Below are positions 1 through 64,000 of a stretch of 64,000 nt of DNA, piece after piece. The stretch comes from Pyrinomonadaceae bacterium (lineage in GTDB: Bacteria > Acidobacteriota > Blastocatellia > Pyrinomonadales > Pyrinomonadaceae). The translations under genes were made by a program, and so were the position numbers. The stretch covers positions 496,001-560,000 of the forward strand of contig DASUNM010000027.1 of NCBI GenBank assembly GCA_036277115.1, in the 5' to 3' direction. The notes below the pieces were generated by a model that saw nothing but the letters and a program-made list of their open reading frames with translations, was not told the origin of the DNA and did not search any database. The first letter of the stretch is position 1. Each line of letters begins with the position of its first letter.

Positions 1-1075
<1,075 letters not shown>

Positions 1076-1176
1076 TGTTCGGAAATTGTAAGTCGCTGGA
1101 CTAGCAAAACAAAAACAGCAGTGTTTAGCTGAGGGCGTTGCCCTCGTTGGTGGGGCGACAAACAAAACTCCTTAAA

Positions 1177-1244
1177 GTTTAGAGGCGGGCTACCGCCCGC
1201 CTTCCGAAGATACAAAAATGGCGGGCAGTGGCCCGCCTCTAAAC
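1177..1244. repeat. REP-like palindromic element, family A
   Basis: The outer arms GTTTAGAGGCGGGC and GCCCGCCTCTAAAC are perfect inverted repeats, each joined to a smaller inner GCGGGC/GCCCGC hairpin. Further copies lie at 5055, 7724, 17764, 35665, 38724 (half copy) and 49457 (degenerate). Here the right arm overlaps the stop codon (TAG, 1239-1241) of the NUDIX-MBL gene. Confidence 0.9.
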
Positions 1245-2810
1245 TGGTTGCGCCACTGAATACTGGCCGTCAGCTTGTTTGACCAATCCATCCGCCACCA
1301 ACTTCGCCAAATGCGCCAGCACGGCGCGCTCAGCCATCGCAAGTGCTTTCGGCGCGACGTCTGTGTAAACCCGCGCGACAATCTCCGCCGCTGTTGATGC
1401 GCCTTCGCTTACGGCGTTCAGGATGTTTGCTTCGCGTTCCAGGCGATGTCGAATGTACTCGTCGAGCTTCTCGTAAGGATTCGCAACCGCAGGCCCGTGT
1501 CCGGGAAGTAAAACTGTGACGTTCGGCAGCGCGCGCATGCGGCGCAGTGAGTCGAGGTACTGCGACATGTTGCCGTCGGCCGGGTCGATCAGGACTGAAC
1601 CGAAGCCGACGACGTTGTCGCCGGAAAGCAACACGCCCCTTCGTTCATCGTGAAAACACAGGTGCCCGCGTGCGTGACCCGGCGTATGTAGCGCGCGAAT
1701 CGTGATTGGGGGGTTGCCACTCAACGTGAACGTTTGGTTGTCAGCGATAAACCAATCGACAGTCAATCGAGGTTTCAGAGCCTCGGCAGTTTGTTGATGT
1801 GCCCCGACCGGAACGCGGTATCCACGTCTTATCTCGAGAAAGTTGTTCAGAGCGTCGACGCCGGCGACGTGATCAGGATGCGCGTGCGTCAGCATAATCT
1901 CTCGTACCAGCCGCCGGCCGGCAATCAAGCGGTCGATCGCTTCTGCCAGAGTTTGCTGCTCATCTTCGTAAGGCGAGCCCGGATCGATCACCAAAATGTC
2001 GGTTGACGTGTAGATCAAATAACAGTTCGTATGCGTCGCGGGCGGCTTGGTCGGCGTGCGCAAGGGAAAACAAATGTAGCCTGGCCGGAATTCTATTTTC
2101 CGCGTCGGGTTACGATGTGCCTCGGGTTCCGACAGAAATCGCTCGACAAGGTCGCCGGTCAATCCACCGGCCAAAGTCTTCAACGCATGGAGGACGGGCG
2201 GCGCCGCCAGACCGTCGTTTCGCTGCCACTTTTCATAGGCTTCGCGCGCGCTGATCCACTCGCCGCTTTCCAGCTCGCCGTCGCCAGTCACCTGCGGCTC
2301 CTGCTTTGGCGGGCAGTTAACGAGAAAGAACCATGTGTCGAACCGTTTCGGCGCAAACGGTGGCGTCACCCAACGTCCGACAAAAGTGAAATCATTCGCA
2401 TCCAACTTTAGACCGTAATGACTGAGCAGTTCCGGCCACGACATACGTCCTGATTCGAGATCATCCAACACAGAAGCTCGCTGCCCGATCGTCAGTGTTT
2501 CCGCCCCGCGCGCGAGCAGCACGCCCGTCTCTTCAAACATCTCGCGCGCTGCGCAACTGATCATTGCGGACCGGTCCGGATCGTCCGCGCTGCTTGCAAC
2601 TGGCGTTTCGGCATCAGACCTTTCCGCTTTTCCACCGGGAAACGCATAGAACCCGCCGAGGAAAACAAGCTTTAAACTACGCTTGACCCAGAAGACTTCG
2701 GGATTGTCTGGATTGGTGTTGTGACGGAGGAGGATTACCGCGGCCGCGTCTGCTGGGAGCGCGGGCATCTTGCCCGCATTGAGCGCTTCAGCGCGAATAG
2801 ATTGATTCAT
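1239..2810 (-). CDS. NUDIX hydrolase - metallo-beta-lactamase fold fusion protein
   Basis: This 523-aa protein joins two hydrolase domains. The N-terminal third is NUDIX: GGFYAFPGGKAE and then REMFEETGVL, the two halves of a Nudix box split by an insertion as in coenzyme A-type NUDT7/19 proteins. The C-terminal part is an MBL fold with THAHPDHVAG, HTPGHARGHL, LSGDNVVG and LLPGHGP, followed by a winged-helix-like tail resembling LACTB2. The frame extends upstream to a TTG at 2870, but that stretch is repeat DNA, so the ATG at 2810 is preferred. The stop codon lies inside a REP-like repeat, and residues 11-19 (NAGKMPALP) are also repeat-encoded. Substrates are unknown; a nucleotide or CoA derivative for NUDIX and an ester or RNA for MBL would be typical. 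Confidence 0.88.
   Translation of the reverse strand: MNQSIRAEALNAGKMPALPADAAAVILLRHNTNPDNPEVFWVKRSLKLVFLGGFYAFPGGKAERSDAETPVASSADDPDRSAMISCAAREMFEETGVLLARGAETLTIGQRASVLDDLESGRMSWPELLSHYGLKLDANDFTFVGRWVTPPFAPKRFDTWFFLVNCPPKQEPQVTGDGELESGEWISAREAYEKWQRNDGLAAPPVLHALKTLAGGLTGDLVERFLSEPEAHRNPTRKIEFRPGYICFPLRTPTKPPATHTNCYLIYTSTDILVIDPGSPYEDEQQTLAEAIDRLIAGRRLVREIMLTHAHPDHVAGVDALNNFLEIRRGYRVPVGAHQQTAEALKPRLTVDWFIADNQTFTLSGNPPITIRALHTPGHARGHLCFHDERRGVLLSGDNVVGFGSVLIDPADGNMSQYLDSLRRMRALPNVTVLLPGHGPAVANPYEKLDEYIRHRLEREANILNAVSEGASTAAEIVARVYTDVAPKALAMAERAVLAHLAKLVADGLVKQADGQYSVAQPV
2761..2777. repeat. Short palindromic repeat read in frame in the NUDIX-MBL N-terminus
   Basis: A 17-bp near-palindrome (GCGGGC-ATCTT-GCCCGC). 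A close copy lies at 25156-25172 in noncoding DNA. Here it is translated as part of AGKMPALP immediately before the NUDIX domain. Confidence 0.75.
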
Positions 2811-2864
2811 CTGGTTAAGAATTTTGAGCGTGCTGCGCGCGCTTTGCGGACCGGATGTCCAGCA

Positions 2865-2889
2865 CCCCAAGCGGGCTGCCCGCTTGGGG
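2865..2889. repeat. Palindromic repeat, family C
   Basis: A 25-bp palindrome with arms CCCCAAGCGGG and CCCGCTTGGGG, just past the 3' end of the molybdopterin oxidoreductase gene. A diverged copy (CCCCACGAGGG/CCCGCGTGGGG) lies at 40566-40590 in the last codons of lysC. Confidence 0.8.
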
Positions 2890-2910
2890 ACCCCGCCCCG
2901 CGCACCCAGG

Positions 2911-3594
2911 TCACGACCAGCGAAATCTTTCGCCGTCGCCAGCCGTCCAGGGATTGCCGCGCATGTGATAGCCGCCTTCTTCCCAAAAGCCGGCTTGATC
3001 CTCCGAGAGGAAGCGCACGCCTTTCACCCACTTCGCGGACTTCCAGGCGTAGAGTTGCGGAATGATTAACCGCACCGGGCCGCCGTGATCGGGAGGAATG
3101 GGCGCGCCATCATGCATGAACGCGAACAGCGAATCTTCTTTCAGGAAGTACTCCATCGGAACGTTCGTTGTCCATCCGTAGTCGAACGCGAGCGCTAGGA
3201 CAAACTTCGCTTCGGGCTTGACGCCCGCGCGTTCAGCGATTTCACGCGTTGAAACTCCAGTCCAGACGTTGTCGAGCCGCGACCAGCGTGTCACGCAATG
3301 AAAGTCTGAGTAAACTTTCACCGCCGGCAGTTGCAGAAATTCATCCAGTGAAAACTTTAGCGGGTTCTCGACCAGGCCCTCGACTGCAAACGTCCACGTC
3401 GCCAGATCGACAGACGGCGTGCCGTGCGCGTCCAGCACCGGCCACTTCTTAGTGCGCGACTGTCCCGGCGGAATTCGATTGTCGCGCCGGGTATCCGGAC
3501 TGATGATCACGTCCGCGTCGCTGATTTCTTCCGGCCTGCGCGGCGCGTTGTCCTGGTATTTAGGGTCTTTGATTAAGGTGTCGAGGAAACTCAT
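2911..3594 (-). CDS. Sulfite oxidase-like molybdopterin-dependent oxidoreductase (YuiH type)
   Basis: The 227-aa protein is an oxidoreductase molybdopterin-binding domain without signal peptide or heme domain. DFHCVTRWSRLDNVW near residues 98-111 carries the invariant cysteine (C100) that coordinates molybdenum in the sulfite oxidase superfamily. FMHDGAPIPPDHGGPVRLIIP and YAWKSAKWV are further family blocks. The ATG at 3594 is chosen; a TTG seven codons earlier is open but unsupported. The lack of a Tat signal suggests a cytoplasmic enzyme, as in the B. subtilis YuiH group, whose substrate is not established. The neighbouring cNMP-binding gene could be regulatory; that is inference from adjacency only. 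Confidence 0.88.
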   Translation of the reverse strand: MSFLDTLIKDPKYQDNAPRRPEEISDADVIISPDTRRDNRIPPGQSRTKKWPVLDAHGTPSVDLATWTFAVEGLVENPLKFSLDEFLQLPAVKVYSDFHCVTRWSRLDNVWTGVSTREIAERAGVKPEAKFVLALAFDYGWTTNVPMEYFLKEDSLFAFMHDGAPIPPDHGGPVRLIIPQLYAWKSAKWVKGVRFLSEDQAGFWEEGGYHMRGNPWTAGDGERFRWS

Positions 3595-3657
3595 AAAGCA
3601 GAGATCAGATTCCAATATTAGAAGTCAGTCAAAACCGCCAGCGATACTTTGGGTGAA

Positions 3658-4128
3658 TTACTTTTCAAAAGTGCTGACGCGCTGTGCGGTGATCAATGAA
3701 TCGATGAGGGCGCGTTCCTTGTCCACCAGCGTGCGCAGAATTTGGCTGAAGATTCGCTGCGACAAATGTGGATCACGCAGGAGCAAGGTGCGAAACGCTT
3801 CCTCGCTCCACTTCAGCACGACTGACGCTGCCTGCGAGCGCACCGACGCTGAACGCGGGATGCCGCAAAGCACGGCGAGTTCGCCGGTAATCGTTCCCGG
3901 TTTCGTTTCCGTCAAAACCACGTCGGTGCCACTTCGGTTGACGAATACTTCCAGGCCGCCTGTCAGCAGGAGCACGACGAAGTCCGCCTTGTCGCCCTCC
4001 TTCATCAAGACTTCGTCCGCGCCGTATTCCTTCACTTCGCCAGACTGCAACAAGCGCCTGGCGCCGTCGGTGGTGAAGCCGTCGAATAGCGGAAACTCAG
4101 TGATCAATTCGGCGTAGTTATCGCTCAT
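3658..4128 (-). CDS. Cyclic nucleotide-binding domain protein without DNA-binding domain
   Basis: The 156-aa protein is a single Crp/cNMP-type beta-roll. The phosphate-binding cassette is visible as TGELAVLCGIPRSASVRS (residues 81-98). A helical C-terminus of about 45 residues follows, with no helix-turn-helix, so it is unlikely to act as a transcription factor alone. Such proteins often sense cAMP/cGMP or act as regulatory subunits through partners. Its start lies three bases after the stop of the TonB-C gene (4132), so the two are probably co-transcribed. The Arg-Ser pair in the cassette agrees with ability to bind a cyclic nucleotide, but the ligand cannot be assigned. Confidence 0.85.
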   Translation of the reverse strand: MSDNYAELITEFPLFDGFTTDGARRLLQSGEVKEYGADEVLMKEGDKADFVVLLLTGGLEVFVNRSGTDVVLTETKPGTITGELAVLCGIPRSASVRSQAASVVLKWSEEAFRTLLLRDPHLSQRIFSQILRTLVDKERALIDSLITAQRVSTFEK

Positions 4129-4131
4129 GGG

Positions 4132-4530
4132 TTAATCCTTAACGATGTATCTGAGAATGACCGCACTCGACGCCTTCTTACCGTCTTTCTCTGCGGGCGT
4201 GAATTGAATCAGGCGCGCGGCTTCAATCGCGGCGGCGTCCATTTCTGCGGTCAAGCCCTGTCTGACCTTAATGTCTGTGACTTTGCCGGACCCGCAGAGC
4301 GTCGCGCGCAGAATAATTTCCTGACGATGATATCGCTCGCGGTCACGCTTAGTGAATTGTGGGTCGGGCTTCGCCGAAATCTTCGCCCTGGTGTCTACCG
4401 GTCGAATTACGGGAATCTCACATTCCGTTGGACTCGGAGAGGGAGTGGGACTGGGCGACTGTGATGCACCTGTGCCTGCAGCTGCAAGCATGAAGAGCGC
4501 GCTACAAATCACCAGGTGTTGCTTGATCAT
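4132..4530 (-). CDS. Secreted TonB C-terminal domain protein
   Basis: The 132-aa protein has a signal peptide (hydrophobic to about residue 22, AGTGASQ), a Pro-Ser-Thr-rich linker (SPSPTPSPSPT) and a TonB-C-like domain ending VILRYIVKD. The blocks EIILRATLCGSGKVTDIKV and AAIEAARLIQFTPAEKDGK are typical of stand-alone energy-transducer-like proteins common in Acidobacteriota. There is no transmembrane anchor to couple to ExbBD, so energy transduction is doubtful. The ATG overlaps the stop of the upstream gene (ATGA, 4527-4530), implying translational coupling. Confidence 0.8.
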   Translation of the reverse strand: MIKQHLVICSALFMLAAAGTGASQSPSPTPSPSPTECEIPVIRPVDTRAKISAKPDPQFTKRDRERYHRQEIILRATLCGSGKVTDIKVRQGLTAEMDAAAIEAARLIQFTPAEKDGKKASSAVILRYIVKD

Positions 4531-4967
4531 TGCTTGTTTGGACTGCTGCGCTCGGCCAATTTCACCAGGTCTTCGGGCATCCAGCGGCCGACACCTTTTT
4601 CCGTCGCGCCCTTGATGCCGCGGGTCCGATCATGCCAATCGTCACGCGTCCCTTCACCGCCGCGCTGGCTCTCGTAATTCTCGGTTTGTTCGAGCGACAA
4701 AATGATGCCCTGCGCGATGCCGTTCCAGTCTTTCTGCTGAATGCCGCGCAGCACCAACGGCAGACCGGCCGTCCAATCTTCTTCCGGAGCGCGCGCGTCC
4801 TGTTCAGGAATCGTCAGATTGTAAGTGGGCGGAAACGGCCCGCCGGAGAATTCGCGGACCAGTTGCTTGGAAAGGTCCTTATAAGAGGTTTGCGCATTCT
4901 CTTTGCGCATCGCCTGCGCGCGGCGAAAGAGATCGGCGACTGTCGGACCTGAATTCGGTTCAGCCAC
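4527..4967 (-). CDS. Conserved hypothetical protein
   Basis: I do not recognise this 146-aa protein. It is soluble, charged and lacks a signal peptide. Its middle contains ARAPEEDWTAGLPLVLRGIQQKDW and its end is Arg/Gly/Asp-rich (RGGEGTRDDWHDRTRGIKG). It is the first gene of a probable minus-strand operon with the TonB-C and cNMP genes, to which it is joined by a 4-bp ATGA overlap. The overlap supports it being a real gene. Confidence 0.65.
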   Translation of the reverse strand: MAEPNSGPTVADLFRRAQAMRKENAQTSYKDLSKQLVREFSGGPFPPTYNLTIPEQDARAPEEDWTAGLPLVLRGIQQKDWNGIAQGIILSLEQTENYESQRGGEGTRDDWHDRTRGIKGATEKGVGRWMPEDLVKLAERSSPNKQ

Positions 4968-5054
4968 AATACACTCCGTTAAAAGAATTCTTGTGCGATT
5001 AAGTTACACCGCGGCTGCCGAGATGCACAACCTCCGCTCCTTGTTAGACGTTTT

Positions 5055-5122
5055 GTTTAGAGGCGGGCTACTGCCCGCCAGTTTGGGAATGGAAAAGGGC
5101 GGGCGGTAGCCCGCCTCTAAAC
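5055..5122. repeat. REP-like palindromic element, family A
   Basis: Same outer arms (GTTTAGAGGCGGGC and complement) and inner hairpins as the element at 1177. The right arm contains the TAG stop codon of the cupin gene at 5117. Confidence 0.9.
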
Positions 5123-5488
5123 GATCTGTAGTTCTTTCCGCGTAAATTCGTCTTCGACATTACCCGTGTTCAGGGTCGAAGCGGGTTCGAATAACACGAC
5201 TTCGCACTCTTCCTCGGCAAAGGGCCGGTGTTCGACGCCGTGGGGGACGATAATGAATTCACCCGGCTCGATCCATTCCCCGCGTTCGTGTCCGTCTTCA
5301 CGATAGTCCATGCGGAAGCGGCCCTTCACGACGAGAAACATTTCGTCTTCAGTTTCGTGATGGTGCCATGTGAAGGGACCCTGGAACTTAACGAGCTTGA
5401 TTAACTGCCCGTTAAGTTCGCCGGCGATGCGCGGATTCCAGTGGTCTTTGATGAGCGAGAATTTGTCGGCGAGATTTGTCTTGTGCAT
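5117..5488 (-). CDS. Single-domain cupin protein
   Basis: A 123-aa cupin. Motif 1 is PFTWHHHETEDEMFLVVKG (metal-binding His pair and Glu) and motif 2 is PHGVEHRPFAEEECE. The protein resembles small mannose-6-phosphate-isomerase-like cupins that bind a divalent metal; substrate unknown. Two in-frame ATGs are possible: 5497 lies inside a repetitive stretch built on GGTCCCAT, so 5488 (MHKTNLADKF) is preferred. The stop codon TAG is contributed by a family A repeat. Nothing in the context fixes a pathway. Confidence 0.85.
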   Translation of the reverse strand: MHKTNLADKFSLIKDHWNPRIAGELNGQLIKLVKFQGPFTWHHHETEDEMFLVVKGRFRMDYREDGHERGEWIEPGEFIIVPHGVEHRPFAEEECEVVLFEPASTLNTGNVEDEFTRKELQIV

Positions 5489-5552
5489 AGGTCCCATGTG
5501 TCACATACGTCTCATAGGTCGCATGAGACAATTAAAACCCATGGGACCTACG
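5489..5552. repeat. Intergenic hairpin built from short reiterated words (GGTCCCAT/ATGGGACC type)
   Basis: The gap between the oligopeptidase and cupin genes is nearly filled by GGTCCCATG...CATGGGACC arms, with inner GTCTCAT...ATGAGAC arms. A transcript would form a two-step hairpin. It belongs to the same style of word-like repeats as those in the BMC operon gaps. Confidence 0.65.
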
Positions 5553-5557
5553 CAAAA

Positions 5558-7693
5558 TTAATTCGTGAGTCCCATCTGCCAAAGCATGAACGCGTAATCG
5601 AACGCCGTCTCGCGGAACGCGTCATAACGGCCTGACGCACCGCCGTGGCCGGCGCCCATGTTGGTTTTAAGGATCAGCGTGTTCTTGTCCGTTTTGTACT
5701 CGCGCAGTTTCGCCACGAACTTCGCGCCTTCCCAGTACGGCACCTGGCTGTCGTTGAGCGAAACCTTCACGAGCATGGCCGGATAATCCGCCTTGCGAAT
5801 GTTGTCGTACGGCGAATACTTCTTCATGTAGTCAAAGGCTGCCTTCTCGTTCGGGTTGCCCCATTCGATGTATTCGCTCGTCGTCAAAGGCAGCGTCGCG
5901 TCGAGCATCGTGTTAAGCACATCGACGAAGGGCACTTGCGATACGACTGCCTTGAAGAGATCCGGTCTCATGTTGCTGACTGCGCCGACCAACAAGCCGC
6001 CCGCGCTGCCGCCCTGAATCACCAGACGATCTTTCGACGCGTACTTGTTATTGACGAGATGTTCAGCCGACGCGATGAAGTCGGTGAACGTATTCATCTT
6101 GTTCATCATGCGGCCGGCTTCGCGCCAGGGCTCGCCCAGCTCGCCGCCGCCGCGGATGTGCGCAATGGCAAACACGACGCCGCGATCCAGCAAGGCCAGG
6201 CGGCTGGCGGAAAACGATGGCGGAATTGAAGCGCCGTACGAACCATAGCCGTACAACAACATGGGCGCGGACCCATCCAGTTTCACGGTCTTGCGATAAA
6301 CGAGCGAGATCGGAATCTTCGTGCCGTCTGACGCCGTCGCGAAGACGCGCTCAGCTTTGTAGTTGTTCTTGTCAAAGCCGCCGGGGACCTCGGTCTGTTT
6401 CTTGAGCACCGCCTGGCGCGAGTTCATGTCGTAATCGAACACGGAACTCGGCGTGGTCAGGGACTGATAGTTGTAGCGCAGGACCGTCGTGTTGAATTCG
6501 GCATTCTGGGACGGACTTGCGGAATAAACCGGCTCAGGAAACGCGATGCGATGACGCTTGTCGGATTTGAATTCGACGATCTCGATGTGTTGCAAGCCGT
6601 TTTCCCACTCGGAAAGTACGGCGTGGTCGGAAAACGTATCGATGTTCTCGAGCTTTACCGCCGGCCGGTGGGCGACGAATTCTTTCCAGTTCTTTTCGGA
6701 AGGATCCGAAACCGGCGCCGTCACCACCCGGAAATTCTTTGCGCCCTTGTTGGTGCGAATGTAGAACAGACCATTGCGATGGTCGACGTCATACTCGTGG
6801 TCCTTCTGTCGCGGGATGATGATCTTCCAGTCGGCGTTCGGATTGTTTGCCGGAATATAACGACCTTCGGTTGAGGTCTTGCTATACGAGCCCAGTACAA
6901 TCACCGCCAGGTCGCGTGTTTTGCCGACTCCGATATCGAACAATTCGTCTTTCTCTTCAAAAATCAAATCGTACTTGTCACTGCCCAGTACGTGACGAAA
7001 CAGTTTGTCACTGCGCTTGGTGACGGCGTCTTCGGTCACATAAAAGATCGTCTTATTGTCGCTGGCCCACGCTAAGTTGTTGACGCGCTCGATCTTTTCC
7101 GGAAACAACTCGCCGGTCGCCAGGTTCTTGATCTGAAGCGTGTATTGCCGGTAGCCGGTGTTGTCAGTCGAATAGGCGAGCAGCTTGCCGTCGTCACTCG
7201 GGAGAAACGCGCCGACAGACATGAACTTGTGGCCCTTCGCGAGCTCATTCACATCGATCACGATCTGTTCCGGCGCATCGAGGGTGCGATGCTTGCGGCA
7301 GAAGATCGCGTACTGCTGCCCTTCGACGGTGCGCGTGTAGTAGAAGTATTCACCCCGCTTGTACGGCACGTTGACGTCGGTTTGTTTGATGTGGCTGAGA
7401 ATCTCGTTGTAGAGCTTCTCCTGCAGGGCCTCGGTATGCTTCATCATCGCCGTCGTGTAGGCGTTCTCAGATTCGAGATGCGCGATCACGGCCGGGTTCT
7501 TCTTTTCGCGCAGCCAGAAATAGTTGTCCATCAGCTTTTCGCCGTGGATGTCAGTAACCTTGGCCTTCTTTTCAGTCATGGGCGGATTGAGTTTGCCGGA
7601 CGAATTTCCGTTTCCATCCTGCGCCAGCGCAGTCAACGAATTTACCAGCGAAATCGAGAGAAGCAAGAAGAGAAGAGGGATAGTGCGTTTCAT
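5558..7693 (-). CDS. Exported oligopeptidase B / prolyl oligopeptidase family S9 peptidase
   Basis: The 711-aa precursor has a signal peptide (to about residue 25, SLTALAQ), an N-terminal beta-propeller region opening MDNYFWLREKKNP, and a C-terminal alpha/beta-hydrolase domain. The catalytic triad can be placed: Ser563 in IQGGSAGG, Asp648 in VSLNDSQVPY and His683 in NMGAGHGGASG. The block HIRGGGELGEPWREAGR is characteristic of the oligopeptidase B/POP family, which cleaves short peptides after basic residues or proline. Length and domain order are normal. The signal peptide indicates periplasmic action on peptides. It is probably transcribed alone, between a family A repeat and the word-like repeat before the cupin gene. 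Confidence 0.93.
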   Translation of the reverse strand: MKRTIPLLFLLLSISLVNSLTALAQDGNGNSSGKLNPPMTEKKAKVTDIHGEKLMDNYFWLREKKNPAVIAHLESENAYTTAMMKHTEALQEKLYNEILSHIKQTDVNVPYKRGEYFYYTRTVEGQQYAIFCRKHRTLDAPEQIVIDVNELAKGHKFMSVGAFLPSDDGKLLAYSTDNTGYRQYTLQIKNLATGELFPEKIERVNNLAWASDNKTIFYVTEDAVTKRSDKLFRHVLGSDKYDLIFEEKDELFDIGVGKTRDLAVIVLGSYSKTSTEGRYIPANNPNADWKIIIPRQKDHEYDVDHRNGLFYIRTNKGAKNFRVVTAPVSDPSEKNWKEFVAHRPAVKLENIDTFSDHAVLSEWENGLQHIEIVEFKSDKRHRIAFPEPVYSASPSQNAEFNTTVLRYNYQSLTTPSSVFDYDMNSRQAVLKKQTEVPGGFDKNNYKAERVFATASDGTKIPISLVYRKTVKLDGSAPMLLYGYGSYGASIPPSFSASRLALLDRGVVFAIAHIRGGGELGEPWREAGRMMNKMNTFTDFIASAEHLVNNKYASKDRLVIQGGSAGGLLVGAVSNMRPDLFKAVVSQVPFVDVLNTMLDATLPLTTSEYIEWGNPNEKAAFDYMKKYSPYDNIRKADYPAMLVKVSLNDSQVPYWEGAKFVAKLREYKTDKNTLILKTNMGAGHGGASGRYDAFRETAFDYAFMLWQMGLTN

Positions 7694-7723
7694 TTAAGTC
7701 TCCAAATTAAGTTGTGGCTGTTT

Positions 7724-7789
7724 GTTTAGAGCTGGGCTAGTGCTCGCGTCTTCGAATGTAATAGGCGGGCAGTCAGCCCGCGTCTAAAC
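7724..7789. repeat. REP-like element, family A (degenerate copy)
   Basis: The outer arms read GTTTAGAGCTGGGC and GCCCGCGTCTAAAC, so the hairpin has several mismatches relative to the copies at 1177, 5055, 17764 and 35665. It lies upstream of the oligopeptidase gene. Confidence 0.75.
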
Positions 7790-7824
7790 GTTTGACGAGC
7801 GACCGCTCGTCAGTCGTGCACCGT

Positions 7825-8046
7825 TCAACCTCGAAGCGGGTCGCCCCAGCCGGACTGCACGTACTTACCGTCCTTTACGATGCAGGGCACGGTCGGATCG
7901 CCGCCTGAATATTTCAACATCTGGGCGCGAAATTCTTTGTTGGTCTGGGCGTCACGATCGATGAACGTGAGGCCTTTCGAGTTGTAGTACTCGCGGGCCT
8001 GCTGGCAGTAAGGACAGCCGGGTTTTGTGTAGATTACTAAAGCCAC
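7825..8046 (-). CDS. Glutaredoxin-family thiol-disulfide protein
   Basis: The 73-aa protein starts at a GTG (8044-8046) with a good ribosome site, GGAGGTG, eight bases upstream. The open frame continues upstream to 8178, but that extension is translated repeat DNA (SLTPALSQRERE) and is rejected. The dithiol active site KPGCPYC is near residues 7-13, and DPTVPCIVKDGK carries the cis-Pro (TVP) of the thioredoxin fold. Length and motif fit NrdH/GrxC-type redoxins, which reduce ribonucleotide reductase or other disulfides; the partner is not visible here. Upstream lie a repeat and a terminator with an attenuator-like fold (8316-8444). Confidence 0.88.
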   Translation of the reverse strand: MALVIYTKPGCPYCQQAREYYNSKGLTFIDRDAQTNKEFRAQMLKYSGGDPTVPCIVKDGKYVQSGWGDPLRG

Positions 8047-8123
8047 CGCTCGAACACCTCCAGGGCGAAGGTGGATTCTAGCAGAGATTTGGAGTGCGGT
8101 GGCAACTTGGAGTGCCTCCACCT

Positions 8124-8262
8124 CCCTCTCCCTTTGGGAGAGGGCTGGGGTGAGGGAGCGAAGCCTAGCGGCAAACAAAAGGAAGAGAAATATTTTTCCT
8201 TTCGTTCGCTAGAACCCTCGCCCTAACCCTCTCCTCAAGGGAGAGAGAACGCCTCCAAAGCG
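8124..8262. repeat. Palindromic repeat pair, family D (CCCTCTCC type)
   Basis: A perfect 21-bp palindrome (8124-8144, CCCTCTCCC-TTT-GGGAGAGGG) is followed by GGCTGGGGTGAGGG and about 70 bp later by the partly complementary CCCTCGCCCTAACCCTCTCC. The class is widespread in bacterial metagenomes. A second, in-frame copy lies in an amidohydrolase gene at 13983-14070. Confidence 0.8.
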
Positions 8263-8315
8263 CCGTCGCCGCTGCGCTCTGCCGGCGCACTCCAAAAAGG
8301 CGGTCGCGCACCAAC

Positions 8316-8349
8316 AAAAAAGGACGAGCGTGCCTCATCGCTCGTCCTT
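8316..8349 (-). terminator. Rho-independent terminator, minus strand
   Basis: Read on the minus strand: an 11-bp perfect stem AAGGACGAGCG/CGCTCGTCCTT with an 8-base loop, followed by six T residues. Its 5' stem strand overlaps the closing stem of the preceding fold (8342-8444), so the two structures exclude each other. Confidence 0.85.
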
Positions 8350-8444
8350 CTGGCGCAACCAGTAGGTTTTCCGGATTAGCCCCTCCGGGATGAAACTTTT
8401 AGCCGCGCCGGATATTTGACGCGCCGGCTACCTCAGAAGGACGA
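8342..8444 (-). promoter_or_regulatory. Riboswitch-like attenuator candidate (unknown class)
   Basis: On the minus strand this 103-nt segment is closed by a perfect 11-bp stem TCGTCCTTCTG/CAGAAGGACGA. It encloses a TAGCC(G)GCGC/GCGCGGCTA hairpin, a CCGG-loop-CCGG hairpin and a CTGG-TTGCG-CCAG hairpin. The 3' strand of the closing stem is also the 5' strand of the terminator at 8316-8349. That is the usual layout of a terminator-controlled riboswitch in which aptamer formation allows read-through. I could not match it to a known class. The next gene downstream is the glutaredoxin (8046). It could instead be only the trailer of the transglycosylase gene. Confidence 0.5.
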
Positions 8445-8516
8445 AGTTTTTCAGATACGTAACGTCTTAATCCCTCTCCCTTTGGGATGGCATTAACTTA
8501 TTTGACTCATCAGGTT

Positions 8517-8720
8517 CGCAACCCGAAGGGTTGCTAGGGAGTAGCCGGGGGTCGCAGCGAAGCGTAGACCCCCGGAAATTGTTGGTGCAAGATTCGGCAC
8601 CCTGAAAGGGTGCCAGACGGTCTGTGACCCTTTCAGGGTCAAACATCACAGACACTCGATCCCGGGGGTATCGCGCTGCGCGCTCAACCCCCGGCTACTC
8701 TCTTTCAGCCCTTCGGGCTG
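8517..8720. repeat. Composite palindromic repeat between transglycosylase gene and attenuator
   Basis: Outer 14-bp perfect arms GAGTAGCCGGGGGT (8539-8552) and ACCCCCGGCTACTC (8687-8700) enclose smaller palindromes: GCACCCTGAAAGGGTGC, TGACCCTTTCAGGGTCA and AGACCCCCGG. Flanking ones are CAACCCGAAGGGTTG and AGCCCTTCGGGCT. I see no gene in 8047-8756 apart from the terminator/attenuator and these repeats. Confidence 0.8.
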
Positions 8721-8756
8721 ACCGAAACCCAAAGGCAGAGGGAGTCTCAGCATCTC

Positions 8757-9587
8757 TCACCAGAGCCGGCTGCGCGTCGCTTCGAATGACGAGAGCGGCT
8801 GTGTTTGCAAGCCGAAAGCCTGTGGGTTCTCGCCAATGATGGCCGCGGCAAAAAATCGCGGTACGTAATAGACATTCTCATTCTGAAACGTGGCATCAAG
8901 CTTGTGGCTGTTAGCGGTAAGCGCACAAATACTGCAAGCCGCATTTTCAGACGTCACCAGCAGGGCAAGATCGCGTTCGACGTTCCCTCCACCACGGTTG
9001 TAGGAAAGAATCGCCAGCGCTTCTTTCATCGGATCATTTTTGAATGTCTTCATGCTCCGCATGATGTAACGAGCGGCGGCATCGGCTGACTTATCAACGT
9101 CGAGAAGGTCCAGGGGCGTCAATCCGAAATGCGCGCCGGTCTTCTGGGTGAACTGAAACATGCCTAACGAACCCGCCTCGTTCGGAGACTGAATATTGAT
9201 GTAGGCGGATTCGATCGCGGGGATGTAAAGACCAATCAGGGGCGACACTTTATGCTTCTTAAAAATGCCATTGATTGTTGGCGCGGACGACTGCCCGCGT
9301 TCAAACATTGATCGCGTGCCTTTTCCCGCCTCGTTGCTTTCGATGCGTTGCACGTAGAAGTCGACGTGCTTTTGGATGGTAGCTTCGAACGCGGGCGTGA
9401 ATTGATAATCGTTTCCCGACATCTCGCGCGCGATGCTGCGCGCTTTGGCCGACACAAAGGCGGTGCGCTCAGCCGCAGTCATCTGCTGATAGAGCTTGTT
9501 TGATTGCGCATTTGCGACACGTCCCGGCGACATCGCGAAACAGGTTGCGATAGCAATTAGAAAAAATGTGAGTCCTCGAAGTTTCAT
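8757..9587 (-). CDS. Secreted SLT-type lytic transglycosylase
   Basis: The 276-aa precursor has a signal peptide (cleavage near AANAQ-like VANAQ, residue 28) and a soluble lytic transglycosylase domain. The catalytic glutamate is E126 in IPAIESAYI, and GSLGMFQFTQKTG and LAILSYNRGGGNVERDL are the expected following blocks. Such enzymes cut peptidoglycan glycan strands, leaving 1,6-anhydro-muramic ends. An N-terminal helical region (MTAAERTAFVSAKAR...HVDFYV) and the C-terminal block FAAAIIGENPQAFGLQTQPLSS are also found in the outer domain of the kinase at 10518, so the two are paralogs. A 250-bp gap separates it from the divergent sigma factor gene. Confidence 0.9.
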   Translation of the reverse strand: MKLRGLTFFLIAIATCFAMSPGRVANAQSNKLYQQMTAAERTAFVSAKARSIAREMSGNDYQFTPAFEATIQKHVDFYVQRIESNEAGKGTRSMFERGQSSAPTINGIFKKHKVSPLIGLYIPAIESAYINIQSPNEAGSLGMFQFTQKTGAHFGLTPLDLLDVDKSADAAARYIMRSMKTFKNDPMKEALAILSYNRGGGNVERDLALLVTSENAACSICALTANSHKLDATFQNENVYYVPRFFAAAIIGENPQAFGLQTQPLSSFEATRSRLW

Positions 9588-9838
9588 TAGTTCATCTCCC
9601 TAAATTCAGATTTAAGCTTAACACCTCACTCTCATAAGCGAGATAACCGCAGCGAAGTGTTCAATGCGACGATAGGCGCGCCTCGGGGCGCTGGTAATGC
9701 ACGCGGGAGGCGTGCGTACCCACGCAAGCGAGAATCAAAGCCGAAACTGTTCATCAATCGTCGCAAAATCTTCGTGATCGCCGAATGGTTCGCCGTCGCA
9801 TTCACGTCTGATTAAAGATGATAAGATTGCGACGTTTT

Positions 9839-10408
9839 ATGTCAGTCGCATCTGTGGAATTAACCGGGTTGTTGGAAGATTGGAAGCAGGGCGATCCGAC
9901 CGCGCTGCAGAAGCTAACCCCGCTGATCTATGACGAACTGCGCCGCATCGCTCACCGCTACGCGCACCGCGAACGCAATGGCCACACTTTGGAGACGACG
10001 GCCCTGGTTAACGAGGCTTACTTGCGACTGGCCGGGAGTGAAAAGCGTGATTGGCAGAACCGCTCACATTTTTTCGCGGTCACCGCGCAGGTGATGCGGC
10101 ACATCCTAATCGACCACGCGCGGCGACGCCATTACGTCAAGCACGGCGGCGGAGCGCAACAGGTTCCCATTGAAACAGCTCTATTAATGAAGAGCGAGCG
10201 CGCCGCAGAGTTAATCGCTCTCGATGAAGCGCTCGAGGAGTTTGCCCTGCTGGATCCGCGCAAAGCGCGCGTGGTTGAACTTCGTTACTTTGGCGGACTG
10301 AGTTTGGAAGAGACCGCCGAAGCCGTCGGGCTTTCTTTAATGACCGTGCGACGTGACTGGCAGGCGGCCAAAGCCTGGTTGTATCGAAGGATGAAGGATG
10401 AAGGATGA
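9839..10408 (+). CDS. ECF sigma factor, TIGR02999-like (Sig-70_X6)
   Basis: The 189-aa protein has region 2 (DELRRIAHRYAHRERNGHTLETTALVNEAYLRL, then WQNRSHFFAVTAQVMRHILIDHARRR) and region 4 (RVVELRYFGGLSLEETAEAVGLSLMTVRRDW). These are hallmarks of the planctomycete/acidobacterial ECF group usually found beside Pkn2-type kinases. The ATG at 9839 aligns with the family start; an ATG seven codons upstream (9818) is also open. No anti-sigma factor is adjacent, and this group is thought to be controlled by the neighbouring kinase. It is followed after 109 bp by exactly such a kinase, which supports a signalling pair. Confidence 0.93.
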   Translation: MSVASVELTGLLEDWKQGDPTALQKLTPLIYDELRRIAHRYAHRERNGHTLETTALVNEAYLRLAGSEKRDWQNRSHFFAVTAQVMRHILIDHARRRHYVKHGGGAQQVPIETALLMKSERAAELIALDEALEEFALLDPRKARVVELRYFGGLSLEETAEAVGLSLMTVRRDWQAAKAWLYRRMKDEG

Positions 10409-10517
10409 ATGATGAGGGAGGAAGCAATCTTCGAAACTGTTCGCAACTTGGCAATTCATATGATGTTCAGTCCTATTCAAGTATCGGCAATTGGCAATTG
10501 CAAATCGGCAATGTGCT

Positions 10518-12499
<1,982 letters not shown>

Positions 12500-12503
<4 letters not shown>

Positions 12504-12592
12504 GGTCAGTACCGGTAGCGACCGGGTAATCGTGTCTAAATCTCGAACCGTGTTGCGAATCCGGTCGCTACCGCTCCCGGTACTGACCTCAC
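12500..12592. repeat. Palindromic repeat, family B (GTCAGTACC type)
   Basis: Arms GTGAGGTCAGTACC and GGTACTGACCTCAC enclose GGTAGCGACCGG/CCGGTCGCTACC. Relatives lie at 40458-40500 (half), 60451 and 63680. The first bases give the TGA stop of the kinase-transglycosylase gene (12501-12503). Confidence 0.9.
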
Positions 12593-12630
12593 CGTGGCTG
12601 CTCCGCGCTAGGTAATTTCTGATCTCAAGC

Positions 12631-14106
12631 TCACTTCCGATCCTTAAATTGATCGTTAAGCATCGTGTGGCGGCTGACCAGCGGCAACTGGCGCCCGGCG
12701 ATAAACAAATGGCGAACGTTCGTCCGCGCTTCCAGCATGTCGCCATCAGTAATCACGAGATTCGCGAGCTTGCCGGCTTCGATCGAACCGAGACGATCCG
12801 CTACTCCCAAAATCTGAGCAGGATAAAGCGTAACCGACTTTAGTGCTTCCGCTTTTGGCAAACCATACGCCGCGGCCATGCCCGCGTTGAAAGGCAAGTC
12901 GCGCGTGTGAGCACCGGAGTCGCCTGCCGAGATGCAGAACCGCACACCGGCCGCCTGCAACTTCGACGCGTTCTCGTACATCGAGTCGTATCCGTCATCT
13001 TCGCGCAGCGGCAGGTTCAAAACGCCGTCAAGAATCACCGGCACGTCCTTCTGTTTTAAGAACGACGCGATCTTCCAGCCTTCGCTCGCGCCGAGGATGA
13101 TCGGCTTCAACTTAAGTTCCTCGGCAAATCGAATCACCGCGCGCATCTCGCGATCGCGTTCCGCGCGGAAAATGATCGGCCGTTCGCCGCGCGCATAAGG
13201 AACCAATGCAGCGAGCTTCAGATCGATGGCTGGTCGCGGAACCGATCTTGGATCTCTGCGGTAAGCGTCCTGCGTCCGGCCATAGGCTTCAGCGTCGCGA
13301 AAGATTTTCCGCAGCTCTTCAATGCGTCGATCGCGTTGGGTGAGCGCTTCGGGCGTTATGTTTAGCGCACCCCCACCGAAACCGCCGCCACCGATGCGTG
13401 GAAACTGAATCACCAGCGCCGCTTCCGGAACCAAAGCCATTTCCCGGGGGCTACTGCCAAAGAGATTCACGAAAGCCGCTTGCCCCGAAATGATTCCGCC
13501 GGATGGTCCGGACAGAGCATTGGTAACGCCGGCGACGCGCGTCACCGCAATGTGCGCGCTATGCGGATTGACGGCCCAAATCGCGGCAATGTTTGGGTTC
13601 ATGTCGCCGAGTTCCGTTGTGTCCATCGTTCCGGGTGCGCCGGTAGGAATTTCGGCCAGACCCATGTTCGTGGCGAGATCGATCATGCCGGGATAAACAA
13701 TTAGTCCGCGTCCATCGATCTCCTGCGCGCCTGCGGGAACCGTAGCATTTGCGCCGACTGCGGCGATGCGCCCATTGCTGATAACCAGCGTCCCGTTCTC
13801 AATGTCTGCGCCGCTAACTGTGACGATTCGCGCGTTGCGAATGACGTAGGTCAGCAGTGGTGTATTAGTTAGTTTGGGATCGATGCGATCAGTGTCTTGC
13901 GCGAGTACTCTTCCCCTAAGGCCGGGGGAGATGAGAAACGCAAACAGCAACGTGAGCGACGCGATGAAGCGAAAGGTCTGCTCCCCTCTCCGCACGCGGA
14001 GAGGGGCTGGGGGAGAGGTTGGGCCGAACGTTAACCCCACCCCTAACCCCTCCCCGCTTGCGGGGAGGGGAACATAAGCGTTGTCGTATTGACCCTTCGT
14101 TTTCAT
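12631..14106 (-). CDS. Exported amidohydrolase-like protein lacking the metal ligands (likely pseudoenzyme)
   Basis: The 491-aa protein has the composite beta-sandwich and barrel of imidazolonepropionase-like amidohydrolases (VIRNARIVTV, TLVISNGRIAAVG, VTLYPAQILGVADRLGSIEAGKLANLVI). The metal sites are lost: the usual PGxIDxHxH reads PGMIDLATNMG, the second-His region reads IIFRAERDRE and the third ILGASEGWKIA. The paralog upstream keeps all of these. The ATG at 14106 overlaps the stop of that paralog (ATGA), so the two are translationally coupled. Between this start and the signal peptide (FIASLTLLFAFLISPG) the frame runs through a repeat, giving LPASGEGLGVGL and SPPAPLRVRRG. A structural or regulatory partner role for the active paralog is inferred. 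Confidence 0.85.
   Translation of the reverse strand: MKTKGQYDNAYVPLPASGEGLGVGLTFGPTSPPAPLRVRRGEQTFRFIASLTLLFAFLISPGLRGRVLAQDTDRIDPKLTNTPLLTYVIRNARIVTVSGADIENGTLVISNGRIAAVGANATVPAGAQEIDGRGLIVYPGMIDLATNMGLAEIPTGAPGTMDTTELGDMNPNIAAIWAVNPHSAHIAVTRVAGVTNALSGPSGGIISGQAAFVNLFGSSPREMALVPEAALVIQFPRIGGGGFGGGALNITPEALTQRDRRIEELRKIFRDAEAYGRTQDAYRRDPRSVPRPAIDLKLAALVPYARGERPIIFRAERDREMRAVIRFAEELKLKPIILGASEGWKIASFLKQKDVPVILDGVLNLPLREDDGYDSMYENASKLQAAGVRFCISAGDSGAHTRDLPFNAGMAAAYGLPKAEALKSVTLYPAQILGVADRLGSIEAGKLANLVITDGDMLEARTNVRHLFIAGRQLPLVSRHTMLNDQFKDRK
13983..14070. repeat. Family D palindromic repeat read in frame near the N-terminus of the amidohydrolase-like gene
   Basis: Two hairpins of 24 bp each (13983-14006 and 14047-14070) are built on CCCCTCTCCG/CGGAGAGGGG and CCCCTCCCCG/CGGGGAGGGG. 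They lie between the start codon at 14106 and the signal-peptide region and keep the frame open. Confidence 0.8.
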
Positions 14107-15521
14107 CGCTTGTGGTCCTCCCGATCCTGAATGTCGTCGTCATGCTGGGACGCGCGCCGAATCGCAGATGGCGCGCGTGGCGGACCTCCACCCGGCGTAG
14201 GTTTATTCGGGTCTGCTGCTTCAAGTGTCTTTCGCTCTGCATCCATCTGTGCTCGACGCGCAATGTCTGCCTGGCGATCAAATAACAATTCGCCATCGAC
14301 GAACGTCTGCTCGACGCGTGCATAGACGCTCAACGGATGCGCGGTCCAAATCGCCAGGTCGGCGTCTTTGCCCACCTCAATCGACCCGACCCGATTGTCG
14401 ACGCCGAGTTGCATAGCCGGATTAAGCGTCACCAGCTTCAACGCTTCTTCTTCGGTCAGCCCGCCGTACCGCATCATCTTTGCGGCTTCAATATTCAAAC
14501 GGCGCGCGCGCTCATCCGAATCTGAATTTACCGACGAAACGACGCCATGCCGGGTCATGATCGGCACGGCATAAGGAATTGCGTCGTAAGCTTCCATTTT
14601 GTAGCCCCAGAAATCGGCAAAGGCGGAAGCCATTCCGCCATGGCGCGCGATTTCGGTCGCCACCTTGTAGCCTTCGAGGACGTGCTGGAACGTGCGAATC
14701 TTGAAACCGAATTCGTCCGCCAGATTAATCAGCATCAGAATCTCTTCGGCCCGATAGCAGTGCGCGTGCACATAGCGCTTGCCTTCGAGAATTTCGACCA
14801 GCGGCTCGAGTTCCAGGTCGCGACGTGGCGGCATCACGTTTTGATCGCGACGCGAGACCGCGGCGCGGTAGTCGTCCCAATCGCGTTTGTAATCACGGGC
14901 GCGCGTGAAGGCGTCGCGAATCACTTCTTCAACACCCATGCGCGTGGCGGGATAGCGTGGTTGCAAACCGGGAATGTTGAAGTTGGTGCGCTTCGGATTC
15001 TCGCCGAGCGCAAACTTGATTCCAGTCGGCGCGCCGGGAAAGATAAAGTCCGCCGCGGGATGTCCCCACTTGAACTTGACCGTCTGGCTCAGCCCACCGA
15101 TCGCGTTGCACGAGCCGTGCAGCAGCAAAGCGGAGGTCGTTCCCCCCGCCAGCCCGCGATAGATGTTGATCGCGTTCGGATTCAGAATATCCTGCGCGCG
15201 CGCCATCGAGGTGACCGACTTGGTGCATTCATTCACCGAGCCGTCCATCATCGCGTGCGAGTGCGCATCGATGATTCCCGGCAACACGAACTTACCGGTG
15301 GCGTCGATCACGCGGGCTCCCGTAGGCGCGCTCAAGTTTTGCCCCACGGTCGCAATCTTCCCGTTACGGATCAGAACGTCCGTGTTTTGCAGCGTGCCGC
15401 GCGTCACCGTCAGCACCGTCGCATTCTTTATCAGAGTCGTTTGCGCTGCATCGCGCGGTTGTGCGCCGATGTTAATGCACGCGAAGGTCACCAGGCAGGC
15501 GATTAGAAACAGTCTTTTCAT
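14103..15521 (-). CDS. Exported imidazolonepropionase-like amidohydrolase
   Basis: The 472-aa precursor has a signal peptide ([21 protein letters not shown]) and a complete amidohydrolase metal site: PGIIDAHSH (H87 and H89), [22 protein letters not shown] and SVNSDSDE. The family hydrolyses C-N bonds in cyclic amides, dipeptides or lactams; exported members are often dipeptidase- or prolidase-like, so the substrate is open. The start is set by the ATG at 15521 with GGAG 10-12 bases upstream, which excludes a 30-codon extension to 15611. The Pro/Gly-rich, charged C-terminus ends in the ATGA overlap with the next gene. Confidence 0.9.
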
Positions 15522-15668
15522 TTCAAGAACTCCACAAACTGGAATCTTCCGAAGAGCCATACTAACCGATTGGAATTGGCAGATTCTGCCAGATAATCGG
15601 AATGGGGACAATCAGTTTGTGCTTTCAAATCCCTAATCGTCGTGCGAACACGCAAAGCCGCAGCGCGG

Positions 15669-15789
15669 CGAAATGTTTATAGCCCCCCGCGGCTTCATTC
15701 CGCGTTTCTTTCGCATTGAGCGAAATGCGAAGCATTTCGCTCAATCTGCGAGTGCTAAGAAGAAGAACTTTTTGACTATAAACATTTCG
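15669..15789. repeat. 121-bp palindromic MITE-like element
   Basis: Perfect 14-bp terminal arms CGAAATGTTTATAG (15669-15682) and CTATAAACATTTCG (15776-15789) surround a perfect inner hairpin (15715-15745, 14-bp arms ATTGAGCGAAATGC). It lies in the 350-bp divergent gap between the amidohydrolase and M61 peptidase genes, where I see no coding region. Confidence 0.8.
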
Positions 15790-15871
15790 TGCCTACGGCA
15801 CTCTTCGACGATCGCCTCGCTGAAGCGGGAGGTTAATGATAAATTCGAGTTCATCAAATCAAGTCATCGTT

Positions 15872-17755
15872 ATGAACAAACGTAAACCATTCTTTACGGG
15901 CGCGACGCTTCTAATCCTGGCACTGGCATTCTCAGCTTCGGCGCAGGACCAGCCGCTGAAGATTGATTACCGGTTGGGCATGTCCCAGCCCAGCTCGCAC
16001 TTATTTGAAGTCACAATCGAAGTGCGACTGCCTGACACTGCAAAACCTGATTCATTGGATTTTCAAATGGCGAAGTGGTCGCCGGGCCGTTACGCGGTGT
16101 TCGATTTCGCCAAGAATGTTCAGGAATTCCGCGCCCTCCTCGGCATTTGTCCGGAAACCGCGGATTGCACGCAGCCTGACGCCCCGGTCACTCGAGTGGA
16201 TGACCAAACCTGGCGAGTGTCGTTGCGCAATACGCACAGCGCCACAATCACTTACAAAGTCTTCGGGAACGATTTGTCCGGAACGTTCTCACAACTTGAT
16301 TCGCGTCACGCGAATTTCAACGGCGGCTCGATCTTCATGTACATCGTGAATCACAAACAGGATCCGGTTAGCCTCTCGATTAACCCGCCATCAGGGTGGC
16401 GCATCGTCAATGGCCGGATCGAGAAACGAGATCAGCGCCAATGGCACTTTCCCAACTGGGACGTAATGATCGACACGCCGACTGAGATCGCGCCGGATTG
16501 GACGCAAGACACTTTTACGGTCGACGGCAAGCAGTATCACGTCGTGCTTCACGCATTCGGCAAACACGGAAATAAGCGGCCGGCGTTGGTGCGGGACATC
16601 GAGAAAATTGTCCGCGCAGAGATCGCGATGTGGGGACCACCGGAGTTGGATTCGTACACGTTTCTAATTCACTTCGCGAACGATGGCCATTCGGGTGACG
16701 GCATGGAACATCTGACGTCAACGCAGATTATTCAGCCGGGCGAACTCAGCGATCCGGAGCAATACGGCGGCGCGCTCGCCACCGCCGCGCACGAATTCTT
16801 TCATGTGTGGAACGTAAAGCGTTTGCGGCCGATCGAGCTTGGGCCCTGGGATTTCACGCGGCCGTTGCATACACGCGGACTCTGGATCGCCGAAGGCGTC
16901 ACAAATTACTACGGTCACCTGATGATGCGGCGCGCGGGTTTGTGGAACGACACCAGGGTTTTGAAGACCTTCGCGGATCAGATCAGTGAAGTGGATAACG
17001 CGCCGGGCAGTAAGTTAATGAGCGCGGAAGAATCTTCGCTGTCAGCGCCGTTCATCGACGACGCGCCGCACGCGCAGGAGACTAATCTCGCGAACACGGC
17101 AATCAGCTACTACCCGAAAGGTGAAATCATCGGCCTCGTGCTCGACCTCCTAATTCGTGGAAAGACAAAAGGCAAAGCGTCCCTCGACGATGTGATGCGG
17201 CGGATGTACGAAGACTTTTATTTGAAGAGTTCGAACAGTAGTTATTACCTGCGCGGTCGTGGGTTCCGCAATGAAGACTTTGAAAAAACGGTCTCTGATG
17301 TCGCCGGCACTGACATGAGCGACTTCTTTCGCCGTTATGTCCGGGCCGTGGAAACGCCTCCGTACGAAGAAGCGTTCGCGCAGGTTGGTTTGAAATTTGT
17401 TCGTGAACCGCGCGGGCCGGTCACCGTGGGCATCGCTCCAGATGAAGGCGACAAAGCCAATTTCAAGATCGCGAGTGTGCGACCAGGCTCTCCAGCGGCG
17501 ACCGCCGGTTTGGAAGAAGGTGACGTGATTACGTCATTCGGCGGAGTAAAACTTATGCCGGCGAACTTCTTGAAAACAATCGGCCGTTACAAACCCGGCG
17601 ATCGGGTGCCGGTAGTTCTGCAACGCGGCGGCAAAGTACTCCGGCTTACGATCGCGTTGGGCGAGCCGATGCTCTTCAATTATCGAATTGAAGAGAACCC
17701 GAACGCATCGGCCGAAGCGAAGGCGTTGCGTGCGGCGTGGTTGAGCGGGAAGTAA
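15872..17755 (+). CDS. Exported M61 family peptidase with C-terminal PDZ domain
   Basis: The 627-aa precursor begins with a signal peptide (ending FSASAQ). The N-terminal beta domain contains the family block KWSPGRYAVFDFAKNV. GDGMEH (275-280) precedes the gluzincin site HEFFH (307-311), and E341 in LWIAEGVTNYY is the third zinc ligand. A PDZ domain lies near 510-600 (IASVRPGSPAATAGLEEGDVITSFGG). This is the arrangement of glycyl aminopeptidases (M61), which trim N-terminal Gly or Ala from peptides. The ATG at 15872 is preferred to 15836 because it starts directly at the signal peptide. It probably works in the periplasm and is transcribed alone. Confidence 0.93.
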   Translation: MNKRKPFFTGATLLILALAFSASAQDQPLKIDYRLGMSQPSSHLFEVTIEVRLPDTAKPDSLDFQMAKWSPGRYAVFDFAKNVQEFRALLGICPETADCTQPDAPVTRVDDQTWRVSLRNTHSATITYKVFGNDLSGTFSQLDSRHANFNGGSIFMYIVNHKQDPVSLSINPPSGWRIVNGRIEKRDQRQWHFPNWDVMIDTPTEIAPDWTQDTFTVDGKQYHVVLHAFGKHGNKRPALVRDIEKIVRAEIAMWGPPELDSYTFLIHFANDGHSGDGMEHLTSTQIIQPGELSDPEQYGGALATAAHEFFHVWNVKRLRPIELGPWDFTRPLHTRGLWIAEGVTNYYGHLMMRRAGLWNDTRVLKTFADQISEVDNAPGSKLMSAEESSLSAPFIDDAPHAQETNLANTAISYYPKGEIIGLVLDLLIRGKTKGKASLDDVMRRMYEDFYLKSSNSSYYLRGRGFRNEDFEKTVSDVAGTDMSDFFRRYVRAVETPPYEEAFAQVGLKFVREPRGPVTVGIAPDEGDKANFKIASVRPGSPAATAGLEEGDVITSFGGVKLMPANFLKTIGRYKPGDRVPVVLQRGGKVLRLTIALGEPMLFNYRIEENPNASAEAKALRAAWLSGK

Positions 17756-17763
17756 GATGCACC

Positions 17764-17830
17764 GTTTAGAGGCGGGCTCCCGCCCGCCAGTCTCTGACTC
17801 CAGCAGGCGGGCAGGAGCCCACCTCTAAAC
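17764..17830. repeat. REP-like palindromic element, family A
   Basis: Outer arms GTTTAGAGGCGGGCTCCCGCCCGCC and a near complement. The right arm provides the TAG stop (17825-17827) of the flavoprotein gene. Confidence 0.88.
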
Positions 17831-18745
17831 AGCCCGAGGCTTTAATCTCTCCGAAATCACTTTTGCCGCCGTCGCCCCGTGGCCAACCGCGCCGGCAATC
17901 GTCGGTGCCAAAGGATTCGCGACGTCGCCGACTGCGAATACATTGGCGACGCTCGTCTCCTGGTGATGCTTCACGACTACGTAACCATCGGCGTCTAATT
18001 CCAACTGTCCGCGCATAAAATCCGTGTTCGGCTCCCAGCCGATTCTGATCAGCACGCCCTGCACCGCCATCTGAAAAGGTTTGATGGCGCCGCCCCGTTC
18101 GATCTCGACCGCCTCTACACGGTCGTTGCCGATGATGCGTCGGACGACAGACTCAGGAAACACCGTCACGCAATGATTGGTGTGAAGCTGTTCGGCAAAT
18201 TCGCGGCGCGCGCGCATTTTCCGGCCGCGATGAACCAGCGTGACCGTCGGGCAAACTTCCGACAGCAACAGAGCGTTTTCGGCCGCGGCATCTCCTCCGC
18301 CGATGACGCAGACATCTTTGCCGGTTAACTGTTCACGATCGCGCGCAGCTGTTTCGATGATGCCGCGACCCGCGAATTCCGCTTCGCCCGGCAGTCCGAG
18401 CCGGCGTCGCCGCAAACCGGTCGCGATGATCATCGCAATCGATTGCAGCTCTTCACCGCTTCTCAGTACAACCCGTCTGGCTTTCAAATCGACGCTTTCG
18501 ATCTCGACATTCGTCCATAGATCGAAGTCACAGTCCTTCGTCTGCTCGACAAACAAATCACGCAGCTCGCGCCCGTTCTGCGCGCGCACGCCGAGATAGT
18601 TTTCGACCGGGTTGTGAACCGAAAGAAGCTGCCCGCCGACTTCTTCGGCTTGCTCGAGCACCAGCGTGTCGAGACCCAGCTCGTCGCACCAACGCGCCGC
18701 CGACAGACCGGCTGCGCCAGCACCGATGATGATCACGTCATGCAT
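17825..18745 (-). CDS. Thioredoxin-reductase-like NAD(P)/FAD oxidoreductase without redox cysteines
   Basis: The 306-aa protein has two dinucleotide folds: GAGAAG (8-13) for FAD and VIGGGDAAAENALLL for NAD(P)H, plus the C-terminal FAD motif VFAVGDVAN. The CxxC between them in classical thioredoxin reductases is absent; the equivalent stretch reads ETAARDREQLTGKDVCVIGG. It is therefore more likely a ferredoxin/flavodoxin- or low-molecular-thiol-type reductase. The start codon coincides with the end of a 116-bp direct repeat, and the stop of the SIR2-STAND gene overlaps it (TAATG). Its native promoter lies beyond the inserted gene, near 22471-22543. The stop codon comes from a family A repeat. 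Confidence 0.88.
   Translation of the reverse strand: MHDVIIIGAGAAGLSAARWCDELGLDTLVLEQAEEVGGQLLSVHNPVENYLGVRAQNGRELRDLFVEQTKDCDFDLWTNVEIESVDLKARRVVLRSGEELQSIAMIIATGLRRRRLGLPGEAEFAGRGIIETAARDREQLTGKDVCVIGGGDAAAENALLLSEVCPTVTLVHRGRKMRARREFAEQLHTNHCVTVFPESVVRRIIGNDRVEAVEIERGGAIKPFQMAVQGVLIRIGWEPNTDFMRGQLELDADGYVVVKHHQETSVANVFAVGDVANPLAPTIAGAVGHGATAAKVISERLKPRAV
18630..18745. repeat. 116-bp perfect direct repeat, left copy
   Basis: Identical over 116 bp to 22355-22470. It starts exactly at the ATG of the flavoprotein gene and covers its first 38-39 codons. The two copies bracket the SIR2-STAND gene; outside them the sequences diverge at once. Confidence 0.97.
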
Positions 18746-21700
18746 TAGTGCTTCCGAGGGCGCCGGGTCTTTTTCTTTGCGCGCAACTTATCAATCGCCT
18801 CGCGGACGGCAGGTTCCCAAATGAATGGTTGGTTCTTGCTTGGGTCATACGGTGAGAGAACAGGAATTGGCACCTTCATGCTCGTGAGCAATTCTGCGGT
18901 TTTGGTAAGTTCGTAGCGGTTCACGTAGGGCTCTCCGTCCGACCACGCCCATTTGTAAGCGGCGAGCGCATGCTTTTCTGCCTCTTCAGGGTTCTCAATC
19001 AGGTGCCACAGCATCGCTACAAATCGGTGATTAGGGTTGCGCTGACTCGCCAACCGCGCCGCCTCGTGCCGGGCCTCGATCTTGCTAAACTGACCGAGAT
19101 GAAACTTGGCTAACGCGAGGCCGGCTTCCGACTCTTCATCTGTCAACCGTTTCTCGCGAGCCATACTCACCGCTTCATGAAACCGCGATGCCGCCAGCGC
19201 CCAATCACCCATCTCCAATCGCCAGGTTCCGCACAGTCTGTGAAGGTCGCGAAGCGTAATACGCTCACTGTCCAGCTCGGCGAGTCTAGTAGCTTCATCA
19301 ATATGGTTCTGCTTCAAAGAGCCCTGCCAGAACTGCGATTGCGCAAAACGGTACTCCGCCCGACCTTGTCGATACGCGGGGCGACGCCATTTCCTTCCCA
19401 TTTGGTCAAGCAATCGCCAGGTTTTTGACGCGTCCTGCCAATAACCTACGCGGGACTGATCGGCGTAAAGAGCAAGCCTGCATAAGAACAAGCTCTCTTT
19501 GTCATTCCTCGAATCTGCGAATTCGAGCATGATCGCATCAGCGCGCAGCGCTTTCGACAAAAGATTGAAGCCAGCGAAGGAGCGCGACATGTTGTATAAG
19601 ACGTTGTTTAGTTCCCTCCAATTTTCGACTGTCAACTCCCAATTCAGGACTGTGCCCTCGACAGCGAGAGCCGCGCCGAATTCGCCGCAGTAAGACAGAG
19701 CAAGCGCGGCGTTATTTGCGAGATACGCTTCTCTTCCGTCAAGCAGTCGCGGCAACTCATTCCACCCCGTTGGGAAGAAGGACTTCAACAATGCGAGTAC
19801 TTCCACGTATGCTTCAAGGTTAAAAATTAGAGCGTTTGATAAATCGCCACAAAACACGTCTGCTGCCGCCTCAAATCGCTCGACTTTCACCAGCGTCCTA
19901 ACGAGCTGGAGGCCCGCAGCGACGTCCTCAAGGGTGGAAGCTTGATCGTACGGGCTGTGCGGCAGACTTGAGAAATAGTCGATTACCCGCTGACCACAAC
20001 TTTGCTTGTCTTCCATCGCTAAGCTCGTCGCAGCAACGGCCCGCACCACAGGATGCAAATCATGTCGGCGCGTGCGTCGGTCGTACTGCAGTAGGCCGCG
20101 CTCCTCCAGGTCCTTTACCGTATCCAGCAGCTTCTGTGGCGCATTGCGGACTCTCGGCGAATCGTGCCACGCCTTCAGCGCTTTTTCGTACTGCTCCCAT
20201 CGTGCGATGACTGTGTCGTATTCCTTCCGCTGCCATTCAGATTCCTCTTCATCAGGCGATTCGTATTGCCAGAACTCAATTTCATCAGGATGAACTGGTT
20301 TGCTGGGCATTGGCGGCAAGTGCGGATTTAGCGCCGCGAGAGTGTCGTATTCCACCGATTCAGAAAGAAGCGCTAAGGTTGAGAGAAGTTTGCGGCTGTC
20401 TTCGGGTAGAGCATCGAGAGCCACACGAAGAATGTGGTTTCGGCGCTGGATAAGGTTAAGCTTTCCGAGATCGAGCCTTGCGCCACCCTTTTGAGTCGGG
20501 TCGGTCAGCCACCCGTCAAAATTTCCGCGATTCGATCCGGGGGAGTTAATGAGCCCTGCCAGTACACCGATCACGAGCGGGTGGTTGTCGCAGTTCTGCG
20601 TCAGATATTCTCGGATTCGAGCCGAATCTCCGGTAATTTCGCATGATCGGAGCAGTTGTTCTGCATCTGCTGGGCGCAAACCCGGAAGCGTGATCCGCTT
20701 GGCGCCACCGATTGGCTGCCCGGACGGATTCAAAAGGACACGCGGAGTCAACCGAGAACTAATAAGTACCTTTGACGGAAAGGCGGCGGCCAAGGACCGT
20801 AGCAAGTCGCCATCCTCGTCGCGAATTGTGTCGCAGGGGTCGCGGGTGAGAACTTTATCAGTGGGTGCGTTCGCCTCCTCATCCGGAACTTCGGCGGCGT
20901 CAATACGATGGTAGGCCACAAGCACGCGTTCGAGCCCATCCAGGACCAGAAGCCATGGTTGTCCATGCAACTGGGCGAGGAGATCTTCCGCCAACTCTGG
21001 CGTTCTCTTTTTTTCTAGCTCTCCCAGCGGACGACCAGTCATGTATGCTAGTGCGCGGCGACAAAAATCCGCCATCACGGCGCCCTTTTCATAGAACGAA
21101 TACCAAAAGCGTCCTGCCCAATTGCGCATAGCAGGAGCGTAATTAGGATTGGTGGTCCACTCCCACGTCAGCATGCTCTTGCCATTGCCGCCTATCGCTT
21201 CGAAGAGCAGCAGATTGGTTTGATCTGCCGGCCTAGCCCAATCATCAAGCGTTTGTAGTTCGGCCGTACGGCCCACAAATTTATGTGAACCGATGTAATC
21301 GGGTTCAGCGTAAAGCGCCGGAGGCTTAGGAATAGACCGTTGTTTAGTGAGACTTGCGCTTTCAGGATCCGTATCGGCATCAATTGAAATCGGGCTCGGC
21401 AATAATGAGTGAAGATATAGTGGAAGGTCGCGGTGCTCGTAACCGAATGCTATCGCACATATGTTGTAATTGTGATTATCGAAGTATGCTTGGAACTCGG
21501 CTCTGTCATGCTGACGAACAAGGCAAAAGTCATAGTGGCCGACGTTGCGGGCTCGAGCTCCGTGCCGTTCCAAAAGCAAACCGAAATCCGGATCGCTTAG
21601 ACCGCTCATCCCGCACCCGACATAGACCCAGGTGGTCATCTTCCAAAACGCGGATAAATCGTTCCGATAATGTTCGTCTCGCGCGATTTCGTCGTAAGAC

Positions 21701-22278
21701 TTCCAATCTAGAACCACCGATTCAGGTTTTCGCCAATAACCGTGAAGGAATAGAACTGCTTGCGGATCGTCGCCTCGCGCTGCCGACAGAAAAGCCTCGC
21801 GGTCCTTCCAGGTAATAGGCGTTCGCTGATCTGAGTCGCCGAGCAAGAGACCGTCATAGTTGGTCGTCGCCAGCCGGTTGCCCCGCTGATGGAGAGATTC
21901 CAAAGCATCGAGGACACCGCGATCGTGAGGTCGAATTGTGCCAACGGTTTCTTTCAGCCACCGGGCGAAGTGCTGCGACTTGGCGCCGCCCATACCAGTC
22001 ATCACATCTTCAGCAGCCGAGAGGTATCGATGGGTTGGCGGGTTTTTCGACAGCAGTTTTAATTGAGCTTCTGCGACGTCGGTGTCGATCAGTTTGTGAT
22101 CTCGAAGCCACTCTAATCCATTCACCAAAAGGCCAGTCCATGAAGCTTGTGGGTGCGGCATGCCGCTAACCGAATCAACACTCGCCGCTATCGACACTCC
22201 ACTACCTATGACGATAACGGCGCGGCGGTCGCTTACCGTATTGCGTAACTCAGCTTCCAGGTTATGGACACGTTTCAT
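18745..22278 (-). CDS. SIR2-STAND NTPase with helical repeats (NLR-like, Avs5-type defence candidate)
   Basis: A 1177-aa protein in three parts. Residues 1-290 are a SIR2_2-type NADase domain: GSGVS (25-29), TTNYD (138-142), His179 in FLHG and YVGCGMSGLSDPDF. Residues about 330-620 are a STAND NTPase: KFVGRTAE, P-loop GGNGKS (363-368), Walker B LLVLDGLE (443-450), sensor KVLISSRL, the block LPGLRPADAEQLLR and NHPLVIGVLAG. The remaining 500 residues are helical, TPR-like repeats (for example WALAASRFHEAVSMAREK). SIR2-STAND proteins such as Avs5 recognise a phage protein and deplete NAD+. No partner gene, toxin or recombinase is adjacent. The stop TAA overlaps the next start (TAATG). No clear ribosome site is seen at the ATG. 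Confidence 0.92.
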   Translation of the reverse strand: MKRVHNLEAELRNTVSDRRAVIVIGSGVSIAASVDSVSGMPHPQASWTGLLVNGLEWLRDHKLIDTDVAEAQLKLLSKNPPTHRYLSAAEDVMTGMGGAKSQHFARWLKETVGTIRPHDRGVLDALESLHQRGNRLATTNYDGLLLGDSDQRTPITWKDREAFLSAARGDDPQAVLFLHGYWRKPESVVLDWKSYDEIARDEHYRNDLSAFWKMTTWVYVGCGMSGLSDPDFGLLLERHGARARNVGHYDFCLVRQHDRAEFQAYFDNHNYNICAIAFGYEHRDLPLYLHSLLPSPISIDADTDPESASLTKQRSIPKPPALYAEPDYIGSHKFVGRTAELQTLDDWARPADQTNLLLFEAIGGNGKSMLTWEWTTNPNYAPAMRNWAGRFWYSFYEKGAVMADFCRRALAYMTGRPLGELEKKRTPELAEDLLAQLHGQPWLLVLDGLERVLVAYHRIDAAEVPDEEANAPTDKVLTRDPCDTIRDEDGDLLRSLAAAFPSKVLISSRLTPRVLLNPSGQPIGGAKRITLPGLRPADAEQLLRSCEITGDSARIREYLTQNCDNHPLVIGVLAGLINSPGSNRGNFDGWLTDPTQKGGARLDLGKLNLIQRRNHILRVALDALPEDSRKLLSTLALLSESVEYDTLAALNPHLPPMPSKPVHPDEIEFWQYESPDEEESEWQRKEYDTVIARWEQYEKALKAWHDSPRVRNAPQKLLDTVKDLEERGLLQYDRRTRRHDLHPVVRAVAATSLAMEDKQSCGQRVIDYFSSLPHSPYDQASTLEDVAAGLQLVRTLVKVERFEAAADVFCGDLSNALIFNLEAYVEVLALLKSFFPTGWNELPRLLDGREAYLANNAALALSYCGEFGAALAVEGTVLNWELTVENWRELNNVLYNMSRSFAGFNLLSKALRADAIMLEFADSRNDKESLFLCRLALYADQSRVGYWQDASKTWRLLDQMGRKWRRPAYRQGRAEYRFAQSQFWQGSLKQNHIDEATRLAELDSERITLRDLHRLCGTWRLEMGDWALAASRFHEAVSMAREKRLTDEESEAGLALAKFHLGQFSKIEARHEAARLASQRNPNHRFVAMLWHLIENPEEAEKHALAAYKWAWSDGEPYVNRYELTKTAELLTSMKVPIPVLSPYDPSKNQPFIWEPAVREAIDKLRAKKKTRRPRKH

Positions 22279-22314
22279 TCGGTTGAGAGAATCGGCTGCT
22301 TTAATTCATGTCAG

Positions 22315-22470
22315 CTAAGAAGAGTATTCCGCAAACGATATCACACAAGAATTATGCCCGCCGACTTCTTCGGCTTGCTCGAGCACCAGCGTGTCGAGAC
22401 CCAGCTCGTCGCACCAACGCGCCGCCGACAGACCGGCTGCGCCAGCACCGATGATGATCACGTCATGCAT
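22315..22470 (-). pseudogene. Truncated 5' remnant of the flavoprotein gene
   Basis: The second copy of the 116-bp repeat contains the start codon and first 38 codons of the flavoprotein. The frame then leaves the repeat and ends at a TAG (22315) after 51 residues (tail HNSCVISFAEYSS). It ends 36 bp before the SIR2-STAND start and keeps what is probably the original promoter side of the flavoprotein gene. Confidence 0.85.
22355..22470. repeat. 116-bp perfect direct repeat, right copy
   Basis: Identical to 18630-18745. With the left copy it defines a 3725-bp unit (3609 bp of unique DNA plus one repeat) inserted at the flavoprotein start codon. Confidence 0.97.
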
Positions 22471-22543
22471 ACGGAATCGGTAGTGCGTTCAATGATAAAC
22501 TAACGCCCTGTTCCGCGTAATTCAATTGCGAAAGGAGAAAACG

Positions 22544-23575
22544 ATGCGTCTGACTGAGATGGTTTCGTGCTCTGGTTGAGCGGCGAAGCTGGCGCCTGCC
22601 GTCCTCGCTCAGGTGTTGAGCGGGCTTGAGAAACAACCTAACGATCCGAATCTGCTGGTCGGTTTCGACAAAGCGGACGACGCCGGAGTGTATCGACTGC
22701 GCGACGATCTCGCGCTCGTGCAGACGCTCGATTTCTTTACCCCGATTGTTGACGACCCGTTCGATTACGGCCGCATCGCCGCGCTGAATTCGATCAACGA
22801 CGTGTGGGCCATGGGCGGAACGCCGATAACGGCGCTGGCGATCACGTGCTTTCCCAAAAAAGGCGTCGATTTTTCGATCCTGCAGGAGATTATGCGCGGC
22901 GGTTTGTCGGTTTTGACTGAGAACAAAGTCGCGCTGATCGGCGGTCACAGCGTCGATAACGAACAGATCATGTTCGGCTATTCAGTCACCGGAGTGATCG
23001 ATCCGAACCATGTAGCAACCAATGCCGGAGCGCGGCCTGGCGATGTGATTATTCTGACCAAACCGATCGGCACCGGAGTGATCTCGACCGGCATCAAACG
23101 GGCAAAGGCTTCGCCGGAAATCGTCGAAGAATCAGTCGCGACAATGTTGACGCCGGGCAAGCACGCCGCCGAAGCGATTGCCAAATTCGATGTTAAGGGC
23201 GCGACTGATGTCACCGGGTTCGCTTTGCTCGGTCATGCGTGGGAGATGGCTTGCGCCAGCAACGTAACGATCGAGATTGATTCCAGTCGAGTGCCTTTAA
23301 TCAATGGCGCGCTGGAATTGGTTGCCGCGGGGATGCTGACGGGGGCAGATAAAACAAACCGTGAGTATGTGGGCGAAGATGTTTCGTTCGTCGACGGTCT
23401 CGATCCAAATTTGATGAAGTTGTTTTATGATCCACAAACGGCCGGCGGATTGTTGCTGGCGATTTCGGAAGACAAGGCTGAAGGCTTATTGACCGAACTG
23501 CGCCGCAATTACCCGTACGCAAACATTATTGCGCGAGTGCTTGAGCGCAACCCGATTGCGATTATCATCAAATAG
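22544..23575 (+). CDS. selD: Selenophosphate synthase, selenocysteine-containing (UGA at codon 12)
   Basis: SelD makes selenophosphate from selenide and ATP. A conventional reading starts only at 22613, but the true start is the ATG at 22544, preceded by AAAGGAGA. The frame reads MVSCSG-UGA-AAKLAP, where the UGA (22577-22579) falls at the catalytic Cys/Sec position of SelD followed by the conserved Lys. The rest is typical: [58 protein letters not shown] and [10 protein letters not shown]. Total length is 343 aa with the Sec. A hairpin starting at the UGA (22577-22611) could serve as the bacterial SECIS. It is divergent from the flavoprotein remnant and followed by egtB after 141 bp. Confidence 0.93.
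22577..22611 (+). promoter_or_regulatory. Putative SECIS element of selD
   Basis: Directly at the in-frame UGA: outer arms TGAGCG (22577-22582) and CGCTCA (22606-22611) with inner G-C pairing. Position immediately at and after the UGA is as expected for a bacterial SelB-binding hairpin. The apical loop was not modelled. Confidence 0.6.
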
Positions 23576-23580
23576 AGTCC

Positions 23581-23706
23581 TCAGATTACGCGAATTTCAC
23601 AGATTAAATCGCCGCAAGACATTCGAATTTGGATAGTAACTAGTTGGTAATTCGCTGACCTCGCCTCCCGTTTCATAATCTGTTAAATCTGTGTAATCTG
23701 CGGATG
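23581..23706. repeat. Inverted AGATTA-word repeat between selD and egtB
   Basis: CAGATTACGCGAATTTCACAG on the left and ATCTGTTAAATCTGTGTAATC on the right form imperfect inverted arms around a spacer. It is another word-like intergenic repeat and contains no coding frame, so selD and egtB have no gene between them. Confidence 0.65.
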
Positions 23707-23716
23707 GAAACCAGTA

Positions 23717-25081
23717 ATGGCTTCACCAATTCCACAGCCCGCGAAATTCAAACCGCAATCAATCGCGGAACTCTACAACTCCGTCCGTACGCGCACGTTG
23801 GAGATCGTCGCGCCGCTCGAGATTGAAGACTACGTCATTCAAACAGCGGAGTTCATGAGCCCCCCGCGCTGGCACATCGGCCACACGTCCTGGTTTTTCG
23901 AAACCGTCTTGCGGAAGTACCAAACGGGATACAAACCCTACTCGGAAGATTTTCTTTTCTTCTTCAATTCGTACTACGAAGGGTTCGGCGAGCGGATCGA
24001 ACGTCAAAAGCGCGGCACTCGTTCGCGACCGACTGTTGCTGAAACGAAAACGTATCGCGCGCACATCGATGAACAGATGACGCGGTTCATCGAAAGCGTT
24101 TCGGATCGCGATGACGCGCAGGAAATTCTTTCGATCGTGCGCCTGGGACTTGAGCACGAGATGCAGCATCAGGAGCTGCTCGTCTATGACATCAAGCATC
24201 TGCTCGTCGATCAATTTGATGCGCCGATGAAACCTACGCCGGCCGCAATCGACACCGTAACAGGGATGGTAGAGATTCAAGGTGGCTTGTTCGAGTTGGG
24301 TTATGCGGCGCGGGGCAGTAGCCCGACCGTGAGGGAGGGCGTTGATGTCTTTGCCTGGGACAACGAGAAGCCGCAGCACAAAGTTTTCCTGCAAGACTTC
24401 TCGATCGATCGCGCGCCGGTTAGCAATGGCGAGTATCTCGAATTCATGAACGCCGGCGGCTACAAAGACTTTCGCTGGTGGCACTCAGCCGGCTGGGAGA
24501 AAGTGAACACCGAAAACTGGATGGCGCCGCTTTACTGGGAGCAGCAGAACGGCGAATGGATGATTCGAGATTTCGGGGGGCTTCATCCGGTCGCGGAGAA
24601 ACTGAACGAACCCGTTTCGCACGTCAGCTTTTTAGAGGCTTCGGCTTATGCGAAGTGGGCGGGCAAACGCCTGCCCACGGAAGCTGAGTGGGAGAAGGCC
24701 GCAACGCAGTCTCCATCGTCAAGCGCGAAGCAAGAGTTTCCGTGGGGCGATTCGCCACCTGATGATTCGAAAGCGAATCTGTTCGAAAATGGATTCTGGA
24801 ACCCGGCGCCGATCGGATCTTTTCCTGAAGGTCAAAGCGTTTACGGTTGTCAGCAGATGATCGGTGATGTTTGGGAGTGGACGACTTCAGATTACACGCC
24901 GTACCCGGGCTTCAAATCCGAATTCGACGAATACAATGACAAGTGGTTTGTCGGTCAGAAGGTTCTGCGCGGGGGCTCGTTCGCCACACCGCGGATTCAC
25001 ATTCGCTCGACGTACCGAAACTTTTTCTATCCGCACGAACGCTGGATGATCGCCGGATTTAGGTGTGCCAAGGACGCATGA
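23717..25081 (+). CDS. egtB: EgtB-family iron-dependent sulfoxide/selenoxide synthase
   Basis: The 454-aa protein has an N-terminal DinB-like domain with the three iron histidines: His56 in [11 protein letters not shown], and His147 and His151 in LEHEMQHQE. The C-terminal part is an FGE-sulfatase domain ([66 protein letters not shown]). The family joins hercynine to cysteine, gamma-glutamylcysteine or, in SenA, a selenosugar. No hercynine methyltransferase (EgtD) or selenosugar synthase (SenB) is present. The immediate selD neighbour makes a selenium-linked role worth considering, but a plain ergothioneine role remains possible. Confidence 0.9.
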
Positions 25082-25129
25082 CTCGCGTGGTCTCACCTCC
25101 ATCCTCTCCCAGAGGGCGAGGAGGAATAG

Positions 25130-25172
25130 CAGGTGGTACTGACCTCTGTGGGAGCGCGGGCATCCTGCCCGC
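25130..25172. repeat. Fused repeat fragments (families B and REP 17-mer)
   Basis: AGGTGGTACTGACCTCTGTGG is followed by the near-palindrome GCGGGCATCCTGCCCGC (25156-25172), which is also present at 2761. The rest of 25082-25371 shows no gene. Confidence 0.65.
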
Positions 25173-25371
25173 TGTATCTGTCGCGAAGCCACAGACCAAA
25201 GTCTATGCGACTGCGCAAAAGACACGTAACATTCCGTCTCGGTTCTGCGCTGGTCAATAGCGACATTCAGCGAAGAGTAGTCCGGAGCGCCACCCGGTGT
25301 GGACGGCCACAGACGGTGACGTGGAACCAGCGGTAACTTAATTATCTCAAACGTACTCTAATTACCCTGAC

Positions 25372-26469
25372 ATGAAATCGCCCCGCACAATTGCCCTGCT
25401 ACTGACACTCTGCGCGCTGGCCGCGACCGCTTGTAATAGCGAAGCGTCGCAGCCGATAACGCGCACCGAGCCAACGACTACTCAGATTCAACCGGCGTCG
25501 CTGGTAAGCGACACTTCAACCAATAGCGGCGATGTCGCGACCACCGAATCTCCGGCTGAGCCAACGATGCTGCCGGGGCCGAACGCGGTCCCGAAAGACA
25601 CGCGCATCGTCGTTAACATTCCGGCCTTCCGGATGGATGTGTTCAAAGACGGCGTGCTGTTGAAGTCTTACAAAGTCGGCATCGGCTATCCCGAATATCC
25701 TCTGCCGCGTGGTTTGCGTAAGGCTGAGACGATCATTTTCAATCCGACCTGGACGCCGCCCAACGAACCCTGGGTCGCGAATCCGGGCGTCGTTGTTCCC
25801 GCAGGCAGCAAAGCGAATCCGCTCGGGCCGATTAAGGTTCCCATTGGTGCGCCGTCATTGATTCACGGCGGCAAGGCGCTCTCAAAGATTGGTACGTTTG
25901 CTTCGCACGGCTGCGTTGGCATGACGAATGAGCAAGTGAAGGACTTCGCGAAAGTTTTGGCGGATGCTTCCGGAACCGAATTATCAACCGACAAGATGAA
26001 CTCGTGGTTAAAACGACCGAGCCGCACACAGGCCCTAAAGCTCGCCCAGATCGTTCCGGTGGAGTTGCGGTATGAAACGATCGTCGTTGAAGACGGTAAG
26101 GTGCGCATCTATCGCGACGTTTATGGACAAAAGACAAACACCGAAGAGAGCCTGCGCGCGGTGCTCGACGCACACGGAATCAGTCTTGACGGAATGAGCG
26201 AGACTGAGAAATCGCAGGTGCTCGAGGTTCTGAACATCGTTTCCCGCAACCCGAAGAAACAACCGACGCCGGCGCCTTCCGTGACGCCTACTCAAACTGT
26301 TGAGGAGAAGCGTGCCGCCGCCGCCGCGCGCAAAGCGGAAGCTGAGCGACTTCGGAAGCTGCGCAGTCAAAAGGAATTCGCGATCGACATCGCCTCGCTG
26401 GCCGGCAAGGGTTATCCCGCCGCAATGAATCTTAATGACGGTAAGCCTCTGGTCGCGGCCGCGAAATAA
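25372..26469 (+). CDS. L,D-transpeptidase (YkuD) lipoprotein
   Basis: The 365-aa precursor has a lipoprotein signal (hydrophobic core, then AATAC with Cys21) and a Ser/Thr/Pro linker. The YkuD domain spans about 78-200. Catalytic residues are visible: His165 in LIHGGKALSK and SHGC with Cys181 in FASHGCVGMTNEQV. These enzymes form 3-3 crosslinks in peptidoglycan or attach proteins to it. The C-terminus has a charged, Ala/Arg-rich helix (EEKRAAAAARKAEAERLRKL), possibly a wall-binding or coiled segment. It is probably monocistronic, with repeat DNA on the upstream side. Confidence 0.92.
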   Translation: MKSPRTIALLLTLCALAATACNSEASQPITRTEPTTTQIQPASLVSDTSTNSGDVATTESPAEPTMLPGPNAVPKDTRIVVNIPAFRMDVFKDGVLLKSYKVGIGYPEYPLPRGLRKAETIIFNPTWTPPNEPWVANPGVVVPAGSKANPLGPIKVPIGAPSLIHGGKALSKIGTFASHGCVGMTNEQVKDFAKVLADASGTELSTDKMNSWLKRPSRTQALKLAQIVPVELRYETIVVEDGKVRIYRDVYGQKTNTEESLRAVLDAHGISLDGMSETEKSQVLEVLNIVSRNPKKQPTPAPSVTPTQTVEEKRAAAAARKAEAERLRKLRSQKEFAIDIASLAGKGYPAAMNLNDGKPLVAAAK

Positions 26470-26848
26470 CCTTTTCGTGGAGCGGACTCCACGCAGATGT
26501 TGCCTTCATTCTTCTGACGACTGGGTTCCGTCCTTGGGCAGTCGAGTGACCCCGAAAGAGTTGCGAGTTGTTTGAGGCTTCCTCTGCTCTTAACTGCTGC
26601 TCCCAGCTGCTTTATTCGAATCTGTAAAATCTTGTGGATGATCTGCCGACTTTTTATTGACAACGTTCGCAGCCCGGCATATCTTCTCCCGCACATCATT
26701 CCCGAATTTCGATGGCGTTCGCTCCAATCGTTCGCCGCCCCCCCGAGAAGTTCGGACTGATTTGACCGCAAATAAAATCTGATCGCGCAGTCACCACTGC
26801 GCAGGCTATATCGTTCTGACTTTGTCAATAAAACCAAAGGAGACCCTG
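26470..26848. other. Intergenic region without recognised gene
   Basis: About 380 bp between the L,D-transpeptidase and the NHL protein. A short hairpin (GTGGAGCGGACTCCAC) near the left end could help termination. No coding frame looks real; the right end carries the ribosome site GGAGA of the next gene. Confidence 0.6.
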
Positions 26849-28705
26849 ATGAAACAAGTTACTTCCCTTAGTCGCGTCGTGTCGCGTTCGTCTCGCAAGC
26901 GCGGCCAATTTCGCTCGTTGCCATTCTTTTTGGTGTTGGTCATCGCGATGCTGGTTTTTGTCGTCGCGGCATCGGCATCCACGTTCATTTTAAAATGGGG
27001 AACCGTCGGTTCGTCCGACGGGGAATTCATTAGCCCAAGAGGAATCGCGGTCGCTCCCTCAGGTGACGTTTATGTCGCGGACGCCTCAGGTGCCAGCCCA
27101 GGTCAAATTCAAAAATTCGACGGCAACGGCACCTTTATTGCCCGGCTTGGACAGAACAACGGAACGGCTCAAGGATTTCTTAGCATCCATAAAATCACCA
27201 CCGATTCAAGCGGTAATGTTTATGCCACAGACGGCGCCGGAGAAGGGAGTACGAGTGTTGTTAAAAAGTTTAACTCCAGCGGCCTATTTCAGTTTGCATT
27301 TGGTGACAACGTAAGCGAGGGCGGACAGTTCCTGGCGGCAGCCGGAATAGCTGTCGACTCGACAGGCAATATCTATGTTGCTGACTCAGGTGCCAATCTC
27401 ATTAGGAAGTTTTCTTCCACCGGTACGCCCATCGGCACGATTGGGTCCGGTGGGAGCAGCAACGGCCAGTTCGCCAATCCCGTAGGCATAGCGATCGATT
27501 CAGGTAACAACCTTTACGTAGCCGACAGCGGGAACAATCGAATTCAGAAATTCAATAGCGCCGGCACGTTTGTTACGGCGTGGGGAACGCTAGGGACGGC
27601 GACCAGCGAGTTCAATGGACCTCGCGGTGTTGCAGTCGACACCGTGGGAACAGTTTATGTGGCTGACACGGGAAATAATCGTGTGCAACTTTTCTCCAAC
27701 ACCGGAACGTTTATCGAAGCGGTGGGAAGCGCCGGCAACGGCGACGGACAATTTCAAGGTCCCGAGGATATAGCTGCAAACGCAGCCGGCACCTTCTTCT
27801 ACGTTGCCGACACGAATAACTCGCGCATTCAGAAATTCAGCACTACGGCTTCGGCCCCAACTGCTAATGCCGGCCCCGATCAAACTGTCGAATGCGAAGG
27901 GGCAACCACGGACGTGAATCTGAATGGCTCGGCCTCTACAGCGGGCAGTGGAACTATCAACTCGTACTCCTGGGCTGAAGGAGCCACGCCGCTTGGCACG
28001 GGGGCGATGCTGACTGTGAACCTGCCAGTCGGTGTTCACACCATCACGCTCACCGTCACAGACACTGGTGGCGGATCTGACACAGACGATGTTGTCATTA
28101 CTGTGCAGGATACGTTAGCGCCGGATATCACGTGTCCGGCTGACGTGGTCGTTACTCTGCCACCGAATTCGAATGCGACGTCGATGGCGGTCAACTACCC
28201 AGCGGTAACAGCTACTGATAGTTGTTCGGCGAGTGTCACCGTGAACAGCACGCCCGCCTCGGGTTCTGTGTTCCCGGTCGGCACGACTACCGTCAACGCG
28301 TCTGCGGATGACGGCGCTGGCCATGTATCCAACTGCAGCTTCACTGTTACCGTGCAATACAATTTCGCTGGTTTCTTCCAGCCGGTCGACAATCTTCCGG
28401 CGCTGAACGTAGTTCAGGCAGGGAGGGCCATTCCGGTGAAGTTCAGCTTGAGTGGTGATAAGGGACTGGGAATTTTTGCTCCCGGCTCACCTTCTTCGGG
28501 ACCAATCGCGTGCAATTCCAGCGATCCGGCAGTGGATTTGGAAGAGACGGTTACTGCAGGCGGGAGTAGTCTTAGTTACAATCCAGTAACTGACCAGTAC
28601 ATCTACGTCTGGAAAACCGAAGCAAGTTGGGCGGGTACATGCAGGCAACTAGTCGTACAGTTAAACGACGGTAGCATCCATCGCGCGAACTTCAAGTTCA
28701 AATAA
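26849..28705 (+). CDS. Secreted NHL-repeat / PKD / HYR / PxKF-like protein
   Basis: The 618-aa protein starts at the ATG with GGAGA upstream and has a long signal peptide (LPFFLVLVIAMLVFVVAASAS). Five or six NHL repeats follow (GIAVDSTGNIYVADSGANLI, GVAVDTVGTVYVADTGNNRV), forming a beta-propeller to about residue 340. Then come a PKD-like domain (TANAGPDQTVECEG...VTDTGGGSDTDDV), an HYR domain (DITCPADVVVT...PVGTTTVNASADDGAGH) and a C-terminal PxKF-like segment (AGRAIPVKFSLSGDKG). The ending WAGTCRQLVVQLNDGSIH is typical of that class. It is probably a secreted adhesin or matrix protein; the ligand is unknown. A strong hairpin follows the gene. Confidence 0.88.
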   Translation: MKQVTSLSRVVSRSSRKRGQFRSLPFFLVLVIAMLVFVVAASASTFILKWGTVGSSDGEFISPRGIAVAPSGDVYVADASGASPGQIQKFDGNGTFIARLGQNNGTAQGFLSIHKITTDSSGNVYATDGAGEGSTSVVKKFNSSGLFQFAFGDNVSEGGQFLAAAGIAVDSTGNIYVADSGANLIRKFSSTGTPIGTIGSGGSSNGQFANPVGIAIDSGNNLYVADSGNNRIQKFNSAGTFVTAWGTLGTATSEFNGPRGVAVDTVGTVYVADTGNNRVQLFSNTGTFIEAVGSAGNGDGQFQGPEDIAANAAGTFFYVADTNNSRIQKFSTTASAPTANAGPDQTVECEGATTDVNLNGSASTAGSGTINSYSWAEGATPLGTGAMLTVNLPVGVHTITLTVTDTGGGSDTDDVVITVQDTLAPDITCPADVVVTLPPNSNATSMAVNYPAVTATDSCSASVTVNSTPASGSVFPVGTTTVNASADDGAGHVSNCSFTVTVQYNFAGFFQPVDNLPALNVVQAGRAIPVKFSLSGDKGLGIFAPGSPSSGPIACNSSDPAVDLEETVTAGGSSLSYNPVTDQYIYVWKTEASWAGTCRQLVVQLNDGSIHRANFKFK

Positions 28706-28729
28706 CTTTTGGTCGCCGGTTGGATTGAT

Positions 28730-28759
28730 GAAGGCCTCGCGTTCTTTAGCGAGGCCTTC
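28730..28759 (+). terminator. Hairpin terminator after the NHL protein gene
   Basis: Perfect 11-bp stem GAAGGCCTCGC/GCGAGGCCTTC with an 8-base loop, 25 bp after the stop codon. The T-tract is weak (ACTTTCAGG). Confidence 0.7.
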
Positions 28760-28855
28760 ACTTTCAGGTGATGTGGTGAAAAGACGCGGCTACCTTGTGC
28801 GAAGGGGTGGAGCCTCGGCCGGTTCCTGCCCGACCGCGTACTGCCGCCTGCTATT

Positions 28856-28931
28856 TGGTGCCCCCGCAGGGATTCGAACCCCGAACCAACAGATTATGAG
28901 TCTGCTGCTCTAACCGTTGAGCTACAGGGGC
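28856..28931 (-). tRNA. tRNA with CAU anticodon, probably tRNA-Ile2
   Basis: A full 76-nt cloverleaf with encoded CCA. The acceptor stem GCCCCTG pairs with CGGGGGC, discriminator A. The D-arm contains GCTC...GAGC, the anticodon stem is GCAGA/TCTGT and the T-arm reads CGGGG-TTCGAAT-CCCTG. The anticodon loop CTCATAA carries CAT. Overall it resembles ileX-type tRNAs, whose C34 becomes lysidine to read AUA; elongator tRNA-Met is the alternative. It stands alone. Confidence 0.93.
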
Positions 28932-29034
28932 ACAAAGACTTAGGGCAGTTGCTTCCCGATTGTAACGGAATTGTACCGACTCGGCGTCGTTTTTGACTAA
29001 ACTGATCGCCACCGGCGCCGCATCCTAGAGCCCT

Positions 29035-29433
29035 TCAAACTGCTCTTGATCCGCGGCGCCATGGCAGGTTCCACAGTGCACGCGCCGCGAGGACGACGGA
29101 CAGCATCCCGCTCGCGCCAAGCGCGATGTTGGTCCAGACCCAGAAGAACTTTGCGTTGGTATTGCCATATCTGCCGAGGATAAGACCTTTCCCCTGCATA
29201 TGTAGGATAGGGATGCCAGATGCAAGCAGCGCCCCGATTAGGATGAGCACCAGTCCCCATCGCCGATCGCCGAACACCAGCGTGGCGGAAAGCCAGACCG
29301 CCAGAATGAGCAAGCCCCCGGCCGCTGACGTGGTTCCCGGCTCGAGCCCACGGGCGACCTCATCAGCCCAGTGCAATGAGAAGAGGACGATCGAGAGCAG
29401 AGACGTGATCGTTAACGTAACGTTGCGGTTCAT
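29035..29433 (-). CDS. Small four-helix membrane protein, unknown function
   Basis: The 132-aa protein has four hydrophobic spans: ITSLLSIVLFSLHW, GGLLILAVWLSATLVFG, LVLILIGALLASGIPILHM and FVWTNIALGASGMLSVVLAA-like near the end. I do not recognise a family. It lies just downstream of the XRE/DUF2975 pair on the same strand (87-bp gap), so it may belong to that unit. The short basic tail (WNLPWRRGSRAV) suggests a cytoplasmic C-terminus. Confidence 0.7.
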   Translation of the reverse strand: MNRNVTLTITSLLSIVLFSLHWADEVARGLEPGTTSAAGGLLILAVWLSATLVFGDRRWGLVLILIGALLASGIPILHMQGKGLILGRYGNTNAKFFWVWTNIALGASGMLSVVLAARALWNLPWRRGSRAV

Positions 29434-29519
29434 TTGAAATTCTCCTTGCAGATTTTGTCTGCGCCTCTCGCCACTTATACGTCCCGTACAGCAGGGCGCT
29501 CATCGGGCGCTCCTTTTGC

Positions 29520-29753
29520 TTATGCCGCCGGTCGCTCGCGTTCTGCCTGCTTCGGTTCGAACCGGAGCAGGTCGCCAGGTTGGCACGAGAGCGCCTCGCA
29601 GATCGCCTCGAGCGTCGAGAAACGAATCGCGCGCGCTTTGCCGGTTTTGAGGATCGAAAGATTGGCCAGCGTCATGCCGACACGATCCGCAAGGTCGGTG
29701 AGCGTCATCCGCCGATCGTGCAGTAAGTCGTCGAGCTTAATTGCGATCGCCAT
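29520..29753 (-). CDS. YozG-like XRE/Cro-CI family transcriptional regulator
   Basis: The 77-aa protein is almost wholly a helix-turn-helix domain: LDDLLHDRRMTLTDLADRVGMTLANLSILKTGKARAIRFSTLEAICEALSCQPGDLL (in parts, residues 7-63). This is the YozG group, normally encoded next to a DUF2975 membrane protein as here. The ATG at 29753 lies one base after the DUF2975 stop, so the two are co-translated. The longer frame to 29864 is a shadow of DUF2975. A 17-bp palindrome before the operon (30310-30326) is the best candidate binding site. Confidence 0.9.
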   Translation of the reverse strand: MAIAIKLDDLLHDRRMTLTDLADRVGMTLANLSILKTGKARAIRFSTLEAICEALSCQPGDLLRFEPKQAERERPAA

Positions 29754-29754
29754 G

Positions 29755-30282
29755 TCACACCGTCCCTTCGAGGTCTTCGCGCATGTGCGCGCCTTCCGCG
29801 AACACGCGCGCCAGCAGGAACGTGAGGAGCACGGCGAGCCAGCCATTAATGGAAAAGCCGGCATCGATATCGACGGGATGCGCCGGACTGGAAATGGCTG
29901 TGCCGATCGCGCCGATGACGATGCTGAAAAGGTTCAGCACCAGCAGCACCCAGGCGATCGCCTGCAACCGGGCTGCGTTTGCGGTGACGAACGGGTCGCC
30001 CCCGCGCACGGTCTCAACGATCGCGAGCAGCTTTTTTAAGACAAGATAGTTCAGAGGAATCGTGGCGAGACCAAGCACGGCGATCGCGCGCAGACCCATG
30101 ACCAGCCGGTCCGCATCAGGCGATGGAGCGAGGTCGAAACTGCTCATGATCCATTGCCGGTTGGGTACTACGAACAGCAGAACCAGGATCACTGGGACCA
30201 TCAGCCAGTTCAAGACCATCAGGATCCGCAGCAGGACATAAGCGATCGGCAGCGCGGCAGTTGAAGATATTTGCTTTGACAT
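29755..30282 (-). CDS. DUF2975 family membrane protein
   Basis: The 175-aa protein has four membrane spans (LRILMVLNWLMVPVILVLLFV; AIAVLGLATIPLNYLVL; LQAIAWVLLVLNLFSIVIGA; INGWLAVLLTFLLARVF). The central GGDPFVTANAARLQAIAW and the end LLARVFAEGAHMREDLEGTV are DUF2975 hallmarks. The start at 30282 is set by AAGGTGA eight bases upstream. It is paired with the YozG-like regulator. The function is unknown; such pairs are thought to be membrane-linked regulatory modules. Confidence 0.9.
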   Translation of the reverse strand: MSKQISSTAALPIAYVLLRILMVLNWLMVPVILVLLFVVPNRQWIMSSFDLAPSPDADRLVMGLRAIAVLGLATIPLNYLVLKKLLAIVETVRGGDPFVTANAARLQAIAWVLLVLNLFSIVIGAIGTAISSPAHPVDIDAGFSINGWLAVLLTFLLARVFAEGAHMREDLEGTV

Positions 30283-30309
30283 TGATTTCACCTTCGGCAT
30301 ATCGACTAT

Positions 30310-30326
30310 CAATAAACTATTTATTG
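30310..30326. promoter_or_regulatory. 17-bp palindromic operator candidate
   Basis: CAATAAA-CTA-TTTATTG is a perfect inverted repeat 28 bp upstream of the DUF2975 start. A minus-strand TTGACG lies about 10 bp further upstream and could be the -35 box. Autoregulation by the YozG-like protein is inferred. Confidence 0.55.
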
Positions 30327-30444
30327 ACAACCGTCAAGCATATTATTGATAAGCGATAAACACGGATTGCCGCGCCTGTACTCATAGGCCACGAAAACGG
30401 GTGGTAAACTAATGAAGCGGTGGAGATTCGGGGCGCGGGAGCGA

Positions 30445-33420
30445 CTACTTCTTAAGCTGGCCGGTTTCGCTCTTCTTCTTGAGAAGTCGACTGGTCGTCT
30501 TTAATAACTCCGCCGGCTCGATCGGTTTTGAGACGTGCGCGTTGAAGCCCGCGGCAAGCGCCATCTTGGTGTCCTTCGAGGTCGCATATCCGCTCAGGGC
30601 GATGGCCGGAACATCGTGCATGTTCGGCAGCTCGCGCAGCTTTTTCATCATCTCGAAGCCGTCCATGTGGGGCATGCCGATATCAGACAAAATCAGATCG
30701 ATGGAATTTTGCGGCGCGATTTCCAGCGCCTCAGGCGCCGACTGGCAAGTCGTCACGCGAAAGCCCTTCGACTTAAAAGTCGATTGCAGCAGCTCGAGCG
30801 TGTCTTCGTCGTCTTCGACAATCAGAATGTGAGCGCCGGCCGGTTTTACTAATGGACCGGTGGTTTGCCTGGCGATGACGGGCGAAATTTCGCCTGCTTC
30901 CTTGCGCGTTAGTCTCACGGTGAAACGACTGCCATGGCCGCGCCCCGCGCTTTCGGCCGAGACCGTGCCGCCGTGCGACTCAACAAAACTCTTCACGAGT
31001 GCCAGACCAAGCCCGAGGCCGCCGTGGCTGCGCGTCTTTGAGCCATCGGCTTGCACAAATTTCTCGAACACGTGCGGCAAGAATTCCGGTGGGATGCCTT
31101 CGCCTTCGTCGGTAACGCTGACGACCGCATTATGACCTTCAGTCTCGCACGTCAACCGCACGGTGCCGCCCACCGGTGAAAACTTCACGGCGTTGTGCAG
31201 CAGGTTTGCGAACACCTGGCCAAGCCGCGTTGTGTCGCCAATCACGATCTCGTCGTTCCAGTTGCGAAACGTTCCTTCCACATTGATTTGACGCGTGGCG
31301 GCAAATGGCCGCACGGTTTCAATCGCTTCGTGCACGACCTGGCCGAGATGAACCGGCAGCTCTTCCATGCGCATCTTGCCGCTGAGAATCGCGGTCATAT
31401 CGAGCAAATCGTTGATCAGCCGCTTCAGCGCGTGCGCGTTCTTTTCGATCACGCTCAATCCGTGATCCAGTTGTTGAGTGGGAAGCATGCCGGTGCGCAC
31501 CATGTGAATCCAGCCGATGACCGGCGTCAGTGGCGTACGCAGCTCGTGAGAAAGCGTAGTCAGAAACTCGTCTTTCGCGCGGTTGGCAGCCTCGGCTTCG
31601 CGGCGCGCGGCGCGCTCTTCTTCAAACAGCCGCGCATTGTCGATCGCGAGGGCGACACGGAAAGCCACCAACTGCAAAAGCCGCGTGTCATCCTCTGAGA
31701 ATGGGCGCTGCGTGAACCTGCCGACGTGAATCACGCCGAGCACACGCCCTTCGATCAGCAAAGGAACGCCGAGCAGACACTTCACACCGTGCTCGCGCAG
31801 AAACGGCGTGTACAATTCCGCAGTTTCCGTATCATCGATCGCCAACGGCGCCTTCTGGGCGGCGACACGGCCTCCGAATCCGGCGCCGATGGGAACGCGA
31901 ATCCCCAGATCAATCTCCAACCCTTTGGTGGCCCACGCGACCAGGTGGTCGTCTTCCTCGCGCAACAGAATCACGACCGTGTCCACGTCCATCGATTCAC
32001 AGACGCGCTCGAGCAATTCCGCGAGTAACTTGTCCAGCGACAGATATGAGAGGGCGACTTCCGTCACCGTTTGCACCTGCCGCATACGGTTCATGGCCGT
32101 TTCAAGTTCGAGGCGCGCGCGTTGTTCACGCGCGAAAATTTGCTCGCGCTGCTCTTCGGCGTGTTTGCGTTCGATGAACTGGCCGATGTGATTGCCGATG
32201 GAATTCATCACTTCGAGTAACGTCGGGTCCTCAGTCTCGGAATCGCGCGTAAAGAACTCCATCACGCCGAAGACTTCTTCGCCCAACCTAATCGGAAAAC
32301 CGAACCCTGAACGCAGACCGGCGCGGGAAGCGAGTTCATTGCGGGTGAACAGGCTGCTGCCCAGATCGCCGAACCAATGCCCCGCGCCGTCCGCCCAGAT
32401 GTTGCCCGGCAGCCCGACACCACGCGCGAACGGCCGGCCTCGGCTAGCCTCTTCAAACTCAGCCACCGCCACCGCCGGGTTGTGCCAACTTGCCAACCAC
32501 CGCAGGACTGCTGCTTCCGGATCGACAATCCAAATCTGCCCCAGATCCCATCCCAGGCTTTCACAAATCGCCTGCAACAACTTTGGTCCGGCCGCGTCCA
32601 AAGAAGGCGACTCGGCGAGAATGCGCGCCGTCTGATACTGCATCATCAACCGGTATTCCAGGCGTTTGCGATCTGTAATGTCGCGCGAATTCACAACGAT
32701 TCCGTTGACTGCCGGATCGTCGAGCAGGTTATGCGCGGTCGCCTCGTGAATTCTCCACGAGCCGTTCTTGTGCCGGATGCGAACCTCTCTGGTTACGGGT
32801 TGGCGACTTTCCTCGATGAATAATTTACGCAGCTCGGCAGCATTGTCGGAATGAATCAGTTCGAAAGGACTCTTGCCGATTAGTTCTTCCGGCTTGTATC
32901 CGATCGAGCGTTCCACGGACGGACTGACGTACTGTCGCGTGCCGTCGCGATTGAGCACGGTGATGATGTCCGTGGCATTTTCGATCAACGCCCGAAAGTG
33001 CTCTTCACTTTGCCGCAAAGCCTCTTCAGCCCGTTTCCGATCGGTGATGTCACGCACGATGCCGGTAAAGAAACGTTTGCCGCCTTCGACGAGTTCGCCG
33101 AATGACAATTCAAGCGGAAGCTCGGATCCGTTTTTGTGAAGACCGGGAAGCTCCACCGCTTCCCAACTGATGTGACGCTCGCCGGTCGTCATGTAGCGCG
33201 TGAGACCTGCGCGATGCACGTGCCTCAGATATTCGGGCATCAGCATCGTCAGCGAGTGACCCACCAGCTCATTGCGCGAGTAGCCAAAGATTTTTTCGGT
33301 GGCGCGGTTGGCGAAGAGAATGGTGCTGTTCTCGTCGATGGTGATGATGCCATCGGACGCAGTCTCAGCTATGACGCGCGAGATCTGAGTCAGACTATTG
33401 AGTGCATCATCGGTACTCAT
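30445..33420 (-). CDS. Hybrid sensor histidine kinase (PAS-PAS-GAF-GAF-HisKA-HATPase-REC)
   Basis: The 991-aa soluble protein starts with two PAS domains (ASDGIITIDENSTILFANRA; TDIITVLNRDGTRQYVSPS), each followed by a PAC-type RDITDRKR. Two GAF domains follow (AICESLGWDLGQIWIVD; LLERVCESMDVDTVVILL). The kinase core has an H-box FLTTLSHELRTPLTPV, an N-box FANLLHNAVKFSP and G-boxes DEGEGIPPEF and GGLGLGLALVKSF. A C-terminal receiver (ILIVEDDEDTLELL; phospho-Asp in DLILSDIGMPHMDG) completes a hybrid kinase. No membrane segment is present, so it senses a cytoplasmic signal. No cognate output regulator is adjacent; the REC-only protein at 49020 is far away. Confidence 0.94.
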   Translation of the reverse strand: MSTDDALNSLTQISRVIAETASDGIITIDENSTILFANRATEKIFGYSRNELVGHSLTMLMPEYLRHVHRAGLTRYMTTGERHISWEAVELPGLHKNGSELPLELSFGELVEGGKRFFTGIVRDITDRKRAEEALRQSEEHFRALIENATDIITVLNRDGTRQYVSPSVERSIGYKPEELIGKSPFELIHSDNAAELRKLFIEESRQPVTREVRIRHKNGSWRIHEATAHNLLDDPAVNGIVVNSRDITDRKRLEYRLMMQYQTARILAESPSLDAAGPKLLQAICESLGWDLGQIWIVDPEAAVLRWLASWHNPAVAVAEFEEASRGRPFARGVGLPGNIWADGAGHWFGDLGSSLFTRNELASRAGLRSGFGFPIRLGEEVFGVMEFFTRDSETEDPTLLEVMNSIGNHIGQFIERKHAEEQREQIFAREQRARLELETAMNRMRQVQTVTEVALSYLSLDKLLAELLERVCESMDVDTVVILLREEDDHLVAWATKGLEIDLGIRVPIGAGFGGRVAAQKAPLAIDDTETAELYTPFLREHGVKCLLGVPLLIEGRVLGVIHVGRFTQRPFSEDDTRLLQLVAFRVALAIDNARLFEEERAARREAEAANRAKDEFLTTLSHELRTPLTPVIGWIHMVRTGMLPTQQLDHGLSVIEKNAHALKRLINDLLDMTAILSGKMRMEELPVHLGQVVHEAIETVRPFAATRQINVEGTFRNWNDEIVIGDTTRLGQVFANLLHNAVKFSPVGGTVRLTCETEGHNAVVSVTDEGEGIPPEFLPHVFEKFVQADGSKTRSHGGLGLGLALVKSFVESHGGTVSAESAGRGHGSRFTVRLTRKEAGEISPVIARQTTGPLVKPAGAHILIVEDDEDTLELLQSTFKSKGFRVTTCQSAPEALEIAPQNSIDLILSDIGMPHMDGFEMMKKLRELPNMHDVPAIALSGYATSKDTKMALAAGFNAHVSKPIEPAELLKTTSRLLKKKSETGQLKK

Positions 33421-33563
33421 TATCGAGAAGTTCTACTGGGCGAAACTAATCCTTTTTTTCGGTGCGCGTCAATTCGGTAGGTTGCGGGCCGAGTCTCCCG
33501 TCAATGAGATTGTAAAAGACGGTAGCTATCGCGAATGTTCTGTAATGATTACAATCGCAACGA

Positions 33564-34262
33564 ATGTATCCGGCAGGCAATCTTTTCATTCCCGCGCCGC
33601 ACGGAAGGCTCGAGGCGATCCTGAAAGAGCCGCGCGGCGAAGTTCGCGGCGTGGCTTTGGTCCTGCATCCGCATCCGCTCGGCGGCGGCACGATGCACAA
33701 CAAAGTAGTCTTTCGCGCGGCCGCGGCATTGAATGAAGCAGGACTGATCACCTTGCGCGTCAATTTTCGCGGCGTTGGCCAAAGCACAGGAACACACGAT
33801 GAAGGCCACGGAGAGCAAGAGGATGTGCGCGCGGGGCTCGACTATCTGGCGGCGACGTATCCCGGGAAGGAAATTACTCTGTGCGGCTTTTCGTTCGGCG
33901 CACGAGTGGGATTGGAGGTTGGCATAGCCGACGAACGCGTCGTGCGCCTAATCAGCATCGGCACGCCGGTCGATAAGTACGACTTCAGCTTTCTTGAGCA
34001 GTGCCGCAAGTCGATCTTGTTCGTGCACGGCGAACATGATGAATACGGCGACGTGAGTCGTTTGCGCGAGTTAGTTGATCGGATTGCCGCGCATACGCCG
34101 GCGGAACTGCGCGTGATCAAAGGCGCGGGGCATTTCTTTGACGATCAGTTGGACGAGTTGAAGCGAGTGATTACTGAGTGGATGTTAGACTGGCTTTTGC
34201 CCAAAGAGTCCGGCGACGCACCCGAACTAATAGTCGAGCTGCACAGCAGCGGTCATAGCTAA
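33564..34262 (+). CDS. Alpha/beta hydrolase, dienelactone-hydrolase/TEX30-like
   Basis: The 232-aa protein has the oxyanion-side block LVLHPHPLGGGTMHNKVV, the nucleophile elbow GFSFG (Ser110), an acid in HGEHDEYGD (Asp159) and His190 in KGAGHFFDDQ. NFRGVGQSTGTHDEG is typical of the COG2945 esterase group. No signal peptide is present. The substrate is unknown. It runs divergently from the histidine kinase with a 143-bp gap, and palindromic repeats follow it. Confidence 0.9.
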   Translation: MYPAGNLFIPAPHGRLEAILKEPRGEVRGVALVLHPHPLGGGTMHNKVVFRAAAALNEAGLITLRVNFRGVGQSTGTHDEGHGEQEDVRAGLDYLAATYPGKEITLCGFSFGARVGLEVGIADERVVRLISIGTPVDKYDFSFLEQCRKSILFVHGEHDEYGDVSRLRELVDRIAAHTPAELRVIKGAGHFFDDQLDELKRVITEWMLDWLLPKESGDAPELIVELHSSGHS

Positions 34263-34263
34263 G

Positions 34264-34480
34264 CCCAAGGCGAGGCTTTTGCGAGCCTTGGGTAACCTGG
34301 TTTTTTAGATCAACCGAGCCCGCGAAGCGCGAGACAGAGATTTTATTGGAGCACGGTTCTGGAGGGTCGGCATTGCAGCTTCAAAGCCTAATAACTCAGG
34401 GCGCTTATCGGTCGCCGCTCCGCGGCTCCAAACGATTTTGTATGCACCGGTTCCCAAGGCTCGCAGAGCCTCGCCTTGGG
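34264..34480. repeat. Inverted pair of CCCAAGGC/GCCTTGGG hairpins
   Basis: One hairpin at 34264-34292 and its inverse at 34453-34480 frame the 330-bp gap after the hydrolase gene. Between them are smaller palindromes such as GCCCGCGAAGCGCG and GCTCCGCGGC. No gene is seen in 34263-34592. Confidence 0.75.
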
Positions 34481-34592
34481 CTTAACTACCTGCGCTGCTC
34501 CGCAGCTCGTTGCGTGTTGTCGGCCACTGCTTCCGTGATGAGCGTGCGCTTACGACACCCTAAGACCTTTTTTGGGCAAGGCCTGTCTGACA

Positions 34593-35648
34593 CTAGTCGA
34601 AATATCCTTTCGCGGCTAACAATTCCGCATTCAGGATCGCCGCCCCCGCCGCCCCCCGAATCGTGTTATGGCCGAGCGCGACGAAGCGAAAGTCGAAAAC
34701 ACTATCCTCAGCGAGTCGCCCGATTGTCACGCTCATTCCGTTTCCCGCATCACGATCGAGCCGCGGCTGTGGCCGATCAATCTCGTCGCGAACGATTACC
34801 GGTCTCGCCGGGGCTGAGTGAAGCTTCAGCCTTTGTGGTTCGGCTGTGAACGTGGCGAGCGTGTCGCGTACCTCACTAAGCGAAGCTGAACGACCAAGCT
34901 TTACGCGAATCGAAGCCATGTGTCCGTCCGTCACGTTCACGCGATTGCATTGCGCGCTCACCTTCATGTCGGCATCGATGATCGTGCCCTGGCTGACGCC
35001 GCCCAGAATCTTCCGCGTTTCAATCTCAACCTTCTCATCCTCGCCGCCGATGAACGGAATCACGTTGTCGGTCGCGTCCAGCGAAGCGACTCCCGGATAA
35101 CCGGCGCCGGACAACGCCTGCATCGTCGTCACCACGCATGCGGTCACCCCAAACTTTTCATGGAGCGGCGCGAGCGCCATCACAATCGCAATCGCCGAGC
35201 AGTTAGGGTTGGTGACGATGAATCCGCGGTTGTATTCACGGTTGGTGCGCTGCGCCTCGATCAGTTCGAGGTGGTGAGGATTAACTTCGGGAATCAAAAG
35301 CGGCACGTCCGCCGCCATGCGATGAGAGGACGAGTTGCTGATTACAGGAAAGCCCGCGCGCGCGAATTCCGGTTCGGCATCGGTCGCGATCTCGCCGGGC
35401 AAGCTGGAAAAGACGACGTCACAATCGAGCGGCGGCGCGGGCGGCTGCACGACAATCTGCTTTACGCCCTCAGGCATCTCGCCCGGCAAACGCCAGGTGC
35501 ATGCTTCAGCGTATGTCTTCCCTTGTGAACGATCGGATGCGGCCAGCGCGGTGATCTCAAACTGCGGATGACGCTCCAGCAGTTGCACAAATCGCTGACC
35601 GACGACGCCGGTCGCTCCGAGAATTCCGATGCGAAGTTTATTGCTCAT
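34593..35648 (-). CDS. asd: Aspartate-semialdehyde dehydrogenase (archaeal/fungal-type)
   Basis: The 351-aa enzyme reduces aspartyl phosphate to aspartate semialdehyde, the branch point to lysine, threonine and methionine. An N-terminal NADP fold (GILGATGVVGQRF, 8-20) precedes the catalytic Cys150 in FIVTNPNCSAIAIV. QALSGAGYPGVASLDATDN and NRVNVTDGHMASIRVK are further blocks of the asd_EA subgroup. It is the last gene of the lysine operon, after the aminotransferase and a family A repeat. MSNK at 35648 is used, as the preceding codon is also ATG. Confidence 0.93.
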   Translation of the reverse strand: MSNKLRIGILGATGVVGQRFVQLLERHPQFEITALAASDRSQGKTYAEACTWRLPGEMPEGVKQIVVQPPAPPLDCDVVFSSLPGEIATDAEPEFARAGFPVISNSSSHRMAADVPLLIPEVNPHHLELIEAQRTNREYNRGFIVTNPNCSAIAIVMALAPLHEKFGVTACVVTTMQALSGAGYPGVASLDATDNVIPFIGGEDEKVEIETRKILGGVSQGTIIDADMKVSAQCNRVNVTDGHMASIRVKLGRSASLSEVRDTLATFTAEPQRLKLHSAPARPVIVRDEIDRPQPRLDRDAGNGMSVTIGRLAEDSVFDFRFVALGHNTIRGAAGAAILNAELLAAKGYFD

Positions 35649-35664
35649 CAAATCTAATAATTAC

Positions 35665-35730
35665 GTTTAGAGGCGGGCCACTGCCCGCCTGGTTTAAGGC
35701 GAGATGGCGGGCGGTAGCCCGCCTCTAAAC
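35665..35730. repeat. REP-like palindromic element, family A
   Basis: Outer arms GTTTAGAGGCGGGC/GCCCGCCTCTAAAC and inner hairpins, located in the gap between the aminotransferase and asd within the lysine operon. A transcript-stabilising or attenuating role is possible. Confidence 0.9.
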
Positions 35731-35739
35731 GATCTGTGG

Positions 35740-36885
35740 TTAGTTCTTTAGCGAGCTCAGCGCGTCTCCCAGTCGCTTCACGCCCTCACTCAACCGTTCT
35801 TCATCGGCACAGAACGAGATGCGCAAGAAGCCCCGGCTCTCTTCGCCGAACGCCGCTGCGGGAATCGTCACGACACCCTTTTCCAAGCCTGCTTCGGCAA
35901 CTTTCAACTCATCGCCGTATTCACTTACCTCGACCATTGTGTAGAAAGCTCCATCCGGAGTCACGCAGCGCAACCCCAGTTCGTCGCGCAACTTTTGTAA
36001 AAGAAAGTCACGGCGCTTGAGAAAGATCGATCGCATCTCGGCTCGCGAAGCCTCTGCTTCATGCGTCCACGCGGCCAGCGCCGCCTTCTGCGAAATACTC
36101 GAAGCGCAGGTCACGACATAACCGTGCAGCACGAGCGTGGCCTTCATCACTTCCGTGTCACCGGCCAACCAGCCGATGCGCCAGCCCGTCATCCGCATCG
36201 ACTTTGACAAGCCGCTCGCGATGATTGTGCGCGGATAAAACTCCGAAATCGATGCCGCGCGTTCCGGCGTGTAATAAAGCTCGCGATAAATTTCGTCACT
36301 CACAATGAACGCATTCGAGCCGCTCGCTTCAACCGCGTCGGCCATCGCCTGTAACTCATCCCTGGTCAGCGCTCGGCCGGTCGGATTTGACGGACTGATG
36401 CAAATGACCACTTTCGTGCGCGGCGTAAGTTTGCTTTTGAAATCATCGATATCGAAACCAAAGTCTTTGCCCGCAGGCAAGCGATAACGAACCTCGCGGC
36501 CGCCAACCATTTTCGTAATCATCGGGTAGGCGATGAACCCTGGATCGGGCATCAGGACTTCATCGCCTTCTTCGACAAGCGTGCGCAGGATCAAATAAAG
36601 CGATTCCTGCGAACCGGCCGTGACGACTACCTGATCAGTATTGAGATTCATGTGTGGATAGTCGCCCGCAATTCTTTCGCGCAGGGCCGGCAAGCCTGCC
36701 TGCAACGTGTACCCATTTTTCTCTTCCTGAATCACGCGAACGGCTTCACGCACGATCACTTCCGGTGTCGGCAGATCAGGCTCGCCCAGGCCAAGACTGA
36801 TACTGCCGGGCTTCGCGCGATCCGAAATTTTCCGGATCATGCTTTTCTCGATGCCGCGGAGAAATGGAGGTGGCTGGAAAGTCAC
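35740..36885 (-). CDS. Class I aminotransferase of the lysine operon (probable N-succinyl-LL-DAP aminotransferase)
   Basis: The 381-aa PLP enzyme shows [20 protein letters not shown] and the Schiff-base lysine K228 in [19 protein letters not shown]. By itself this looks like an AspC-type class I aminotransferase. Placed between dapD and asd, the likely reaction is transamination of N-succinyl-2-amino-6-ketopimelate (DapC). The start is a GTG (36885) overlapping the dapD stop as GTGA, with GGAGG nine bases upstream. The open frame continues 29 codons upstream, but that is dapD in another frame. Confidence 0.9.
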
Positions 36886-37718
36886 CGTAGCGCCTCCTCT
36901 AACTGCGTCGACGCGTCTGTTTTCTCGTCGCGATACTTCACAATTACCGGAGCGTAGAGGGACAGACCCCATTCGCGCGCTTTGTCATTTTGAATTGTTC
37001 GCGAGCCGGGAACGACGACCGCGCCCACAGGAATTTCCACAGGGTCTTCGCCACTGCGTCGATAGATTGCGCCGCGTACAAGATCAAACACGGGCGTCGA
37101 GCCGGTAATGATCGTGCCGGAAGCGAGGACGGCGCGCGCGCGCACGATGGCACCCTCGTAAACACCACAGTTGCCCCCGACGATCACATCGTCTTCGATG
37201 ATTACAGGCATTGCTCCGGCGGGTTCCAGCACGCCGCCAATTTGCGCCGCGGCTGAAATATGCACGCGCTTTCCGATCTGCGCGCACGAACCGACCAACG
37301 CGTGGCTGTCTATCATGGTGCCCTCGTCGACATAGGCGCCGGCGTTAACAAACATCGGCGGCATGCAGACCACGCCCGGCGCAATGTACGCTCCGTCGCG
37401 AATGCTCGACCCGCCCGGCACGATGCGCACGCGATCCTCAGGCGTGAATCTTTGGATTGGATAAGTGTTCTTGTCGAGAAACTGTAGCGGTGCGCCGGAT
37501 TGCGTCATTTCTATAATCGCGCCCATGCGGAAGCCGAGCAAAATCCCGCGCTTCACCCACGCGTTTGTTTGCCATTTGCCGTTCGCATCGCGTTCCGCAG
37601 CGCGAATGACGCCGCGATTGAGATCTGATTTGAAATCGTTAAAGACGGTGAAATCGGCTTCGGAGTAACTAGCCCCTTCGCGCGTAGCGAGTGCCTCGAT
37701 GTGTTCACGCAGTAACAT
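36882..37718 (-). CDS. dapD: Tetrahydrodipicolinate N-succinyltransferase
   Basis: The 278-aa protein is a left-handed beta-helix acyltransferase with hexapeptide repeats ([65 protein letters not shown]). [11 protein letters not shown]-like N-terminal residues and [12 protein letters not shown] fit DapD. Succinylation of tetrahydrodipicolinate commits the operon to the succinylase branch, consistent with the dapE gene. The ATG at 37718 lies 14 bp inside the end of dapA, with GGAG upstream. Ten extra upstream codons of open frame are dapA sequence. Confidence 0.94.
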
Positions 37719-38625
37719 GAGCACTCTCCAACAAGCCAATCTGCGCAATCACTTCTCTCACACGCGCGCGGCTCTTTTCCGTGATCGGCACGAGAGGCAG
37801 ACGGAAATTCTCTTCGAGCAATCCCATCATCGCCATGGCGGCTTTCACCGGACCCGGACTCGATTCAATAAAGTTCACGTCCATCAGCGGCAGCAGGCGA
37901 TAGTGCAACTCGCGCGCTTCATCCCATTTTCCTTCCAGAGCGAAATTCGTCATCTGCGACATCAGATCGGGAATTTCATTCGAAGCGACCGAGACGATTC
38001 CTTCTGCGCCCAAAGCGATCAACGGCAAAGTCACTGCGTCGTCGCCCGACATCACCGCGAAACCATCCGGACGCTCGCGCAGAATCTCCATCATCTGCGA
38101 CAGATTCCCGGACGCTTCTTTAACCGCCACTATGTTTTCGCAGTCCCTCGCCAGACGCAGGGTCGTTTGCGCGGCGATGTTTGACGAAGTGCGGCCCGGA
38201 ACGTTGTAAATCATGATCGGCAAATCGGGAATCGCGTCCGCAATCGCATGGAAGTGAGCGTACAGACCTTCCTGTGTCGGTTTGTTGTACCAGGGCGCGA
38301 CCTGTAAGACCGCGTCGGCGCCGAGTTCCTGCGCGCGTTTCGAATACTCGATCGCCGAAGCGGTCGAGTTGCTCCCCGCACCCGCAATCACTTTCGCGCG
38401 TCCGCGGGCAACTTCGATAGTCAGCCCAATCACGCGCGCATCTTCGTCTTCGGTCATGGTGGCGCTCTCGCCAGTGGTGCCGCACGGCACTAATAACTTA
38501 ACGCCCCCCGTTATCTGTCGATCGATGAGCGCGCGCATGCGCTCTTCATCAAACGCGCCATCGGACTTGAACGGTGTTACCAGCGCCGTCGCGCAACCGC
38601 GCATCCAATCAATCTTCATAGTCAT
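37705..38625 (-). CDS. dapA: 4-hydroxy-tetrahydrodipicolinate synthase
   Basis: The 306-aa TIM-barrel aldolase condenses pyruvate with aspartate semialdehyde. The Schiff-base Lys169 is in IVAVKEASG, Tyr140 in [10 protein letters not shown], and [11 protein letters not shown] binds substrate. Two ATGs compete: 38625 (MTMKID), with AGGA five bases upstream, is preferred to 38619. The frame stays open to 38712 through a palindromic repeat (translated AQTSVCDHVL), which is rejected. It overlaps dapD by 14 bp. Confidence 0.94.
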
Positions 38626-38635
38626 AGAGTTCCTC

Positions 38636-38712
38636 GTGGCCCAGACTTCAGTCTGTGATTCCTTCGTAAATTGCGGCCTCAAGACGTGATCACAGACTGA
38701 AGTCTGTGCCAC
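38636..38712. repeat. Palindromic repeat upstream of dapA (CAGACTTCAGTCTG type)
   Basis: Nearly perfect arms of about 24 bp: GTGGCCCAGACTTCAGTCTG.. at 38636 and ..CAGACTGAAGTCTGTGCCAC ending at 38712. It lies between dapB and dapA inside the operon. Confidence 0.85.
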
Positions 38713-38723
38713 GATTCAATTCC

Positions 38724-38748
38724 GGCGGGCAGTAGCCCGCCTCTAAAC
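38724..38748. repeat. Half copy of REP-like family A element at the end of dapB
   Basis: GGCGGGCAGTAGCCCGCCTC plus TAAAC, the right half of the family. Its TAG (38743-38745 on the minus strand) is the dapB stop codon. Confidence 0.85.
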
Positions 38749-39453
38749 GTCCTCTTGCGCTTCTAAAATCTCATCAAACACTTCTGTAAATTCATATACG
38801 CCCTTGCGACCGACGATCCACCTGGCCGCCATCAAGGCGCCTTCAGCGAATCCTTCACGCGAACGGGCAACATGTTCCAGAGTGATGTGATCAGCGCGCG
38901 AGTCGAAACCCACCCGGTGCGTGCCGGGAATGTGGCCGGCGCGCGTCGAGGAAATCGGCACCTCGCGCTCCAAATGATCCGCGACAATTCCGCCCAATTT
39001 GATTGCGGTGCCCGAGGGTGCGTCCTGCTTACGCTTGTGGTGCGCTTCTTCGATGTACACATCGTACGATTCGAGGTTCTGAAAGAATTCAGCCGCCGCC
39101 GCGGCGATGCGAAAGAAAACCTGCGCGCCAACAGAAAAGTTCGCGCCATAGACCAGCGCCCCGTCGGCTTCTTCAACCTGGGGCGCGAGCTCAGTGCGAT
39201 TTACCTGCCAGCCCGTGGTGCCTTCCACCAGAGGCACGCCGGATTTCATGCAGAGCGAAATGTTCTTTGGCACCGCCGCCGCGACAGAGAAGTCGATGGC
39301 CACGTCGCACCCCCCAACCTCGATGCCCACGTCTTCGTTTAAGCGGTCGGCATCGCGCGAATTCAGGGTCACGGCAATCTCGTGGCCCTGCTCTTTGGCG
39401 AGCTTCGCCACGAGTTGTCCCATGGCGCCATGACCGATGATTGCGATTTTCAT
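38743..39453 (-). CDS. dapB: 4-hydroxy-tetrahydrodipicolinate reductase
   Basis: The 236-aa enzyme has an N-terminal NAD(P) fold (IAIIGHGAMGQLV), the substrate loop EEAHHKRKQDAPSGTA and GYDVYIEEAHH-like active-site residues. GTHRVGFDSRADHITLEHVA is typical of DapB. The start at 39453 overlaps the dapE stop (ATGA), so the long upstream frame (to 39576) is dapE in another frame. It is slightly short for DapB but complete. Its stop codon comes from a repeat, so the last residue or two may not be ancestral. Confidence 0.94.
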   Translation of the reverse strand: MKIAIIGHGAMGQLVAKLAKEQGHEIAVTLNSRDADRLNEDVGIEVGGCDVAIDFSVAAAVPKNISLCMKSGVPLVEGTTGWQVNRTELAPQVEEADGALVYGANFSVGAQVFFRIAAAAAEFFQNLESYDVYIEEAHHKRKQDAPSGTAIKLGGIVADHLEREVPISSTRAGHIPGTHRVGFDSRADHITLEHVARSREGFAEGALMAARWIVGRKGVYEFTEVFDEILEAQEDV

Positions 39454-40445
39454 AACTGCTTCACGATGTTCACGTAGAGATCCACCGCGGTTAAAAGGTC
39501 GCTCTTCCGGACTTTCTCGCCATCGGTGTGCGCATCGAGAATCGAACCCGGTCCGATCAGCAGAGGCCTTCCCCAATTCGAAAGATAAGGAATGTCCGTG
39601 GTGAAGCGTGCAATCATTTGCTCAAATCCATCAAGCGAAAGCAAGCGGATTGGATCGTGCCCCGACTTGTAGTCCACCGCGGCGCGGCCGTCAATTGCAT
39701 TTTCCAGAAGCGACCTGGCCGAGGCAGAATCAATCGCCAGCCGAATCAGGATTGTGGCCTCAGCCTCGCTCGGGATTACGTTTGCACGCGTGCCGCCTGA
39801 GAGGACGCCGATGTTGCAGGTGGTTTCGCCGAACACTTCATCAGACGGCCAGTCAATTGAGCGGACGTCGTTAAGCACGTCCAACAAATGTTCGATCGCT
39901 GAATCGCCCTGCTCCGGATAAGCGGAATGAGCCGCACGACCTTTTGTTCTGATCGTTGCCTGCAAAGAGCCTTTGGTGCCAACTGCCAGCTTATTCTCAG
40001 TTGGTTCGCCGTTGATTAGATATTCACACGCTGAGCTTTCGGGATATTCATTCGCAACCTTTGCGCCCGCGCTGGTCACCTCCTCATCGACCGTAAAGAG
40101 CAATCCGATTTCGTTGAAGCCTTCGGCGCGCAACCTTTCCGCCGCGGCAATCTGTGCCGCAATTATTCCTTTCGCATCGCACGCGCCGCGGCCGTAAATG
40201 AATTCATCGTCTTCGCGCGAAGCGATGAACGGCGGCACCGTGTCCATGTGCGTCGAGAGCACGACACGCGGCCGGGCTTCAGTACGCGCAATGATATTCG
40301 AACGTTCAGGCGCGATGTTCTGCAACTCAACGTGATAGCCAAGCCGGATAAGCAATTCGCCTAGTGAAGTTCCGATCTGAAACTCCTCACCCGTAACCGA
40401 CGGAATGTCGATCAGTTCGCGCGTGAGTCTAAGCACATCAGTCAT
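39450..40445 (-). CDS. dapE: Succinyl-diaminopimelate desuccinylase-type M20 peptidase
   Basis: The 331-aa M20 enzyme has the dinuclear metal site residues His66 and Asp68 in VLSTHMDTVPP, Asp90 in GACDAKG, Glu121/Glu122 in FTVDEEVTSAG and a C-terminal His in ILDAHTDGEKV. In this operon it most likely removes succinate from N-succinyl-LL-diaminopimelate. Its sequence is near the ArgE/DapE/LysK border, so family membership alone does not fix specificity. The start MTDVLRLTRELIDIPSVTG is normal. Stop overlaps the dapB start by 4 bp. Confidence 0.88.
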   Translation of the reverse strand: MTDVLRLTRELIDIPSVTGEEFQIGTSLGELLIRLGYHVELQNIAPERSNIIARTEARPRVVLSTHMDTVPPFIASREDDEFIYGRGACDAKGIIAAQIAAAERLRAEGFNEIGLLFTVDEEVTSAGAKVANEYPESSACEYLINGEPTENKLAVGTKGSLQATIRTKGRAAHSAYPEQGDSAIEHLLDVLNDVRSIDWPSDEVFGETTCNIGVLSGGTRANVIPSEAEATILIRLAIDSASARSLLENAIDGRAAVDYKSGHDPIRLLSLDGFEQMIARFTTDIPYLSNWGRPLLIGPGSILDAHTDGEKVRKSDLLTAVDLYVNIVKQL

Positions 40446-40542
40446 GGATTTGCAGTGCCGTGTCAGAACCGCGAGCGGTAGCGACCGGATCTAGCGGTCC
40501 CCAAAGAAAGCGAAGAAACAACCTGTAATTACTAAACTTGCT

Positions 40543-41967
40543 TCATGATCCGGTCGCGCCCACCACCCCACGAGGGCTGCCCGCGTGGGGACCCCGGTCC
40601 GCTCTCGGTTCGGAGACGGTCCCTTCAAAACAAACTCGATGAAGGCGGTTAATGGCTTCGGTCGCTTGCGCCGCGTCCACCATAAACGTGAGATTCACGC
40701 TGGAAGCGCCGACGGAAATCATCGAGACGTTGATGTCGTGGATGACTGAAAACACACGCCCCGCGATGCCGGGCGTATTGCGCAATCCTTCACCGACGAC
40801 CGAGATGATGGTCCGATCTTTTTCAACCTCAACCGATCCAAGCCGTTCCAGATCGGGAACCAGTTCCGGCAAAGCGCACGCGTCATCTATGGAAAGCGAT
40901 ACGCTTACCTCCGAAGTAGTCACCACATCCACCGCCGTTCGATGACGGTCGAAGATCTCGAACAGCGCGCGCAGGAAACCGTACGCGCCAAGCATTCGCG
41001 CCGAAGTGACTTGCACAGTAGTGACGCCGTTCTTATGCGCGATCGCTTTGATCGTCAGTGGCGCCGCTTCTGATTCGGCGACGATCAAAGTTCCCTCGTC
41101 CGCCGGCGCATGAGAATTACAGACGCGAACCGGAATGCTCTTATCGATGGCCGGCTGAATCGTTTTTGGATGCAGCACCTTCGCGCCGAAGTAAGCGAGC
41201 TCAGCCGCTTCCTGGTACGAAAGGATTGGAATTGTTTGCGCGTCAGGGACAACGCGCGGGTCGGCCGTCAGGACGCCGCTGACATCAGTCCAAATTTGAA
41301 TTTCACGCGCGTCGAGCGCGGCGCCAACAATCGCCGCGGTGTAATCCGATCCGCCTCGCCCCAAAGTCGTCGTTACGCCGCGTTCGGTGCTGCCGATGAA
41401 TCCGCCCAGAACAGGAATCTCATCATTCGCCAGACGCTTGAACCGCTCCTGTATCGCTCCTGAGGTGTCGGTGAGTGGCGCGGCATTTCCGTAGTTCTCA
41501 TCCGTCTTAATGCAATCACGTGCATCGACGAACTGAGCGCGCAGACCGTGCGCGTGCAACACTGACGCGAGCAACTGCGAAGCCAGTAACTCGCCGTAAG
41601 CCACGATTTGATCCTGAAGCGGCGGACTGGTGACTGGATATGAAGCAATGATTTTGAATAACTGGCGAATCTCTTTGCGGGCATCTGTGATCGCAGTTGC
41701 AAACGTCCCGCGGCTGTCATCGGCCAGCAGTTCGGTGGCGATCATTTCATGCCGGGCGAACCACTCGTCCAGCGGACGCGCCGCCCGCGCGTCGCCGGCT
41801 ACGGCGCTTTCAACGCTGGCCAACAAAGCATTGGTAAACCCGCCGATGGCCGACGTGACTACGATCGGACGCCCGGTTTCCGCGGCTTTGACGATTGCCG
41901 CAACGTTTCGGAAGGCGCCGGCGTCGGCCACCGACGTCCCGCCAAACTTCATAACTGTTGGCCGCAT
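40543..41967 (-). CDS. lysC: Aspartate kinase
   Basis: The 474-aa enzyme phosphorylates aspartate, the first step of the pathway. The kinase domain shows VMKFGGTSVADAGAFR, LGGFIGSTERGVTTTLGRGGSDYTAA and IWTDVSGVLTADPR. Two ACT domains follow (GVTTVQVTSARMLGAYGFL; ISVVGEGLRNTPGIAGRVF), which normally bind lysine for feedback inhibition. The ATG at 41967 (MRPTVMKFGG) is preferred to a GTG at 41988. The last 20 or so codons (RGPHAGSPRGVVGATGS) are repeat-derived. It is the first gene of the lysine operon, divergent from secA. Confidence 0.94.
   Translation of the reverse strand: MRPTVMKFGGTSVADAGAFRNVAAIVKAAETGRPIVVTSAIGGFTNALLASVESAVAGDARAARPLDEWFARHEMIATELLADDSRGTFATAITDARKEIRQLFKIIASYPVTSPPLQDQIVAYGELLASQLLASVLHAHGLRAQFVDARDCIKTDENYGNAAPLTDTSGAIQERFKRLANDEIPVLGGFIGSTERGVTTTLGRGGSDYTAAIVGAALDAREIQIWTDVSGVLTADPRVVPDAQTIPILSYQEAAELAYFGAKVLHPKTIQPAIDKSIPVRVCNSHAPADEGTLIVAESEAAPLTIKAIAHKNGVTTVQVTSARMLGAYGFLRALFEIFDRHRTAVDVVTTSEVSVSLSIDDACALPELVPDLERLGSVEVEKDRTIISVVGEGLRNTPGIAGRVFSVIHDINVSMISVGASSVNLTFMVDAAQATEAINRLHRVCFEGTVSEPRADRGPHAGSPRGVVGATGS
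40566..40590. repeat. Family C palindrome in the 3' end of lysC
   Basis: CCCCACGAGGG/CCCGCGTGGGG, related to 2865-2889, translated as PHAGSPRGV on the minus strand. Just right of it (40458-40500) lies a half copy of family B (GCGGTAGCGACCGG). Confidence 0.75.
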
Positions 41968-42085
41968 GCTCGTTCGCGAGTAAACCACAGCGGACCCAGC
42001 CGGGCAACCGGCTTGCTTGGCAACTCTGCGCTCCCTTACAATCTCAAATTACACCCGCAAAAAGTGAGCACAAACAGAATCTTTT

Positions 42086-44857
<2,772 letters not shown>

Positions 44858-45089
44858 GGTTTGCGGGCCATCGTGGAAGTGCCTTCGGGTGAACCCGCCG
44901 ATGGACAGGACTTTTCACGCAAAGCCGCAGAGTCACAAAGGAAAGCGGAACCATCGGCGAGCTCCCTTGCCCACTCTTTCTCTCCGGTATAAGCTGAATC
45001 CGGCAAATCCCCTTAAAAAAGCTCTCCCGCTTCCGTTCGGCGCTGCATGCGTCCGAATCGGAAAATTTTGTGAAAAAAGAGGAGTCGTC

Positions 45090-46178
45090 ATGAAAAAGTT
45101 CCTACTTGCTTTACTGATTGTCTTTGCCACCGCGACGTTCGCCGTCGCCGACACGATTTACCTGCGCGACGGAAGACAGGTGCGCGGCACGCTCTTAGGC
45201 TTTATCAACGGCCAATTTGTGATGCGCGTCGAGACGCAACTTTCAACTTCGCCATCCACCACCACTACGCGTCGACGAGATGACATTCAGTACTTTCGTC
45301 CGGAAGAGGTGGAGCGCGTCGAGATCGATGGGCGCCCGATGGAGGACACGCGCTATGTAACCCGCAATGTGCAGGTGACGCTGGATTCAAACTGGATCGA
45401 CAGTGGCGTCTTTGTGCGAAGCGGCCAACGCGTCCAGGTAAGTGCGACAGGGGTCATCACTGTCGGACGAATGCGCCTCACGCCCGATGGTCTGCAAAGA
45501 ACCGATCCGAGCGCGCCGTTGCCGAACGCAAATGAAGGCAAACTGATCGGCGCGATTGGCAATGACGCGAGCTCGCCGATCATCGAGCTTGGCAGCCGTC
45601 GCGAGTTCACTGCCGATCGCAATGGACGCCTGTTTCTGACGGCCAACCGCGGGTCGTTCGCTGACGCGCGCGGCGCTTTTGAGGTCCAGATTCAACGCGA
45701 ACGAGGTGGCAACTTCCGTGAAGCTGACGATCTTGATCGGAGCGGCGGCATTCGATCGCGAAATCGTTTTCCTGGCGGACCAGGGCGTGGGCCCGGCAGG
45801 AGCGAGCGTGACATTGAAGTGCCGGGCAACTCGCGCGGCGTTGACGCGGGGATTGATGTACGCAGCGGTGATCAAATCACTTTCACGGCCACCGGTACTA
45901 TTGTCGCCGGTCAACGCGCAGGCACGGTTGGACCCGAGGGTGGTCGCAGCACGGGCTTCGGCTCGATCATCGGCACGCGGCCGGTACCGACTGCCGGCGT
46001 CGGTGCACTGATCGGCTACCTTCGCATGCTTGACGGACAAAACAGCCAGCCGTTTTTTATCGGCAACTCGCTGACATGGACGGCGCCCGCCGACGGTCGT
46101 TTGTATTTGCTGGTTAATGACGACAACTACAACGACAACAGTGGGGCTTTCAGGGTGCACATCACCGTGAACCGGTAG
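45090..46178 (+). CDS. Exported protein with two PA-IL-like lectin domains
   Basis: The 362-aa precursor starts at ATG 45090 with GAGG eight bases upstream and a signal peptide (LLALLIVFATATFAVAD). A short region (TIYLRDGRQVRGTLLGF...FRPEEVERVEI) resembles periplasmic surface-binding domains. Two copies of a PA-IL/galactose-binding-like domain follow: VTLDSNWIDSGVFVRSGQRV...GKLIGAIGND and GVDAGIDVRSGDQITFTATG...LIGYLRM...LYLLVNDDNYNDNSGAF. The NDxxxxDNSG end is the calcium/sugar site of LecA; the first copy lacks that Asn-Asp set and is probably inactive. It probably binds carbohydrate outside the cell. A perfect terminator follows. Confidence 0.82.
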   Translation: MKKFLLALLIVFATATFAVADTIYLRDGRQVRGTLLGFINGQFVMRVETQLSTSPSTTTTRRRDDIQYFRPEEVERVEIDGRPMEDTRYVTRNVQVTLDSNWIDSGVFVRSGQRVQVSATGVITVGRMRLTPDGLQRTDPSAPLPNANEGKLIGAIGNDASSPIIELGSRREFTADRNGRLFLTANRGSFADARGAFEVQIQRERGGNFREADDLDRSGGIRSRNRFPGGPGRGPGRSERDIEVPGNSRGVDAGIDVRSGDQITFTATGTIVAGQRAGTVGPEGGRSTGFGSIIGTRPVPTAGVGALIGYLRMLDGQNSQPFFIGNSLTWTAPADGRLYLLVNDDNYNDNSGAFRVHITVNR

Positions 46179-46201
46179 TTGAAGTAGACGACTACAACAC
46201 G

Positions 46202-46236
46202 AAACGCCGTTCGCGCCAGCCGCGAGCGGCGTTTTT
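46202..46236 (+). terminator. Rho-independent terminator
   Basis: Stem AAACGCCGTTCGCG / CGCGAGCGGCGTTT (one T-G wobble) with a short loop and a run of five T, 24 bp after the lectin gene stop. Confidence 0.9.
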
Positions 46237-46248
46237 CCGTGCGCGGTC

Positions 46249-48705
46249 CTAATTCGTCAGCTTCCGATCGAGCGCCAGGCTTTGCACGACGCCTTGCAGC
46301 TCTACCTGGAGCCGATTCAGGTTTGCATTCAATTCCTGCTTCTCTTTGTTGATTTGTTCCAGCCGGGTCTCCTGTGTATCAGCCTTGGCGACATAACGCG
46401 AAATTAATTGTCTGGCTTCGGCCGTCGCTGTCAGAGCCTTGATGTTATCGCGCAGCCGTTGCTGGTCTTCGCCAATCTCCTCTACCTCGCGGTCGATCGC
46501 TTCGATCCGCGAACTCGTCATCGCCATCTGAGTCTTCAGATCGATGATCTTTTCCAAAATCGTTCGCGTCGCGGCGTCGATGTAGCGACGCGAGATGAAC
46601 AGCTCAAGATCGGGACGACTGAAATTGTGCAGCGCGTAAGTGTCCATTAACGCGCGCCGCTCAGTAACCGGCAGCTCAACCTTTTCATGTGGAGCCAACG
46701 CGACGCGAAAGCGATAGTAACGGGCGCTCTTGCCCTCCGGCTGCTGCGTGTCATCGCTCAGGGCCCAGCCGTCACGCAAGGGATGTTCGACGTAAACCAC
46801 CCGCGGCTTATCAGTCTGGTTCGTCAGTACATAAATCTTCTTGTTGGTTTGATGGTAGTGGGCCTGGAACACGCCATTGACCACCCGCACCAGAAAAGTC
46901 GGCGCGCGATCTTCTTTCGTGCGGACGTGGACCAGCGTGGCTAGATCTAGGGCGAACGAAATCAGGCGTTTCTCGGCCGGCTTCAGCCGCTCCATCAGCG
47001 CCTCGCCCGCGTAAGCATCGCCGTCGATTACGGTGAGCGCGCCGGATTCCAACGTCAGTGGCGACGTGTTCACCAGAAGCATCCCGCTCATGGGACGATC
47101 GGGCCGGCTGCCTTCGTTGAAAATAGAGACACGCTCGCCGTCCACGCGCGTTTGCAAAATAGGAATCAGCGCTGAACGATCGCGGGGTACTGTAATCGGC
47201 TGATCGATTCGGTACTCGAACAGGTCACCGACCTCGCTGCCCGTCGCCGCGGCCTCGACACCGGAATCGGAACTGGTAATCGCATCACTCAGTGACACGC
47301 CTTCGAGCGAGGTATTGTTTTTAAGACCGCTAGCTACCAGGTTGCTGTAGTTGTTCGCCCGATTATTCAGCGGCAGCTGCGAAATCTGCTGTTGCATCGT
47401 GCTGAGATAGTTGTTATTTGCCGTCACGGTAACCGTTTCCGAAACGCCTCCGACTTCCAGCGCTGCGTTCGCATAGCTCGGCAAGTAGCCCCCGACCGCC
47501 AAATTCTGAATTAGAAGGATTTTGAAGCCCGGCGATTCGATCCTTACCGAATAAGTCCCCGGCGACAGGACCGGCGAACGATAAGTGCCTCGGTCGGAGG
47601 TAGTCACGGTCGTGGACTGGTTGTTACTGGTATTGGTAATCGTAACTGTGGCACCGGCGACCACTGCTCCCATGGGATCCGTTACGCGTCCGCTGATAGT
47701 CCGGCCCACGCCAGCACCGCTGTTTTCCCCTTCGCCATCCTCGTACACCTGCGGGTCCAGATTCAGATCATCGGGCATCGGCACGACTGGCCGGTAGCGA
47801 TAGAGTGGTTTTTGGATCGGTTGGATGAAAGAGACTGGTGATCCGGAGATTAGCGACAGTGACACGTTCTTCCAATCTTCGTCGCTCACGTTGTCCACAA
47901 TGGCCCAACCCTGAAAGAACGGCTTGTTCTTAGCATCCAACACGACGCGATATGTCGTCTTCCAAATCGGGGCGGCAATTGTGTAACTCACCAGCATCTC
48001 GCGCGCACCACTGCCGTCCGAAGTGACGACGATGGTTTTAGCATCACGGCGGCGCGCCGAGGCGCTCGCATGCGCGAACTCGCTGATGTCCCGTTTCGCG
48101 CCTTCGTCGATAATTTTGATCGAGCGCACCTCAGCTAAATCAAAACTGATCAGTTCGCCGTTGGCGGACGTGATCACCAGTGCGGGCCGGTTTACGGCTG
48201 GATGGTTAGGATCAGGTTGGGCCTTCCGCTCTTCAACGGTCAGAATCGATCCTGAGGCGCTGCGCGTCGCGGTGGTGACCATCACCTGGGCGCCTTGCAG
48301 CTGACGCAAAATGCCCGCGAGCCCGCCTTGCTCATTGCCATTAGTGCCTGGCTCGATCGAGAAAGGAATGTCCGCCAGTCGCGCGGCCGGCGGCGCGGAA
48401 GAGTTGTAACTCACCGCGCCGATGCGGCCTTGCCCCAGATCGAGCACGACCATCGATTTCAGCACGTCATCAACCTGTGATTGCTTGAACGAAAGATTGA
48501 TCTCGGCGTGGCCCGTGATGGTCCCGCGTCGTTCAATGTACGCGACGCCGTTGCTGTATAGGATCACGCGACGGATCGGCAGCGTTTGGATATTCGAGTT
48601 TGTGTTTGCGGCGGGCGAAACGGCAGTGCGACTGACCCGTCGAGTTTGCGCGGATGCGGTGATTGAAAACACGCACACCACGACCAAAAGGAGAGAACGT
48701 TTCAT
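46249..48705 (-). CDS. DUF4139 protein with inserted carboxypeptidase-regulatory / TonB-plug-like module
   Basis: The 818-aa precursor has a signal peptide (MKRSLLLVVVCVFSITASAQ). The DUF4139 fold is split: an N-terminal half (RRVILYSNGVAYIERRG...SFKQSQVDDVLKSMVVLDL; TYRVVLDAKNKPFFQGWAIVDN) and a C-terminal half (GDLFEYRIDQPITVPRDRSALIPI; VYVEHPLRDGWALSD) ending in a long coiled coil. Between them, about residues 335-480, lies ISGRVTDPMGAVVAGATVTI, a CarboxypepD_reg repeat, followed by EVGGVSETVTVTAN and QISQLPLNNRANNYSNL, the signature of Oar-type TonB receptors. The protein may be an envelope adaptor; function is unknown. Confidence 0.85.
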   Translation of the reverse strand: MKRSLLLVVVCVFSITASAQTRRVSRTAVSPAANTNSNIQTLPIRRVILYSNGVAYIERRGTITGHAEINLSFKQSQVDDVLKSMVVLDLGQGRIGAVSYNSSAPPAARLADIPFSIEPGTNGNEQGGLAGILRQLQGAQVMVTTATRSASGSILTVEERKAQPDPNHPAVNRPALVITSANGELISFDLAEVRSIKIIDEGAKRDISEFAHASASARRRDAKTIVVTSDGSGAREMLVSYTIAAPIWKTTYRVVLDAKNKPFFQGWAIVDNVSDEDWKNVSLSLISGSPVSFIQPIQKPLYRYRPVVPMPDDLNLDPQVYEDGEGENSGAGVGRTISGRVTDPMGAVVAGATVTITNTSNNQSTTVTTSDRGTYRSPVLSPGTYSVRIESPGFKILLIQNLAVGGYLPSYANAALEVGGVSETVTVTANNNYLSTMQQQISQLPLNNRANNYSNLVASGLKNNTSLEGVSLSDAITSSDSGVEAAATGSEVGDLFEYRIDQPITVPRDRSALIPILQTRVDGERVSIFNEGSRPDRPMSGMLLVNTSPLTLESGALTVIDGDAYAGEALMERLKPAEKRLISFALDLATLVHVRTKEDRAPTFLVRVVNGVFQAHYHQTNKKIYVLTNQTDKPRVVYVEHPLRDGWALSDDTQQPEGKSARYYRFRVALAPHEKVELPVTERRALMDTYALHNFSRPDLELFISRRYIDAATRTILEKIIDLKTQMAMTSSRIEAIDREVEEIGEDQQRLRDNIKALTATAEARQLISRYVAKADTQETRLEQINKEKQELNANLNRLQVELQGVVQSLALDRKLTN

Positions 48706-49019
48706 GGGCTTGGCCTCCTGAAATTAGACCGGCTCGGTTTGTAAACGGGGAGACCGCCTGAGAACGGGAAGACGTCGGTAGTACAAGAAACTGGATTGCG
48801 ATCCGCTTTATTGATGCGCGGCGACGCGGGTGAGGTTTCCCCGGCTGCGATCTTTTCCTCGTTTCGAGAGAGGACGCAGCGCCCCCGACCGCAAGCGAAC
48901 TGCAAAGTAATCGCCAAATCACCGTCATGTGCTGACCTTTTAGACAAGCTATGTTGGATTAGACCTAACTGATTGGATCGCTCGGTGTCGGAGGCTTCCG
49001 ATGCTGGAAGGGCGCTAAC
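48706..49019. other. Divergent intergenic region, nothing recognised
   Basis: About 314 bp between the DUF4139 and REC genes. I see no tRNA, repeat family member or convincing frame; it must hold two divergent promoters. A GGAGG (48990s) and GGAAGG lie shortly before the REC start. Confidence 0.5.
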
Positions 49020-49436
49020 ATGACTCCACAAACTGCTTCCACAATTCTGGTCGTTGATGATTATCAGGACAATCGCACGCTGCTTTCCGCCTGGTTGCGG
49101 GCGAAGGGCTTCAAAGTCGTCGAAGCTGAAGACGGCAAAGAGGGTGTCCTGCAGGCGAACCGCTCGCATCCGGACTTAATCCTGATGGATCTGGCGATGC
49201 CGGAGCTCGATGGCGTTGAGGCCACGCGACAGCTTCGTGAGCGGCAGGTGTTTTCGCGCACGCCTATTTTTGCGATTACCGCGTACGGTACTTCCGACGT
49301 CAAGCAGGATGCGCTGGCGGCCGGGTGTAACGAGGTGTTAGCCAAGCCGCTTGATCTGGAACTGCTACTGGGCAAGATCAGATCGTCGCTTGCCTCTGTG
49401 AATGCGACTGCGGGCCGACGTCCTGTCTCGCACTGA
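49020..49436 (+). CDS. Single-domain response regulator (REC)
   Basis: The 138-aa protein is one receiver domain: acidic pair in ILVVDDYQDNRTLLSAWL, phospho-acceptor Asp in DLILMDLAMPELDG, Thr in IFAITAYGT and Lys in EVLAKPLDLELLL. There is no output domain, so it may act as a phosphate shuttle or by protein contact, as DivK/CheY-type proteins do. No kinase is adjacent; the closest hybrid kinase is at 30445. A degenerate repeat and a kinase gene follow. Confidence 0.93.
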   Translation: MTPQTASTILVVDDYQDNRTLLSAWLRAKGFKVVEAEDGKEGVLQANRSHPDLILMDLAMPELDGVEATRQLRERQVFSRTPIFAITAYGTSDVKQDALAAGCNEVLAKPLDLELLLGKIRSSLASVNATAGRRPVSH

Positions 49437-49456
49437 ACCGTTTTGTTTATTTGCGG

Positions 49457-49525
49457 GTGTTGAGAGGCGGGTTTCTGCCCGCCAGTCCTGACGCCGATCG
49501 GGCGGGCTGATATTCGACCCTTCTA
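49457..49525. repeat. REP-like element, family A (degenerate)
   Basis: GTTGAGAGGCGGGTTTCTGCCCGCC on the left; the right arm (GGGCGGGCTGATATTCGACC) is badly decayed. Confidence 0.6.
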
Positions 49526-49571
49526 AATCGAATACCGTTCCAAGTCCATTTGTGCGGTACAATCCGCCGCC

Positions 49572-52346
49572 GTGACTTGCCCTCGCTGTCGCCAAGAGAT
49601 TCCCACCGCTGCAACTTCCTGCGCCGCGTGTGGGTTTTCGTTTGACGACGCCACCCAACCAATCGACCGGCCATCAACCGGTAATCAAGCTGCTGAGAAA
49701 CCTTCCGGCAAACTATCAACGCCGGCAGTATCTTTCGATTCCATCGATGACGCGCGGTTCGTACCCGGCACCATCCTCGCCGATCGTTACCGAATAGTCG
49801 GGCTGCTCGGCAAAGGCGGCATGGGCGAAGTCTATCGGGCCGACGATCTCAAACTTGGCCAACCGGTTGCGCTGAAGTTCCTGCCCGAGCACCTTCTAAG
49901 TGACGGCGCGGCCCTCGCGCGCTTTCACCGTGAAGTGCGCGTCGCCCGTCAGGTCTCTCACAAGAATGTTTGTCGGGTTTATGACATTGGCGAAGTTGAC
50001 GGCCGTCATTTCCTTTCGATGGAGTTCATTAAAGGCGAAGAGCTTTCGTCGCTAATCCGGCGGATTGGTCGCGTGCCGCAAGACAAAGCAGTGCAGATTG
50101 CTCGTCAGATTTGCGCCGGACTCGCCGCGGCGCATGACGTAGGGTTCCTTCATCGAGATCTAAAACCGGCGAACGTGATGATCGATGAACACGGGAACGC
50201 ACGCATTCTGGATTTCGGCCTGGGCGGACTGACGGGAGAGTTCGGCGCTGAAGAGATTCGCGCCGGGACGCCGGCCTACATGTCGCCTGAGCAAATTGAT
50301 GGGAAGGAACAGACAGTCCGCAGCGATATTTATTCGCTGGGTCTCGTGCTCTATGAGTTGTTCACGGGCAAGCGCGCGTTTGAAGCACCGACGCTGGGTG
50401 AGTTAGTAAAGCTGCGCCGCAGCGACACCTCGCCAACTACGCCTTCAGAGATCGTTAAAGATCTCGATCCCGCAATTGAACGAGTAATTGATCGTTGCCT
50501 CCAGAAAGATCCAGCGCGACGACCGTCTTCAGCGCTGCAAGTTGCGGCGGCGCTTCCCGGTGGTGATCCGATTGCCGCGGCGCTGGCCGCGGGAGAGACG
50601 CCTTCACCCGAGATGGTTGCCGCCGCGCCGAAGGAAGGCGGGCTACGTCCCGCGGTTGCGGTCGCGATGTTGGGAGCGTTTTTGGTCGGACTGGCCTTCG
50701 TGACGTTCTTCGCCAACAGAGTAGGGCTGTTCGGTTACGCTCCGCTGGAGAAATCACCGGATGTGCTGCGGGAACATGCGCGCGAGGTCATCCGCGCGGC
50801 CGGAGTAACCGCGCCGGCCACGGATCACACTTATTGGTTCACCGAATCGACGCGGCCGTTGCAACATCTGCCCCACGACGGCACTCGCGGCCAGCGTTTG
50901 GAGGAGTTGCAGGACGGCCAACCGGCGGTGATCCATTATCTTTATCGTCAAAGTCCGACATACCTCGGCGCCTTCGATTACTTTGGCGATACCTGGACGA
51001 ATCCGCCGCCAATCATTTCCGGAATGGCTGGAGTACGGCTTGATACTCAAGGTCGTTTGCTTGAGTTCTACACAGTTCCGCCTCAGGTTGATCCAGTGTC
51101 GAGCGTAAGGCCGAATCCTCAGTCGTCAGGTTCGCCTTCATCAGAAACCGGAACTTCAGATTCCAAACCTGAAACTCGCGTTGACTGGTCGCCGCTGTTT
51201 CGGGCCGCCGGCTTCGACCTGGCTAGTTTCAAACCGACAACTTCACAATGGGCGCCACTGCATACGCACGATGAACGCACTGCGTGGGCGGGAGTTTTTC
51301 CCGAACAGCCCGACATCCCGATCCGCGTGGAAGCCGCCGCCTATCGTGGCAGACCGGTGCACTTTGAAGTCGTGGCGCCGTGGGACGGCCCGGAGCGGCA
51401 ACAGCCGTCCGCACTACCAACCCGGATTAAAGCGCTGTTTACGATCCTGCTTACCGTCTTTGTCCTGATGCTGGTGGGTAGTTCGCTGCTGGCGATCAGG
51501 AATCTTCGTCAGGGTCGAGGGGATCGAAAGGGCGCCTGGCGCCTCGGAGTGTTCATGTTCATCGCGACGCTACTGACACGAATTTCTTCCGCGCATCACG
51601 TTCCCACGTTCGATGAATTCGGAACAATCCTGAACGCATTGCAGGATAGTTTATTTGCCGGAGCATTTCTGTGGCTGGTTTACATGGCGCTTGAGCCATT
51701 TGTCCGTCGTCGTTGGCCGCACCGGATTGTCTCGTGGACGCGTTTGCTCAATGGCGACTATCGCGATCCGCTGGTCGGTCGAGATGTGCTGGCGGGCGCG
51801 CTAGTGGGCATCGGCGTGGGTGTTTGGCAAATCGGCTTTTACTTCGTACGTGGATGGGTCGGCGACCCTGGTCTGACACCTATCGCTGAGCCGGCCGCAA
51901 CGCATCTCGGCCTCGGCTATTTCGTGCCGGCTCTATCAGGACAACTTTCTGCGTCGCTACTCAGCGCGTTCCAACTGCTCTTTCTTGTCCTGCTGCTATC
52001 GCTCTTGCTGCGCCGCGATTGGATCGGATTTCTGGTTGGTTGGCTGGTCCTTGCGTCTGCGCTTTCGTTTCTGTGGGGCGCGGCGTTGCCAAATTGGATC
52101 ACCGCATTCGGTTCGGCCGCCATTCTGGTTTTTGCGCTATACCGGTTCGGGCTGGTGGCTGCGGTTTCCGCAATTCTCATGATCCACATCTATGTTCAGT
52201 TTCCCGCCTCGCCGCACTTAACCGCCTGGTATGCCGCCGGATTCGTAATCGATTTGGTTCTGGTGTTAGCCCTGGTGGGCTACGCCTTTTACGTCTCGCT
52301 CGCGGACCAGCGAGTCTTTCCCGGAAAGTTGTTTGAAGAGGGTTAG
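49572..52346 (+). CDS. Zinc-ribbon Ser/Thr protein kinase with multi-span membrane C-terminus
   Basis: A 924-aa protein starting at a GTG. Residues 2-20 are a zinc ribbon (CPRCRQ...CAACGF). The kinase domain follows (about 70-335): GKGGMGEVYRADD, VALKFLPEH, HRDLKPANV, LDFGLGGL and MSPEQ. A first membrane span (VAVAMLGAFLVGLAFVTFF) leads to a periplasmic segment of about 250 residues (EKSPDVLREHAREVIRAAG...WAPLHTHDERTAW). At least seven more spans follow, resembling the membrane part of some acidobacterial kinases. The outer segment is probably the sensor. No ECF sigma gene is adjacent, unlike the kinase at 10518. Confidence 0.92.
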   Translation: MTCPRCRQEIPTAATSCAACGFSFDDATQPIDRPSTGNQAAEKPSGKLSTPAVSFDSIDDARFVPGTILADRYRIVGLLGKGGMGEVYRADDLKLGQPVALKFLPEHLLSDGAALARFHREVRVARQVSHKNVCRVYDIGEVDGRHFLSMEFIKGEELSSLIRRIGRVPQDKAVQIARQICAGLAAAHDVGFLHRDLKPANVMIDEHGNARILDFGLGGLTGEFGAEEIRAGTPAYMSPEQIDGKEQTVRSDIYSLGLVLYELFTGKRAFEAPTLGELVKLRRSDTSPTTPSEIVKDLDPAIERVIDRCLQKDPARRPSSALQVAAALPGGDPIAAALAAGETPSPEMVAAAPKEGGLRPAVAVAMLGAFLVGLAFVTFFANRVGLFGYAPLEKSPDVLREHAREVIRAAGVTAPATDHTYWFTESTRPLQHLPHDGTRGQRLEELQDGQPAVIHYLYRQSPTYLGAFDYFGDTWTNPPPIISGMAGVRLDTQGRLLEFYTVPPQVDPVSSVRPNPQSSGSPSSETGTSDSKPETRVDWSPLFRAAGFDLASFKPTTSQWAPLHTHDERTAWAGVFPEQPDIPIRVEAAAYRGRPVHFEVVAPWDGPERQQPSALPTRIKALFTILLTVFVLMLVGSSLLAIRNLRQGRGDRKGAWRLGVFMFIATLLTRISSAHHVPTFDEFGTILNALQDSLFAGAFLWLVYMALEPFVRRRWPHRIVSWTRLLNGDYRDPLVGRDVLAGALVGIGVGVWQIGFYFVRGWVGDPGLTPIAEPAATHLGLGYFVPALSGQLSASLLSAFQLLFLVLLLSLLLRRDWIGFLVGWLVLASALSFLWGAALPNWITAFGSAAILVFALYRFGLVAAVSAILMIHIYVQFPASPHLTAWYAAGFVIDLVLVLALVGYAFYVSLADQRVFPGKLFEEG

Positions 52347-52368
52347 CCGCAGTGATTGTGACCACAGA

Positions 52369-53154
52369 TCAGAAGTCCAGCGACATTCCCAATAACACAC
52401 CAACACGAGGGTTGTTGTACTTGCCGGCCAGCACGCCAAAATCGAGCGACAGCTTCTGAGTCAGCTGATAGTTTCCGCCGAATTGGGTCTGCAGTTGGCC
52501 CGCTCCCAGATTCAAATTATTCGAAGCGGCGCCGGTCAACTCGAAGCCGAGATTCAACTTTGGTGTGAATTGCCGGACCAGAGAAACACCCGCCGTAAAT
52601 ACGCGTCCGCGTATCCGGATTCCGGAAAGCCCGGTACTGGTGTTGCCGGCGAACACAATGCCCCCGTTCGCCCGGAATGTCGTTTTTGTGGTGAGAGACT
52701 TTTGCAGGACGCCGTTCACGGAGTAATCCAATAATCCCGAACCCAGACCCTTCGGCGCGTCGCCGGTTGGCACTTCCATGGCGAATGAAACCGTGAGCCC
52801 GGGCCGGCGCTTACCCTCACGCTCTTTCAAAAAATTGTATTTGACGTGAAAGTTAAGATCGCCGAAGCCCCTGATGGACCTCGACGTTCCCGCTGCATTC
52901 GAGATCACAATCAACGGATAGTCCACGCCAATCTCGACGTCGGGGAGCAGGCCATAGTTCAAGACAAAGACGGTCGTGTTCTGACGGAGACTGGGATGCG
53001 CCGAACGCGGGAGGATGGCGAATTCGTGGCTGATCTGAAGCTGAAACTTCTTGTGCTCGGTAACGTCAGCGTCGTCGACAGTGAAAGGCTGTTGGGCTTG
53101 GAGGGTTGAATTAACTGCAAGGACTAACGATAAAAGGAACCCGCACCGAATCAC
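52369..53154 (-). CDS. Outer-membrane beta-barrel protein (MetA-pathway/transporter-like)
   Basis: The roughly 261-aa precursor has a signal peptide (FLLSLVLAVNSTLQAQ) and alternating beta-strand segments ending in Phe (VGVLLGMSLDF), typical of outer-membrane barrels. GFGDLNFHVKYNFLKER and PGLTVSFAMEVPTGD resemble the PF13557-type putative transporters. The start is uncertain: a GTG at 53154 puts the signal peptide at the N-terminus, while an ATG at 53226 would add 24 residues. No clear ribosome site distinguishes them. No substrate can be suggested. Confidence 0.75.
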   Translation of the reverse strand: MIRCGFLLSLVLAVNSTLQAQQPFTVDDADVTEHKKFQLQISHEFAILPRSAHPSLRQNTTVFVLNYGLLPDVEIGVDYPLIVISNAAGTSRSIRGFGDLNFHVKYNFLKEREGKRRPGLTVSFAMEVPTGDAPKGLGSGLLDYSVNGVLQKSLTTKTTFRANGGIVFAGNTSTGLSGIRIRGRVFTAGVSLVRQFTPKLNLGFELTGAASNNLNLGAGQLQTQFGGNYQLTQKLSLDFGVLAGKYNNPRVGVLLGMSLDF

Positions 53155-53226
53155 CGGAACGCACAGCTTGCGAGCAGATGAATGAGTACTTGCCAGAATC
53201 GCAGTCGCGGCTCGGCCGCCGCACAT

Positions 53227-53360
53227 TGCGGTAAGCCTCTGGCTTACCGGTCAGGTTGGAAGAAAGTTTTAGAGGCTCTGCCTCCGCGCGTTTCCCGAGG
53301 CGCAGCTTCGGGATCTTTCATTTGGTTTTCGGAAAGGCAGAGCCTTTCCGCAGTGCTGCG
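53227..53360. repeat. Cluster of small palindromes between outer-membrane and BMC genes
   Basis: Three hairpins: GTAAGCCTCTGGCTTAC (53231-53247), CCCGAGGCGCAGCTTCGGG (53294-53312) and GGAAAGGCAGAGCCTTTCC (53331-53349). No gene lies here. Confidence 0.7.
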
Positions 53361-53377
53361 GCAAAGCCACTTGGCAA

Positions 53378-53707
53378 TCATTTTCTCGGTGGAACTGAGC
53401 CGCTGATTTTTTTCTTTGTCGTTTCGCCGGTATGAAGTACCGGGATGGCGTCGTCAATGTTTGAATGCGGACGCGGAATGATGTGCGTGCTCACCACTTC
53501 GCCGACTCTGCGGCCGGCCGCCGCGCCGGCATCGACCGCAGCTTTTACGGCGCCGACTTCGCCCCGCACGATCGCGGTCACCAGCCCCGCATCGATCTTT
53601 TCCCAACCGACCAGGGTTACGTTCGCAGCTTTTACCGCCGCGTCTGCGGCTTCAATCATCGCGACCAGGCCGCGACATTCAATCAATCCCAGGGCTTCTC
53701 GTTCCAT
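53378..53707 (-). CDS. BMC-H microcompartment shell protein (EutM/PduA-like), copy 2
   Basis: The 109-aa protein is a single BMC domain: [48 protein letters not shown] and [15 protein letters not shown]. Such proteins form hexamers that tile the facets of microcompartments. It ends with a short Lys-rich tail ([14 protein letters not shown]). It is the last gene of the operon that began with copy 1 at 59600, after the secreted unknown protein (16-bp gap). Confidence 0.95.
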
Positions 53708-53723
53708 GATTGTCCTCGTGAAA

Positions 53724-54293
53724 TCAGACGCGATTGTAAACCCGCTTCTTGTCCGGCGCCATTGCCGGTATGAATGCGCCGCCCGACGATTGCAAATAAA
53801 CCGTTTTGGTCGTTTGCGTCAAAGTCTTTCCGTCAGCGGAAAGCTTCCATTCATCGACGAGCTCGAATTCTATCACGCGACCGCCGGCCTGTAGCTGGAG
53901 CAATGTGCGAGTGATGATCTTGTTGCCGCTCCAGCGAGTCGTGGACCTGGTTCCTTTTTGCGGATCGTGGGGAGCATTCGGATTCGTCGTCAGCATGGCC
54001 GTTGCCTGGTTTTCTTCTCCCCTTCCATCGGTGAAATAGACCGTTTGGCGCTCCACCAGTTGGCCGTTTGCCTCGGAGGTCAACGTGATGCGCAGTTCGG
54101 GATCCTGATGTGAAATTTTGATTGGTAAGTCCGGGCGGCGGGTGAGACCGACACTGTTACTCTTTTGCGCGTCGAGCAGCCAGGTACCGGTGTAGTCCGG
54201 CTTTGGCTTTTTATTCTGCGCGACAAGTGGAGAGGCGCATGTAACTACTGCGAAACAGACTATCGCAGACCTAATGATCAGACGGCTCAACAT
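53724..54293 (-). CDS. Secreted protein of unknown function within the BMC operon
   Basis: The 189-aa precursor has a signal peptide ([20 protein letters not shown]). The mature part begins [15 protein letters not shown], a lipocalin-like opening common in acidobacterial secreted proteins, and continues with beta-rich sequence ([21 protein letters not shown]). It lies 7 bp after UPF0210 and 16 bp before the second shell gene, so it is co-transcribed. A secreted protein cannot be microcompartment cargo, so its place in the operon is odd. Confidence 0.75.
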
Positions 54294-54300
54294 CTTTAAC

Positions 54301-55662
54301 TCAGTTCCTCAGCGACTGTATCGGCGCCGGAATTCTGCCGCCCCGCCGGATGAATTGCTCGGACGAGAAGCGATTGACCGGCATGATGGGCGCGGTGCCG
54401 AGCAGTCCGCCGAACTCAACCATGTCGCCGACGTCTTTGCCGGGCACCGGAATAATTCGCACCGCGGTCGTCTTGTTGTTCATCACGCCGACGGCCATTT
54501 CGTCCGCGATGATGGCGGCGATCGTTTCGGCTGAAGTCGAACCAGGCACGGCCACCATGTCGATGCCGACGGAACAGACGCTGGTCCAGGCCTCGAGTTT
54601 GTCCAAACTCAATGCCCCAACGCGTGCTGCTTCGATCATTCCCGCATCCTCCGAGACAGGAATGAAGGCGCCGCTCATGCCGCCGACTGAACTGCTGGCC
54701 ATCGCGCCGCCTTTTTTTACGGCGTCAGTTAACAACGCAAGCGCGGCAGTAGTGCCGTGCGTACCGGCGTGCTCGAAACCCATCGCTTCGATGATGTTTG
54801 CGACTGAGTCGCCGGGCACCGGCGTCGGCGCTAACGACAAATCGATAATGCCGAAGGGGATATCCAAACGCCGCGCCGCTTCACGTCCAACGAGTTCGCC
54901 CGCGCGCGCGAGTTTAAATGAAAGCTTCTTGATAACGTCAGCGAGTTCGTGCAAAGGCAGCCCCGGTTCAGCGCGGCTGACCGCGTAGTTGACGACTCCA
55001 GGACCCGACACGCCAACATTCAGCGCGGCTTCCGGCTCGCCGACGCCGTGGAACGCGCCCGCCATGAACGGATTGTCCTCGACGGCATTCGCGAAGCAGA
55101 CGAACTTTGCGCAGGCCAGACCGAACTGATCGCGGGTGCGTTCGGCGGCGTCCTTGATCAATCGGCCGACCCGCGCGACTGCATCCATGTTGATGCCGGC
55201 GCGAGTCGTGGCCGCATTCACCGACCCGCAGAGCCGTTCAGTTACCGAAAGAGCTTCCGGAATCGAATCCAGAAAATCACTTTCGTTACGCGTGAAGCCT
55301 TTGTGCACGAGCGCTGAGTAGCCGCCGATGAAGTCGACCCCGACGACCCGCGCCGATTCATCGATCGCGCGCGCCAAATCTATCGGGTTGCCACGCGCGG
55401 CTTCCGTCAAGATTGAAATGGGCGTTACGGCGATGCGTTTATTCGCGATGCGAATACCGATTTCGTCGCCGATTTCATCGACCGTGCTCACCAGTCGCCC
55501 CGCGGTCCGTTCAATCTTTTCGCGCGCGCGCGCCGCCGTGGTTTCGATCGAATCGGTGGCGCAATCCCGCAAACTGAGGCTGAGCGTGACGGTGCGAATA
55601 TCGAGATGCTCCATCTCGGTCATCGCGATCGTTTGCAGGATTTCAGTTTGCGTGTATTCCAT
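54301..55662 (-). CDS. UPF0210/DUF711 (PFL family) protein
   Basis: The 453-aa protein matches UPF0210: [28 protein letters not shown]-like [64 protein letters not shown] and [30 protein letters not shown]. The family is widespread and normally partnered with a small ACT protein (UPF0237), which is found here two genes upstream. The biochemical role is not known; a glycyl-radical link suggested by the PFL name is not supported by sequence. Here it is inside a BMC operon, making it candidate cargo. Confidence 0.92.
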
Positions 55663-55667
55663 GGGTT

Positions 55668-55740
55668 AGTTTCAAGTTTCAGGTTTCGAGTCTCAAGTTT
55701 GGGTTCCTGAACTTGAAACCTGAAACTTGGAACTAGAAAC
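55668..55740. repeat. TTTCAAG-word hairpin in BMC operon gap
   Basis: Tandem TTTCAAGTTTCAGGTTTC on one arm and CTTGAAACCTGAAACTTGG on the other, enclosing a short loop. It fills the gap between UPF0210 and the zinc-ribbon gene. Confidence 0.75.
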
Positions 55741-55749
55741 CGTTTCGGA

Positions 55750-56274
55750 TCAACCCATCACCTTACTCAACACCAGCAGGACGACAAACACGACGAACAG
55801 TCCCAACGCGACGATGACAAAGCGCAGGCTTGGATCATATGAAGCTTCTTCGATAACCACGGTTGAAGCCTGGCGAATCTTTTCGACGCGCTTTACCGGT
55901 TCCTCGATCACACCGCGCCCGACGCCGCGCGCGACTTCAGATGCGCGATGCAAACGCTCGCGAGTCTTTTCGCCGCGCCGGTGTGCCGGTGGAACGCTCG
56001 AGTCGTCTTTCATGTCGTCGGTCGCCGCTGACGAGGTAGTTGCAGCCTCTGTCGATTCGGTAAGTGCCCGACCCGGTGCATCGTTCACCGACGCCGAAGA
56101 GACTTCAACGATTTCTCCGGCTTCAGGTTGGATTGAAGAATCAGGTGAGTCGTTGATTTCCGTGGTCTTGGGCTTGGCCGACAGAGGTTTCCCGCATTCC
56201 GGGCAGAACAATGCATCGCGGTTGCGAACCGCCACGCCGCACGAGGGACAACGATGTGAGATTTCAGGGACCAT
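55750..56274 (-). CDS. Zinc-ribbon protein with C-terminal membrane anchor
   Basis: The 174-aa protein begins with a zinc ribbon (HRCPSCGVAVRNRDALFCPECGKPL). A disordered acidic/Ser-Thr linker follows, then a basic amphipathic region (RGEKTRERLHRASEVARGVGRGV) and a single membrane helix at the end (FVIVALGLFVVFVVLLVLSKV). It may be tail-anchored to the inner membrane. Start 56274 (MVPEIS) is preferred to an ATG five codons upstream in repeat DNA. Its role in the BMC operon is unknown; tethering or assembly is conjecture. Confidence 0.8.
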   Translation of the reverse strand: MVPEISHRCPSCGVAVRNRDALFCPECGKPLSAKPKTTEINDSPDSSIQPEAGEIVEVSSASVNDAPGRALTESTEAATTSSAATDDMKDDSSVPPAHRRGEKTRERLHRASEVARGVGRGVIEEPVKRVEKIRQASTVVIEEASYDPSLRFVIVALGLFVVFVVLLVLSKVMG

Positions 56275-56283
56275 AAAAGCCTT

Positions 56284-56388
56284 GTACATGGTGCTTGGTA
56301 CTTAGCACTTTGTTCGCCATCCAACGCACCGCGCTCCGATTCAACGTGCAGTGCTAAGAAAAAGCACAAAGTACAAAGATCAAAGCAC
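56284..56388. repeat. GTGCTTAG-word hairpin in BMC operon gap
   Basis: GGTGCTTGGTACTTAGCACTTTG pairs imperfectly with CAGTGCTAAG and CACAAAGTACAAAG to the right. Fills the gap between the zinc-ribbon and ACT genes. Confidence 0.65.
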
Positions 56389-56389
56389 C

Positions 56390-56863
56390 TCAGATCCGGT
56401 GCATCGCATTGAATAAGTCTTCGCGTTGCGCGTAGATGCGGACGCCCAACTTTTCACCCTGCGCGAGAAAGCGCTCTTTCAGTTCGCTGACAGACGACTT
56501 TGATCGCGAAGTGTTCGCGATGATGACCATCGCGAATTTTCCCTGCACGACGGTTTGATTGATATCCACAATGCTGCAGCCGGCCTCAGCCAAAATCTGT
56601 GATACCCCGGCCACGATGCCCGGATGATCGACGCCGAACACGGAAATGATTATTCGCTCGGCGGACCCTCCCGCGTGGGAAGGCCCTCCCGGCACGCCGG
56701 TAGGTGTGAATGACGGCGCCGGGGTGCTCCCGTTGCGCAACTGTGGCTCAACCGTGCGGTAAATATCGGTGACGAGTTGCTCGACCGTATTCTCATCCGC
56801 GCCCGCGCCGAGGCGGTCGTAGATTGCTCGAGTGATGCGATAGATCAGCTCTTCGTTAGCCAT
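56390..56863 (-). CDS. ACT-domain protein with N-terminal helix in BMC operon
   Basis: The 157-aa protein ends in an ACT domain (residues about 69-150: IIISVFGVDHPGIVAGVSQILAEAG, IVDINQTVVQGKFAMVIIA), matching the UPF0237 partner of UPF0210. It carries an unusual 66-residue extension. Its start, EELIYRITRAIYDRLGAG, is an amphipathic helix, followed by a second one and a Pro/Gly linker (STPAPSFTPTGVPGGPSHAGG). Short amphipathic helices joined by such linkers are how cargo is targeted to BMC shells. Targeting is inferred. Confidence 0.9.
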   Translation of the reverse strand: MANEELIYRITRAIYDRLGAGADENTVEQLVTDIYRTVEPQLRNGSTPAPSFTPTGVPGGPSHAGGSAERIIISVFGVDHPGIVAGVSQILAEAGCSIVDINQTVVQGKFAMVIIANTSRSKSSVSELKERFLAQGEKLGVRIYAQREDLFNAMHRI

Positions 56864-56869
56864 TGAATT

Positions 56870-56946
56870 GATTGCGGATTTCGAATTGCGGATTTCGGAT
56901 TGTTAGTAGCCTAAATTCGCAATTCGCAGTCCGAAATTCAAAATTC
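56870..56946. repeat. GGATTTCGAATTGC-word hairpin in BMC operon gap
   Basis: Tandem ATTGCGGATTTCGAATTGCG on the left and AATTCGCAATTCGCAG then GAAATTC on the right form inverted arms. It fills the gap between the vertex protein and ACT genes. Confidence 0.7.
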
Positions 56947-57275
56947 TAGGGTCGTCCGTTGTCGCGGGCGAGTTCCCGCGCTGCTTCTCGCAGTTCTTCG
57001 GATTTAGCATCCGTTAGATCGACTCGATCGACAATGCCGACCACGGCGGCTTCGATCGACATGTCCTGATTGCCGATTGCCGAACGGGCGGCCTTGCCGT
57101 AGGCGCATATCACGACTTCGCCACTCCCCGCCCCCAGACTGTCGGCGACAACGACTACATTCTTCGTCGGTTCGTGATCCAAATCGTAAGGATGAACAAT
57201 CAAAAAACGGACGCCCTCGAGGTCAGGCGACTTCTTGGTTGACCAAACCGTGCCGATGACTTTGCCGAGGAACAT
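56946..57275 (-). CDS. BMC-P pentameric vertex protein (EutN/CcmL family)
   Basis: The 109-aa protein begins MFLGKVIGTVWSTKKSPDLEG and has FLIVHPYD, VVVVADSLGAGSGEVVICAYGKAARSA and AAVVGIVDRVD, all family hallmarks. Pentamers cap the vertices of the icosahedral shell. It is the only vertex protein seen and lies directly after the aldehyde dehydrogenase gene. Confidence 0.95.
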   Translation of the reverse strand: MFLGKVIGTVWSTKKSPDLEGVRFLIVHPYDLDHEPTKNVVVVADSLGAGSGEVVICAYGKAARSAIGNQDMSIEAAVVGIVDRVDLTDAKSEELREAARELARDNGRP

Positions 57276-57345
57276 GTCAGTTGTCAGTCGTCAGTTGTCA
57301 GTAGATTTCCGTTGTAACTGACAACGGACAACTGACTACTGACAG
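57275..57345. repeat. TGTCAGT-word hairpin in BMC operon gap
   Basis: Tandem GTCAGTTGTCAGTCGTCAGT on the left and ACTGACAACGGACAACTGAC with CTGACAG on the right. Fills the gap between the aldehyde dehydrogenase and vertex genes. Confidence 0.8.
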
Positions 57346-57346
57346 G

Positions 57347-59113
57347 TTAGGCTTTAGCGAACACCTCTGCCGGCTCGCCGATGTCACGCGCGGAGGGCGT
57401 GATGATAGTTTTCGGTCCGACGTAAATCTTCTCGCCTTTTTGCATCGCGCGCTTGACGTCGTCCTCGCTGACAAAGTCAGCCGCCTTTCGTCCATTGCTC
57501 GCACCTTCTGACGGACTGCTGGCCTGAACCGGGCGCGCCGGAGCCGCGGCAGGCGGACGGGATGGCGGGGGCGGCAAAGGCGAGACGGCTGGTTCAGGCT
57601 GACGATTTGCCAGAAAGCGATCGACAATGGCGGAAATTTCTTCGCGACTAACTTTCGGCGCTCCTGCTTGAACCGACGGCGAAGCCTTCACCGCAGGACG
57701 TGACGCGGCCGGTGGCGCCGGCATCGCCACGGTTGATTGGGTCGTGACTGCCGGCCGCTTGCTCTTAACCGGTCGCACTTCAAACGCGACGCGCTTGATG
57801 TCCATCAAGTGCAAAGGCGAAACGTTGTCTGAAGTCACGTTGCCGCCCCACGAACCGCAGCCGAGCGTCATTGACGGCGGCAGCGCAGTGGAAAATCCAA
57901 TCGCGCCATGCGTCGTCGGCGTGTTGACCGTGATGCGCGAGGCGGGCATCTCTGCGCCGTAGCGCACCGCCGCTTCGCGCGAACCCGTGTGTATACCGGC
58001 CGTGTGACCCATGCCGCCGTAGTGCAGAATTTCATTGCAGCGCGCGGCGCCGCGCTCGAGGCCATCTTCAACGTAGAACGCGAGAATCGGCGAAAGCTTT
58101 TCCATCGACAGCGGGAAGTCGCGGCCGACGCCGCCGACATCGGCGAGCAGGCAGCGCGTTCCCGGCGGCACGGTGATGCCGGCCAGCTTCGCGATAAACT
58201 CAACTGACTTGCCGACGATCTGCGGGTTCAGACTGCGTTGCGGCGTGGCCACAATCTTCCCGAGCTGATCCGCCTCGGACTGGCTGACGAAGTATCCGCC
58301 TTGTAATTTGAATTGCTCGCGCACCGCCATTTCAATCGGCGCGTCAACGACGATCGCCTGCTCGGATGCGCAAATCGTTCCGTTATCAAAACATTTGCCG
58401 GTGAAGATGTCCTGCACCGCTTTGGGAACGGCGGCCGAGCGTTCGATGAACACGGGCACATTGCCCGGACCGACACCGAATGCGGGCTTGCCTGAAGAAT
58501 AGGCGGCGCGCACCAAACCGATTCCGCCGGTCGCGAGAATTACCGCGGTCCGCTTGTGCTTCATCAAACCTTCGGTGCCTTCGATGGTCGCCGTGGTCAT
58601 GCAGCCGATCGCGTCGGCCGGCAAGCCTTCCTTAACACCGGCCTCGCGCATGGCTTTCGCGGTCTCGTTGATGCAGCGCGCGGCTGATGGATGCGGCGAC
58701 ATGACGATCGCATTTCGCGACTTGATCGAAATCAGAATTTTGAAGATGGCAGTTGAGGTGGGATTGGTCGAGGGAATGATGCCGGCGACCACACCGCGCG
58801 GACTGGCTATCTCGACAACGTCTTTCGTATCGCTGACGACGCCGACCGTGCGCAGGTTCTTGAAGTAGTTCCAGACGTCTTCAGCGGCAAAACGGTTCTT
58901 TTCCTGCTTGTCCTCGGCGACGCCAAAACCGGTCTCTTCGACCGCCATTGCCGCGACCCGCGCCGACTCGCGCAGCGCGGCCCGGGACATGGCTTCACAG
59001 ATGCGATCGATTTTCGCTTGATCGAAGCGCGCGATTTCCGTTTGCGCGCGGTGAGCAGCTTCGACGAGGTCACGCGCCTGTTGGACGGAAATAAGATCTT
59101 TGTCGGCCGACAT
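57347..59113 (-). CDS. CoA-acylating aldehyde dehydrogenase (EutE/PduP-like) with C-terminal targeting tail
   Basis: The 588-aa enzyme converts an aldehyde to acyl-CoA with NAD+. Cys248 in [13 protein letters not shown] is the catalytic thiol; [41 protein letters not shown] and [24 protein letters not shown] are family blocks. The catalytic part ends near residue 450. A tail of about 140 residues has a Pro/Ala-rich linker, an amphipathic helix [16 protein letters not shown] (489-504) typical of encapsulation peptides, another Pro linker, and [20 protein letters not shown] with TPSARD near the end. Aldehyde dehydrogenase is the core enzyme of metabolosomes. Start ATG 59113 is used. Confidence 0.94.
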
Positions 59114-59118
59114 GATCA

Positions 59119-59197
59119 ACCTCCATTGCCAATTGCCGATTTCCGATGGGCAATTTTCAGATCAAATCGGCAATCCGCAATCGTAAATCGGCAATGA
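59119..59197. repeat. CAATTGCCGATTT-word hairpin in BMC operon gap
   Basis: ATTGCCAATTGCCGATTTCC on the left pairs imperfectly with AAATCGGCAATCCGCAATCG and AAATCGGCAATG on the right. It fills the gap between the first shell gene and the aldehyde dehydrogenase. Confidence 0.75.
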
Positions 59198-59201
59198 CCG
59201 C

Positions 59202-59600
59202 TTACTTCGCTCGTTCTCGCGCGCCTTCGCGCGACGTCAACGAGCGGCCGGCGTCGCCCTGGCCCAACTGTCCGCGTGCGCCACCACTGAGTTGCGCTTG
59301 CTCGTCCGGGCTGTACCCGGCCCGGCCGTTGACCGGCAGCACGCGTTCGACTTCCCCGTGGGGTCGCGGAATCACGTGCACACTAATCAACTCACCAACT
59401 CGCCGCGCGGCTGCCGCGCCGGCGTCGGTGGCTGCTTTAACTGCGCCAACATCGCCGCGCACGAATACAGTGACATAACCGGCGCCAATGTATTCCTTTC
59501 CCAACAATGTCACGTTCGCCGCTTTGACCATCGCATCGGCCGCTTCAACCGCGCCGACGAAGCCTTTGGTCTCGACCATTCCGAGTGCTTCAAGGGGCAT
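59202..59600 (-). CDS. BMC-H microcompartment shell protein (EutM/PduA-like), copy 1
   Basis: The 132-aa protein has the BMC core [51 protein letters not shown] and [15 protein letters not shown]. It differs from copy 2 by a 35-residue tail rich in Gly, Gln and Arg ([21 protein letters not shown]). It opens the BMC operon; the promoter must lie in 59601-59861, shared with the divergent RodZ-like gene. Confidence 0.95.
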
Positions 59601-59861
59601 TTCTGCATCCTCACTTTGAAATTTTAGAAGTTAAAAAGAAACCCGATTGCATCTCAAGCTACCACCCCGCGCGTTAAGAATCAAGAGAGGCATTCCCATA
59701 AAATCGGCAAAGATTTGACACGTTTTTGGCCGAGGGATATAGTGCGCGCCAAGAAATACGCTCGCTTGCGAACGGGCGAGTGAACGAGCCAAGGGCGCGA
59801 ATGATTCGAGGGTTCACAATCCCCCACGCGGTGAATTCGCCTTCTGTTCTGGTCGATTAAG

Positions 59862-60341
59862 ATGGCAACTGGCATCGGAGAAAAGCTGCGACTCGAACGC
59901 GAGACGCGGGGCATTGCTCTGCGCGATATCTCGGAACACACGCGGATCTCCATGCGCTATCTCGAAGCCATCGAAACCGACGATTATCGTCGCTTGCCCG
60001 GCGGCATCTTCAATCGCAGCTTCATCCGCGCCTACGCCAAGTTCGTCGGCTATGACGAGGACAAGGCGATTGAAGAGTACGGGGACACGATGCGCGAGCA
60101 CGGCCAGTCGGAAGACGAGCCGCCAAAGCAGCGGGCAATGGTTTATACCGACGACGGCGGGCACCAGGGCCGTTCCCCGATGAAGACGTTGTTGTTGGCC
60201 ATCGTTATCCTGGCGCTGCTGTCGCTAGCGGTTTGGGGCGGATTGTATTTCTATCAAAAGAGGGTGGGCGGCCAGAACCGCGGCGCGACGCCCCCGACCG
60301 ATTTGCCGGCGAAGGAGGAACAGCACGCCGTCAATGTTTAG
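59862..60341 (+). CDS. RodZ-like HTH membrane protein
   Basis: The 159-aa protein has an N-terminal HTH_25 domain (IGEKLRLERETRGIALRDISEHTRISMRYLEAIE; LPGGIFNRSFIRAYAKFVG) and a single membrane span at about 106-127 (LLLAIVILALLSLAVWGGLYF). This is the RodZ arrangement, in which the cytoplasmic HTH binds MreB and helps cell shape. The periplasmic part is only about 30 residues, much shorter than the RodZ C-terminal domain, so it may be a minimal or specialised member. A terminator follows. Confidence 0.85.
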   Translation: MATGIGEKLRLERETRGIALRDISEHTRISMRYLEAIETDDYRRLPGGIFNRSFIRAYAKFVGYDEDKAIEEYGDTMREHGQSEDEPPKQRAMVYTDDGGHQGRSPMKTLLLAIVILALLSLAVWGGLYFYQKRVGGQNRGATPPTDLPAKEEQHAVNV

Positions 60342-60412
60342 CCGCGATGCGGAAAGACTCTGCGCGAGTGCGCAGTGTGCCGCGCGTGTGTGGTTTAAAC
60401 CAGAATGGGAGT

Positions 60413-60437
60413 TGCCCGCGAGTCCGCGGGCATTTTT
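60413..60437 (+). terminator. Rho-independent terminator
   Basis: Perfect 8-bp stem TGCCCGCG/CGCGGGCA, loop AGTC, then TTTTT. It ends the RodZ-like transcript. Confidence 0.9.
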
Positions 60438-60450
60438 GTTTGGCAGCGTT

Positions 60451-60531
60451 GTCAGTACCCCGAGCGGTAGCGAGGTGGATGGTCACTCATCGTTGACTTT
60501 TGATCCGGTCGCTATCGCTCCCGGTACTGAC
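60451..60531. repeat. Palindromic repeat, family B
   Basis: GTCAGTACCCCGAGCGGTAG on the left and GCTATCGCTCCCGGTACTGAC on the right, 45 bp upstream of guaB. Confidence 0.85.
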
Positions 60532-60569
60532 ACAACTTTGAGAAATGAATTCGAGGGAGTAATTTCTAG

Positions 60570-62042
<1,473 letters not shown>

Positions 62043-62260
62043 AAAGAGTCCGCGAAGCGGACGTCAGCATAAAGCCTGGGGCGTAAGCCCCAGGAAACAA
62101 ATCGTAAAAGGTTCCAGAGCCCGCGGAGTGGGCGACAGAATCAAATCTATTGTCTGTCGCCCGCTTCGCGGGCTCAACGATCTTTGTAGCGTATCAACCT
62201 GCGGTTTCGCTTCGCTCCACGCCAGGCTTTATGTTGACACCTGCTCCGCAGGTTTGGACG
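62043..62260. repeat. Cluster of palindromic repeats between guaB and aminotransferase
   Basis: GTCCGCGAAGCGGAC, CCTGGGGCGTAAGCCCCAGG, then a larger palindrome with arms GAGCCCGCGGAGTGGGCGAC and GTCGCCCGCTTCGCGGGCTC, and ACCTGCGG...CCGCAGGT. No gene is seen in the 269-bp gap. Confidence 0.75.
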
Positions 62261-62311
62261 ATCAAAACACAAATTGCGCCGCTCTCAACTTTTCTATAGC
62301 ATCCTCACGCT

Positions 62312-63655
62312 ATGACTGTTACCAGCGAATCCGTTGCAACTGAAGGCCTGACCGGCGAGGAGATCGTCGAACTCTGTCGCCGCCACACACTCTTCGAATG
62401 GTCCGCACAAGCCGCCGTTGATCCGATTCCCATGGCCCGGGCCCGTGGGATTTATTTCTGGACGCCGGAAGGCAAGCGCTACATCGACTTCAACAGCCAA
62501 TTGATGTGCGTGAACATCGGCCACGGCGACGAGCGTGTGGTTCGCGCCATCAAAGAGCAGGCAGAGGTCCTGCCCTACGCGAATCCTTTCATGGCCACAG
62601 ACGTGCGCGGGCGGCTGGCGGCAAAACTTGCCGAGTTAGCGCCCGGCGACATTGACACCTTTTTCTTTACCAACGGCGGGGCCGAAGCGAACGAGAACGC
62701 GATTCGGATCGCGCGTCTGTTCACCGGACGCCACAAAATTGGCGCGCGTTATCGGTCGTATCACGGCGGCACGGCCGGCGCGTTGACGCTGACCGGCGAT
62801 CCGCGACGCTGGGCAGCCGAGCCGGGCATTCCCGGCGTCTTTCGCATTCCCGATTTCTATCACGGCGTAAACAAGAGAGAAGAGACAGCCGAAGAAGTGC
62901 TCGCGCGCACTGAAGAGACAATCCAGCTCGAAGGCGCAAACACGATCGCCGCGATAATCGTCGAACCGGTGACCGGAACTAACGGAATTCTCGTTCCGCC
63001 CGATGGTTACCTGCAGGGCCTGCGCGCCTTGTGCGATAAGTACGGCATCCTCCTGATCGCCGACGAAGTAATGTCGGGCTTTGGCCGCACCGGCGAATGG
63101 TTCGCAGTCGATCACTGGAAAGTGAAACCCGATCTGCTATCAATGGCAAAAGGCCTGACCAGCGCTTACGTACAGCTCGGTGCGGTGGGTATGCGGCGAG
63201 AAATTGCGGACCACTTTGCGAAGAATGTTTTCTACGGTGGACTCACCTACAACAGTCATCCACTTGGCTGCGCGGCGGCTTTGGCAACAATCGCGGTCTA
63301 TGAAGATGATCAGTTGATCGATAAAGCGCGGAAGATGGGCATCGTGATGAGCGGTCTGCTCGACGATCTCAAAGCCCGTCATCCATCGGTAGGCGCGACG
63401 CGCAGCATCGGTCTCTTCGGCATCGTTGAGTTGGTGCGGAACCAGGAAACGCTCGAGCCCATGGCGCCGTTCAACGGCACTGCGCCAGAGATGCAGGCGC
63501 TCGGGAAGTATTTCCGGGAAGCAGGTCTCTACACTTTCGTGCGCTGGAACACTTTCTTTACGAATCCGCCGCTCTGCATTACAGAAGCCGAGCTGCGCGA
63601 GGCCTTCGCGATTATCGATAAAGGATTGGAGACGACCGATCGCGCGGTTGAGTAG
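62312..63655 (+). CDS. Class III (omega-) PLP aminotransferase
   Basis: The 447-aa enzyme has the class III pattern FFFTNGGAEANENAIRIAR, YRSYHGGTAGALTLTGD, ADEVMSGFGRTGEWF and the Schiff-base lysine K280 in LLSMAKGLTSAYVQLGAV. Overall it resembles taurine-pyruvate or beta-alanine-pyruvate type enzymes; the amino donor cannot be told from sequence. The start is the ATG at 62312. It is transcribed alone, followed by a family B repeat. Confidence 0.9.
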   Translation: MTVTSESVATEGLTGEEIVELCRRHTLFEWSAQAAVDPIPMARARGIYFWTPEGKRYIDFNSQLMCVNIGHGDERVVRAIKEQAEVLPYANPFMATDVRGRLAAKLAELAPGDIDTFFFTNGGAEANENAIRIARLFTGRHKIGARYRSYHGGTAGALTLTGDPRRWAAEPGIPGVFRIPDFYHGVNKREETAEEVLARTEETIQLEGANTIAAIIVEPVTGTNGILVPPDGYLQGLRALCDKYGILLIADEVMSGFGRTGEWFAVDHWKVKPDLLSMAKGLTSAYVQLGAVGMRREIADHFAKNVFYGGLTYNSHPLGCAAALATIAVYEDDQLIDKARKMGIVMSGLLDDLKARHPSVGATRSIGLFGIVELVRNQETLEPMAPFNGTAPEMQALGKYFREAGLYTFVRWNTFFTNPPLCITEAELREAFAIIDKGLETTDRAVE

Positions 63656-63679
63656 AAGAGGACATACCCAGATGATGAA

Positions 63680-63751
63680 GTCAGTACCACCCGCGGTAGC
63701 GGGTGGGTTATGTGCAAAGAGAACCCACCTGCTACTGCAGGTGGCACTGAC
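63680..63751. repeat. Palindromic repeat, family B
   Basis: Arms GTCAGTACCACCCGCGGTAG and CTACTGCAGGTGGCACTGAC around GCGGGTGGG/CCCACCTGC. It precedes the glycosyltransferase gene. Confidence 0.85.
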
Positions 63752-63778
63752 CTCACTGCTCAGTTATCTGTCGATAGC

Positions 63779-64000
63779 ATGAGATTTTCCGTAATCATCC
63801 CCGCCTACAACGAGGAGAAGTTTTTGCCGCGTCTGCTTGAATCGATCAAGGTCGCGGTGTCGAACTATTCCGGCGGGCTCAAAAAGACCGTCGCTCAGAT
63901 CGAAGTCATTGTCGCTGATAACGATTCGACCGACGGAACGGCGGAAGTCGCAAACCAACACGGCGCGCGTGTAGTGCATGTGGCGAAGCGTTGCATCGCC
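63779..64000 (+). CDS. Family 2 glycosyltransferase (5' part only)
   Basis: The visible 74 residues start MRFSVIIPAYNEEKFLPRLLESI and contain VIVADNDSTDGTAEVA, the nucleotide-sugar site and DxD-like acidic region of GT2 enzymes. The gene runs off the window edge, so acceptor and donor are unknown. Confidence 0.85.
   Translation, partial: MRFSVIIPAYNEEKFLPRLLESIKVAVSNYSGGLKKTVAQIEVIVADNDSTDGTAEVANQHGARVVHVAKRCIA

Follow-up and report, generated by a model that had tools for sequence, protein, structure and literature searches.

A conserved structured RNA ending in an intrinsic terminator precedes a glutaredoxin gene in one acidobacterial genus

Overview of the locus

The window, a 64,000-nucleotide stretch of a Pyrinomonadaceae genome, carries on its minus strand a structured element of ~100 nt (8316-8415) that lies between two gene blocks. 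Upstream is a lytic transglycosylase (SLT) gene (8757-9587; Pfam PF01464, 4.4e-12) and downstream a glutaredoxin-family gene (7825-8046; Pfam PF00462, 3.2e-16) with a likely GTG start at 8046, both on the minus strand as well. The element consists of a P1 domain followed by an intrinsic terminator. Stem P1 pairs the 5′ strand GGCGCGGCTA (8400-8409) with the 3′ strand TGGTTGCGCC (8352-8361) and encloses an inner hairpin, CCGGA-GGGGCTAA-TCCGG (8371-8388). The terminator stem-loop AGGACGAGCG-ATGAGGCA-CGCTCGTCCT occupies 8321-8348, with the hairpin reaching from about 8318 to 8351, and runs into a U-tract at 8316-8321. P1 and the terminator are clear of each other.

Both flanks are crowded by long inverted repeats of the dispersed type (8123-8248 and 8519-8720), whose 34-nt arms are 82-85% complementary, and loci L016 and L019 from relatives have similar CCCTCTCCC repeats on either side of the element. 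Since such repeats recur around it in the window and in relatives, the junction seems to collect insertions.

Distribution and conservation

The element occurs in six of the seven genomes of the genus, once in each, with the same glutaredoxin gene immediately downstream in every case. The seventh genome has neither the element nor the repeat-protein gene described below, nor, at the threshold used, that glutaredoxin. Between genomes the element is 76-94% identical, whereas the four-fold sites of the adjacent glutaredoxin gene are 35-50% identical in 14 of 15 pairs and 75% identical in the closest pair. Because its identity so far exceeds that of these sites, the element is, as judged by this comparison, under strong purifying selection.

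A covariance model (R1) searched against 119 genomes of the family and 162 of the class found nothing convincing beyond the six. One 33-bit match in another genus was treated as chance, as it has no conserved core and its E-value of 6e-4 per genome amounts to ~0.07 over 119 genomes. With filters off, the surroundings of glutaredoxin in 17 other family genomes gave only noise. The original prediction was of a terminator-linked structured RNA of unrecognized class, and both halves of this description hold: the element is a structured RNA joined to a terminator, and conserved as such, and the covariance-model search it proposed matched no Rfam family, whether at gathering thresholds, at E-values up to 10 locally, or at the element in relatives. 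Weak matches to microRNA models at locus L018, with scores far short of the models' gathering thresholds, coincided with a long inverted repeat next to the element and were rejected. The locus holds an unannotated, strongly selected structured RNA that is restricted to one acidobacterial genus.

Acido-Lenti-1 RNA (RF01687), of unknown function, is likewise a structured RNA found in Acidobacteria, but it is a distinct family of 46 nt and has no match at the element. A copy of it is present elsewhere in the window (62047-62094, minus strand; 40.6 bits, above the gathering score), and L018 has two near-threshold copies toward the transglycosylase end (2333-2379 and 2180-2226).

Consensus structure and RNA strand

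Six sequences, one per genome carrying the element, were aligned for covariation analysis and consensus folding. P1 is formed by CAGCGTGACTA with TGGTCACGCTG in the relatives, in place of the strands given above, and the inner block reads AAAGUUUCAnCCCGGAGGGGCUgAAUCCGG. Across the alignment 98.7% of cells pair (98.4% in P1), and four pairs are changed on both sides compared with a mean of 1.3 in shuffles, two of them in P1 and two in the terminator. The original prediction had held that a lack of covariation in homologs would count against it; covariation is present in both stems. Column-shuffled alignments never reached the consensus energy, with z-scores of -8.4 for the whole element and -5.2 for the P1 domain alone. 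The terminator loop, GAGGCA, is the same in all six genomes, and the U-tract is kept in each.

The alignment also bears on which strand is transcribed. Read as minus-strand RNA, 152 of 154 cells pair, compared with 144 for the plus strand. Nine cells are G-U pairs in the minus-strand RNA but mismatched when read as plus-strand RNA; the opposite holds in a single case. This asymmetry favors the minus strand as the transcribed one and speaks against a DNA palindrome in place of an RNA.

The inner hairpin has a highly conserved sequence (GGAGGGGCTgAATCCGG) that varies little or not at all among the six genomes, and its pairing is not certain. Neither CCGGA/UCCGG nor the alternative UUUCA/UGAAA (TTTCA/TGAAA in DNA) has covariation support among the six; in L018 the former is broken at one pair and the latter is preferred.

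A closing stem private to this genome

Folding of the window sequence reveals a further pairing outside the conserved element. An arm at 8434-8445 on the minus strand, UUCGUCCUUCUG, is complementary over 12 nt, with one G-U pair, to 8341-8352 in the region of the terminator 5′ arm, and the two close a multi-hairpin fold with a stem of 11-12 bp (-48.6 kcal/mol, z = -4.4). As the 3′ strand of this closing stem shares nucleotides with the terminator 5′ arm (8339-8348), only one of the two structures can form at a time in this sequence, and the two states are nearly equal in energy: -57.3 kcal/mol for the closing-stem state and -57.0 kcal/mol when the terminator is forced. None of 5000 shuffles of the upstream 60 nt produced a complement as long. 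The closed minus-strand fold, the strong terminator behind it and the overlap between their stems, all parts of the original prediction, are therefore borne out here.

The prediction went on to read this mutual exclusion as the hallmark of a transcription-attenuating riboswitch, and that step fails in the relatives. The overlap is missing from all five homologs, where the best complement to the terminator 5′ arm region is 5-7 nt. Their best folds include the terminator in five of five cases and P1 in four; in the exception, L019, the P1 strands pair otherwise when a longer flank is included, and the core alone folds with P1. Because the homologs have only these short complements and fold best with the terminator, the closing stem belongs to this genome alone, and it may be a recent gain.

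Relation to glutaredoxin

Glutaredoxin homologs were found in 29 of the 40 genomes searched. Between the terminator and the glutaredoxin gene lies a spacer of ~100-270 nt that differs in sequence in each genome and often contains repeats. In the window this spacer contains a putative -10 element, TAGAAT (extended, TGCTAGAAT), at 8075-8080 on the minus strand. Most members of the family, including all six of the genus, have similar -10-like elements of the TGCTAAACT type ~27-40 nt ahead of the glutaredoxin start codon, whether or not the RNA element is present, and TTCTCA often stands ~18 nt upstream of them. Since the -10-like element sits downstream of the terminator across most of the family, glutaredoxin most likely starts its own transcript there. 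The promoter-like block TTCTCA-N18-TGCTAAACT (window 8075-8080, loci L054-L074) may itself be usable as an acidobacterial promoter consensus.

The start region of glutaredoxin was the sole target tried for base pairing with the element, and in most genomes the predicted duplex was no better than with shuffles.

The upstream side

In five of the six element-bearing genomes, the gene directly upstream on the same strand is DREL, which encodes a small protein of repeats that carry RRD motifs. The query that finds DREL in these five relatives finds none in the window genome, where SLT is the next upstream gene, so that DREL has apparently been lost here. DREL (L016:878-1321; upstream of the element also in L017, L018 and L019) has repeats of the type RRD(I/V)R and is probably secreted; no Pfam family matched it above the cut-off. 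In L018 its reading frame extends into P1 and ends there. SLT is not a fixed neighbor either, as it lies ~32 kb from the element in genome G002.

Homology between the six genomes ends just 5′ of P1, beyond which the sequence differs in each and often consists of repeats. No shared promoter is visible there, and a scan with a consensus promoter also found none, though the scan is insensitive, as it misses the putative glutaredoxin promoter too.

Discussion

We favor, with a probability of about 0.5, the reading that a minus-strand transcript from upstream ends in this element, a structured 3′ end that is likely stable and used in trans. A transcript would enter from the upstream gene, ancestrally DREL behind SLT and here SLT. 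After copying the P1 domain, RNA polymerase would transcribe the terminator, so that P1 and the terminator hairpin form side by side, and transcription would end in the U-tract. The stem-capped 3′ fragment would likely remain stable and act in trans, either as a small RNA derived from a 3′ end or as a 3′ UTR that binds protein. The original prediction had named a simple 3′ trailer of the transglycosylase mRNA as the outcome that would speak against it. A trailer of the upstream mRNA is indeed what we favor, but the element is conserved far beyond what a plain terminator needs.

Conserved small RNAs derived from 3′ ends offer the closest parallel in kind; a review of such RNAs names conservation reaching past the terminator as the feature to search for (PMC9438474). 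Like CpxQ and SdhX, the element follows an upstream gene with conserved sequence and structure, ends at an intrinsic terminator and is conserved above its surroundings (PMC9438474); the coding gene that it follows is on the same strand, and the conservation of the element extends beyond the terminator. It differs in having no homology to them, in being confined to one acidobacterial genus, and in having an inconstant upstream gene. This last point counts against a tie to any one upstream gene: the element persists without DREL in the window genome and far from SLT in G002, and its adjacency to glutaredoxin, kept in all six genomes, is its most constant neighbor relation.

The main rival to the 3′-end reading is a free-standing small RNA gene, which would be located between glutaredoxin and the upstream gene, have a promoter of its own and end at the terminator. 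That the element outlives both the loss of DREL and the separation from SLT suits such a gene, as do its length of ~100 nt with the terminator and its sequence conservation beyond the stems. It lacks a conserved upstream promoter, however, the sequence 5′ of P1 being different in each genome, and we consider this reading possible but doubtful.

Less probable again is that the upstream transcript simply ends in a strong terminator, the hairpin 5′ of it being incidental; P1 could then do no more than protect or insulate. The terminator hairpins have energies of -17.8 to -20.8 kcal/mol, mostly nearer the mean for 3′ terminators (-20.2 kcal/mol) than that for 5′ terminators (-16.5 kcal/mol) (PMC2965389), which is weak evidence in its favor. 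P1, the single-stranded parts and the terminator loop, however, are all conserved far above neutral sites, and a plain terminator would have no need of such conservation.

The original prediction preferred a leader or switch for the downstream glutaredoxin. The near-equal energies of the two exclusive folds in this genome and the unbroken adjacency to glutaredoxin would fit a transcription attenuator or riboswitch, and attenuating leaders likewise place a structured domain directly before a terminator. In the element, by comparison, the overlap is unconserved, position within a 5′ leader is only putative and no Rfam riboswitch matches; the promoter-like element between terminator and gene, together with 100-270 nt of unrelated intervening sequence, speaks further against this role, which we regard as quite improbable. 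Because the overlap is not conserved and glutaredoxin has a promoter-like element of its own, the element probably does not serve glutaredoxin as a conserved attenuator or riboswitch. A narrower version is slightly more remote still: a genus-specific regulatory RNA whose constitutive terminator has been made, by the newly gained 12-nt 5′ arm in this genome, into a two-state switch that reads through toward glutaredoxin. That the element is one copy of a dispersed repeat (REP/MITE type) between genes, as the repeats on both flanks might suggest, can be set aside as highly improbable, since it is present once per genome in a constant place and so fails to be multi-copy.

The comparison with relatives shows how a fold with mutual exclusion in a single genome can mislead, as here it puts a conserved 3′ end in place of the riboswitch reading. 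Should the two-state switch with its new arm nonetheless be real, it would be an attenuator caught while evolving. With the element, a phylum that has been little studied gains a structured RNA under strong selection; if the element acts in trans, as the 3′-end reading would have it, acidobacteria would gain in it a small RNA that is specific and can be tested.
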